DNA of 60,000 bases from NCBI RefSeq assembly GCF_026151205.1, contig NC_087074.1, positions 6,326,001 to 6,386,000 of the forward strand. Direction: 5' to 3'. The position numbers and the translations under genes are program-made. Positions within the stretch are counted from its first letter, which is position 1, and each line of letters starts with the position of its first letter. A model generated the notes under the pieces. The model was not told where the DNA came from, did not search any database, and worked only from the letters and a program-made list of their open reading frames with translations. The stretch comes from Bolinopsis microptera. Taxonomy: Eukaryota > Ctenophora > Tentaculata > Lobata > Bolinopsidae. Positions 1 through 60,000 of the stretch are shown piece after piece.

Positions 1-172
1 ATATCATATCATTTGCGTGCAACATTGGACCCATTATTCAGTCGTCCACAGCGGGGGCCAAAATACTTATTAAACAAAAGTTTTATTATTCTTTTTACAA
101 ATCCCGTCTCAAGGTCTGTGACATTTTGTTTCGTTCTAAAAAAAATCTAGCGAAGGAAAGATTGAAGCTTAC

Positions 173-3100
173 GAAGAGGGGTTACATTGGGATCGACTCC
201 GAATTCGGAGATCGATCAACGTGTTTCCTATTGCACACATTTTTCGGATCCCACGCAATATTATGCAGTCCCTGCCTCCGGTAAGTTTACCAAACTAGGA
301 ACCCACTGTATTGATAATCGTATCCAATAGTTGTTGTTTCTTATTAAAGTTCTAGCTGTGAACATCATTATACTGGTAATAATTCATAACTTCGTACGCT
401 TGATCCAACTCGTGATGCTCCCCCGTCTGGATGCAAGATTTTGATTTTGAAATTTTTCACAGGGCAAAACGTACAAAATCGTTGTGTGTCTTGCAAATCG
501 TGTGTAGTGAATTCGACAGAATTCCATCCTTCACATACAACAATGCATGTAATTCATAGTATACACATGACAGATCCTCCTGTCTATTTGTGACCAACTT
601 GTGCCGCTTCAAATGTCTTTAGAGATTTTCCCTGACGAATTAAAGGAACGTCTAAATGGAAATGTTGCTAAGTCCAACTTGAACCTCACCTTGAACAAGA
701 TTCAATTTGCTACGAGTAATGTAAACTGGGGTGATCACTGCAAATTGTAGTGTTGAAAGCAGGGTTCCTATCTACTTTTTTTTCGTCTGTTGTAAACCTT
801 GTTGTAACCTTGTTGTAAAACTTGTGGTAACATGTTGTAACTTGTTGTAAACCTTGTTGTAAACTTGGTTGTAAACCTTGTTGTACAACCTTGTTTTAAA
901 CCTTGTTGTAAACCTTGTACTTTTTATTTATCCTACTATCGCAGACTAAAATGTTTGGGCAGTGGTTATATCTATTGGGGTATCTATTGTCAAACGCTTA
1001 GCTTTCCTGACTAAAAATTGGATCTCAGGCTAGCAGAAAGTGAAGAGATTTTAACGAGTATGAACTTCCAATGTGTCCCGGAGAATACAAGAAAGTGCTA
1101 TGGAAATGTCATGGTTGTCTCCCCTAATCAAGGTTAGCAACTTTTCGCAACAATTTGGCTGGAACATATGCCGGTAGCTTTTTAGGCCTCTTAACTATGG
1201 AATTTAATTTCTGATTTAACTATATCCTCTCTATCAAACTTTATCTTTCAGTCATAATATTAGATGTAACAGAGGGTTTCTATAATGACCGGATTCGTTA
1301 CGGGAATGAGAAATACGATCTACAATATGTACTAACTTCGGAGACATGGCCTACACCACACTGGCAAGTAAATACACCTGCGAAACGGGGAGTGTTGGAA
1401 ATAGTTTGGGACTGTTCGGGACGGGACTGGATCATGGGATAAGGATAGATAGACAAAAAAAAAAACCCCCCCAAAGGGTTTTTTTTTTTTATTTACGGGA
1501 CGGGACTGAAATTCATTAAACTTTGTATCTTCAGGTAGTGAACAAAGCAACAAGTGAGGAGGAGATGGTGTTTCTACGAACTACAGCTCAATATCCTGAG
1601 TTCATCTCCAGCCCTGGGCTCTACAAGTCAGCTGACTCCTCCTGGTTGAGAGGCTCCAACTGGTTTACGTGACCTGTGAGGTGCTGACCACTGCGCCAGA
1701 CACAGGCCCCACTCCTGGGCTGTTCTGTTCCGTCTGACTCTTGTGGGTGGAGTGTGCGTGTGCCGGGTGATATGGAGCTGTCAGGGGGAGCAGTGGAGCA
1801 GTTCAGTGTGGGACAGAGAGCCCCTCCCTCACTCCACATAACCTCTGACAGGGGCACACCTCCTGGCAAGTACAGACTCACTAGTCAGAGGTTTGATCTC
1901 CAGACCGAGAGTTGTCTTCTCGTCAAGTTCGCTAACACTGTTACTGCTCCTGAAAATGAAGCTACTATTTCTATCAGCTTGTGAGTATAACTATGATAAG
2001 TCCTTTGTTGTGGTTACTAGGATTTGTATGTTCAAGTTCTACCTCTTTCAACGTAGTTTCAAGCTTTAGGTCAAATTTATAGAAAGTAGAATATGTTCGT
2101 GTTGCAAAGTTGCAAGTCATATCTAAATATAACACTCCTCCACAGAAAGGACTATTTCTCGAACGAGGAGGTGTTTATAATACAGGCCAGATTGCACCAT
2201 AACCCCAAACAAGCAGCAATGTTACAGAGTAGACAGATACCTGACCCAGATGATAAACCTCACGCTGGAGGATGACACCCCTAAAACTAACGCTCAGATA
2301 GTGATAACTATAGAGCTGCATCTGAGTGAGCAGCCGAGTGGAGTGGTGGCTTTAGTAGAGACTGCACTTGTTCAGGGTCTCTGTAAGAATGGCACTACTC
2401 TTGAAATGTTGGACCCCTGCGACGACCTGGATTTCCCTTGTGACAGCAACCAATGTGTCATGGCAGGTACAGTCGTTTAGCATTTGTAAGATACCTGACT
2501 TTTGGTCATAGGTAAACAAGTTACTTAAAAAGTCATTAGGTAACAGGTTCAAAATAAGGTAACCTTGGTTACGAATGGAATCAGGGATTAACAAGTCATT
2601 TACAACACATCCTATTGCAGGTTTCAAAGGGTATCAGTGTCAGTGTGAAGATAGTGGTATGTACGGAGCACACTGTGAGCAGACAGCAGGAGACACGTGC
2701 TCAGTGGAGGATGTTAGGATAGATCACGTGCTGGAGACAGTTCCGCTAGAAGGGTACAGGGGAGCTGATCTACTGAACGTGAAGTGTCAGGAAGACTACG
2801 AGCTGACAGGGGTCTTTCCCAGGTAAAAATTTATGGGCTACTTGGTTACGTGGAATATTTTGCACTTATTTATGAGATATACTTTAAATTAGGTAAATAA
2901 TGCTTCAGACCCCTAACAGTGAATCAGTCCCAGTAATTAAGACCTTAAGTTAACCTGATCCAAGACCTAACTGTATTTCTAAATGCAGGTGTCAGGCGAA
3001 CAGTGAGTACAATACTATACCTCAGTGTGTCCCTCTCCAGTGTGTCCCACTAAACCCCCCTCACTCAACCATATCTGTTGAATCCTCCACTCTAACTACA

Positions 3101-3628
3101 GTGCAGTGTGAGGAGGGGTTCCTACCATCTGCTGTACAAACCCTCCTCTGCGAGGGAGGACACTACAACTCCTCGCTCTCACCCTGCCTTTTAGAGTGTA
3201 CTGCTGAACAAACAGAAACTGATAATAACACAGATTCACCTCTTATCACGGTGGATGTGTCGTTGTGTGACTTCGCCTCAGGGCCGTTCCACAATAATTA
3301 CACGCATTGTAAGGAGTCCTCCTCTCAACTAGAAATCCCGGGTATCTTATCAGTATCAACAGAGATAAGTCTTAGTGTAGACACTCTAGGTAAACTGTGC
3401 GTGAGTTACGCTAACACCACTGACCAGGGACTGCAGTGTGTGGTACAGTGTGTGGAGTCTAGTGTGATACAGCTCGTCAGGGTGGTGGGTGGTGAAGAAC
3501 AGTTTGTCGAGGTGGTCACCAACTTCGATTATTCTAGGGAGAAGCTGGTGAATTATAGTTGTAGATGCAGGTGCTCTTTTCAATTAGTAGTTATGTTATT
3601 GGGTGTTTACTTCATGCTAATTTCATGA
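173..3628 (+). CDS. EGF-like/Sushi-domain surface protein, 3' part, with frameshifts
   Basis: Eight exons can be joined by GT-AG sites: about 173-280, 623-746, 1029-1132, 1252-1367, 1535-1980, 2146-2466, 2621-2822 and 2989-3628 (stop TGA). The 5' end lies outside the window or is not recognisable. Junction phases agree throughout. The C-terminal half has one EGF-like module (Cys spacing from CDDLDFPCDSNQC to YGAHC, spanning exons 6-7), then two Sushi/CCP modules with four cysteines each (CSVEDV... to IPQC, and CVPLNP... to LSPC), an Asn-X-Ser/Thr-rich stretch, and a hydrophobic C-terminus (FQLVVMLLGVYFMLIS) that suggests a GPI signal or short membrane anchor. The product is therefore probably extracellular and adhesive or receptor-like; its ligand is unknown. 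Oddities: exon 5 has in-frame stops at 1670 and 1685 but reads open in another frame there, and exon 6 needs one net shift near 2180-2195. It may be a decaying gene, or contain sequence errors. Confidence 0.6.
786..919. repeat. 12-bp tandem repeat in an intron
   Basis: About eleven imperfect copies of TTGTAAACCTTG lie in the intron between exons 2 and 3 of the EGF/Sushi gene. Copies differ by small indels, so the array looks old. Confidence 0.85.
1456..1491. repeat. Homopolymer hairpin inside an intron
   Basis: A run of A followed by C, then a short spacer, then G and a run of T forms a perfect foldback (A-run/CCC pairing with GGG/T-run). It sits in the 1368-1534 intron. Two copies of a GGGACGGGACTG-like motif flank it (near 1420 and 1498), which hints at an insertion with an A-tail and its inverted partner. 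Confidence 0.6.
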
Positions 3629-3728
3629 GATCCTAGTTAATGAATATAGTTAATAGTTTTCAAGTTTTTACCAACAGAAAGATGTTTCGTTGAAAAATGT
3701 GAAGAGCTGATATTTGCAAGTGCAAGCA

Positions 3729-3734
3729 AATAAA
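3729..3734 (+). terminator. Poly(A) signal of the EGF/Sushi gene
   Basis: Canonical AATAAA about 100 bp downstream of the stop codon at 3626-3628. Confidence 0.6.
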
Positions 3735-4702
3735 TTTATGGAGTACATTTCCAGAAAAGATTTTGCGAACTGTCGGAAGTAACCAGAAAGTGAATTAAGA
3801 ATTGATAAGTTGACACAGATATCTTAAATTTGTTAACTACGTTTAATTATTGCGTTTGATTTTATTTCATCAACAATGTGGCAAATTGAGAATTTTCCTT
3901 TCGAATTTCACAAAAGATATGGACAGTAAAGCTATGGGGTACAACATCTATTTGCTATTGAAAGTGAAACGCTTTGGAAGAAGAAAATTAATTGTCTTCG
4001 TTACTTACCTGACATTTGACAAGAGTAAAGAGCTAAAAGTGATCAATAATGAAAATGTTTTACCTTTTTTTTTAATGCTTCCTAGCATAACTCATAAACC
4101 AAGTTTACCTGGGGACCCCATACCAGGAATTATGTTCATAAGACATATAAACTATAGTTTAAGTTACAAATACAAAGGAAGAGACATTTGACTTCTCGCA
4201 GATAAATTTCTTAAATAATCCATTCGGTATTTAACTACTAGCTACCTACTTATTGTTTTAATAAAACAAATATTTATTTTTACGGCACAATCAAACAATA
4301 TCAATAATTAATAAATCAGGGGAGGTTTGAACGAGGTTTCAAAGTGCCGAAGAGTGTTCGATGGCTTGCGGTTGTACCGGCCTTTGGTCTACATATATAA
4401 GCAGATCTTCGTGATCGTTCTGTTACAAAATAGAAATAGAAATAAAAAGTGTGATAGTCGCACGATTTGGATTTTGGAATAAAATAACGTTGAAATAGAG
4501 CTACTTGAAATAGGAAGTGGAGTTTGTCACCGATTATAACCAAATATAGGATTTGTTTAGCTTGGGCCCCGTAAATATAATAGAGAACCAAGCAGTTGCC
4601 GGTACACTTATCATTATCTCTCTAGTTATTGTGCAGTATAAATAATCTGACTCTGTAGGTACTAGTACTACTGCTAGTGCTACTTGTCTGGGTATATGTA
4701 TG
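3735..4702. other. Intergenic, no gene seen
   Basis: AT-rich sequence. A 113-codon open frame at 3850-4191 has no ATG-led coding character, no splice context and no recognisable domain. No RNA gene was recognised. Confidence 0.5.
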
Positions 4703-6449
4703 CTGCCGTTCCCTGAGAGAAGGCAGTAAGTCCATTTTTCGAAATTTTGAGATATTGGTACCAAAATTTTCAGGAGAAGATTCTCTACAACATAAGCTAT
4801 GAATCACGTTATAAAAATACTGTTTTAGCTGTCACAAAAGGCAGTAAGTCACACATAACTTGACAATTTGGCACGTAATCCCAAAACTTTCCCTGAGAAA
4901 AGGCAGTAAGTCCATTTGTACAGCCTTCTCTGAGGGAACTTTTTCCGTGAGGGAACTTTTTCCCTGAGAAAAGGCAGTAAGTCCAGATTTATTTGCATTT
5001 TTTATAGTTTTTGGACTATAACTTCCACAGTTTTAGTTATATCGAAATAATTTTTATGTGGTCGTAATCAGCTCAGCAAGCAAAAAATTTGGGTACTAAT
5101 AATTCAAAATTCAAAAAAATATTATTTTCAAAATTTTTGAACCTGAACACAAGGGTCCCCCCTTGTGTGAATTATTGAAACATTTTTTGAAAAATTTGGT
5201 GCTTTAAATATTGTATGTTCAAACGTTTTTTTAAATTAATGCGTCTGACCAAGCTAAATACGATGCTGTAAAAATTATTCCAAAATATTCGATATTTAAG
5301 GAGTTATATGCATTCTGAGCGAGAAATTATCCATTTTTCGTCAATATTACACACTTGCAATGCACAGGAGGCCCACATAATTATATTGCAAGGATATGAT
5401 CAAAAATATAGAAATGTTGTATTTTTTGTGTTGAATTTATCTGAGGAAAAATGGACTTACTGCCTTTCTAGAGAGGAATCGGTTGAAATCGATCCTAATA
5501 AAAGGCAGTAAGTCCGCGATTCCCTCAGAAAAGGCAGTAAGTCCAATGCGGATGGGAAAATAGTTCAGTTATTCTGAAGAAAAATGGTTTTTATAGATCA
5601 GTGTTGGTAAATTTATGCTTTTAAGCATGTTTAGGACATATGACAATGATTTATTTACACATAGATGTCAAAATTAACCCCGTTTATACGAATAATATTA
5701 CCTAAAATGGTTGTGTGAAGCGCAGGTGACCCAAAGCGTTACCGCTGGATAGAGACCCTGGATCTGCCTGCAGCAGCCAGAACCTCGAAAAAGGGCTACC
5801 CCGTTGGTGCCCTTTTCCAGTACCACATCGAACAGCAAGATGAAGCCTCTCCACAACAAGTCCTATCCTGCTATCTCCTCGCGGTGAAGACTGGAAACTG
5901 GATGAACAGTGGTGATCTCCAGGCTAAGGGCAGCGAAGGGCGACGGGAGGCTCACTGACCCCCGCGGATTTCAATTATTGGATCACATAATTGTCTCCTA
6001 ACTCTAAACCTCAAGAGAATAGAGGTGCAGAGAATCAGTGACTCCCCCGGCTGTGGAGTGAACAGTAGCTAAAGAGGTATTGGCCGTTTGCCTCTGACCT
6101 TGTTTCCATGACCCAGGTAAACTGGACCACGCTCTGGTAACAGGATCGGCCCCCCATGCCTGGGGTAACGAGGTAGTCAGGGGGAAGGTTAGCTCCCGTA
6201 AAAGTGGAGCCTTCGCTCTCACTCTAATCTCCCTTAGCTTTGGGACAAAAGCGTATAGTCATTTATTGGAATTGGCGACGAAAGAAGAAATAATACAACG
6301 ACAGGGCATCATCACAAAACCCACTCTTACTGATTGGTAGCAACATGTGTTCTACTTCTAGCGGAAGTTGTTACTCACGTGGCCAAGATGGATAAGTCAT
6401 TTAACGCTCAAGTGGCGCCCGGCGTTAAGTAGGTGTCTCACTTTGCCTG

Positions 6450-7380
6450 ATGTGCAGGGGACTGCGCATGAGACACCAGCCATTGAAAAGTATGATGATG
6501 TCTTATAATAACACTAGGGTTAAAGTCCCTACCACTGATTTAGATGTCGGAGGGGACCGGAATGATGACTCTCTCACCCTAAAACTCCCTAGGAGAGGGG
6601 TGACAGATGATATGCCGGCTCCTTCACCCGGCACAAAAAATAACATAAAACACCAAAAAAAGGATGGGGATGCATTGGTTTCTTGTAGTGAGGTAGCTCT
6701 AGTAGGGACATTTAATGTCCGAACTGCTAGAGAAGGTTACAAGCGCCTTGAACTTGTGACTCAGTTTCTGGAGAGTGGCATGGAGATCCTTGGGATCCAA
6801 GAACATAGGATTGTCCACCAGGAGCCGATCAAGATTGAAAAGTTCAAGGAGGGGGTTAGCTTGGTAACTGTTTCAGCATGGAGGAATGGAGCAGGAGCAG
6901 CCACTGGTGGAGTGGGCTTTCTGCTGACTAGAAGAGCATACAGCGCAATCAGCCTCATTAAACCCTATGGCTCAAGGGTGCTGACTATCTCTTTCAACGG
7001 GAGTCCCAGACTCACAACTATAACTGCTTATAGTCCGACCGAGGCAGCACTAGTTGAAGAAGCGGAGGATTTTCATAACACCCTTAGACAGGCTATGAAC
7101 GATGTGCCAGCGCACCACCTGCTGATCACAGAGGGAGATATGAACGCCCGGCTTGGAAAGGTGAGTGAAGAAGATTCCCGTTGGTACTTTCATACTCGTA
7201 CCAATCGGAATGGAGAGCTACTGAGAGACACTGCCCTGGAGTGCGATATGGAAATTACCAATATCCGCTTCAGAAAGAAGGTCAACATGAACAAGAGGTG
7301 GACCTTCTTATCCGATGGGACACTTAACAAAGGTCAGATTGACTATATCCTCATACGGAGGAAGTGGAAAAACTATTTAA
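6450..7380 (+). pseudogene. LINE AP-endonuclease domain, first part
   Basis: Starts at an ATG and reads LVGTFNVRTA, GIQEHRI, GGVGFLLTRRA, LTTITAYSPTEA, GDMNARLG and KGQIDYILIRRKWKN, the ordered landmarks of the exonuclease-endonuclease-phosphatase fold in non-LTR elements, which nicks target DNA for target-primed reverse transcription. The frame runs on into the inserted element at 7381 and stops at 7487. The missing end of the domain, including the SDHR motif, is found beyond the insertion, in GSDHRVVVCKIK just after 8500. Confidence 0.85.
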
Positions 7381-8459
7381 AAGAGGTAACACGACTCCTG
7401 TCCGACAGCGACATCTGTCCGACAGCGACATCTGTCCGACTCAGGGTACCAGAAAAAAAACGACATCTGTCCGAAATTTTGATCTGATTTCAATACGACA
7501 CATTACCAATTAGAGACATGATACGAACTGTTACTTGCTAATTTGTATACGTAACATTTCCTATTTGAGATATGATCTGAGCCATAGTTTACAACCATAG
7601 TTTTTCTCTAGTTGTGTAATCAACTACAATTCTCTGAAGTTGTCGATTGTAAAATATTTATTGTTCGCTCCCCACGTGTTGATTCCACATGTGGGGAGCG
7701 AAGTTAGGATTGGTGGTTGATGTCCCGATCCAAGTACGTTTTCGTAGTATGAAGCAAACTCAGCCATGTCCACCATTCTGTTGAGGGATGATAGCTGGCA
7801 GCCAAGCTTTAGCTTTGAGCTCTAGATTCGTAACCCAAACCACCAACTGCTTCAGATACGACGTATTTCGTCGGTTGATCTCCACCAGATGCCTTTCTTT
7901 TCAAGTTCTGTTTGCTGACGTGGACGGTCGTTTCACCACGGTAGGATCCGGAAATCCGAACATTTCCAGTAGGTGGTGTCGTCTCTTCGTTTGTCGAAGA
8001 CGCATCGGAAGCCATTCAGGACAGGGTTCTCCGAGCCTTGTTTGTGTCCAGGGATAAACTGAAGATTGGTTGCCATTGTGGTCCACAATGATTGTGGATT
8101 GCGATAACTGATCCCTCATACCGCCGTCCGGCTGTCCTATAATATGTACTCATGTAGGCTGTGTCCTGTGATGTGATCAACAGCTTGTTAGTGTACGGCT
8201 AGCACGATCCTGTCCTCAACTAGTCAATCACGTATCGATGGATCAGATCTCAATGGGTCACATCAGCATTAGAACAATGGTAGCAACGTCACGAGATTAC
8301 CCGTGAGCTTGTGAAATACAAATGTGAACCGAAATTACAATATAATCCGAAATTCGGACAGATGTCGCCAAAAACGACTCCTGTCCGACAGCGACATCTG
8401 TCCGAAATCCCTAATTCGGCTGTCGGACAGATGTCGCTGTCGGACAGATGTCGCCCAAT
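7381..8459. mobile_element. Inverted-repeat element inserted in the LINE
   Basis: Both ends carry tandem copies of GCGACATCTGTCCGACA in opposite orientation (left about 7394-7435, right about 8390-8453). The host sequence TTTAAA is present on both sides (7379-7384 region and 8461-8466) and the LINE reading frame (K-N-Y-L-K then L-K-N-T-E-V) resumes across it, so the target duplication is TTTAAA or the TTAA inside it. The interior has a near-perfect hairpin around 7664-7703 with arms TTCGCTCCCCAC / GTGGGGAGCGAA. No transposase is seen; small open frames at 7788-8057 look incidental. Confidence 0.75.
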
Positions 8460-9410
8460 CCTTTAAAGAACACTGAAGTTTACAACACTTTTCAGTCGTT
8501 GGGATCTGATCACAGAGTTGTAGTGTGTAAGATCAAAGTTAGCTTTAGGAAAGGACACAGGCCTCCGAAAAAAGTTAACTATGATTATAGTGCCCTGAAG
8601 TCGGATGGTGAGCTTCAAAAAAAGTATGCAATTGAAGTTCGGAATAGATTCTCTGGCCTGGTAGAGGAGGATGATGGGGCCACTGAAAGCTACGGGAAGC
8701 TTATGGTTGCTATTGAGGCGGCAAACAAGAGCCTTCTGCCAAAGAAGACTCGACAAAAGCAGATTGACCCCTCAAGTGACCTAAGAGTGGACAGTGCAAG
8801 GAGGGGACTGTTCTTGGCCAAGGACCAATACCATCAGGAGCCTTGCGAGGAGAAGAGAGAGGAAGTCGCCACTAAAAAGGATTTGTTAAAGGCCTGCTAC
8901 AAAGAGGTAGAGGAGGAGATCCTGAAAGGAAAGATCAGGAAAGTCGAGGATACTGCTGATCGTTGTAAGAACAAGGAAAGCTGGAAGCTTGTCAACGATA
9001 TTTCAGGGAGAACAAATCCCAGCTGTGGACTCGTTGAAGGGGGCAGCTCAACAGAACGTCTCGAGAACTGGAGGAAGCACTTCCCTGGATTACTTGGACA
9101 GCCACCCACAGTCCCTGACAATAGTATTCCGATCAGGAATATACACCCTCCACTGAATATAGAGGATGGCCCGTTCACCATTGAGGAACTACGTCTTGCC
9201 AAAAAGCAGATAGTAGAAGGTAAAGCTTATGGTGATGATGGTATCTCACCTGAAGTGATGAAGAGGGTGGACATTGATGACGTCATCCTGAAGTTCTGCA
9301 ACGATGCACTATGTGACGGTCTCATGCCCGATCAATGGAAGTTCAGTAATATTGTTCCTGTGCCAAAGAAAGGGGACCTCACTAAGACCGACAACTACAG
9401 AGGAATATCT
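8460..9410 (+). pseudogene. LINE endonuclease end and RT N-terminal part
   Basis: Continues the LINE polyprotein after the insertion: the endonuclease motif GSDHRVVV, a long charged linker with two KESWKLVND-like motifs typical of this LINE class, then RT entry motifs KFSNIVPVPKKGD and DNYRGISLTS. The frame breaks immediately after GISLTS. The next recognisable motif is FADDVALI, so roughly 190 residues containing the RT fingers and the first catalytic Asp (AFD region) and the GVPQG-type motif are missing. Confidence 0.8.
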
Positions 9411-10177
9411 CTGACATCGCAGACGTCGAGTTTGCAGATGATGTTGCCCTTATCACTGATACCATTAAAGGGGCAAAACTACTCCTGGACAGGCTTGAGA
9501 AAGCAGCACTGAGTGTTGGGCTAGCCATGAACGACACTAAAACTAAGTTCATGACTCTGAACATGACAGAGGAGGCGAGTAGTCTTAACAGTTGTGGTGG
9601 AAACCAGCTGGAAAAGGTGACAGACTTTGTTTACCTTGGAGCATGGATAGCAACGACAGAGAGGGACCTGCGGGTCAGAAAAGCTAAGGCTTGGGCAGCC
9701 TGCCACAAGTTAAAGAAGATGTGTAAGTCTGACCTTAGAAGAGGACTAAAGATCCGTCTATTTGTTGCTACTGTGGAGTCGATACTTCTTTATGGTTTTG
9801 AAACGTGGACGTTGACAGAGCAATTGAAGAAACGCATTGATGGCTGCTACACCAGAATGCTAAGGATGGCACTAAATGTGGATTGGAAGCAGCGCAAAAC
9901 CAACAAAGAAGTCTATGGCAACCTACCAAGAGCAACCATGAAGATCCAAGAGCGCAGGATGCGACTAGCAGGCCATATCCACCGGCACCCAGAACTAGTC
10001 GCAAACCGCTTGCTACTCTGGGAACCAACTCATGGGGTGCGTAGTAGGGGGAGACCAGCCATGACTTATGTTGATATAGCTTACGAGCTGACACGGGTCT
10101 CAACGACACTGGAGAAATGGGCGGACTTATGGCGGATAGAGTTTTATGGAGACAGCGCATCAATACTCGGACGCTGA
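9411..10177 (+). pseudogene. LINE RT C-terminal part
   Basis: In a different frame from the previous piece, it reads DIADVEFADDVALITDTIKG, a LINE FADD active-site box, followed by KTKFMTLN, VYLGAWI, LYGFETWTL, CYTRMLRMALNV, RRMRLAGHIHRHPEL and RGRPAMTYVDIA, the usual thumb and C-terminal landmarks of this LINE type. It ends with TGA at 10175-10177. The frame change and the deletion of the central RT make the copy inactive. Confidence 0.8.
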
Positions 10178-10488
10178 AGCCGCCTTAAGTCAGTCAAGTC
10201 AGTCAGTAAGTCAAAAAACGACAAACACGTTTGTCCCATTTTCTCAAAATGGCATCGATGTGACTTACTGCCTTTTCTCAGGGAACGGCAGTATGCACAT
10301 GTCATCTTTCTAGCTGTTTGTTTGTGTACTGATCCTTATAGCGCTTATTTAAACGTTTGTTTACGCTAGTATAGTTGCTAAGTTGCTTGTATTTTTCCTG
10401 AGCAGTATAATTGCACTACACCCTGTTGCATTTTGAGTCGAGTTCATTGGTACATCACGCTCAACTCAGCAGATGATTTGGGATTGAT

Positions 10489-10581
10489 TTAACGGGTGAT
10501 ACTCGTAAAATATCTGTTCCATATATAGGACCGTCGACGAGTCCAACTCGGCGCGCGTCCTGGTAGGTTGTAAACCTACAA
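10489..10581. mobile_element. 93-bp hairpin-string insertion, family i copy 1
   Basis: Begins TTAACGGGTGATAC and ends AAACCTACAA, flanked by perfect 8-bp repeats GGATTGAT (10481-10488 and 10582-10589). It folds on paper as three successive hairpins: ACGGGT-GAT-ACTCGT; AGGAC...GTCCT enclosing CGAGT-CCA-ACTCG; GTAGGTT-GTA-AACCTAC. A second copy occurs at 32961-33058, also with an 8-bp duplication. No coding capacity and no poly(A) tail. Confidence 0.75.
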
Positions 10582-10648
10582 GGATTGATCGATCTTACGG
10601 TGAGTAACTCTGCTGTAGTTTTACCTCTGCTATTATAAACATATGGAA

Positions 10649-10690
10649 TAGAGATTCGGCGGAATTACAGGCTGAGCGCCGCCCAGTAAA
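10649..10690 (+). repeat. Short dispersed repeat with GCTGAGCGCCGCCCA core
   Basis: TTCGGCGGAATTACAGGCTG then AGCGCCGCCCAGTAAA; GGCGG and CCGCC can pair. Related copies are at 16175-16217 (inverted), 27190-27214 and 27558-27590. Confidence 0.7.
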
Positions 10691-10691
10691 A

Positions 10692-12442
10692 GCAAAGTTA
10701 AAAGTTGTAATAAAAATTTTATCGTCATCAGGATTTTTTCCGTGAGTTTTTCAAATTTGCCCATATGCATAATAAATATGTCGTACGACCATTTAGGGAA
10801 TAATCGGTTAATATAAAAGCGCAATTAAGCGTGCATATCATATTTCGCGCGCGTAATTTGACTGCTGACTTAGAAATAGAATTTTGCTGTTTGCGGTTGC
10901 CACGCGCGTCAGCAAAATGATTTCAATTGCAAGATCAGATTCCTGTTTCCGTTTGGTACGCGTCACTTAACACTTCCCTGCGATAATTATTCAATTTCAC
11001 GGGCCAGAAGATTTATTAAAATTGCCATCGTACGCATTTATAGAGCCAATTTGTTTTCTGGGCAAACTGCCAGCTCGAAGAACATAACACCGGAGTTAAC
11101 TTTTGTAGTGTGACCGAGATAGGTGTTTAGCGTATTACACAGCATGGCATGATCTCTGAATTACATGTTTCTTTTCTTACTTACAGCTTTAGTTATAATA
11201 GTACTCGTTAATTCCTGTGTGGTGACTTATTAACACATTTGTACAATGGACATTGTTCCTGCGTTCTACTGTTCTTTTTTCGGTATAGTATGTCGCTCAT
11301 GGTTGACAAAAGGCGTCTTATTCTAATCGAGGTAGATGTCATGTAGGATTTCATGTACATTAAGAGATAACAGCATAACATTTCTACATAATGTATAAGG
11401 AACGGTATATAATTTGACTCCTTCAGTCTTATTTTTTATAGACGATCAAAGCAAACTTAATTATAACAAGATTTACTCGTAAGTAAGCTTGAAACTTAGT
11501 TATCTGGTATTGCAGCTATGTATGATTGAATGAACACTAAACAACAAAAATAGAACACTTATTCTAATTTTAGAGTAGGCTTATGTGTACAATATGCATA
11601 ATTATAACATATTATGCTGACTTACCGCGGGTATAACAGGTGTGTCATGGGTGTTATAAAGGTATTAGCTCTACTTGCTGTGCTTGTGAAGCCCTGTTTG
11701 TTACTTTTCTGGAGAAGTATTAAAGTATTGAGCCGAGTCAAGTAATTGGATATTGGTCATGGGTTTTCCTGTTTCGGTATATTATCAGGCTATCACGCTG
11801 CACGGCTCGCTGTACTCTACTTTAATTCCTACCACTTCGACACTTTGTGATGTATTTTAAAAGTTTACTTATAAGTTATACTTTAACCCTCTAGAACCTT
11901 CTAGAACACAAGGATCCCCGTTCTTCGCCTTGCAGAGCCGTTTAGTTCTCTTGTTTTTCTTACCTTTCCATGTTTTGCCTTTGGAATATGTCAACTTTAG
12001 GTTCCCTTTTCCATGCGTTCTATTTCAGTCGCTTATACCTGTGACGAGTTTTTAATTTCGTTTCGGTTTAGTCCTGTCACCTATCAATTTATCAACACTA
12101 AAAACTTATCTACTTTTAAAAAGTGATTTATGTCATTGTTCTTGATCTGATTTGATTTTTGATTTAAATATTTGATCTTTGAAATTTGATTCGAACTTAT
12201 TTTGACAGGAACTTGATAATGTGTGAATCATTAATTTGGTTAAAGGGCCTGTAAAAGTGAAGCCATTGACTTAATATAATTATACCTAAATTACAATATG
12301 GATACGTTTTTCTGCTTAATTCGTTGAGTCAAATTCAGAATTTCCACAAACGCCGTTCGATATCTGAACAAAATATTCTTATATGCATAATATACTCTTC
12401 AATTTTATCTTCGTATCTCATCATTAGGTAATGTAAACTGCA
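10692..12442. other. Intergenic region upstream of the helicase
   Basis: AT-rich with no convincing coding exon. A possible splice acceptor (AACTGCAG) at 12435-12442 just upstream of the helicase ATG suggests that a 5' untranslated exon lies further upstream in this stretch or that the leader is trans-spliced. Confidence 0.4.
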
Positions 12443-12462
12443 GCCGAGGGAAGCTAAGTGCG

Positions 12463-14542
12463 ATGTCGGGCAGAAGATATCGGCGGCGTTCCGAGGAATC
12501 CAACTCGACGTACCGACGAGATAGTTACGACGACAGTCAGGCGGCGTACAGTCGACTGAAATGCTGGAAGTGTGGTAAGGTCGGCCACGCAGCCAGATTC
12601 TGTAACCGCATCACTGATAAAGAAGAGCTTTACGAGATAGACCGTATTGACCCGGGCATCAAGTTCAAACTGTTCAAGTTCTCTCCAGTCAAAGTCACTA
12701 CTCCTGGTACTTTGTGCGGGGACTGTAAAGCTAAGAGTAAAGAATCTGATGATTCAGAAACGAAAGAAGAGGAAGATCCGTGCAAATGCACGAAACGTGA
12801 CCCAGAACACAAACCAATTGACGAGTTTAAAGATCTCAACTTAGATAGGAAGTTGCTTGGGAACATAACAGACAAGAGTTGCTGCAATTTTGAGGTTCCC
12901 ACCCCGATCCAGCGTTATGCTCTTCCCATAATCAGCGAGGGGCACGATGTCATGGGGTGTGCCCAGACTGGTACAGGTAAAACTGCAGCTTATATCATCC
13001 CGATGGTGAAATTCATCAAAGATGGAGGGTACAAGAAGAAACCTGTGACTCGCGAATCACCTCAGAAACCAGAAGTTCTGATTCTAGCCCCGACTAGGGA
13101 GCTTGCTACCCAGATAGAGAAAACAACGAGGAAGCTAACCAATGACATCGAGCCTAGCTGTGGAGTGTGTGTTGTTCACGGAGGACTTGGGACTAATAGG
13201 AAGCAACAATTGGATAGAGTGAGGAATGGGTGCAATATTTTGATAGGGACAACCGGTCGAGTGAGACAGCTTATTGAAGACTTCACGATAAGTTTAGAGA
13301 ACATCAAGTTCTTTGTATTAGACGAGGCAGATAAGATGCTGGATATGGGATTCGGACCTGACATAGATCTGATAATTGACAGCCGTAAGACAGACATGCC
13401 CTCCACCAAACTGAGACAGAGCCTTCTCTTCAGCGCCACCTTTAGACCTGATCTCCAGAAGGTTGCGAGGAAGTCTCTCAAAACGAAGTACAGACTGATA
13501 GAGGCAGGGGAGATTGGTTCTGCGCAACCTAACGTCACCCAGAACTTCGAGCTGGTTGATAACTACAACCAGAAACTGTGGCGGTTAAAAGAGATTCTGC
13601 TGGACCTGCTGGTAACTGCTGAGAAATCCTTCCTCAAACACAAGTGCTGGGAACACGAGCAGGGCAGCAATCACCCAAATATAGGAGATTACATCCTTCA
13701 CATGCTAGGAAGCTGCTCTGACAAGAAAATACTTGTTTTTGTCAACACAAAGAAATCCGCTAGAGAGATAGCGTACAGTGTTTCGGAGTATATCTACGAT
13801 CAATGCAAAGGTCGGTTCCGGAAGAAGTTCCGTGACCTTTACTACGTGGAGGATGATGCCGATCTTATCGAGAACTTTGGAGCGATATATTTGAGCGGGG
13901 AGCTGTCACAACCTGAACGTGTTCAACATCTGAACGCGTTCAAGGACGGAGTTTACCCGATAATGGTTTCAACTAACGTGACAGCTCGAGGGATAGACAT
14001 AGAGGGGGTAACGCATGTCATGAACTTTGACTTACCCTTGAGTCTGTATAGTAATCCTAAATTTCACGAGCACGACGCCACTGCTCTGAGAGAGGGTCGG
14101 ATCAGCAAGAAGCCGATCAGAGATCAGTTTGAAGAGTATATCCACAGGTTCGTTTGCATCACAAGGTATAAATACAGTGTTCTCATAGGTCAGTTTTTAA
14201 TTAGTTGGTTATTTCAAATGAAATGTTAACAATACCTTGCATTGCAGGATAGGGCGGACTGGTCGAGCAGGAAACACTGGAACAGCTATAACGTTCTTCC
14301 AGCGAGATATTGACCATCACCTAGCTATCCCTTTAGTCAGGATGCTGAGTAAAGCTAAACAGGATGTGCCGGAATGGCTTGAGGAAATTGCAGGGAAACC
14401 AAGTGGTGGTGGTGGTGGTGGGAACAAAGGAGGGAGAGGAGGAGGAGGAGGAGGAACAGGGCAGACACCAGTGATTGGGGTAAATGATTGGAACTATACC
14501 GAAGGTATTGGGGCTACTGAGTTGTGGGGAAATGAAACTTAA
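12463..14542 (+). CDS. vasa: Vasa/DDX4-like DEAD-box RNA helicase
   Basis: Two exons, 12463-14147 and 14248-14542, separated by a 100-bp GT-AG intron that splits the motif VI Arg codon; product 659 residues. An Arg/Ser-rich N-terminus is followed by one CCHC zinc knuckle ([14 protein letters not shown], about 34-47), a Q motif (VPTPIQ), motif [11 protein letters not shown] (about 167), [13 protein letters not shown] (about 287), SATF (about 323), ILVFVNTK (about 423), TARGIDI (about 508) and HRIGRTGR (about 561). The end has [12 protein letters not shown], a typical Vasa/DDX4 sequence, then a Gly-rich tail and a late Trp. Vasa unwinds RNA in germ granules and supports germ or stem cells; that role is inferred. 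Oddities: motif Ib is TTGR instead of TPGR, and there are sizeable extra segments between motifs III and IV and between V and VI. DDX3/PL10 is the alternative, but it normally lacks a zinc knuckle. Confidence 0.75.
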
Positions 14543-14757
14543 TATTAATAATATTAATGAAATGTTCGCTTTGTGAACTGTTATCCCTCATTTATAGCAA
14601 TCAGTGTCCGAAGATTTGTTTAAATGCCACTGATTATGATTGGAGTAACTTGTTGGAATCTTAGAATTGCTGGAACTTTTTAATTGTTTTAGAACTTTTG
14701 ACCTTTATCGTAAGAAGCGATTTGTGTATATTAGGGTTGCCAGTCTGCGCGACTTTG

Positions 14758-14763
14758 AATAAA
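14758..14763 (+). terminator. Poly(A) signal of the helicase gene
   Basis: AATAAA about 215 bp after the stop codon. Confidence 0.5.
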
Positions 14764-14789
14764 TAGAAAGAAAACATTTCAATATTATT

Positions 14790-15400
14790 TGTAACTAGTG
14801 TAACCCGGCCTACGGCCGGGATTTCACTGCCGCAGTTAAAAAGGGTAGGAGTAATTACTCGCTGAGTCAAAACCCGGATTAGGCGAGCAATTCTATTCGG
14901 AGTGCCCTCACGTATCCAATAGTATGCTTAAAAGATAGTAATTCTTAATGAATAATCAATAGAAATTAACCCTTAACACCATGCACCACACCAGCCTATC
15001 ATATTTGTGAACATGCATTACATTGTCGTATGAAAGTATGAACTCTCTCTACAGTCCAAACAGACCGTTTGAGCACTCCCTCCCCTAATAAGTTTATAGT
15101 ATTATATGACCATGTAATATATACGCCATGTAATATATACGCTACATATGCAGAGAGAGAGAGAGCTAGCCCCGTAACTCTTGCCGTTCTTCTCAAGCCA
15201 TTTTATGTAACATATTTTGTGGTACAAAACCATCAATTAAACCACTTACCACCGGCCGATTTTTATAAAATTTGCTTATTGGCTTCGTCAGAGTTTTGTC
15301 GGCACTATACCGAAAAAACCAGTCCCGTAACTATTACCGTTTTTTTTGTATAACCGTTCGGAAATTACACACAGACACACACACAGACACACACACATTC
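14790..15400. repeat. Probable non-autonomous element with GC hairpin and CA tail
   Basis: Starts near a perfect hairpin CCCGGCC-TAC-GGCCGGG (14804-14820) and ends in an ACACAG/ACACAC simple repeat (about 15366-15398). Two similar segments with CCCGTAACT and TACCGTT-like cores lie at about 15170 and 15325. No coding frame is recognised. Ends are approximate. Confidence 0.5.
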
Positions 15401-15689
15401 TGGTGTTATTAAGTTGATAGCAGCGATATAATTATAATGAAATGATCACGATAGTGATACCATGTGAATATCAAACTTTTTTTAAAACGAGCAAAATATT
15501 TTATGACACAATTGGAGTTGTTCCGATATAAGGCTTACTTTTATCTGGAAAAATTATGAAGTTTTAAAAGTCGATTTTGAAGGTAAAGATCGAGTTTTCA
15601 CAACCCCATCTAAAGATCCCCATTGGTGTTTCAGAAATTCTTAATATAACTTTCTTTTGATATTTTGAAATTGAAATTTGACTCCATTA

Positions 15690-16080
15690 GTGCCGGTGGC
15701 GGGTTATGCTTTGTAAAACTGTAAAAGTGAAAGTTTTTTTAAATGAAAGCAAAAGTTCTTTAAATGCGCGTTAGTTATAACCAGGAAACCTTACCGGCTG
15801 GGGCCTAACTTCAAAAGTAAAAGAGGTAGAGACCTCCGGTTTTTTGCAAAATAACACCTTTTGCCCCATTTTCAACTCCGATATCCACCAAGTTTTTCCA
15901 AAAGTTTCTAAACTCTAAATGGGTGGTCTTTACGAATTTTTTGATTGATCCCATTTCAGAAACCGAAGATATGACGGAATATTTCGGAATAATAAGACGA
16001 AAATCAACAAATTTCATCAAATTACGCGAATTTTACGCTTACTGAAGCGGCAAAAGCCGTGCATCATTAAATATATTATT
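15690..16080. repeat. Dispersed repeat related to 17540-17970
   Basis: Shares TTTTGCCCCATTTT and CAACTCCGATATCCACCAA with the segment at about 17735-17790, and both end with a run containing AAATTACGCG, GCAAAAGCCG or CCAAAAGCCG and CATCA. Function unknown. Confidence 0.6.
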
Positions 16081-16174
16081 ATATTAAAAATAGCGCGAAG
16101 ATGTATGTGGTGAACAACATCTACAATTTAGTTTTTCAAGGAATATTTTTATGTCCAATAAGGTATGATTAGTA

Positions 16175-16217
16175 TTTACTGGGCGGCGCTCAGCCTGTCA
16201 TTCCGCCGAATCTCTAT
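16175..16217 (-). repeat. Short dispersed repeat with GCTGAGCGCCGCCCA core, inverted copy
   Basis: Nearly identical over about 42 bp to 10649-10690 but on the opposite strand. Confidence 0.7.
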
Positions 16218-16429
16218 GTTTATAAACATTATAGGCATAGCCTCTGGTCCCAAGTAAAGGTAAGATTAATAATTAATATAAAAATGAATTTTCAATAATC
16301 CGGTCGAGGGTTGGCGGTGACTTTATTTAATATTCAAATTTTGTTCTTTGTTTGAATATGCACAGCTGCTGTAGGTGTGGCTCTGCTCTGCTCTGTAATT
16401 ACCGTTGGCGTTACCAATACCATACCCAA

Positions 16430-18668
16430 GGCCAAACGCAAAATGATTCCGAGAATGAACTCGATCGCTCACTTTTGCCATTCATTCACGGCCTGCAAAT
16501 TTTATTTGGAATTGTAACGATTTCAATAACTGCTGTGAGGGCGTAGCTGTATACTGGTAACGCATCGTTAGTGCTGAGTTCAGGCACCTGACACTGCCTT
16601 CTATCAATATTATCAATTGATTGAAAAAAGGAGACACTGGCGACTGAGAAAATTGTAAAAATAGCAATGTTTAGTGATTTTAGCAGTTTTCCATCGATTT
16701 TGGCGTACCTAACGTGTAAAGCTTACTTATTTTCAACTAGCTTATAGGTATCACAATATAGACCTATAATCTATATATCACAATGCTGGCAAGCATTACC
16801 GTCGCCCTTATATTCACAATACTATTTACCCCCTATACTAGTATATCCCCTTTATTGTTTTCCAGGCATTAAGACTCATCGAAAGTAGTTCAGCAGGTAT
16901 ATCATATATTTAAGTTCAAAACATTCTAATTCAATGTTAAAGATGACAGGAATAAGAAATAGTTATGTGGAGATTTTTAAGAAATTTTCTCAAAATACGC
17001 GCCAGCATGTTATACGAAATTAGGTAAAAAATCCAAAATCGCCATATTCAGGTGCCTTAAAAACCATGTTAAAATTGAGTTAGAGATCTGAAACTTTGCA
17101 GGGCGTCTAGACCTTGTTTAAATCGACTGTAAAAAAATTGCATGTTTCAGGAGTATCGGGAAGTGGGTTTTCTGGAACCCCTGTTTTACAACAGATTGTC
17201 GTGAAGTATATATATGTATGTATAGACGCTTTTGCAGTCAATTATAGCCTACATTTAAGTGTCCGTAGATTCAAAAGTATAAAAGATACAGTCATTTCGA
17301 ACCACAGGTTTTAAAGGTAATTGTTTATACCTTAGTTTACATTATATCAAAAAATAATTTATCTTCATCATCATCACTTGATGACGTCATCAAATTAAAT
17401 GTTTTCAAAACTTGATTTTTGACAAAGTAACAACTTTTCAAATCGATTTTAAACCATTAAGGAGTAATTTTATTCAAAATCTGATATGAGGACATTTTCA
17501 CCTTAGATAGGTAGTGCGCCATCGACAGTGAGCCGCGCGTGCCGACTGTAGGATGGTTTTTTAGCGCTAATTTCGGCCAGCACAATTTTCTTCAAACAAA
17601 TAGATATTTAGAATCTTTCCCGACCTCCGATTGCAACAAAAATTGGTAAGCTTACTTATAGATTTACAAGGAAAGTGTCCGAAAAATGTAAAGCATATCC
17701 AACCATCAGAAATTATGTTACAGCTAAAAGCAGCGTATTTTGCCCCATTTTGATCACTATATCAACTCCGATATCCACCAAATTTTTCGGACAGATGTGA
17801 AAGCTCTATTGGAAGGTCGTCGCCAATTTCCAGAATGATCTCATTTAACTTTAAGGAACTAAAGATATATCCAAATAATACGACAAAAATCAACGAATTT
17901 GGTCAAATTTGGTCAAATTACGCGGCTTTTACAGCTAATTTTGCTCCAAAAGCCGCGCACCATCAAATATGGCACCTAGGCGAAACTCACTGATCTTTCC
18001 AAAAAGGTATGACAAATTTGGTATTGTGAAAATTCTCACAGTCTCTAGAAAACAATGGTACAAAAATTTTTAAAATCCGAGCAAGTTTATTTTTATGGTG
18101 CACCCCCTACCTTAGATAATTGTTCAAGCATTCTGAAAATCTACCGGAAAAGTTTTTTACTTTGCTCCTTCATAAAGATATTTGCTATTGAAGTAAGTGC
18201 TTTTTTGAAGAATAATTTTATAAAAACACAAAAGTTGTGAATTAGTATTCTCTGGTGTTGGGCCATCCCTTGGGTTGTGGAGCTCAATTTTGCTTCTTAA
18301 AGGTCTAAATTGTGTTATAGGCTAGTTTTAAAGTTGAAAATCGAAAAGTTGCACACGTGGGGACACGTCCAAATTGATAGAAAATTGCTAAAATTACTGA
18401 AAATTGCTGTATATATAAAATACTGCTATGCAAAAATTTACGGTGATTCAATATTGTATGCGCACACAACGTCCGCTCAATGTTTGCACGTGCGAAAGGT
18501 GAGAATTTTGCTCATTCGTGATTTCGAAATAGCGAGCGACCGATTTCATTCTCGGTATCAATTTGCATTTGCGGACGGTTATTCAAATTAATATCATTTC
18601 CTTTTGTTTGGAAAAGAGAGACACTGGCAGCGGTACACTGTACCCATGATTATGGGTTTTGGTCAAAT
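16430..18668 (+). mobile_element. Foldback-family element, copy A
   Basis: Matches the arms of the giant palindrome at 27758-31634. The stretch from about 16770 (CTGGCAAGCATTACCGTCG) to about 18510 follows the same order as the arm at 29500-30890. The right edge (18535-18668) is the family end with CCCATGATTATGGGTTTTGG at about 18642-18661. A diverged relative of the terminal hairpin is seen at about 16440-16650. A different repeat, about 17540-17970, interrupts it. Small open frames inside are not conserved as proteins. Confidence 0.7.
17530..17970. repeat. Insertion in copy A related to 15690-16080
   Basis: This segment is absent from the corresponding positions of the two palindrome arms, which pass directly from the TGACGTCATCA region and the ACAAAGTAA run to the AATTGTTCAAGCATTC region. 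It has two direct GAATTTGGTCAAATT-like units near 17915. Confidence 0.5.
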
Positions 18669-19827
18669 AATATAATAGGAACGTCTTGGACAAATAAGCA
18701 TTTAATTGATGAACAATTTTTTCAAGCCTGATCTAATGCAATATCACTGATCCAAGACCAACTCTCTTTTCTCAATTCTGAAAGTGGAAAGCTTTTGTCG
18801 CATGTCATCTTCTTCTTCTTCGTCACATCACACATGTCACTTTTGTCTTATGGCTCCCAAAGTTAAATTGCTTTTTTAATAATTAAAGAGGGTTAAGTTG
18901 CAGCACACTTTTTTCACCAATAAACATTGTTGCCAAAGTAGTATAGTCATAGATTCTTTCAGTGATCTGTCTCTCTAGTCCCAGCTGATCACATCGCCCA
19001 CCCATAAAAGTAATAATATATTATACATTCTTCTAGTTTTAAAAAGGAACGTAGGTTGTAGCGCGATGCACTACTAGACTGGGTCGCGCCGCGCATTTTC
19101 TCGCAACCACAACCGTATGCAGATCGGCGAGATGCGAAGGATTGACATTGTGAGTCAAGAACGTAGACGACATTTGTGCGCACGGCCGGCACGTATGTAT
19201 TTACGCAGGCAGGCAGGCATGACGGTCGCAAGCTACCATATACTAGCAGGAACCCGTCTAACCCTAAGTGGTGTCAAGACTCAAAAGATTTAATTAATTA
19301 TTACCTATTTTATTTTTCGTTTTTGACACCAAATTTTGGGCACTATAAATATAATTGTCATTTCTTGGCCAATTTGTTATTTTTTCATGCTGATTTGAAA
19401 ACCATTAAGACATTTCACCCAGTCAAAAAAATTTCAGTTTTATATATTTTACGGTTTTTGCGAAAAGTCGTGTTAAAGTTGATGCCGTGATGTCAGTAAA
19501 ATGGTACGGATATATATCGTCTCGCTGTAATTGTATATATAGTTAAATACAAAGGAAAAAAACTCGTAGTCGTACGCTAACCCTTGTCCAATTGACTCTT
19601 TTGTGTCTTCGGCACAGGAGTCAGGGATCGGGAAAAATAGTATATCCTTGTACATTGTACCTATGTACTTATAGTTATGACTATGTGTAGTAGTCAAACA
19701 TTACAGAGATTGGGAGGATATTAAGTTTTTTACATGCTTGGTAATACCTTTTTGTTCCTAAGGCTGCAGTGAAAACACAATCCATTGGCATTACAATTTG
19801 AATCGATCGAAAATGAACATTCATTCG
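18669..19827. other. No gene seen
   Basis: Repetitive and AT-rich. About 19055-19105 carries a GTTGTAGCGCGATGCACTA motif that recurs inverted at about 33115-33155, so a dispersed repeat is present. No supported exon. Confidence 0.4.
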
Positions 19828-19835
19828 GAAAAAAT

Positions 19836-20299
19836 CAGAGTTGAAAAATACGTATTTAACGTATTTTATATAATATCAAAAAAACGTTAAATACGGCGTA
19901 TTTTATTTTCGCTGAATAAAATTCGTTAAAATACGTTACAAGTGATTTTGTAGCATTAAGAGCTCCAATGAAATAATAAGTACTATTTCTATATATACAA
20001 GATAAAAGTTTGATTAAAACTCCCGTAGCTCTGTAGTTAATCACCTCGCGTATGATTTAAGGGAACTGTGCACGTGCTAAAGCGTACCAAAGCGTGCAAA
20101 TACGAATCATTACGAACCGTAATGACGATGTGTCTGAAAAAATTGCGAACGAAATACATAACTTATTAAGTTTTTGGATGCAATTACGAAAAAAATAGGC
20201 AAACGTATTTTAACGTATTTTTGACGTATTTTATTTCTAAGCAAAAAAACGTTAAATACGGCGTATTTAAAAAATTATCTCACGTATTTTTCAACTCTG
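19836..20299. mobile_element. hAT-type MITE
   Basis: 464 bp with perfect 17-bp terminal inverted repeats CAGAGTTGAAAAATACG and a perfect 8-bp target duplication GAAAAAAT (19828-19835 and 20300-20307). An 8-bp duplication with CA-started ends is the hallmark of the hAT superfamily. Subterminal copies of AACGTTAAATACGGCGTATT occur near both ends. No transposase frame, so it would need one in trans. Confidence 0.92.
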
Positions 20300-20503
20300 G
20301 AAAAAATTAATTGTTATCATTTGATTTGATGTGTATACTTACTTTTGCACCCTCCTCCGTGTATATTTGATATTGTGTCAAGTACCTCTGGCACGACGCC
20401 ATCGCCATTGCTCGGGGCTTTTAAATGAACAAAAACATTTATACCTTATTCTAATTCACTATATAGCCTCTGTAACAGTAAACTGTTCATTGAAAAACTA
20501 TTA

Positions 20504-20687
20504 AAAAAATCGCACTGCCCCGGCACACGGCAGAAATTGTGATAAGACTATATATATAACTTTGAGTTTGAACTTTCTACGCTGAAAGTCTCAAGGTTTC
20601 AATATTCATCATTTCTTTTTCGTTTGAAATTGAATGCACACGCATATTATAGTCCTATCTCAATCTGCCGGGGCAGTGCGATTTTTT
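20504..20687. mobile_element. TA-flanked MITE
   Basis: About 184 bp with perfect inverted ends (an A-run then ATCGCACTGCCCCGGCA on the left; complement on the right) and TA at both outer borders (20502-20503 and 20688-20689), as for Tc1/mariner-type elements. The superfamily is inferred from TA alone. Confidence 0.75.
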
Positions 20688-20923
20688 TACACAGCATGCA
20701 CAGCACTTACAGTAGCTCTCTGCTTTCACATTAGCAGTTGTTTATTTAAAAATTCAAATAAGGTTTCGGGTTGAAGTGGAGGGCTGGAGTGCGCTGTACT
20801 TTGAGTTGTTCAGTGCTCTCATAACAGTGCGATTATCTTGCACTGTTTTTAGAGAAACTAACAACACAGTCCGTGCGATTATAAACTAATCGCACCGATT
20901 AAATAACACCAAAAGCGTGTAGT

Positions 20924-21037
20924 TATACGCGAATCTAACTGTATGTATAATATGATTACACCAGTTATTGCACTCGGATGCGCCTCGTGCAATTAATAGT
21001 TTAATCGCTTTATAAAACGCAGTTAGATTAGCGTATA
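20924..21037. mobile_element. Small palindromic element
   Basis: About 114 bp with inverted ends TATACGCGAATCTAACTG and its complement with one mismatch. An internal TTGCAC...GTGCAA hairpin is present. No coding capacity. Confidence 0.6.
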
Positions 21038-21440
21038 GAAGCATGCATACTGAGTGGCACTAGCAGGATGACAACTAACAAAACTAAAATTAAAATGAAA
21101 TTGAATAATGAATATATTATAGCAAATGATTCGGCTGAACCAGCACATAACGGTGTTTTCTAAAAATTAAAAACACTTTTCAATCGTGACAATACAATAG
21201 TGACGGAATACACGGTCTAGATAACAATGAGAAAATGAAACCCGCGCACTGGACGACCAAAGTTCCAAGAAACTGCTGCTAACTGCTGCTCACTGCTACT
21301 AACTGCTACTAACTGCTGCTAACTGCTGCAAAATGCTACTAACTGCTACTAACTGCTACTAACTGCTGCAATCGCGCCCACGCATTGCGCGCACCGTTTG
21401 CAGCAGTTAGCAGCAGTTAGTAGCAGTTTGCAGCAGTTTG

Positions 21441-21550
21441 TTGTCATACGTTGTATGACCCGCCGCGCACGAGTGCGCGGCTCCCCCTGTATCGTCAGGA
21501 CGATAAAGGGGCCATAGTGAAACGACCGTGGGGGTCGCAACGTGATACAA
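21441..21550 (-). mobile_element. 110-bp hairpin-string insertion, family ii copy 1
   Basis: Starts TTGTCATACGTTG and ends in the complement of TTGTATCACGTTG. Internal hairpins in order: GTCATAC-GTT-GTATGAC, CCGCGCAC-GA-GTGCGCGG, CCCCTGTATCGTC pairing with GACGATAAAGGGG, and CGACC...GGTCG. Flanked by GCAGTTTG on both sides (21433-21440, 21551-21558), although that sequence is also part of the surrounding repeat. An opposite-orientation copy is at 32341-32428. Confidence 0.75.
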
Positions 21551-21786
21551 GCAGTTTGCAGCAATTAGCAGCAGTTTTATGCGTGTCTTTACTGCGCAAC
21601 GCACACACTGCGCGCACACACTGCACGCAACTGCCGAAAACTGCTGCAAACCATGCTACTAACTACTACTAACTGCTACTAACTGCTATTAACTGCTACT
21701 AACTGCTACTAACTGCTACAAACGGCGCGGGCAATGCGTGGGCACGATTGCAGCAGTTAGTAGCAGTTAGTAGCAGTTAGTAGAAT

Positions 21787-22146
21787 ATAGTTGGTTCGTG
21801 TGCACTAAACGCACTTTTAAAACCGAACGCACTTTACGCACGAAAACTTTTAAAAACGCACTTTTAAATCTGTTTCTAACAAATCAGTGCGTGGGCACGG
21901 AATAAGTGGAGAAACTTGTATATATCCACGGTAATCTGCGCAATATCAGTGCATCTGAAAAGACTGGTGCAGCTGCACGTGGGAGTTATCTTTTACACTA
22001 CCTTAGTACTAGTAAGATGTAGGAAGGAAGAATTTTGTAATTTTTTAATTCGTAAGGCAAACGCACTTTACCGCACTTAAACGCACGAAAAAATCTTCAC
22101 GAACTTAACGGATTTTTCTTGGAAAAGTAACGCACGAACCAACTAT
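21787..22146. mobile_element. MITE nested in the 10-bp satellite
   Basis: 360 bp bounded by inverted ATAGTTGGTTCGTG ends; several AAACGCACTTTTAAAA- and ACGCACGAAAA-like subterminal repeats. It interrupts the satellite. No coding frame. Confidence 0.75.
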
Positions 22147-22331
22147 GGTTAGTAGTAGTTAGTAGCAGTTAGTAGCAGTTAGTAGCAGTTAGTAGCAGTT
22201 AGTAGCAGTTAGTAGCAGTTAGTAGCAGTTAGTAGCAGTTAGTAGCAGTTAGTAGCAGTTAGTAGCAGTTTGCAGCAGTTAGCAGCAGTTAGTAGCAGTT
22301 AGTAGCAGTGAGCAGCAGTTAGCAGCAGTTT

Positions 22332-22757
22332 TTTTGCACTTTGGTCCTCCTGTGCGCGGGGCTCTAATTCACTTATTGCTTATCTTAAAGGCGAATACTG
22401 TGCCCAAATTTCTATCCTTCAGCTTCTGTTTCTATTTCACTTTTTTTGACGTCGTTACATTCGTTTTCGTTATCACCTCAATGATTGCTTCAATAGTAAA
22501 GTTAAAACATTTGACTTTATTGACCTAGCGCTCGAGTCATTGGTATTGGTAAATTTTCAATGCAAGACGTTAAGATAGTCCCTCCTGGACCTATCCCCGC
22601 CAACCATGGACCTTTTAAATACCGGACCTTTTTAACTTCGGAAAACGGCCTTTTTAACGGGTCCTATCTAGTGTGAGGGTCTCACTGTATCATAATTCAG
22701 TAGGTTAAGATCTTTAATAATTTAAGTTCAGGTCTATGTTTCTTGCTCTGAAGTAAA
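22332..22757. other. Upstream region of the GPCR gene
   Basis: No repeat or exon supported. A possible acceptor (ATAATTCAG, ending about 22700) precedes the GPCR ATG, so a non-coding leader exon may exist upstream. Confidence 0.35.
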
Positions 22758-25700
22758 ATGAAAGTGGTAACTATCCTGGTGCTTGCACAAGTGATACTGC
22801 TCAAAACATTCCTGTGCACTGGCCCTGTGATACTTTCACCAACCCAGATACCTACAACTGTGAATCCTATCTTTAAAGGTGAGCATCGAAAATAGCGATA
22901 GTCATTTATAATAAGGGGTAGGGGCAGTAAAATTGTCGAATACATGTAGGGTGATTATATGTGAAATTTTATTTCAGAGACCTGTGGTATCCAGAATTTC
23001 GGAGGATTCCTAAAATATGTTTGCACGTACCATAACAAATATGGACCTTACGGAGAAAGATTATCGACAACTCACTTCAAGTGTCACAATTCAAATGGAT
23101 GGTACAATCACATGGAAATATTCGGTACAAATACAATAGGTGGAAATGCAATGATTAATACTGTAACTTTGCATCGTACATTCGATCACAAATGTGTTTA
23201 TGACAACCAATCATACCAGGCCTGCGGTAATCAGCCAAATGAATTTCAGTCTTACAAAAATGCCATATGTCAGTTGCGAGTTTACATCGACTCGTCAAGT
23301 GAGGTAAACGCTGATATGGTTGAGGATAGTCCAAGTAACGAAACTGTTGTTTTGCCAAGTGGGGATGTCACCTTCCGTGATTATATCTGTAATGATAAAT
23401 GTGACAGATATGATTGTGAAGATGAGGCAAATTGCAACGGTCTCACTTATGGAAAATACTGTTATCAGGGTGACAATGGGAACATCAGTTACATACAACC
23501 TAAATACATTTGCACAGTACTACATGAACAGAAATGTAGTAATGAAGATGTGTTGATATGCGATCCTAAAATCACACCCGAAGAGAATGTATGCGAAACA
23601 TTTTCACTCGGGAATACCTATATGGACGAACCGTTATACAATTTAGTTCCTGTGTTTAACTTCACAAGTTGCACTCCAACAATTTTATGCCGCAACTGCA
23701 TCGATCAATTTAACTGCACAGACCAATCAAGGGTTGGTGTAACCTGTAAAATTCATGGCTATGTATCAACTGTATCAAAGTACAAGATCTGTGGAGAACG
23801 AAGTACACCCGTTCGCGTTACTGAATTAGCTATCTGTGATGATAGAATCGATATGGCATGTGAAGAAGTTTCCTCTGCATGTAGGGTACACAAACACTAT
23901 CTATGCAACGGAGTCGCAGATTGCAACGATGAGAGTGATGAAAGAATTCTAATTTGTCAGGTAAATACCTCAAAATCTTGTGTGAGACGAGGTGGAAACG
24001 GGACTTTTAGTTTACCACTTCCTCTTGCATGGCTACGAGATGGAGTCGAGGATTGCATCGACGGTGAAGATGAGAAAGATATTTGGCCGGAATGTGGAAT
24101 CGGTAAAACAAGGAGATATGTGACTGAAAATAGCATTTGTGACAATGTGTTTCTGTGCCGTACTGGAAAACCAGAATTTGTTGAATTCAAAAATCTCTGT
24201 GATGGAATTAACACATGCGGAAATGAAAACAGGATCTGCCAAGAGTCAAGAGGATCAATTGCTGTCGTGAAAACGGTTATTACCCATAACCAAGGACTTT
24301 TTAAACGCTTGTCCTACTGCTTGGACGGCCTACAGAAACTTGGCCAACTATCTCATCATTGCAGTACTGAGCAATTTATTTTTCCCGATAATGACATTTT
24401 TGGGTTACAGAAACCAGAGTTTACTTTACCAGATGTGAAAGCCAATTGCGATTATATGTTCGGTGAACTATACGTATACACTAGTTGCATTGGCAACTGT
24501 ATCAACTCTTCCTGTCCACTGAAAGACATTCCCAAATACCATTCTTGTCCCGGTCAATATCCTCGTAGAGCAGGAACCATAGTCAACAACAAGTACCTCA
24601 CATTTGCTGTCAAATCGAAAGGGGAAAACAGCAGCGTGTACTTAAACGATATCTTCGTCTGCGACAAGGGCATAAGATGTGTTTCTTATTCACAGGTGTG
24701 TGATCTAGTTGATGATTGTGGGGATGGGTCAGATGAAGAACGCTGTACTAATCACTTCAAGTGTAACTCTTCTGGACATTACATACCGAGAACAAGTAAA
24801 TGTGATGGTAAGATTGATTGCTTAGATTCATCAGACGAATGCAATGATGAGTGTTCAAAAGAAATACTTGATGGACTCGCACTGAAGGGGATTTCTTGGG
24901 CAATCAGTCTTTTGGCAGTTTTTTCAAACCTTGTTATAGTCTTTGTCATCATCTTATCTCTCAAGAAGTGTAGAACCACTGTTGCTCTGACAAATAAATT
25001 GTTCATTATCATGATAGGTATAGGTGACATTCTAGTTGGATCGTATCTCTTAGCAATATCATTTTTCGATGGAGTAGTCCACGGTAAGCAGTATTGTAAG
25101 GACCAGACCACTTGGCTTTCAAGCAGGGAATGTTCCATTCTTGGTGTGACAAGTACCATCGGATCAAATCTTTCCCTGTTTACAATGACTGTTTTGAGTT
25201 TGGTAAGGGTTCATGGCATCTGGAACTCGATGAGAGTTCCAGCAGGAGTTTCATTTAAGAAATTCGTCATAGTTATGGCTGTAAACTTTATCTTACTTTC
25301 CTTATCAGCTACGGTGGCATTTATTCCAACTATGAAGTATTTTGGCGATTTCTTCATCAACGGAATACGATATGACATTGAACCGAAACTTTTCGTAGGC
25401 TTGGTTAACAAAGAGACTCACTCAAAAGTATTTAAAGAATACTTCGGACGCATGGAAAATAGGATTCTAAGTTGGGATACAATTGATTCAAGGGTTTCTG
25501 AGATGTTTTCCCACGATCCTTTGGCAGAAGATTTCACAAAAACTCAAACAAAAGTAGGATTCTATGGAAACGATGGAGTGTGCCTATTTAAATACTTTAT
25601 TCGGGGAACAGATCCTCAGCAATCGTTCGTACTGACAATTCTCATATTAAACATTATTTGTTTTGTGGTGATATCAGTGTGCTACATTATCATCAGCACG

Positions 25701-26105
25701 CTATCTACCAAATCTTCAAACAATGTGACCTCCAAGTCCAAAAGAGGCAATAAACAGACTCGTCAAAGAAACAGACGAATGAACCAAAAAATTTCTATCA
25801 TAATCACAACAGACTTTCTCTGCTGGGTGCCATTTATTATTACATGTGCGCTCCATTATCTGGAGATCGTTGATGCTACACCATGGTATTCAATCTTCTC
25901 CATGGTGATTCTACCTATCAACTCCGTGATTAACCCACTCCTCTACAACGATTTTATCGTGCGCAACTTAAGGGCGTTCTTATCACAGTGTAAAACTAAA
26001 ATATCACTCCTTATCTTGACTTTTTCGTCTCAATTTATTGTTGAGGGAGTCACTACACCTCGGGAGAGCATTGAAATGGCGGATCCCACTGCGATCAGAT
26101 CATAG
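22758..26105 (+). CDS. LDLR-A-repeat class A GPCR
   Basis: Two exons, 22758-22878 and 22978-26105, joined by a 99-bp GT-AG intron in phase 1; 1082 residues. Exon 1 encodes a signal peptide (MKVVTILVLAQVILLKTFLC). The roughly 650-residue Cys-rich ectodomain has several degenerate LDLR-A modules, the clearest being LCNGVADCNDESDE, CDLVDDCGDGSDEERC (near 610) and CDGKIDCLDSSDEC just before the membrane. Such modules bind Ca2+ and ligands. The 7TM begins near 679; TM6 has CWVP (near 989) and TM7 NPLLY (near 1026), with basic residues in the third loop. It has no leucine-rich repeats, unlike the relaxin-receptor/LGR type C group; the snail GRL101 receptor is a related concept but has LRRs. Odd: the second extracellular loop is about 100 residues, and the DRY position reads LVR. 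Ligand unknown. Confidence 0.85.
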
Positions 26106-26163
26106 GAATTAAATATTCGTTGCACTTCTTGCGCTGATGTTAAATTTTAATTTTATATTGTTT

Positions 26164-27126
26164 AGTCCGGACTTACTTCCTTTTCTGAGAAAATCTTGAA
26201 AATTTTCTGAGATAAGGAAGTAAGTCCGTGGACTTATTTCCTTATCTGAGCTGAGATAAATGATCTGTGATAGGAAAAAGTAGCTGAACTTACTTCCTAA
26301 TTATCCTTTATCAAAACATGCTAAAAACGGAATTTTAGAAAGCGATTTCCCAAAAAGAACGTAACTTTACTGCCGATCCATATTTTCGCTTGAAATTTTC
26401 AGAATCGATGTATAATTACATTTCAACCTTACGTTCGTGATCAAAATTTTCATTTAGGGCTCCACAAAAATTTGGTGGTCGATTTTCAAAAAACACCGGC
26501 CGTATTTTAGTCACAAAACATAAACATATGAGCAGTTATTGAGCTGTTAATCGCAGAAAATGTTAAGTTCAGGTATATCTTTTAGATCAAGTTTATTTTC
26601 ATCAAAATATCGATAAGTAATCACTATCAACTATATGCACTGAAATCTTTCAAAATTGGCGAGTTTGCCCAAATATGGGCATTCTCGAGATGGCACGTGC
26701 TACGAAGTAGCGCGCGCCGGGCCAGACCATTAACAATGGTCAAAGATCATCCCAGCCTCGGCCTCAAAAATTTAGTATAAGGCTTGGACTTACTTAAACT
26801 TCCTTCTCAGAAAAAGATAGAACAGAGATTTTTCTCAGAAAAGAAAGTAAGTCACATTTTTCTCAAAAAAGGAAGTAAGTGAAAGTCCATCCAATATGAA
26901 AAATTAGCTTAATTATTTGGCATAAAAATGGTTATTTCTAAGCATATGGAGGGGCTGAACGCTTTAATTTTTCTGACAAATTAACATTTGACTTATTATT
27001 GATAACTCAACGTGTTTACTTTCGATCTTACGCAAAAAATAAGCGGAGAAAAAACCAAAAACGCAAAAGTCGCAATATCTCGAAATGGAAAATATGGACT
27101 TATTTCCTTTTCTGAGAAAGCGGCAG
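26164..27126. mobile_element. Relative of the 4703-10291 element, left end degraded
   Basis: Contains GGACTTACTTCCTTTTCTGA and AAGGAAGTAAGTCC motifs at about 26169, 26215, 26235, 26291, 26788, 26843, 26871 and 27093. Its right end GAGAAAGCGGCAG corresponds to the end of the 4703-10291 element, and interior segments near 26895-27000 correspond to 5545-5660. No transposase. Confidence 0.6.
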
Positions 27127-27189
27127 ATGCAGAACTCTGGTCACGCGCACCTTTACTTCCAATGAGCATCCGCACTTTTTATATTTATA

Positions 27190-27214
27190 AGCTGAGCGCC
27201 GCCCAATATAAGCT
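27190..27214 (+). repeat. Short dispersed repeat core
   Basis: Carries GCTGAGCGCCGCCCA with a truncated left half. Confidence 0.55.
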
Positions 27215-27557
27215 TTGATACATATGTCCGGTTTCGGTGGCGCTTCGCGCGCGAAAAGTGGCATGCAACGCGACGTGTGTCAAAGTAAGCTTTGTCGATT
27301 TGCCTCGAAATTCATGGTATTGGTATCAAACGATTCCCCGTTCAATTTTGGACGGTAATATAAATATAGCCATAGGTCAAGGTAGTGCAAATTCTGAAAT
27401 TGCAAAATCAAGCAAGTTGTAAACCTATTTCATACGTATCAAACTGAATTTGATTTTGGTGGAGATATAGCTGATAGCGCGCCAAAATAATTATAAGCAT
27501 AATTTACCTGGTGACCCCAGGTGCCAGGCTATGTTTATAATAATAATAACAAAGGTT

Positions 27558-27590
27558 CGGCGGAATGAAAAGCTGAGCGCCGCCCAGTTG
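27558..27590 (+). repeat. Short dispersed repeat with GCTGAGCGCCGCCCA core
   Basis: GTTCGGCGGAATGAAAAGCT then GAGCGCCGCCCAGTT, the fourth copy in this window. Confidence 0.65.
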
Positions 27591-27757
27591 AGCGTGCTAA
27601 ATCACTCTACAGTCGATTTTCTAGATTGTTCTAAAAGGGCCCCCGGCCAACAGTTGAAACCAATTTCAATCGATGTATTTTCCGACGCTGATTCTGAATC
27701 ACCCTCCATCACAGTGCTGGCATGAAGCACGACCGGTGCATTTATTGTGGGTATAGT

Positions 27758-28088
27758 TATTTGACCAAAACCCATAATCATGGGTAGAGTGTACCGCTGC
27801 CAGTGTCTCTCTTTTCCAAACAAAAGGAAATGATATTAATTTGAGGAACCGTCCGCTAATGCAAATTGATACCGAGAATGAAATCGGTCGCTCGCTTTTT
27901 CAAATCAATAAGCTTTATTACAATTCGTAAGCCGTGATCGAATGGAAAAAGCGAGCGACCGATTTCATTCTCGGTATCAATTTGCATTAGCGGACGGTTC
28001 CTCAAATTAATATCATTTCCTTTTGTTTGGAAAAGAGAGACACTGGTAGCGGTACACTCTACCCATGATTATGGGTTTTGGTCAAATA
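27758..28088. repeat. Terminal hairpin block, left
   Basis: About 331 bp with inverted arms of roughly 150 bp around a loop near 27905-27940. Arms contain AGCGAGCGACCGATTTCATT, ATGATATTAATTTGAGG and the CCCATAATCATGGG palindrome. Confidence 0.85.
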
Positions 28089-29627
28089 TCATCTCTTTTT
28101 GATTATAATGTCAGGATAATTTACACAATCGAAACTTCATTAACAAGGAGGTAATTCCGACGATTTCGAAATTCTGCCTTTGAAAACGTTTCCTTGTGTT
28201 TAGATAGGTATATCTGTCGATAACCGACTGAATATGGCACTTTTTACTCATTCAAGTTGGCATTAAATTCATATATAATGCCATTTAAATATCGTGGAAA
28301 GCAGAATATATTCGAAATGATCACGAATGAGCAAAATTCTCACCTTTCGCACGTGCAAACTTTGAGCGGACGTTGCGTGCGCATACAATATTGAATCACC
28401 GTACATTTTTGCATAGTCGTATTTAATATATAGTTTGATAAGCATGCAAAGTTTCAGAAGATTTCAAAAAGAACTTGGATCACAACGGGACTCCAAAGTT
28501 GATAAAAATCGTGAAAATCAAAATTTTTAGTGATTTTAGCTATTTTAAATAAATTTGGGCGTGTCCCCACGTGTGCAACTTTTCGACTTTTAACTTTAAA
28601 ACTAGCCTATAACACAATTTACACCTTTAAGAAGCAAAATTGAGCTCCACAACCCAAGGGATGACCCAACACCAGAGAATACTAATTCACAACTTTTGTG
28701 TTTTTATAAAATTATTCTTCAAAAAAGCACTAACTTCAATAGCAAATATCTTTATGAAGGAGCAAGGTAGGAAACTATTCCGGTAGATTTTCGGAATGCT
28801 TGAACAATTATCTAAGATAAAAATGTCCTCAGATTTTGAATAAAATTACTCTTTAATAGCGTAAAATCGATTTGAAAAGTTGTTACTTTGTCAAAAATCA
28901 AGTTTTTAAAACACTTAATTTGATGACGTCATCAAGTGATGATGATGACGTTAAATTATTTTTCAGAACAATGTAAACTAAAGCTTAAACGATTATCTTT
29001 AAAACCTGTGGTTCGAGATGACTGTATCGTTTATACTTTCGAATCTACGGACACTTAAATGTAGGCTACAATTGACTGCAAAAAGCGTCTATATATAGTA
29101 TTATATATCTTCACGACAATCTGTTGTAAAACAGGGGTTCCAGAAAACCCACTTCACGATACTCCTGAAACATGAAATTTTTTTTACAGTCGATTTGGAC
29201 AAGGTCTAGACGCCCTGCAAAGTTTCAGATCTCTAACTCAATTTTAACATGGTTTTTAAGGCACCTGAATATGGCGATTTTGGGTTTTTACCTAATTTCG
29301 TATAACATGCTGGCGCGTATTTTGCGCAAATTTCTTAAAAACCTCCATATAACTATTTCTTATTCCTGTCATCTTTAACATTGAATTAGAATGTTTTGAG
29401 CTTAAATGTACCTGCTGATCTACTTTCGATGAGTCTTAATGCCTGGAAATCAATAAAGGGGATATAATAGTATAGGGGGTAAATAGTATTGTGAATATAA
29501 GGGCGACGGTAATGCTTGCCAGCATTGTGATACTATGTATCCCCTTTACTATTATACCCCCTTTACTATTATACCCCCTCTACTATTATACCCCCTTTGG
29601 TACACGTTACACTTACAAGCCTCTTTC

Positions 29628-29685
29628 GTGCACGCGAAGCGTGCACTCCGGCCGGAGGCGGCGGCCGAAGGCCGCCGCCTCCGGC
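29628..29685. repeat. Two perfect GC hairpins with GAA loops
   Basis: GTGCACGC-GAA-GCGTGCAC (29628-29646) and a 16-bp stem with GAA loop (29651-29685; arm CCGGAGGCGGCGGCC plus an outer G-C pair). They sit near the axis of the giant palindrome and are absent from copy A. Just upstream, 29546-29599 has about four 17-bp repeats ACTATTATACCCCCTTT. Confidence 0.85.
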
Positions 29686-31121
29686 AGGAGTTTTTCAGGC
29701 ATTAAGACTCATCGGAAGTCGTTCAGCAGATTTATTTTTAGTTCAAAACATTCTAATTTGATGTCAAAGATGACAGGAATAAAAAATAGTTATGTTGAGA
29801 TTTTTAAGAAATTTGCATAAAATACTCGCCGCGCCAGCACTGTTATACGAAATTCGGTAAAAAACCCAAAATCGCCATATTCAGGTGCCTTAAAAACCAT
29901 GTTAAAATCGAGTTAGAGATCTGAAATTTTTCAGGGCGTCTAGACGTTGACCAAATCGACTGCAAAAAAAGTTTCAGGTTTCAGGAAGTTTCAAGTTTCA
30001 GGTTTCAGGAACATCGGGAAGTGGGTTTTCTAGAACCCCTGTTTTACGACAGATTGTCGTGATATCTATATTATAGTTATACATACACAATACATATTCA
30101 GGGATAAACGCTTTGCCAGTCAATTGTAGCCTGTATTTAATTGTCCATAGATTCAAAAGTATAAAAGATACAGCCATTTCCGACCACAGGTCTTGAAAAT
30201 AATTGTTTACACTTTAGTTTACATTGTATAAAAAAATTATTTGACGTCATGAACACCCCTTGATGACGTCATCAAGTTAACCGTTTTTAAAACTTGATTT
30301 TTGACAAAGTAATAACTTTTAAAAATGATTTTACTCCATTAAACAGTAATTGTATTCAAAATCTGAGGAAAATTTTACCTTAGATAATTGTTCAAGCATT
30401 CTGAAAATCTACCGGAAAGTTTTTCTAGCTTGCTCCTTCATAAAGATATTCGTCATTGAAGTTTGTGCTTTTTTGAAGAATTATTTTATAAAAACGTCAA
30501 TTTTGCGATTTAGTATTCTCTGGTGTTGGGCCATGCCTTGGGTTGTGGAGCTCAGTTCTACTTCTGCTTCCTATAGGTATAAATTGTGCATTAGGCTAGT
30601 TTTAAAGTTGAAAATCGAAAATTTGCACACGTGGGGACACGCCCAAATTGATAGAAAATCGCTAAAATCACTGAAAGTTGCTGTTTTTACCATTTTCTGT
30701 CAACTTTAGAGTGCCGTTGTGATTACAGTTCTTCTTGAAATACTTTGAAACTTTGCATTTCAAACTATATATAAAACAATTACATGCAAAAATTTACGGC
30801 GATTCAATATTGGATGCGCACGCAACGTCCGCTCAAAGTTTGCACGTGCGAAAGGTGAGAATTTTGCTCATTCGTGATTTTCAACAAATTCTGCTTTGCC
30901 ACGACAGTTTAATGTCATTATATATGAATTTAATGCCAACTTGAATGAGTATTAAGTGGCATATTCAGTCAGTGATCGACCGATATGCTTACCTAAACAC
31001 AAGGAAATTTGTTTAAAGGAAAAATTTCGAAATCGTTGAAACTTCCTCCTTATTAATGAAGATATCAGTTTATATTTCGACTTTATAAAGTACCCTGACA
31101 TTATAATCAAAAAGAGATGAT

Positions 31122-31634
31122 ATTTTACCAAAACCCATAATCATGGGTAGAGTGGACCGCTGCCAGTATCTCTCTTTCCCAAACAAAAGGAAATGATATT
31201 AATTTTGAATTTGATTGACCGTTCTCAAATGCAAAATGATACCGAGAATGAAATCGGTCGCTCGCTTTTCCCATTCATTTACAATTGTGATAGATTAAGA
31301 AGAACTACCCAAAGGCAGCTGTACTTGGCAATAAAGATTCAATAAACTTCAGCTAATTCAATAAGTAATAACTACCACCCTTACCCCGAAATACTAGGTA
31401 TCGACCCGAACGCAACCCAAAGAGATTTTTAAAGCATCTGATTGATGTAATTAATCGAAACTTATTACAATTCGTAAGCCGTGAATGAATGGGAAAAGCG
31501 AGCGACCGATTTCATTCTCGGTATCATTTTGCATTTGAGAACGGTCAATCAAATTAATATCATTTCCTTTTGTTTGGGAAAGAGAGATACTGGCAGCGGT
31601 CCACTCTACCCATGATTATGGGTTTTGGTAAAAT
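31122..31634. repeat. Terminal hairpin block, right
   Basis: About 513 bp, same family as 27758-28088, inverted arms of about 150 bp, with a longer loop (31275-31485). Confidence 0.85.
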
Positions 31635-31639
31635 GACAT

Positions 31640-31915
31640 ATAGGGTTAAAATACTCCCCTGACGAGATATTGCATATTGGTGAAAAACTGTCTCGATCAC
31701 GTGATATGACCGTATAAGGAAGTTAGTCTAATTTCTCGTTAGGGTTAGGGTTTCAGCAAATGCTTTTGTTAAGGATTGGGTTAGGGTTAGGGTTGGGATC
31801 AGATAAGAGGGTTAAGGTTTCAAATAGTCGTTCAGAACCAGCTAAAGAACGGGTTGAAAAAGTCACGTCACAGTTGAGTGTAGAGTGATTGATCATCATC
31901 CCCGCCCAGTTATAA
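31640..31915 (+). repeat. Direct repeat copy 1, with TTAGGG-like units
   Basis: Shares ATAGGGTTAAAAT, CTGTCTCGATCACGTGATAT, GACCGTATAAGGAAGTTAGT and later segments with 32577-33085. It contains GTTAGGGTTAGGGTT (31737-31752 and 31779-31794), resembling telomeric repeat. It lacks the insertions present in copy 2. Confidence 0.85.
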
Positions 31916-32340
31916 AACTAAAAGTAAGGCCGGAGGCTAAAACTAAATAAAAAGCATAATGAGCATAGAACTGTCTACAAACATTGGAGGACTTTGCCGC
32001 TTCGACGCGACGCGCAAACTAGCATTCTTGCTTCGCATCGTTGATCGTCGATGGGTTGACACCGTCAATCAACTACAATTGTACAAACATTGAAAATATC
32101 ATGAGTCGAAAAAGCCTAAAATGTACAAACAACTCATTTGAGAAAAATAAGGGTTGTCATAATTGTCCATCTGCGTCAAAAAGAAAGCGAAACTGATTGA
32201 CCGTCACGTCCGTGCGAATATTTTATGTTTTAGCTAGTGCGTGCGACGTTCTAAATTTTGCTTGTTTAGTTGATTCAAGATGTTAATCCTTCACAGCTCG
32301 GCTCAAGGCCCAGTGCATGGTGCATCTTGCTGATCTAGCG

Positions 32341-32428
32341 TTGTATCACGCGGTGACCCCCACTGTCGCTTCGACGATACAGGGGAGCCGCGCACTTCGT
32401 GCGCGGCGGGTCATACAACGTATGACAA
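32341..32428 (+). mobile_element. 88-bp hairpin-string insertion, family ii copy 2
   Basis: TTGTATCACG... to ...CGTATGACAA, flanked by a perfect 8-bp duplication ATCTAGCG (32333-32340, 32429-32436). Hairpins: GACCCCCACTGTC region, CGCGCAC-TTC-GTGCGCG, GTCATAC-AAC-GTATGAC. It is the reverse orientation of 21441-21550. Confidence 0.8.
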
Positions 32429-32684
32429 ATCTAGCGCGAGCGTGCTAGTGCTACTGCTATAAAATCAATTTACAGTCGATCTGCGAGATTGTTCTAAAAG
32501 GGCCCCGATAGTTGAAACCAACTTCTATCGATGTATTTTCGGACGCTGCGCTGATTCCGAATCACCCCCATGACATAGGGTTAAAATGCTCCCCGGACGA
32601 GATATTGGCGAAAAACTGTCTCGATCACGTGATATGACCGTATAAGGAAGTTAGTCTAATTTCTCGTTAGGGTTAGGGTTTCAG

Positions 32685-32813
32685 TTGCTCTAACCAGAGT
32701 CCTTTCGCTTGCAGTAGTGCGCGACCGCCGAAAGCGGCAAGTATATTGATATTCTACTTGTGAAACAAGCGCGATCACGCAGTACGCGTATATTATACAC
32801 ATGGCTATGTGAA
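32685..32813. mobile_element. 129-bp hairpin-string insertion, family iii
   Basis: TTGCTCTAACC... to ...GGCTATGTGAA. Flanked by GGGTTTCAG (32676-32684 and 32814-32822), read as an 8- or 9-bp target duplication; copy 1 of the direct repeat gives the empty site near 31747-31757. Hairpins: CTCT-AACC-AGAG, CCGC-CGAAA-GCGG, CTTGT-GAA-ACAAG, CACAT-GGCT-ATGTG. Single copy in this window. Confidence 0.75.
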
Positions 32814-32960
32814 GGGTTTCAGCATATGCTTTTGTTAGGGATTGAGTTATGTTTAGGGTTGGGATCAGATATGATTAGAGGGTTAAAGTTTCGAATAGTC
32901 GTTCAGGACAAGATAGAGAATGGGTTGAAAAAGTCACGTGACAGTCGAGTGTAGAGTGCA

Positions 32961-33058
32961 TTAACGGGTGATACTCGTAAAATATCTGTTCCATATACTA
33001 TACAGGACCGTCGACGAGTCCAACTCGGCGCGCGTCCTGGTAGGTTGTAAACCTACAA
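32961..33058. mobile_element. 98-bp hairpin-string insertion, family i copy 2
   Basis: TTAACGGG... to ...CTACAA, nearly identical to 10489-10581 with a 5-bp length difference in the AT-rich middle. Flanked by AGAGTGCA (32953-32960, 33059-33066). The empty site is seen in the direct repeat near 31878-31890. Confidence 0.85.
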
Positions 33059-33085
33059 AGAGTGCATGATTAATCATCATCCGAT

Positions 33086-33721
33086 CTAACGAGAAACATT
33101 ATTTGATGCGCGGCGCGGCCCAGTAGTGCATGCATCGCGCTACAACTTGTAGTTACTATGGTAACAATATTTGCTAAGTTATTTATTTCATATTTCCAGA
33201 TTCGTCGATCACTGTCTTAAATGCGCGGCGCTTAACTGTAACGTGACGAGAAATCGCTATTTTGAAATAAAATGTCAAAATGGTGCACTTGCAATTGTAT
33301 GGCCGTCGGCCGATTGAGAGATGAAAATGAATTGCAATAAGATGTGTGAAGCACTGTACTAAAAGAATAGGCTCTTTCTAAATCGCTCGCCCAAACCGTA
33401 ATAACAACTTCAACTTTTGCGCGTCTCCTAAATGCGCGTTAGTTATCTGTGATAATTTAGCACCGGCGAACCACATGTTCTGCCTACTAGCAAAGTTCAC
33501 TCAAAACGTTCCGCGCCCGCGGATAAGTCAATATTTGTGGTTTTCAGAGACCAGATATTGCCATATCTGGATCATTAAAAAGGCCACCTGATAAGTCTAT
33601 ACAGACATCAAAACTCTTTTTATCAGTAGTCAGAGTGGTTCGTTGTCATTTTAGTAGTAGCACTTCCTTATTGCTAATATATAATTGGGAAAGCAAAATA
33701 ATAGACTTCAAATATGCTTTC
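33086..33721. other. No gene seen
   Basis: Includes an inverted copy of the 19055-19105 GC-rich repeat (about 33105-33155). No supported exon. Confidence 0.4.
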
Positions 33722-35225
33722 CACATTGGAAAATACAATTCACTTTATATCTCCAATATTATTGGAAAATACAGTACACTTATCTCTAGTATTATTGGAA
33801 AATACAGTACACTTATCTCCAGTATTAATGGAAAATACAGTACACTTATCCCCAGTATTAATGGAAAGTACAGTACACTTATCTCCAGTATTATTGGGAA
33901 ATACAGTACACTTATCTCCAGTATTATTGGAAATACATGGTACACTTATCTCCAGTATTATTTGAAAATACAGTACATTTATCTCCAGTATTATTGGAAA
34001 ATACAGTACACTTATCCCCAGTATTATTGGAAAATACAGTACACTTATCTCTAGTATTATTGGGAAATATAGTACACTTATCTCCAGTAATATTGGAAAA
34101 TACAGTACACTTATCTCCAGTATTATTGGAAATACAGTACACTTATCTCCAGTATTATTGGAAAATACAGTACACTTATCTCTAGTATTATTGGAAAATA
34201 CAGTACATTTATCTTCAGTATTATTGGAAAATACAGTACACTTATCCCCAGTATTATTGGAAAATACAGTACACTTATCTCTAGTATTATTGGAAAATAC
34301 AGTTTACTTATCTCCAGTATTATTGGAAAATACAGTACACTTATCTCCAGTATTAATGGAAAATACAGTACACTTATCCCCAGTATTAATGAAAAATACA
34401 GTACACTTATCTCCAGTAATATTGGAAAATACAGTACACTTATCTCCAGTAATATTGGAAAATACAGTACACTTATCTCCAGTATTATTGGAAAATACAG
34501 TTCACTTATCTCCGGTATTATTGGAAAATACAGTACGCTAATCTCCAGTATTATTGGAAAATACAGTACACCTATCTCTAGTATTATTGGAAAATACAGT
34601 ACACTTATCTCTAGTATTATTGGAAAATACAGTACACTTATCTCCAGTATTATTGGAAAATACAGTACACTTATCTCCAGTATTATTGGAAATACAGTAC
34701 ACTTATCTCCAGTATTAATGGAAAATACAGTACACTTATCTCTAGTATTATTGGAAAATACAGTACATTTATCTCCAGTATTATTGGAAAATACAGTACA
34801 CTTATCCCCAGTATTATTGGAAAATACAGTACACTTATCTCTAGTATTATTGGAAAATACAGTACACTTATCTCCAGTATTATTGGAAAATACAGTACAC
34901 TTATCTCCAGTATTAATGGAAAATACAGTACACTTATCCCCAGTATTAATGAAAAATACAGTACACTTATCTCCAGTAATATTGGAAAATACAGTACACT
35001 TATCTCCAGTAATATTGGAAAATACAGTACACTTATCTCCAGTATTATTGGAAAATACAGTACACTTATCTCCAGTAATATTGGAAAATACAGTACACTT
35101 ATCTCCAGTATTATTGGAAAATACAGTACACTTATCTCCGGTATTATTGGAAAATACAGTACACCTATCTCCAGTATTATTGGGAAATACAGTTCACTAT
35201 ATCCAGTATTATTTGAAATTATAGC
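33722..35225. repeat. 33-bp minisatellite, about 45 copies
   Basis: The unit is GGAAAATACAGTACACTT followed by ATCTCCAGTATTATT. Because 33 is divisible by 3, long stop-free frames arise on both strands (11-residue repeat ENTVHLSPVLL on +). A few 32-bp units change the frame. The order of variant units in about 34158-34541 recurs at about 34718-35100, an offset of 17 units, so a block was duplicated. I do not regard the frames as genes. Confidence 0.93.
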
Positions 35226-35658
35226 ATACTATCAGCGTGGTTCGCTGTAAGTGTACTCTCAATAGCATACAGCAATTGTGTATTAATAATCTATCAATTT
35301 GTTTGAGGTTGCTTTAACAACAATTCCAATAATGCTCGCTTGCTGTTTTTCTGAATATAATATTTGGGTAAGCAACTAATCCATTTTAATGACCTACTTG
35401 AACAATGAACAGATACATTTTTCCTCTTTTAAGCGATCGGAGACTCATAATAAGTGTTACGTAGAACAGGGAATCAAGAGGAGATGGTTTCATTCATTAT
35501 ACAGTATTAAAATGAAAACAACTTGTTTTGTAAAAAAGAAAAAATTAATAAAGCAATAAATGATGCAATAAAATAAAACAAAAATCAGATTTAAATTCAT
35601 AAAATTCGACCAAATCATACATCATTCTCGAAATCAGAGTCTGATCCGAAACCATAAT
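35226..35658. other. Intergenic, 3' flank of the SWIM gene
   Basis: AT-rich, no exon. No clear AATAAA on the minus strand close to the stop codon at 35659-35661. Confidence 0.35.
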
Positions 35659-38600
35659 TTAGTTTCCTTTCGGGAAACTTCTTTCGCTTTTTTTTGCTCG
35701 CTTTGGGAGCGAATCTGCGAAGTCCGTCCGCTTTTCTGCCCGAGAAGTCGTTGACAACAGTGACAAATCGTCCCGAGTTGCTGTTACCGTCATGTCAATC
35801 TTTGTCATCTCCGAAAGCCTGAATGTTAAATGTTTTGATACATCGTCGAAAAAATATATGTTCATTGCAATACACATATTTGAACAGCAAGATAGTAACA
35901 TATACATAACATTAGCAGCGGTCATTAGCAACGGTCATTGTCCAGCTATAAAATACAAATAATATTTTTCAGCTTCACATAGAAACTGTATCACATGACA
36001 GTTGACACGTAAAGAACTGATTTTCACAATTTCACCTTTTCACAAATTCATAAATTGTTCGTTTACATGTTTACATATAAAATAACATCTATAAACAAAA
36101 GAGCACCTAAAGAGGCTCAGCAAAGTGCTGGCCTATTTACGCTTACGAAGACTCATTCGTTCAATATGTCTCAAAGTAAATAAACTCCTCCATCCTACTC
36201 TATCTCTTGCTAAGTTCACTAAGTTGGTAAAATCATCTTCGTTTTTCAAATAAATTTGTCTCTTAAATAGGTCCTTTTTCACAATAATATCATACAAATT
36301 AGTCCTATGTCTACCCACTCGTCCCTTTAGCGTTTGACATCCTAGTGTAGCAAATAACAGAGACTGGTAGGCAGGCGTGTCGTTGTCACTGCGTAGAACA
36401 TGACCTAGCATTGTCCACCGTGCCTTTTCCACTCTCTCGGAAAGGGGCCTGGTCTGGGTACGAGCGTAGAGGGCCTTGTTAGATATTGAGCTAGGCCAAT
36501 AGATGTGTAGGATGCGCTTGAGGTGCTTCCTCTGAAAAACATCTACAGACTCTAGAACATGCTGAGGTACGGCCCAGCAGCAGCAGTTGTACAGGAGCAC
36601 TGATACTACTAGTGAGTCGTAGAGTTTGATCTTTCTCTTTTCAGTTATCTGACTCCTCTCTGATCCCTGGCACCACAGCTTGTCAAATGACCAGAAGGCG
36701 GTGTTAGCTTTATTTATTCTATTAGTAACATCCTGCTCTGATCCAAGCTTAGTACCAAGAAGCGTCTCGTTTCTCCACTCCTCTTTTCCTCTTAGCCCAT
36801 TATCCAACTCGTCGCAGGCACCAACTTCTTCTAAATACACTCTGGTAAACTTTGTCTTTGTGTCATTGACAAAGAGACTCCATTCACTGAGAATATTCTT
36901 GGAGATCTGAAAGATATCCTGTAACTCCTCCATATCTTCACCAATCTTCTTTACATCGTCTGAATAGCCGGACTCAAGAGGCATGTGGTTATCGGCTATC
37001 GGAGGGTTGGGTCTTGAGGGGAGGACTGCTCTTATGTGCACTACAGCTCCAGCTAGATTGAGGGTAAACAATTTACCAGCTGTGCTGTCTCCTTGGGAGG
37101 CTCCTATGTTGAAAGAGAACATCTCTGAGTCAGTAGAACACACTCTGACTACTAGAGTGGTGTTAGCCATGAGGTATTGTACAAGCCTCAGGTCGTCTCT
37201 GGAGCATCCTGCAGCTTCTAGTAGTCTGATTGTTGTACCTCTGCGGATGGTATTGAAGGCAGCTGACATGTCAATACTCACTTTGTTCCATTCAAACTCC
37301 TTCTTCATTACTACAGATATGAGCATGCTCTGTGCCCAAACTAGGTCGGCACAGCTCTTGCCAGCTTTGTAGGCAGCTTGGAACGGTCCGGTGAAGTTGT
37401 CCACAGCTCTCTCTATTCTGTTTAGCACTATCAGTGACAGGATCTTGCTAGAAACATTCAGCAGGGTCAATGGTCGTATCGACTTAACTGGGCCGCGAGT
37501 TTTACCAGGCTTAGCCAGTGGTGTAAGAATGCCTGCTCTTATTGCTTCAATGTGAATGTTTTTCTCGAAAGACTCGTTGAACACTTTAGCTAGCTCTTCA
37601 TGAAGGAGGGGGTTGTTCAGGGCTTTCATGACATCGCACGTTTACATGGTGATTGTTAATTTTATCAATTAACCTTTGTGTTAAAGTGTTAACTTGTTAA
37701 ATATTCACTTTATCTATCTACTTTTGTTATTTAGTTTATTTTACTTACCGTTGAAGAAGCATCCCATCAATAACACTTGAGACAAGGTCTCTCATCTCAC
37801 GTTTATTTTCAGGATCAACACTGAAAAAATTATGAGTTAATATACAGATAGTCGCAAATTTTGTTGTGTCACGGTATTTTTCATCAGGTTTGTGATTCGC
37901 ACACTAGTAATGATTTGCAAGCCGCTTTGAACAATATTATTTTAAGGGGGGGGGGGGGGGGGGGGGGGGGGGGTTTTGGGCATTTTCAGGGTATTTGGCT
38001 AGATTGGGCCTAATTTGGACCAAATATGGGCGTGGCTGCCCCGCGGGCACCGTTTGGCGGTTGGGGTCCGGGACCCCCTCAAAAGTTCGGTCACCGGTCC
38101 TAGTTTGTTGGTCAACTGCCATCTCGAAACCAAGTTTCACAAAAAAATGAGGGTGAACCCCCCCCCCCTTAAGGTTTCTTGAAAGTTTGGATTTCCAGAT
38201 GTTATTCTAGGTCACCCAATACTTCTACCTTTTACCCTATCTACCTATCTGTCCTTTCAATTTAGGAGCCTAACCATCGACATTTTTTATAACACTCGAA
38301 TAACACCTTTTCAACTTAATACAAGATATCTAAATTCTAAACTATAGCGTAATAAAAACGAACTTATAGATCATGCTCCTAAGATCTGCAAGCTTTCCGA
38401 ATGTTGTATTTAGGTCTCCCTCAGTGTTTTTATCTGTTTTCTTCGGGCTCTGGTCTTGTGGAAGACTATCGTGTACTGTTAGTGGAAGACTAACTTCTTG
38501 AGTCGAACAGCTAGCACCAGGATCCGTGCATAGGTGAGGATTGTGCCTGCGATACAGTGTCAATGAAATTATTTGTTATAGAATCCGTATCAAAATAGGC

Positions 38601-41487
38601 ATAGCGTTTCAAGAAGATACAACAGAAACATCTTCTCAAGTAATAAACGATGACAGCATCAAAAAGTTCGAGAACGACATTTCTGCCGTAGACTGGAACT
38701 TGGTTAATAACTATGATTCTGCAGATGAAAAATTTGAGGCTTTCGAGAAAAAATATAGTGAACTATACGACCGAAATTTCCCAATGAAGGCAAAAAAGAG
38801 TAAACCAGGCCGCCGTAAAAACACAAAGCCGTGGATCCAAGAATGGTTACGGTGCGCATGTGATCGCAAAAATAAATTTTATGAAGATTTTGTCACAAAC
38901 CCGACCACTGAAAATGATATTAGGTACAAGAAAATGAAGAAATTTGTGAATAAACACGTGGATAAGGCCAAAAACAAATATTACAACGCATACTTTACAA
39001 AATATTCTAGCGACAGCAGAAAACAATGGCAAATGGTTAATAACTTGTTAAACAGAAAGAAAAAAGGCAAAATCAAGATAAACAAAATTAACTATAATGG
39101 GAGCGAGATAACAGATTCTCAGCAAATTGCGAATAGCTTCAATGACTATTTCTGCAATATAGCTGAGACTCTTAAGAGAGAAAATGGTCTCGTATGCTCC
39201 GAGGGCCGGACTATCGTAACAGAAACTCAAGATAGCAGATGCCAGCGGAGCATGAATCTAGAAGATTCGTCCGCATCAGAAATAATTGAAATAGTTAAGG
39301 GTCTGAAGATTAAGTCGACTTCTGATATGAGTATACTTCCCCTGAAAAAAGTGAGCAATATACTTGCGCCAGTGCTTAGCTGCCTAGTCTCTGCGTCTCT
39401 ACATCAGGGGAAGTTTCCACATCAATTGAAAATCGCGAAAGTAATTCCACTTCACAAAGGTGGGTCACGTGCTGAAGTTTCAAACTATCGACCTATCTCA
39501 CTACTTTCGTGTTTCTCAAAAATCTTTGAAAAAATTATGCAAGCGCGACTATTAGATCACTTAAAGACAGAGAAAATCCTATTTGACTCTCAATACGGAT
39601 TTCGAGCTGGGCATAGCTGTGAACATGCTTTACTAGAAGCCCAAAACCATATCCACAGGGCACTAGAAAAAAAGCAGGTCACAGCACTGCTTCTATTGGA
39701 CTACAGCAAGGCCTTTGACATGGTTGACAGCAGTATTCTTCTGAGAAAACTTGAGCACTATGGAGTTCGGGGATTGGCTTTATCTTGGTTTCACTCATAT
39801 CTTACCGATAGAGAGCAATACGTGAGCGTCAACAACTGCAAGTCCTCTCACCTCAAACTTAACTACGGAGTACCACAGGGCTCCATTCTCGGACCCATTC
39901 TGTTCATAATTTACATCAACGACCTTCCTCAGATTAGTAATTTAGCTAAACATATTTATTTCGCTGACGACGCCAACCTAATAATAAGTACAGATACATT
40001 TGAACAACTTAATGCAATGGTGAATGAGATTCTGACTTTGATAATTGATTGGGCTACTAATAACGGGCTTAAATTAAATGCTAGCAAAACTAAATATATG
40101 ATCTTTACAAATAAGAAAACTGAGGATATAGAAATTTACATGGGAGGTGAACGATTAAAGCAAAGTGATCACGAAAGGTTTCTTGGCGTAATCATTGATA
40201 CTAAGCTAAATTGGGCCCACCACATTAGACATTTAGCCACTAAAGTATCTAGAAATGCGGGCATACTCTACAAACTCAAAGGCTCTGTACCTAACAAAGC
40301 ACTCAAGTTGATATACAACAGCTTTGTTCAGTCTCACTTGTACTACTGCTGCACAGTTTGGGGAACAAGATCGCTAAACTCCGTTAAAAGAGTCTTCTCG
40401 GCCCAGAAAAAGGGCATTCGCGCTGCAGATAACCAATACCACCGCTATTTTTATGACAAAGATCTGAACAGTACACCTTCACACACAAAGGAAATTTTCA
40501 ATAAACTAGAAGTATTAGCTTTACCGAACGTGATAGCTAAATGTATATTATGCTTAATGCACAAAGTTTATACTAACACTGCACCACCAAATATTATAAG
40601 AATGTTCACTGTTTCAAACTTAAACGCACCTAGAAGAGAACCTGAGTTCTTTGCTGTACCATTTAACCGTTTATGTAATTCAGACAAGAGCATTTCTTAC
40701 ATTGGGCCTAAGTTATATAACAAAACAGTCAACATTATTAACAAGGACATAAAATATGTCACGACTTGCCTACAAGACAAATTCCTAAATTCATTCAAGT
40801 CTACAGTCAGCAAGCATGTGCTTACTGCACAAGCACTTAACCCGGATGACAAGGACTGGAAAAACTCAAATTTCGTACTTTTAGAAATTTAAATAATTTG
40901 ATACAACGTACGTTGATAATAACGAGCAACAAAACTTTAACCTCATAACGAAATATGACTATCTTCGAGCATTTTCTACAATGCTATCGCTACCGCGCAA
41001 TTTCACTGTCATTTACAAGACACAAATATCACCGCGCATTCTTCAGACCCTGTGTCGCTGTTCTAAATTTATGTCAAGAGATAAGAGTTATTTACAAATT
41101 CTTAATAGTAGTACTATTCAAATTTGCTACGGTAATAGCGTAGTCATATTTTATACATTATCCATATTTTATACATTGTGTGCATATATTTATATTTGAT
41201 TGTAATTAAAGATTTTAAGGCGTTAGTGCCGAGTAATGCCTCTGGGTAGTGCTCCTCAATCAATCATCAGATACAAGAGGATGTAATGATCAAACAACTA
41301 GTTTTACGCTGAAATAGGTTATTCATAATTACTTAAATGAAGCAAGATCCGTTTCTTACCTGAATGAAAGCGGAAGATCGATCCATTCAACGTTCGACTC
41401 ACGAATAACCGCCAAATGTTTGCACGGTAATTCTGGGTAAGACCTGAAGTTCAGGCAATCACAATGGACACTCGGACTGACGGTGAC
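35659..41487 (-). CDS. SWIM zinc-finger protein, last three exons
   Basis: Minus-strand exons 41360-41487, 37749-37820 and 35659-35818 (stop TAA) join with strong GT-AG sites and consistent phases (2 and 2). The first encodes a SWIM zinc finger, CDCLNFRSYPELPCKHL, i.e. CxC...CxH, which binds zinc and usually mediates DNA or protein contacts. The tail has SVDPENKREMRDLVSSVIDG and a basic end (LPKRAKKSERSF). Upstream exons were not found, so the start and full domain set are unknown. Its introns hold a LINE RT (36133-37640), a TTAA-flanked element (37946-38168) and a second LINE (about 38541-41265). It could be a host gene or a domesticated or active transposon protein, as SWIM fingers also occur in MULE transposases. 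Confidence 0.6.
36133..37640 (-). pseudogene. LINE reverse transcriptase, 5'-truncated
   Basis: 498-codon open frame on the minus strand, stop at 36133-36135. RT landmarks in order: IRPLTLLNVSSKI, IDMSAAFNTI, GASQGDSTAGKLF and SGYSDDVKKIG (the active-site box is YSDD), then FVNDTKTKF, LLGTKLGS, LLYNCCCWAVP, and a C-terminal RWTMLGHVLRSDNDTPA segment. No endonuclease precedes it; the element stops near 37640, so the copy is 5'-truncated. The RT frame itself is intact. It lies in the sense orientation inside a SWIM-gene intron. Confidence 0.8.
37946..38168. mobile_element. TTAA-flanked element with a G28 end
   Basis: TTAA at 37942-37945 and 38169-38172. The left end is an uninterrupted run of 28 G (37946-37973); the right end is about 12 C, giving inverted G/C ends like those of 41751-42476. 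The interior is GC-richer than its surroundings. No coding frame. Confidence 0.65.
38541..41265 (+). mobile_element. 5'-truncated LINE (Jockey/CR1-like) with intact RT
   Basis: A 783-codon open frame ends at 40892 and has no ATG at its upstream edge, so the 5' part, including any endonuclease, is missing. RT motifs: KVIPLHKGG, NYRPISLLS, QYGFRAGHS, LDYSKAFDMV, YGVPQGSILGPILF, IYFADDANLI, LNASKTKYM and FLGVIIDTKLNW. The C-terminal segment ends in the KSTVSKHVL region. After the stop, a 370-bp 3' region ends with a short CAATCAATCA tail (about 41259-41268), typical of LINE 3' ends. It is inserted antisense in an intron of the SWIM gene. Confidence 0.85.
38590..40892 (+). pseudogene. Reverse transcriptase ORF of the truncated LINE
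   Basis: The RT palm Asp residues are present (D in LDYSKAFD; DD in FADD). The frame is uninterrupted, which implies a recent insertion, but without endonuclease and promoter the copy should not be autonomous. Confidence 0.8.
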
Positions 41488-41750
41488 CTGGAAATGTGGG
41501 TAATTAGTTATTGATTAATCTGATTGTTATTTAATACTCAATTAATTGATAGTAAAGTAAATGTCCAAAATACAAGTACAGGGAGCGTCGACGAGTGTTG
41601 TTAAGTAGGGGCGATTGTGCTCGTTATGGGACGACCAGTTATGTGCTAGTACTGAGAGTAAGGAACGCTGGTATGGCTAGGACCCTGGTATGGCTAGAAC
41701 AGAGAAGGTACATAGACTGGGTGGTGTAGCCGGTGACTGAAACGGTTTAA

Positions 41751-42476
41751 GGGGGCCGGGGGGGTCTTCATCAAAATTCTCTCGAAATTGACTTTATAGT
41801 TGTTTTTGGTAGAAGGGAGTGATATCTACCAGCTGCTTTTGGTCCCTTGAAAAAATATTGTTCCTAGCCGAAATTATCGCCGGTCTAAGGTCAGCGCTTA
41901 TGTGTAATTGTATTGCGCGAGCGATTTTCAATCGCAAATTCTGAAAATCGAGTCTAAAAATCTATCTTCTCCTACATTTTATGAGCAATCACCCTGAAAC
42001 TTTCAGGATATGTTCTAAGGACCATTTAGAAGAGATCGTTCAAGCCAAAATTTTGAGATAGGCCTTTAAAAATTTCTATTAATTTTTGAAAATCTTGGAC
42101 CTGAAAAAATCGTAAAAAAACGAGGTCCAAGATTTTCAAAATTGAATAAAATTTTTTTAAAGGCCTATCTCAAAATTTTGGCTTGAACGATCTCTTCTAA
42201 ATGGTCCTTAGAATATACCCTGAAAGTTTCAGGTTAATTGCTCAAAAAATGTAGGAGAAGATAGATTTTTAGACTCGATTTTCAGAATTTGCGATTGAAA
42301 ATCGCTCGCGCAATACAATTACACATAAGCGCTGACCTTAGACCGGCGATAAATTCGGCTAGGAACAATATTTTTCCATGGGACCAAAAGCAGCTGGTAG
42401 ATATCACTCCCTTCTACCAGAAACAACTATAAAGTCAATTTCGAGAGAATTTTGATGAAGACCCCCCCCGGCCCCC
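41751..42476. mobile_element. 726-bp near-perfect palindrome flanked by TTAA
   Basis: TTAA at 41747-41750 and 42477-42480. Left end GGGGGCCGGGG, right end CCCCGGCCCCC. Arms of about 350 bp match almost without gaps, e.g. ATCACTCCCTTCTACCA and its complement, and meet near 42113 with only a short asymmetric centre. TTAA duplications are known for piggyBac and Kolobok; the ends fit neither consensus clearly. No coding frame. Confidence 0.9.
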
Positions 42477-42480
42477 TTAA

Positions 42481-43485
42481 GAAAACATGAGAAGAATGTT
42501 TAGGGCACCCTGGCTCTGATAAGCAATGCTGAGTAGTGTAGGTTTATTTGATGGCCTGGAAGTGCTAGGAATTGTTATTATATCATAATAGTCGTAAGGA
42601 ATTAAAACACAGAAGGCACAAACAAGTTTACTTTGTCGCATAATCTTGATGATATCTGAACATGTGTGAAATTGAACAAATAATGATATACCAGCTTAAA
42701 CCCCTTATATTATGTACTATTAGAAAACCCGTGGGTACAGTGAGCAAGCTAATATTGATAGATGGATCAAACAACACTGCTAGTACCACGCACCAGTCAC
42801 ATAAATCATTATCGGGTGGTAATATGTTAACAGTGTCACAATTAAACTACCGCAGCATGGTCAAAAATAGGGTTATTTCGTCACAAAAAATTATTATAAC
42901 TCTGTTAGCTCCTTGCTGGCAAAATAACTAGTTCATTGATGATAAAGTTACATAGTATTCTAATAGACAGTTTTTGGGTTTTCCAAATAGTTTCTGATTA
43001 TTCTGATTTGCGACAAATGATATTGCACTGTTAGGATAAACGACGTTTCAAAGTAACAACTTCTTATTCATGCTGACAAAATTGGTAAATATGTGAGAAA
43101 ACTGTCTCATAAAATTTATTAATCAAAAATGGCTAAACGACAACAAATTGTTCAAATACTCGACTAAAATTAGAATCAAAATCTATATATATACACCACT
43201 ACTCGATCTGCTATTCAATAAACTTAAAACATCCACTAAACAGCAAGTACGTGATTGTGATCGTGTGATGGAATGACATGTACAGTGATAACAGATGATA
43301 AGATGTAAGTGATAACAGATTATAAGGTAAAAGATACAATACATGTGAGATGGTGTATACACAATGTGAGTGAAAATATAGTGAGTGGTTACTGATTGTG
43401 AGCGAGATGTGAAAAAAACATTAAAACTTACTACTGCTAGAAAACTGAAACTGTATGCAATAAAAAGGGAATGAAACTAAAATAT
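42481..43485. other. No gene seen
   Basis: AT-rich, with a GTGATAACAGATgATAAG-type short repetition at about 43275-43330. An open frame at 42662-42931 has no recognisable domain. Confidence 0.4.
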
Positions 43486-43817
43486 CTAAAATTCTTCAGT
43501 ACTAGCTATGATAAAACGTTTAATAGTATCCAGTTCTTCTCTCTTGTTAATTGTAGGGTTCAAATTAATAATAAACATCGCTTCGAAAATCTTTCTTCTG
43601 ACAGTATTGGGCTCAATTCTTAAAATATCTCCTTCTAAACTGGGATTTAACCCCTCATGACAGCTCGAATAATGTATGGCAAAAGCTTGACTAACATTAG
43701 AAGGGGTAGCAGGGTAGGTAGCGTAACGTAAGTGTTCTCCTACACGAGCATGTACTTTCCTACTGGTTTCTCCAACGTACAGCTGGTCACATAATTTACA
43801 CTTAATCTTATTTAATA
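43486..43817 (-). pseudogene. Penelope-like element GIY-YIG endonuclease fragment
   Basis: Read on the minus strand from about 43817 to a TAG at 43486-43488: KCKLCDQLYVGETSRKVHAR, VGEHLRY, then FAIHYSSCHEGLN, EGDILRIEPNTVRRKIFEAM and FIINLNPTINKREE. The CxxC followed by LYVGETSR, the conserved Arg and EH, and a late Glu with the N-P-x-x-N motif are the hallmarks of the C-terminal GIY-YIG nuclease of Penelope-like retroelements. The reverse transcriptase half is absent; the fragment is cut off by a tandem repeat at 43818. Confidence 0.75.
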
Positions 43818-44540
43818 TCTAATAGAGTTATAGATCTTCAAAATAGAGGCAACTGGCAAGACATGTTTACTTTGCCACATCAGTTATTATAAGAGTTAGG
43901 TAATCGTCATCAGATTAACAGATCTTTTTTTCGTAGTTTGGATCGATTAATATAGGCAATTAAGCATCATATGTCAATTTTAACACACTATAGCTATCTT
44001 GATATTGTTGGGGCAGGGAAAGTTAATTTTGTCAAATTTTTAGTGACTTTGACAAATTTAACCTAAAATTGTTAAACTTGAGCTCTGATGTTCTAGACAA
44101 TATTCTACCAATCGTTTCTGAAAGAATGCTGAATTCTAATAGAGTTATAGATCTTCAAAATAGGGCAAACATGTTTACTTTGTCACATCAGTTATTATTA
44201 GACTTAGGTAATCGTCATCAGATTAACAGATCTTTTTCGTAGTTTGGATTGATTTATATAGGCAATAAAGCAGCCTATGCTAATTTTTACACACTATCTT
44301 GAAATTGTTGGGGCAGGAAAAGTTAATTTTGTCACATTTTTAGTGACTTTGACAAATTTAACCTAAAATTGTTAAACTTGAGCTCTGATGTTCTGGACAA
44401 TATTCTACCGATTTTTTTCTGGAAGAATGTTGAATTCTAATAGAGTCATAGAATATATAGATCTTCAAAATAGGGGCAAGACATGTTTACTTTGTCACAT
44501 CGCATCAGTTATTATAAGAGTTATTATAAGAGACTATTTC
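43818..44540 (+). repeat. About 310-bp unit, two full and one partial tandem copies
   Basis: Starts of units at about 43819, 44137 and 44437 share CTAATAGAGTTATAGATCTT and CAAAATAG, and full units share GGTAATCGTCATCAGATTAA, TTGACAAATTTAACC and GAGCTCTGATGTTCT. The third unit breaks off near 44540. Confidence 0.85.
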
Positions 44541-44922
44541 ATTCTATAATCATTGTTTTTAACCTATTTACGATTTTGTATCATTTTTTGTGACAATGTA
44601 AACATCAATTGATCTTAACTTGCATCAACTACATTGTCATCATATGATAAATTTTTCCCGCCTTTCAAACCAAAATCAGATATAAATAATTCGCCAAAAA
44701 TTTAAAATTCCATATATTTTGACAGAATTAACCTCATTTCCCAATAACCAAGTGCCTGTATTAGCTAACTATTCGAAACAAAATATTTTAGGGCTATGAT
44801 TGGTAGATCAACCATCAAATAACGAGTTAAAAGGTTTTTGAGGACACCTCACAGTAGAATAGAGGTATGGTATTCTGAGTGTGACAAAGTTACCCAAATA
44901 TTGCCTTGTAACCGTTCGATGT
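44541..44922. other. No gene seen
   Basis: AT-rich spacer between the tandem repeat and the LINE fragment. Confidence 0.4.
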
Positions 44923-45830
44923 AAATGAGCTTTTGTCATCATTAAAGTCTTATATGAGAGCGAATAAGTTACATATAAACATGTCCAAGTGCTGCTACAT
45001 ACACTTCAAACCCACCATGGCAGGTTCTAAGTTAGAGACTTTATCACACCCTGAAGTTGTATTAACTATAGACAACTTTCCAATCAAAAAGGTTTCATCC
45101 GCAAAATTTCTGGGTGTTATAATTGACGAGAACCTATCATGGGAAGATCACATTAAAGCTCTTAAGCGAACTCTAAATCATTCCACATCCACTTTATGTA
45201 GACTTCGCTGCTCCCTTCCAGAATTTCTACACCAACAATTATATTATACCCTGTTCGAATCACATCTTTCCTACTGTATATCTGTATGGGGTGGGGCAGC
45301 GAAACAACGTATAAGCTCATTATTTACTGCTCAGAAGTACTGTCTCAGAGTACTATTTGGTGACAGGCTGGCATACCTTGATAAGTTTAAGACTTGTGCA
45401 CGTACTAGGCCTATAGGACACCAGAAACTTGACCAAAAAGTTTTCATAAAAGAGCACACCAAACCGATATTTAAGCATAATAATATTCTAGCTATACAAA
45501 ATCTCTATACATACCACAGTTACCTCGAGCTCTATAAGATAATGAAATTCCGGGCTCCAATATCCTTACATGAGGGTTACACATGTTCCTCGAGGAAACC
45601 CTGCCTTCTAATCTGTCAGGCAGACCCACCTGACAATCACAATACTAGATCAACCAAAATTTTTAACATTTAACCCCAAAATTCAGAATGACTGACTTTA
45701 CTACTAATGTAATGTGCTTGCGAGGTAAGCTAAAACGTGCGCTATTAACGAATCAACATAATCACGCCCTGCTTGATTGGACTGTCAAAGATTTTGACTG
45801 CGCAAATCTTATTTCCCAAACATTATAACT
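44923..45830 (+). pseudogene. LINE RT C-terminal fragment
   Basis: Reads NELLSSLKSYMRANKLHINM, then FLGVIIDENLSWEDHI and SLFTAQKYCLRVLFGDR, the thumb and C-terminal region of Jockey-like non-LTR RTs. It begins abruptly after the catalytic palm, as expected for 5' truncation. The frame stops at 45671-45673, but a shifted frame from about 45688 (MTDFTTNVMCLRGKLKRALL, ending LISQTL) looks like the missing tail, so one frameshift separates the pieces. Confidence 0.75.
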
Positions 45831-48800
45831 GGCTGGTCACACACATCTCAATTAAAATTACCCTAGGCTACTGTTTTCCAAGTCTTGTCCTGTGAGTAAA
45901 GTATGTGTGAGGTGTGAGAAAGTTTTAATAAAATTATTGTATATTTACTTTTGAATTTTTAAAATCTAATTTGAGAATGAAGTTTAAAGAAATCTTAATT
46001 AGCACTGTATAGTTTAAGATATTTATAGCTTATTATAACCATTGATACAAAGGCCATAATCTTTCGCCAGCTCTCCAATATCCACCTTGAAAGCTTGAAG
46101 CTGCATGTTATATCCTTGAACTACACAATATAAACTAAAGAATGTTTTAGTGTAGACTTTTTGTCACAACAAGACTGTAACCTATAATAACAACTATAAA
46201 AGTATAAACAGAACCCCTAATGTCTGCTTACAATTTTTCTTCTAGTCCTAATCTGAGCCTTGTCTCTATAAACTTAACTGAACTAGCGTTTCGGTGTGTG
46301 CAAAAGCTTCCAGGCACGCGCATTCCTTGCCCCGTTAGTTACCTGTCCTTCCAAAACCAAACTAGCAGTCAAGGACAAAAAGTCATACACCAATTATGAA
46401 TTGTTTTACATCTTTTTATTCTGTAAAAATGTGCTAAAATTAAATTTCTTGTTTCATTGAATTTCTTGTTTCATTGATCCGTGCCCTTTAACCAATGTTG
46501 TATCATAATTGTTAGATTGACCTAATCTACTATATTTCAGACCAAGGAATGATAGTTAGACAACTGCAGTTAACTAAGTCACACAAAATGTGACATTTGA
46601 ACCATTATAGTGCCTAACAACAATAGATTTTCTATCTGAGCAGTGCATATGGGAGTATGGGTTACGTGGCTATAATGTTCAGAACTTCTGAACGTGCTAG
46701 GTTAATATATGTCAAAATTAAGCCACTATCGTCGAAAACGCTATCATTTTTGTTTACCAATATCCTCAAACTCAAATGAACGTGTCCATATACATTGTTT
46801 GTAGTATATTATTTGTAATTGTAGCGAGTTATCGGATGTTTTATCTTTGAGCGAGGCTATCTTTATAGGAGTAGTCAAGAAGCTTGAGTTTTGGTGCTAT
46901 GACGTGCTCCAGATTTTAGAAGATCTAAATATAAAATCTTTTAATATAATGGGAATTGAGCAGTGAGATTGGTTTCCTTTCTACATGATAACTCATATTG
47001 CTGGTGCAGTGATGTTAGGCATCTGAGTTTGGGTATTTTAAGGAGCACTCTCTTTGGGAGACCACTGTCCAATTATGCTTTCAAATGATATTAGGTTAAA
47101 ACAAGCTGCGGGGAAGGTTTTGATAGTCAGCTTAAATAAATTGCGACTACATAAAATCACTGAGACAAGAACAACCATAAATAAGGAATGACAACAAATA
47201 ATTTGAGTGTTCACTAACATTTACATTATTTATATTGCTGTCAATCGATATTATTACGTAAGCCACCTAATTTTACATACCAGCAAATTCATGGAAAAAA
47301 CGACACTTCAAACCTCAAAAATATGATTAACAATCGAAACCAGAAACAGCTGCTTATAATGAAGTTGCACTGCTGAAAGATGTATGAAACAGCGATAGTG
47401 AAAAATCGTGATTGATAGAAGCTGGAGTAGAGTTGAATGGTGAAGGTTTTCTAAGTGTACGTATATGTACCTTGTTTTTGATGAAGCTTTAGTGGGACAC
47501 GAATGGATGGAGACATCCTGATCCGGTAGATTTCCACAAAATGGTCAACCCAACAAAGACTCGGCAGTAAACCTGAAATTGTTAACGAAAGCACAAATTG
47601 ACCATTGGCGATGAACTTTAAGTTTTAATCACTCGAAATTAACATGCTATACCTTTGATCATGAATCACAGACTTTTAATCGAGTAAATAGTGTAGTCAA
47701 ATATGAAGTATAGAATAACTGAATAAGGTGTTATTAAGGCTAGACGTTAACTAAGCTTGAAGCAAACTACTGAGGGTATAGAACCAGCGCAGCACTCCTG
47801 ACAAAACCAATTTTGCAATTTATCCAATGCGAAAATACGTATTAACAGTTAAATGAAAAAAGTTTGGGCGAGCGATTTAGTGAGCGCGAAAAGAATATGC
47901 AGCAGCATTTCTTGTTATATATTACTATTGGGGTTGTAAGACTTTGGATCATGGGTGATAAGATACTTTTAATTAAGAATATACGGAATATACCTATTTC
48001 TTTAACTAGTAATCTAATTTCTTTAATACTTTTTATCCACACTAATTATATTTATAGCTCATAACTGAATCACTATCAGTTTGATTGTCGACGCGATTTC
48101 AATACTTCAATATTTTTGTAAGAAATGATATAATGTGATTATCAAACTTTGAAAATTTACTAAAATGTAAGCATGTATAAAACGTACAAAATATTTTATG
48201 ACACAATTATCGAAAATTCTCATTTCATCCTCAATTTAAACATTAATTTAACCTATACACCACCTCAGAGTGACACAAAAGTAAAATTATATTCACATAT
48301 TATTTCATGTCAACTTAAAGTTGATACAAATCTTACTATATAATAAACTGTATTCACTGAAGCTTATTATTGTCTAATATGTAATAATTTTCTATAATAA
48401 TAACACTAAGAACTTCTAATTTGAGATTTTGAGGAGTTACCGCTATTTTTAATTTAACTACAGGATTGTCAAATATGCGCTACGATTCTTTAAAATATGT
48501 ATTTAGATTAACAGCAATAAATACTAAGTTTAAAACTTATAATATTAATATTACTCGATTGAGTTATAAATTGTTATCGCACTGTAAGAAAAAACATGGG
48601 CTAATTCATGGGAATTTATTTTAAGTTGTGAGGCACTGCCCAAAAACACCCCTGATACTCCAATAGAAATCATGTTGATCATGTCCTGTCCACTCATGAA
48701 TCCAAGAAATGTTTCTTAGAATGTATTGGTCGAAAAAACCTTCATTAATTTAGATTCATGAGGCAACCACAATTAGCATTATTCGCCGGGTATGAAAAGC

Positions 48801-49124
48801 AGGAGCCTAATTCATAATTAATTTTGACCGTTAAATTTCCTTTTTTTTGTTTTTTTGTTGTCAGGGGCCGTTTTTCGTGCAAGCCTCACGTGTTTTAATC
48901 TTAAGTCATGAAATAATGATTTTCCGCAGGTTCTAAAAAAACTTAATAAATATTAGTATTACTTAATCAGAACTGCATACACAGATAAAGTTTTCGAGAC
49001 CTGTGCCCATATTCAGTATTCACACCAACTTAAGTAATTATCATGTGATTAACAATCAACTGGATCAATTAACAGTTTGTAATGTAATAACAGCGTGTAA
49101 TTAACGTGTTACTACAGGTGCTTA
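45831..49124. other. Intergenic, 3' side of SoxE
   Basis: Over 3 kb, AT-rich. Short open frames (47038-47220, 47842-48064) have no domain and no convincing splice context. No RNA gene recognised. Confidence 0.4.
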
Positions 49125-52100
49125 TCATTTAGAGGTGGAATTAGGGTCCTGGCCATCTTTGGGCAGGTACATATCAAATTCGTTAACATCAATGTCCTTG
49201 ATATCATTAAGAGAGGACAGTGCGTCTATAACAAGCTTGCTCTGGTCGTGTGGGGACGCGTTCTGTTGCTGTGCGCTCATGACGTCACGTGGAGAGGAGG
49301 TCACGTGGGAGACACGTGGTGTGATCTCCGGAGCTCGTGTCACGACGGGGGAGAGCTGCGGAGGACGAGAGGTGGTGGAGACTGGGGTGGAGACCACGGT
49401 GCAGGGGGCTGGGGAGGCGGTGGTTTTCAGGGTGAAGGAAGGGGACGTTACTGCTGACTGCTGAAATTATTTGCAGGGTTAAGAGACCAGCCATATTTAT
49501 GGAGTTGTTATCAGAAGGGAACTGTAACAGAAAGTTACACTTAATACACGTGGTAATTTGAACTGTAACAGGTGTTACTATCCTTACCTGTACAGGACCC
49601 CCTGGGTAGAAGGACTTATGTTCCACTTTAACAAGGGGAGGCTGCTCGTAGGGAGATCTGCAGGGGTAAGAGAGATAGCTAGCTCCTCTGGGGAACAAAC
49701 AACTGCTGCTACTGATCGGTGGGGCTGGTAAGTGGGATCTAAATACCGGGTCGTTCGGTCTCATGTACCTGGGACAAGAAGGAGGTTACAATGGCAAATA
49801 TAGATTGTGCTTTTAATATTAATTCTAATATTGTACACTGTTGCTATATCTGTGAATGACAAGAAATGAAGAGTTATTTAAATAAAGGTTGATCTCTGAA
49901 CTAACCCGGCGAGTATAGAAGGAGAAGAGTAGACAGAAGCTTCAGAAGCTAAGAATATTCTGGAACTGGGGAGTTCTGTGCAGGAACTGAGGGAAGGGCC
50001 CTTAGAGGAAACAGAGTGTTAGCTTGTTGTAACACACTATTAACTTAGCAAAAATAATTTAAATAGCTCTTACAGTTACAGTTGTGACTTGCGAACTCTA
50101 TCCAAAAATTGAAAATATCAGCAAAAGAAGCCTACATTCTACAAGCAGCTCACCTCAGAAGAGACGGGGTTGTTAGGGAAGGAACTGACCGGGCCACGGT
50201 ACCGGAACTGACAGGGCTGTCGGGAACTTCCGACCTCACTTCCGGGAATGGTACTGTCCGGGGACATGCACGCGTTCTAGAGGAGCAGGATATGTTAATA
50301 TGATGTTTAGTAGGATAGTTTCAATGTGAATTATTGGACTGTAAATAGAGAAAAGAAGGGGTGATACTAGCTTTTAGGTTATAAAGACAATTATACATTC
50401 TACCGTTATGTAACCTATTACTTGCAACTACTAGATAAGATAAGACACTAGATAAGAAGCTAAGTTCCAGGCACCTGTTGTGAGATAAGAAGCCTTGTAT
50501 TAGCAGTAAAGTCGTGGTCCGGGTTAAGTAGAGCTCTCTTAGCTAACGTCTCTATTTCGTGGGGGAGTCTCTCTGTTGGTCTCTTCAGGTGCTTCCTCTT
50601 TTTAGGACGGTACTTGTACTCTGGGTGTTGCTTCTTGTGGATCATCCTCAGTCGCTCCGACTCCTGGTCGTGTTCGTTTATTAGTCACAGGATGAATAAA
50701 AGCTAAAATTTATTAGGTTTCTAAGAAGTGTTTGTCAGAAGTGGTTTATTAGGTTTCTAGCTGCCGTTACTTATTATGAACGACCACAAACCACTTAAGA
50801 CTGACTGTGAAATTAAATGATTAAGACAGTTTACTTGTGGTAAAACAGATAATAGTTAATAAAGAATGTCATTGAATAAGAAGGAACCCAACATTCCTCA
50901 TAAGAATTTGTCAGCTCACCTTGATGTAGGGGTGCTTGTCAGTCTCACTCAGCATTCTCCACAGCTTCCCGAGTGTTTTACTAAGCTCGGCGTTGTGGAG
51001 GTCAGGGTACTGATCTGCCAGCTTCCTTCGTGCACTCTGTGCCCACACCTGTGCAATGGCTTGTTAATCGGGTAATTAGTTTATTGGATAATTAGGTTAA
51101 TTGGGTTAATTATTTTATCGGATAATTGGGTTAATTGGGTTAATTAGTTAATTGGGTTAATTAGTTAATTGGGTAATGAGTGAGTTGGATATCAGGCTAA
51201 TGGTGTTTTTAAGACGTAAAGATCGCGTGAACTAAATATATGATGCAGTAGGAAGAGTAAAATGTTACAGTCTTGTTAATGTTACCAGGACGACATGAGG
51301 CCCCGTCTAAAGTGACAATCTGACAACATTACTGAGCACTGACAAGATTTACACACCTCTGACAATAAGGCAGAATAAATTAATGATTTCTCTCGGAATA
51401 TGGTGACATTTTCCCGTAGACACAAGTAACTGATCGATTATAGACGGTGAGGAAGGGAGGTGGAGAGAATGAAACTAAAAAAACCGGACCTATTCTACTC
51501 CAGACAAATCGGAATTTAACCGGGAATAAATTGGCTCAATTTCAGATGTTCGACGGAATGATACTGTCACTGGATAATTCCGGTTCTAATTTATTTCTGG
51601 ATTATTTCTAATGGAGTTCAGATATTCATTTCAGAGAAGGAGAATGGGGGGAAGAGTGCTGCAGGACATGATAGTGCTATGATGGTGGCTCGATCACAAC
51701 ATCAGATTTCAGGAACATGTCAGACTCGTCCCATTCCGCCAGACAACAAGACAAATCAAACTTTAGAAAGATAGGGAGAGAAAGGGAGAAAGGGGGACAT
51801 TTAAAATGTTTTGTACGAGTGTAAAAATGTTACTAAACCTGTGGTTGGAAAACATTGCTACCAACTAAAAAGCAAAGCCAATGAAATATGACGTCATAGC
51901 ACGTGAAATCACGTGATATAGAACAGTGGTTGAGAAACACGTGATGTTGATTGGGAGCACGTGTCAAGTGACAACTTCACCCGCGCTCGTGTCTGAACCG
52001 ACAATGTACTCACCCAGTTTATACTAGATCTCTGATACAATCCTCGAACTACACGCCTTCAGAGGTATTAACAATGGGAAACCAGGTCTCAATGTTTCTA

Positions 52101-55100
52101 AACTACAGCGGACACTCCCCCGCACTCAGTTATTAAACGTTACAGCATGCACAACTCATCCCGACCAGCATCGGTCATGTCTGGTAGTTTTTAAAATTAA
52201 TTTCAAGATCTAACTCAAGTTGAATCATTGAGTGATAAACTGAAGGGTCGCAGGCTCTCAACTCCTTTTCTTCTGCAGCTGTGGTTTATTCAGTGATCTA
52301 CATATCGTGTTTGTTAATATTTAGTGTGATGACCAACAGGATCTTTTCAAAGTTATTTTGAGGATTTTTACAGCCAATTCTTTCTCGTCTGTGATATAGA
52401 TGTCCGGTGTTCAGTTTATTTAAACTTGGTAAATTGTAAACTTGATAATTTGTAACCTTTAAATCATGTTAATTGCCCCAAACTGATTAATCAAATACTC
52501 GACATAGTTTTACTGTTTCTATTCAAACTGTTTCCAACGTCGCATGCATAACAACCTAACAGAGTCTTCAAATTTCAAATAAAATAATTCCTAAGCTCTC
52601 TCCAGAACAGACTTGTTCAGAGCACGTGATAATATTAATTTTAGTTCTAAAAGAGTTGAGGTGCAGTTAGTTCACACCATCTTCTCCACCTATCTGACAA
52701 GTAAAAGAGGAGTATGATATGCAGTGCACGCGTGCCAACCTTCACAGTACATGACACTTGCTCCTTCATAAACCAAGTAGACGTGTCAGTGTCAGTTGAC
52801 ATGTAACATGATGATCATGGTAAGCAGGAGCGAGCTCGGCACGCGCTTGTAATCCCGCTCAACATTTGCGTCTACATTTACAGATTATTTCACAAATATC
52901 TGTCTATATTAAGATATTGAAGTTGGAAGAGGTGGGCGGGGGTCATTATTCCTCGTTAAAATATGTACCCCCACGGTGTTGAAAGTGTTATTACTATAAC
53001 ACTGTATAATATATCCCAGTAACATATCAGTACTACTACGAGTAACTGTGGGATCAGACTGACAGTGTCTGGAGCTCAACATGAAGTACTATGAACTGTA
53101 CAAACATCTGACAATAGCAGGTAACTGACAGTAGAGTGGTACGGGAAAAAGAAAGAGAAACCAGAGAGAGAGAAAGAGAAACAACAGAGATAAACGTTGG
53201 GTGACTGGTAGGTACTGGTGTCTTGCAAGTGTCTGGCACTTGGTCAATGACTCCATCTTGTGATCCTGGCAGTGCCAGTGAATATAAAAACGTCTACAAG
53301 ACAGGGAGTATGCTTGTAACAAAAGAAGCAAGGACTTCTAAGTTCTATTGTTTATAAGTCAACAGTCAACTTCAAACTTGCTAAACACAAGGAACCATCC
53401 TCCAATAACCCACCAGTCTCCCGCTCTCTCCCACCGTGCACCACCTCCCACCGTGCACCACCTCCCGCTCTCTCCCACCGTGCACCACCTCCCTCCCACT
53501 ATCCCCCCACCGTGCACCACCTCCCTCCCACTATCCCCCCACCGTGCACCACCTCCCTCCCACTATCCCCCCACCGTGCACCACCTCCCTCCCACTATCC
53601 CCCCACCGTGCACCACCTCCCTCCCCCAGCCCCCCACCGTGCACCACCTCCCTCCCACTATCCCCCCACCGTGCACCACCTCCCTCCCACTATCCCCCCA
53701 CCGTGCACCACCTCCCTCCCACTATCCCTCCCACCGTGCACCACCTCCCTCCCACTATCCCCCCACCGTGCACCACCTCCCTCCCACTATCCCCCCACCG
53801 TGCACCACCTCCCTCCCACTATCCCCCCACCGTGCACCACCTCCCTCCCACTATCCCTCCCACCGTGCACCACCTCCCTCCCCCATCCCCCACCGTGCAC
53901 CACCTCCCTCCCACTATCCCCCCACCGTGCACCACCTCCCTCCCCCATCCCCAACCGTGCACCACCTCCCTCCCACTATCCCCCCACCGTGCACCACCTC
54001 CCTCCCACTATCCCCCCACCGTGCACCACCTCCCTCCCACTATCCCTCCACCGTGCACCACCTCCCTCCCACTATCCCCCCACCGTGCACCACCTCCCTC
54101 CCACAATCCCCCCACCGTGCACCACCTCCCTCCCACTATCCCCCCACCGTGCACCACCTCCCACTATCCCCCCACCGTGCACCACCTCCCTCCCACTATC
54201 CCCCCACCGTGCACCACCTCCCTCCCACTATCCCCCCACCGTGCACCACCTCCCTCCCACTATCCCCCCACCGTGCACCACCTCCCTCCCACTATCCCTC
54301 CACCGTGCACCACCTCCCTCCCACTATCCCCCTATCCCTCCCACCGTGCACCACCTCCCTCCCACTATCCCCCCACCGTGCACCACCTCCCTCCCACTAT
54401 CCCCCCACCGTGCACCACCTCCCTCCCACTATCCCCCCACCGTGCACCACCTCCCTCCCACTATCCTACCTACCAGCTCTTTAATAAGCACAGTATCTCC
54501 ACAATAACGCCCTTACCAGTTGAGTATCAGTAGAAAAGTGAAAGCGGGGGAGGACTTCTCCTCCGTCTCTCTGTAACAAAGTGCCGACTATAATCAGACA
54601 CGGTGACAGTGTATTCGTGTATAGTCAGGGGTGTGTCGTGTATAGTCAGCCGGGAGTACTCCTCCCCCTCCCCCACCTCCTCCTCCTCCTCCCCTCCCCC
54701 GCACTGTATAACGTGTAAAGTCGCCTCCCTCCCCCGCTGTCTGCCTGACAAGCAGTACATCATGTGTGGCACTCTGCTCCTCAGGTGTGAAGTTAGCTGG
54801 ATCTCGCTGTTATTATCTATTATTATCTATACAGGTGATCAGTACAATGTCAGGGACCAGCCCTGAAGTACAATGTGTGGGACCAGCCCTGTGAAGGTGT
54901 GTTGCTCTATACAACACTCTGTATTGTTGGAGACCGCGGAAAAGGGGCCGATATTAGATGGTAACGTAATACTGGCGAGGGCTCAACATGCGTGGGAAGT
55001 GTGATAGCTCAGTAACATGTGGGGAGTATAGCTGTAAGAAGCAGTTTTGATTGTTGTGATCGAGGGAACGTGCTCGAAAGGTGATATCATTTTACCACAT

Positions 55101-58100
55101 TATTTTCATCTCAGATTCTTGGAAACGGTTTCAAAGCATGGCATCTAAATCCCAACGGATTCTAGTCAAAATTGTAATAAACAATATTTAATCCTACTCT
55201 AAAAACTCTTGCAATTATAAAATAACACGAAATTTAGCAAGAATACACACATCTAGAGCCAAGAGATTCAACTGTATAACCAACATTCTCTCCACGATAC
55301 CAATGTTTTACTCCCAAGATGTTGAGACTATTCCCAGTCCTACAACCCTCCTCCTCCACTCTATTTCCTCCTCAACATCACTAGGTTACTAGTGACTAGT
55401 TGTCCAGCACAACACTAGTCCCAGTATTCCAGAACTACCAGTCTAGTACCGCCACCAGATCCCTGCCCTAACGTCTCAATTACACTTCTAATCTAATGAT
55501 ACCCTGGTCATTGACTGGACAGGACCTCCTGTCTTTACTAACAAAGGAAGTGTTTCAAATCAGGACTACTTAACAAGCTCTTATCCGGGGAAATAAACGC
55601 ACTAAATGTAGGTGCTGACTGCAAAAGTAGCTGTAGAGATACAGATCTCCTGAAGCAGCAGTAAGTAGTGAGATCTTTACTCACCTCCCTCCCTCTCTTC
55701 TAGCCAGTCTGAGATTATAACGAGGTAGTCTGAGTAGAGATTAGATTAGAAGGGGGGAGAGGAGCAAGTTTCCCGGTAGCTCCATCCCGTCTGGAAGCGA
55801 GCTGAAGTTCACTGCTCACTGTAGCCAGACAACACCCCTGCTTCACCCTACAGAACCCTTACATCACTACCAACCAGTGGCGGGACACTCTCCCCTCGTT
55901 CCAGCTCTCTCTCTCTCTCTATAAGTCTGTGGTAGCTAAATATCAGCTCTAGTCTGGATTATAAACTGAACCTAGGGCGGATTAGTAATAGGGCGGAACT
56001 GAACTTAGCAGGCTACGTTGTACGACCTAAACCGTTCACACTACTTTATTTGAGGAGTTAAAAGAGGGCTATCTCTTTGTGAAGACTACTCTTTTGATCT
56101 GATAATACTAAGTACAAGTGATGATCTAGCCAGATAGATAGACCTGTGTGGCCCCGGAGTTATGCATATGGGACTTTAGTTTATGAGACTTCAAGTTATG
56201 GGACTTTAAGACGAGCTCACTGCTCACTGCTCGCCAGAATGAGCAGTGATGAATTAACCTTGTACAGTGACCAGTAAGGTGAAGAAGTGACTAGCGAGAT
56301 AATATAAGAACGTCATGTCTCAGGAGGGTTTTAAGACTAATAGATCCTGCTGATCTGTGACCTTCACCCCCCAGAGGAATGCAAAGTGACAGCTAACTCC
56401 GATCCTTTGCCTGCAGACGATAATGTAATTGCCAGCAAATCTGTCAAAACATTTATCAGCCGGTCTAAACTGAAAATGTTTGCAAAACTCTGCGGATTAA
56501 CCACACGTGTCAGCTGCCAGCCTATCAGAAACCAGGAGACCGTCCAAACAACCAATCACAAACCAGCTAGAAGTTCAGGTAACCAACGTCTCTCACTTAG
56601 TAGTGGGGCTCTTCTCCAAACAACGTCTTTCCGGTTCGAACACTTCCATTTAGTTTGGCAAATATGCACAGCATTTCGTCACAAACTGAAATATAGCCGG
56701 AATCCAGGGAGCCAGCCTAGCTTATTTCATGCCAACTACCGGCCTTCAGACCTATCGCTAAAAATAGACCCTCAAATATCCTAAATATAAGTATAACATT
56801 TTGCCGAATCTGCGCGGAGAGTTTTTACATATTCCCATTGCAATCTGAAGTATCTGTCAATTTCGAAACTGAATCTATTTCGCTTATCGAATAAGACAAA
56901 CCTCTAATTGAAATAGTAGAACCTGTTTTAGTACTTATAACTCCAGTACTTAGTAATAGTACATCTCCCCGCACAAATCAGCAAGTTTACACCAATCCTG
57001 ATGAGAACAGCTAGAGTCTGTACCAGGCAGCTATAAGAACGGGGTCGACCTTGCTTTTCCCACCAGACTATATATTGTAACGGAAACTGATGTTTATCAG
57101 AACACTTGGCTACAATTTGGGAGTTAATGGTTTGTTTTTCTAAGCTAACTGGATCTAATAAGAGTGCTGTGTCAACTCTCTGTGTTTATTCAGCTAACTC
57201 TTCACATCTAGAGCTACTGGTGAGAGGTATGAAAATACACGCCTCGCCCATCCTGGAGTACCAGCAATAACTATCAGCTATAAACTATCAACTGCTAATC
57301 ACAATAAATATAATTAGAGATTTTATGGCGAAAAATCTGGAAAATTCGCGTTTTGTGAGCAGAACGGCTGTAAAATTTTCGCGTTTTGTGAGATCACAAA
57401 AAAACTTTGGCGATAAGTTAGTCAGTTGGCGGAATGCAGCTTTATTTTGTAATGCCTAATAAACATGGTCACCCTATTCCCTAATATAAACGTTACGATT
57501 AGTGTATTTTTAGAGAGGGACACCGGGCAGCTGCACACAAAAGTGAAAACGTTTATTTTGACCGGAGGCAGCTGCAAGACAAGTGAAAATATTTGTTTTG
57601 ACCTGACTCTCACAGTCCCCTCATCATATTAATTCACTGCTCCACTCAGCTGTATTTTTCTGCAGTCCCACATCCTAATCAGGGTCCGTCCCAATTAATT
57701 TGCCATTTATCCGGCGATGAAGTAAGATATTTGATGAAATTTGGGAAATTGGATTTTGTTGTTGCCCACTTCACCGATCGAACAGTGAACTGCCACATTT
57801 GGTAATGGGACACAGTGATCGCACAGTGGTCAGTGGTGGTTGCCATTTGATCACGAAGGAAATTCATTAACCCACTAAGTCACACGACACACGATCTCCA
57901 GAAATTCACACCAGAAGTGGTCGAACTAATCTCAATGTAGTGCAGGTATACTCCACCTGATCCAATTTTCTCCAAACTAATTAGTTTTATGAGACAGTAT
58001 TATCAGAAAGTTATGCGCTTCTCTCCAGAACTGTCAGAACACCAATGTCCCGTCTTATCGCGTCACAGATAACCAATCCGTCCGTTTGATTGCGAGTTGA

Positions 58101-59945
58101 CGGGACAAGTCAGACCTAGAGTAGGCTGGCTCGTTAAGGTCAGACCTCTCTGCAGAGCTTGTTGGGTAGTCTATCGGGGAACTAAGGACCCGTAACTACT
58201 TTATAGTAAATCAATTAACCTTTTGTTGGAATGGATGGAGACAGTTGGTTAGGCCACCACAACATAAGGGTCACATAAGCCAACCAGCTGCAGAATTCGG
58301 GACGAGAGCCAATCAGCTGCAAGTATTTGAGACGAGAGCCAATAAGAAGGCAGTATTCGGTGGGAGAAGAAAAAGAGTGTTGTTAGAACGCAGGGTCTGG
58401 AGATTAAGGTTCAGTCTAACTACTCAGATCAGATCCCCAGCTGACGGAGGTACTATAATTCAATACTGTCGCATACCCACCTACCCCTAACCCAGCAGGG
58501 AATCTCCTAGCTAGTTAGTTCCCCTTCTCTTCCTACTCCCCGGTATTGTATTTAAGCAGATGGCCGTAACTAAAGTAGACGCGTTTCGACGGAGCTCACG
58601 GTGAAACTGGTCCCGGAGTGGCTGCTGCCCACTAACGCACAGTCAGTTCCAACTATCCAGGACAGAAACACATCTAATTCTCACTAGACGAACACTAGAC
58701 GTGGTGTCTCAACCAGGGCCAGGACGAATACCTTGACCACCCCAGTGCTCGCTTACTGAGTACAGAGCAATTGCAGGGGGTCTACAGACCAGTAGCATCT
58801 CGTCTAGCCCACACTCCCCCCGACAATCTGTAGTCTGATCTAATGGAGCCACTCTTCCTTTCAGTCGTTAATTGGAAAACCAATCCAGATAATGTGATCA
58901 ATAGAGCTGTAGCCCTGAGCTGTAGTCCTTATCGAAATCTAATGAGAACCTCCACTATTATTCACCCCCGCTTAAAGATCTGGAGGACAAAATTACTGCA
59001 TTTTATTATTCGAAACTAAATCTAACAAGGGACAATATTTCATTTGATGGCATGAGTTTGGAATAAAATCAAGAGGACTACCACGGGTTTTATACGCTCA
59101 AAATATTGAAGAATTATGATGCATAAAGTTCGAACGGAATATAAAAAGCGCCATCGTATTCACAATTTATCAACGCGAAAATTACTGCCGATTCAATTTT
59201 TAACGTCTCAAACTCTTAAAACAAAACGTACCAGTCGTTAACAAGAAGTCAGGAGGAAAAGAACTAAAACAGTAAACTTACCCAGGATCGCAGAACAAAT
59301 CCCTGATATATATAAGGACAGGGCTATTTTAACCCGATCTAAAAGTGACAACAAATCCAAGATGAGGCCTGGACCAAATGATCGGAAACCCTACTTATTG
59401 ATATAATAGTTGTACAGCTGAACATCTAGATGGTGGTGTGTAACTGTTCAATAATTACAGGGACAGTCTCTGTCTATTTAAAATATTCAGAACATTGCAC
59501 CTTAAAACGTGAGTATAGCCACTGCGCTGGGTAACTTGGTACCTAATAGAGCCCTCCTTAGACAGGCTGAAAATCCATATAAATCTCAAATTAAAGCCCT
59601 CCAAATAAGTGCCCAGAAAACTCTGAGCGGTGAAGTAAGGAGAAAGGAGACAGGATCCCGACCAGCTAACGGTGAAATAGGTGAAACGATCGATCGGATT
59701 GCAGGATTGGGGCGAGATTTTACTCAAAAACAAGTTCAATTAAAAGTGTAGAAAGCTGATAAAGCAACAATTCTTACCATGAATGCGTTCATGGGTCGTT
59801 TTACATGAGAGATGTCCTCAGCAGGGGCTGATTTTTGAGGACTCTGGCTAGACGAAATCGCGGAGGATCTGATGAAATCGTCAGAGGTAGTGGACTCAGC
59901 GCCTCCTAGCGTGTAGGTAGGACTTGTGCTCGAGTCTGCCATCAT
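49125..59945 (-). CDS. SoxE: SoxE (Sox8/9/10-group) transcription factor
   Basis: Seven coding exons on the minus strand: 59778-59945, 50920-51048, 50475-50663, 50154-50276, 49906-50000, 49588-49768 and 49125-49460. All junctions are GT-AG and in phase, giving 406 residues. The HMG box spans exons 1-3 (about 47-124): [10 protein letters not shown], then [33 protein letters not shown], then [13 protein letters not shown]. The [20 protein letters not shown] signature is that of group E. Near the C-terminus lies [10 protein letters not shown], matching the conserved FDVNEFDQYL transactivation motif of vertebrate SoxE, only about 20 residues from the end. SoxE proteins bind the minor groove and direct cell fate. 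Introns interrupt the box after NAFM and after PYIK. Intron 1 is 8,729 bp. The last exon's acceptor is an ambiguous CAGCAG. The second codon is also Met; either could start. Confidence 0.93.
51064..51178. repeat. Simple repeat based on TTAATTGGG
   Basis: About twelve imperfect units of GGGTTAATT or GGATAATTA in SoxE intron 1, immediately upstream of exon 2. Confidence 0.85.
51889..51963. promoter_or_regulatory. CRE and four CACGTG E-boxes in SoxE intron 1
   Basis: One full CRE palindrome TGACGTCA (51889-51896) and four CACGTG hexamers (51900-51905, 51910-51915, 51938-51943, 51958-51963) within 75 bp. A further CACGTG is at about 52623. CREB/ATF and bHLH-Zip factors bind such sites; enhancer activity is inference. 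Confidence 0.45.
53413..54473. repeat. 32-bp GC-rich minisatellite, about 33 copies
   Basis: The unit is CACCGTGCACCACC followed by TCCCTCCCACTATCCCCC; some units vary in length or carry CCCCAGCC in place of ACTATCC. Since 32 is not a multiple of 3, every + frame stays open for over 300 codons with the same peptide period, which is an artefact. It lies in SoxE intron 1; on the transcribed-RNA strand the unit is G-rich with several GGG runs. Confidence 0.93.
54474..59777. other. Remainder of SoxE intron 1
   Basis: No further exon is supported. Short tandem features: TCGCGTTTTGTGAG twice (57346-57360, 57379-57393), a pyrimidine-rich CCTCCTCC tract (54659-54706) and a CT run (55904-55920). Open frames such as 56386-56784 lack recognisable domains. 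Confidence 0.5.
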
Positions 59946-60000
59946 CGAGAGAAGAGAAGTATTGTCAGGTGACGGTGATCACGAAAACAGCAGGTGAAAA

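Follow-up and report, generated by a model that had tools for sequence, protein, structure and literature searches.

A short mobile DNA element of Bolinopsis microptera with folded ends and variable interiors

Two short insertions in the window and their relatives across the genome

The window, by which we mean the whole 60,000-nucleotide stretch of Bolinopsis microptera DNA analysed here, contains two copies of a short element on the plus strand, copy 1 of 93 bp (10489..10581) and copy 2 of 98 bp (32961..33058). An earlier sequence-only reading had reported that the two have the same ends and that each is flanked by a perfect 8-bp direct repeat. Both observations were upheld: the first 17 and last 19 bases are identical, and the target-site duplications are GGATTGAT for copy 1 (10481..10488 and 10582..10589) and AGAGTGCA for copy 2 (32953..32960 and 33059..33066). 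Allowing up to three mismatches, each end pattern matched the window exactly twice, against expectations of 0.11 and 0.02. The three hairpins with 3-base loops that had been described were likewise recovered when the plus strands were folded as single-stranded DNA. In copy 2, all on the plus strand, the terminal TTA is followed by a 6-3-6 hairpin with the loop GAT (32964..32978), a long central hairpin (33003..33039) lies within the ~60-bp right arm common to the long elements described below, and a 7-3-7 hairpin (33040..33056) precedes the terminal AA. Folding z-scores were -4.6 and -5.2 for the two plus strands, and none of 200 shuffles equalled either. The left and right arms are separated by a filler, CTATA, in copy 2 (32998..33002, plus strand) and meet at about 10526/10527 with no filler in copy 1. 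The unoccupied site that had been placed in the repeat at 31640-31915 is present as a related empty site (31830..31901, plus strand): it lies in the diverged second copy of copy 2's host repeat, where the joined flanks and one duplication align apart from scattered mismatches and a gap of four bases at TGCA.

Across the 264.7 Mb of genome searched, the 26-mer of the 5′ end had 2,194 matches and the 32-mer of the 3′ end 1,691 (at most one mismatch, genome-wide), whereas the backward-pattern controls had none; the element is a very small mobile DNA family of about 2,000 copies in 264.7 Mb. Three sets of copies were read. One comprised 39 loci taken in order of their similarity to copy 2 and is biased. 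Another, the sample of 40, consisted of the leading 40 entries in a list of 100 5′ ends; it is unselected for interior, but every member has the exact 26-bp 5′ end. The last, also biased, combined 13 5′ ends and 14 3′ ends that lacked an exactly matching partner with other chosen places. Copies genome-wide keep their ends and short duplications of near-constant length, as expected of a mobile family with fixed outer boundaries. The duplication itself, previously given as exactly 8 bp, is in fact 8 or 9 bp long. Among 93 distinct short copies, exact direct repeats were of 8 bp in 50, 9 bp in 16 and 4 bp in one, and 26 had none; exact repeats of either of the two main lengths thus flank 66 of the 93. 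In the sample of 40, repeats of 8 or 9 bp with at most one mismatch flanked 30 copies. When flanks were re-paired by shuffling, 105 of 18,600 pairings matched, approximately the yield of the unmoved pairs within the shuffle.

In an enlarged set of 56 eight-base and 17 nine-base duplications, a preference was apparent three bases outside the duplication, with a pyrimidine at -3 in 44 of 56 eight-base and 15 of 17 nine-base targets and a purine at +3 in 46 of 56 and 16 of 17, respectively. After symmetrisation, the target chi-squared value (3 df) was 60.9 for distance 3 and 27.0 for distance 4. Integrase-type strand transfer produces such a preference, symmetric and lying outside a stagger of constant length. 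Because the preference is symmetric and lies outside a near-constant stagger, we infer staggered strand-transfer insertion, and the weak target palindrome outside the cut is that of a staggered, transposase-like event. The earlier deduction of a DNA transposase from the duplications agrees with this reading.

The statements that the ends are not inverted repeats and that the short copies have no A-tail also stand. Compared by eye, the left end TTAACGGGTGATAC and the reverse complement of the right end TTGTAGGTTTACAA agree at TT and at scattered bases only, yet the two ends fold into nearly equal hairpins. An Rfam gathering search of the window returned no match, the exact 25-base 5′ and 3′ ends were absent from the viral collection searched, and the exact 25-base 5′ end was absent from the prokaryote collection searched. 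Three places sharing the first 18 bases were considered as further families and set aside, two running into other sequence and one having a duplication beside the left hairpin. The top-ranking literature matches described no family with these features, and for the literal end sequences the matches listed concerned a 10-mer only.

Long relatives and variable interiors

Three loci of the sample of 40 (L046, L050 and L077) continue into a long element, which bears out the suggestion that a larger element might share the termini. Five complete long elements carry both ends of the short one: element A (G000:C1:2524532-2533036; 8,505 bp; duplication TGTTATGT), element B (C1:9269584-9279073; 9,490 bp; duplication AGTTTGAG), L089 (3,951 bp; 9-bp repeat with one mismatch), and L090 (7,101 bp) and L091 (7,855 bp), each with an exact 8-bp repeat. 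None of the five contains a stop-free frame of 100 codons, the longest frames being 77-85 codons, and tandem repeats with periods of ~323, 410-450 and 917 bp occur inside the long elements. The long left junction was found at 22 places genome-wide, truncated copies included. The first 40 and last 60 bp of four complete long elements differed from A at one position in 400, whereas the adjoining segments of the same elements differed by 1-9%. Because the left ~40 and right ~60 bp are nearly invariant and compose the short element, we take these arms to be the functional ends. What had been described as a minimal element thus consists of the two ends of a long non-coding element joined together; two such long elements (8,505 and 9,490 bp) were read fully.

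A candidate second, coding long element at L085-L088 proved to be a single insertion that breaks off at 395 bp and lies within a duplicated block; it has the same left flank on four contigs, ~0.07-0.55 Mb from the contig end, and its copies show 2-3 base differences in the first 40. The 1,524-codon open reading frame of L088 lies inside the inverted repeats of another unit (L088:2625-9164) and matched nothing in Pfam at E 0.1 or in PDB at E 1; an 892-codon relative is present in L087. At L137, the right arm adjoins an inverted piece of the long element's left region, an internal inversion.

The short body is not constant; hypervariable sequence lies between its left and right arms. Genome-wide, with at most one mismatch, the 93-bp interior, the commonest seen, occurs at 416 places and the 99-bp interior at 22. 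The sample of 40 yielded 33 short copies, 10 of which have no indel, with 30 distinct sequences, after six copies without the short right end and L047, which bears a nested insertion, had been left out of the count. These 33 carry 29 indels and 27 substitutions, and 21 of the 29 indels start at positions 28-41, the arm junction. By contrast, 44 indels and 187 substitutions separate A and B in the six of eight alignments used, two having been dropped (Fisher p 2e-6 for the contrast with the short copies). Among 107 copies there were 70 junction strings, 56 of them seen once, point changes included, and the interior of L048 occurs a single time in the genome. In the 84 of 107 junctions used for analysis of the arm limits (23 were dropped), the left arm never extends beyond position 40 and the right arm mostly stays within ~60 bases, passing beyond CCAGGACC once, with fillers ranging from -3 (microhomology) to +15 bases.

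Duplicated regions provided a view of when interiors change. In a duplicated block that holds three elements (96.8% identity over 1,317 bp), one element is altered at the right hairpin in a single copy, while its other oddities are common to both; one interior change thus arose after insertion. A second duplicate pair (99.5% over 3,033 bp) has an unchanged interior, and L106 and L107 share the same complex interior across 146 identical bases. That duplicates have such scars in common speaks against errors of assembly. At L092, a single left end is accompanied by two right ends, and a 9-bp repeat encloses them all. Scarred copies had a mean of 0.67 substitutions (n = 24, L047 included) against 1.3 for the others (n = 10; p 0.26), and in this small sample they were not shown to be either younger or older by substitutions. 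Most of the copies sampled have a repair-like scar of their own in the middle, for which we infer an origin in excision and repair. L128 (815 bp), considered as captured DNA, is instead a short copy with a nested insertion at ~137-757 of the reverse complement (ends GACAACTAGG / CCTAGTTGTC), the duplication AGTCATGA of the host copy being intact; L129 (684 bp), considered likewise, may also be a nested insertion in a short copy.

Sister families and the geometry of the ends

A scan for exact 8- or 9-bp repeats around TT...AA in 314,575 pooled bases (the window and the loci), blind to folding, recovered the main family, F1, and five others, F2-F6, each with at least two different duplications. 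Copies of these sisters also lie in the window. F3 is represented by an 88-bp TT...AA copy (32341..32428, plus strand; 8-bp duplication ATCTAGCG), whose right end forms the full 7-3-7 stem and whose left end pairs at five of seven positions, and by a 110-bp copy (21441..21550, minus strand; 8-bp duplication GCAGTTTG). F4 contributes a 103-bp copy (19056..19158, plus strand) with a 9-bp duplication containing one mismatch, and F2 a 129-bp TT...AA copy (32685..32813, plus strand; 9-bp duplication GGGTTTCAG) inserted in the host repeat that also contains copy 2. A second F2 copy was found at L088:9777-9849, the F2 repeats being of 9 and 8 bp. Among rows with both ends, exact 8- or 9-bp repeats flanked 2 of 5 for F2, 3 of 5 for F3, 2 of 7 for F4 (four with one mismatch; one of the places enters the count twice), 2 of 6 for F5 and 1 of 3 for F6; exact repeats of 6, 7 or 10 bp were found in none of these rows. 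In a control with other dinucleotides, clusters also appeared for AA, AT, CC, CG, GC, GG, TA and TC, which by eye are tandem or offset artefacts, and the F1 filter of this control also hid F4-F6.

The left end of F6 resembles that of F1; for the other sister ends, no likeness was seen beyond the first bases. What is shared is a dyad of 7+3+7 centred 11 bases in, present at both ends of three sister families, though in most cases a pair or two is broken, and complete at one end of a fourth. Paired bases out of seven, for left and right ends, number 4-5 and 7 in F3, 6-7 and 5-6 in F4, 6 and 5-6 in F5, and 6 and 7 in F6; F2, with 2 and 1-5, has 5-base stems with 4-base loops rather than the 7-3-7 dyad. 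A full TTn-6-3-6 or TT-7-3-7 stem was formed by 5 of 10 non-F1 ends compared to 60 of 11,842 TT 22-mers of the window (p 8e-10), and stems of at least five pairs, a looser test that counts F2 through its 5-base stems with 4-base loops, by 7 of 10 against a background of 4.8% (p 7e-8); with one author-chosen representative per end and few families, these p-values are indicative. In a structure-only scan, the window yielded only the two F1 copies, and the loci yielded four hits, in F4, F5 and F6. Its controls gave two hits for AG, one, three and six for dyads shifted to offsets 6, 8 and 10, and one window hit for a loop of 6; the printed hits at offsets 8 and 10 came from the minisatellite near window 34-35 kb, and at a looser threshold of five pairs, five of eight window hits fell outside any family. 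This minisatellite, with units TACAGTACA and AGTATTATTGGAA (window 33969-35187), gives false matches in repeat scans.

The proposal that the ends are recognised by structure fared unevenly, for sister ends share the geometry without the sequence, but the stem covariation that might have been anticipated within the family is absent: in F1, changed pairs were kept three times and broken four times in the left stem, and kept three times and broken 18 times in the right. Because the stems do not covary within the family, the case for shape lies in the comparison between families and between ends, where the sister families lend it some support short of demonstration. A DDE transposase as a rule finds two copies of one end sequence. 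We tentatively suggest, as a rather improbable extension, a eukaryotic class of elements whose ends would be read by shape, namely TT plus a dyad centred 11 bases in with 7-base arms and a 3-base loop, the sequences being unrelated at the two ends and mostly between families; one structure-reading transposase would make staggered cuts of 8-9 bp, and the middle would be rewritten in most cycles. We weight this class lower on account of the partial dyads in several sister copies. If it is real, a single enzyme would have to pair ends that agree in shape and differ in sequence, perhaps across several families, and transposon ends would then be defined in a novel manner. As a sober alternative, we propose that each dyad is the binding site of a protein dimer, with drifted sequence.

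Origin of the short copies and relation to known systems

Our preferred reading, to which we assign a probability of roughly 0.7, is that the short element is a non-autonomous cut-and-paste DNA element made of the fused ends of the long non-coding element and scarred by abortive gap repair. The left ~40 and right ~60 bp would have been fused by internal deletion and then amplified. An enzyme encoded elsewhere, most likely a transposase of the DDE type, would join the TT...AA ends to the target with a stagger of 8 or 9 bp, producing the duplication. Copies would often leave their site once more, and filling of the resulting gap from its two sides would remain incomplete; abortive repair of this kind, with joining by microhomology or from a template, would scar the middle and spare the ends and duplications. 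With less confidence, each end may be recognised through its dyad or hairpin, a step suggested by the fact that the family's two ends are alike in geometry and unlike in sequence. A published study (PMC2895639) reportedly deals with polymerase-theta end joining in Drosophila. Incomplete gap repair is the published model for derivatives of Ac/Ds and PIF/Harbinger (PMC2213677, in the portion available), and it is the mechanism to which we ascribe the interiors. If so, some 2,000 elements that closely resemble one another yet for the most part differ in their interiors would constitute a rich natural record of post-excision repair. Against random gap repair, the arm limits are sharper than predicted.

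It is possible, though we favour it less, that the element belongs to a named superfamily (Merlin, non-TIR MULE, P, hAT or KDZ) with its coding partner elsewhere, given that Merlin (58 matches) and MULE (88 matches) are present in the genome. However, all three Merlin groups with a readable boundary start with GG, whereas the short-element ends start with TT, and in the 28 loci read (16 Merlin and 12 MULE) no transposase lies between these ends. Of these loci, only L122 contains a whole short copy and L147 a right-end match; to the extent that the boundary of the transposase unit is readable, neither lies inside it. L154 has a weak left-end-like match. None of the 12 MULE loci, whose boundaries were not readable, was tied to the short-element ends. 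The three GG-starting Merlin groups (L112-L117, L144-L150) include several members with open frames of 295-337 codons, and their copies are 95-99% alike.

Short copies might alternatively be immobile remnants of long insertions that lost their interior when they were cut internally at a set place and rejoined imprecisely, each junction being private. Diverse junctions with intact duplications and sharp arm limits agree with this, as do junctions that hold the right-arm CCAGG (once TACCAGG), present in the long element and missing from the 93-bp form, and L097, outside the 84, which shares three bases (TAC) beyond the left limit. We nevertheless judge it unlikely, in view of 22 long left ends against 2,194 ends and of 416 places with the 93-bp interior despite its 1-base microhomology, a 3-base junction being found in 4 of 107. 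Recurrent junctions could mimic a master form. Because the commonest junction has less microhomology than the rare 3-base junction, we favour the spread of the 93-bp form as such.

That hairpins break or slip slowly after insertion, making interior diversity a matter of age unrelated to transposition, would fit the element in the duplicated block that changed at its hairpin post-duplication. This too seems improbable, as scarred copies were not older by substitutions (in a small sample), the 21 of 29 events at the arm junction left few in the strongest hairpin, and the duplicate pair of 99.5% identity kept the same interior. A SINE or retroposon copied through RNA, its hairpins read by reverse transcriptase, is very unlikely: strong plus-strand folding and G-T pairing in the F1 and F5 left stems are countered by duplications of 8-9 bp rather than variable length, a two-sided target preference, no A-rich or repeated tail, and 8-9-kb relatives with identical ends and duplications.

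Among known systems, hAT elements have 8-bp duplications and CA-type inverted repeats; the present ends are unlike hAT, as had been noted, being TT...AA with 9-bp duplications in 16 of 66. IS200/IS605 and Helitrons have hairpins at or near their ends and insert without target-site duplication; the short element is alike in its end hairpins and differs in making a duplication. Ds and KP-type P elements are deletion derivatives of DNA transposons. Like such derivatives and MITEs, the short element is short, non-coding and present in many copies, with fixed termini shared with a longer element, near-constant duplications and internal deletions; unlike MITEs, it lacks terminal inverted repeats, has many interiors rather than a few clonal forms, and its long form is itself non-coding. 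With Merlin it shares duplications of 8 or 9 bp, and one Merlin family has highly imperfect inverted repeats (PMC8101967, in the portion available); its ends are TT and not GG, and no Merlin transposase was linked to it at the 16 loci read. Non-TIR MULEs of the VANDAL type similarly have no inverted repeats, and MULE duplications, of 8-11 bp, encompass those seen here; VANDAL elements are coding, and dyad ends are unmentioned in the available portion of that account (PMC6446971). Because inverted repeats are absent, the GG ends of Merlin are not matched and no transposase is tied to these ends, we place the element in no named superfamily and regard it as a variant of the non-autonomous DNA transposon, a MITE in the wide sense.
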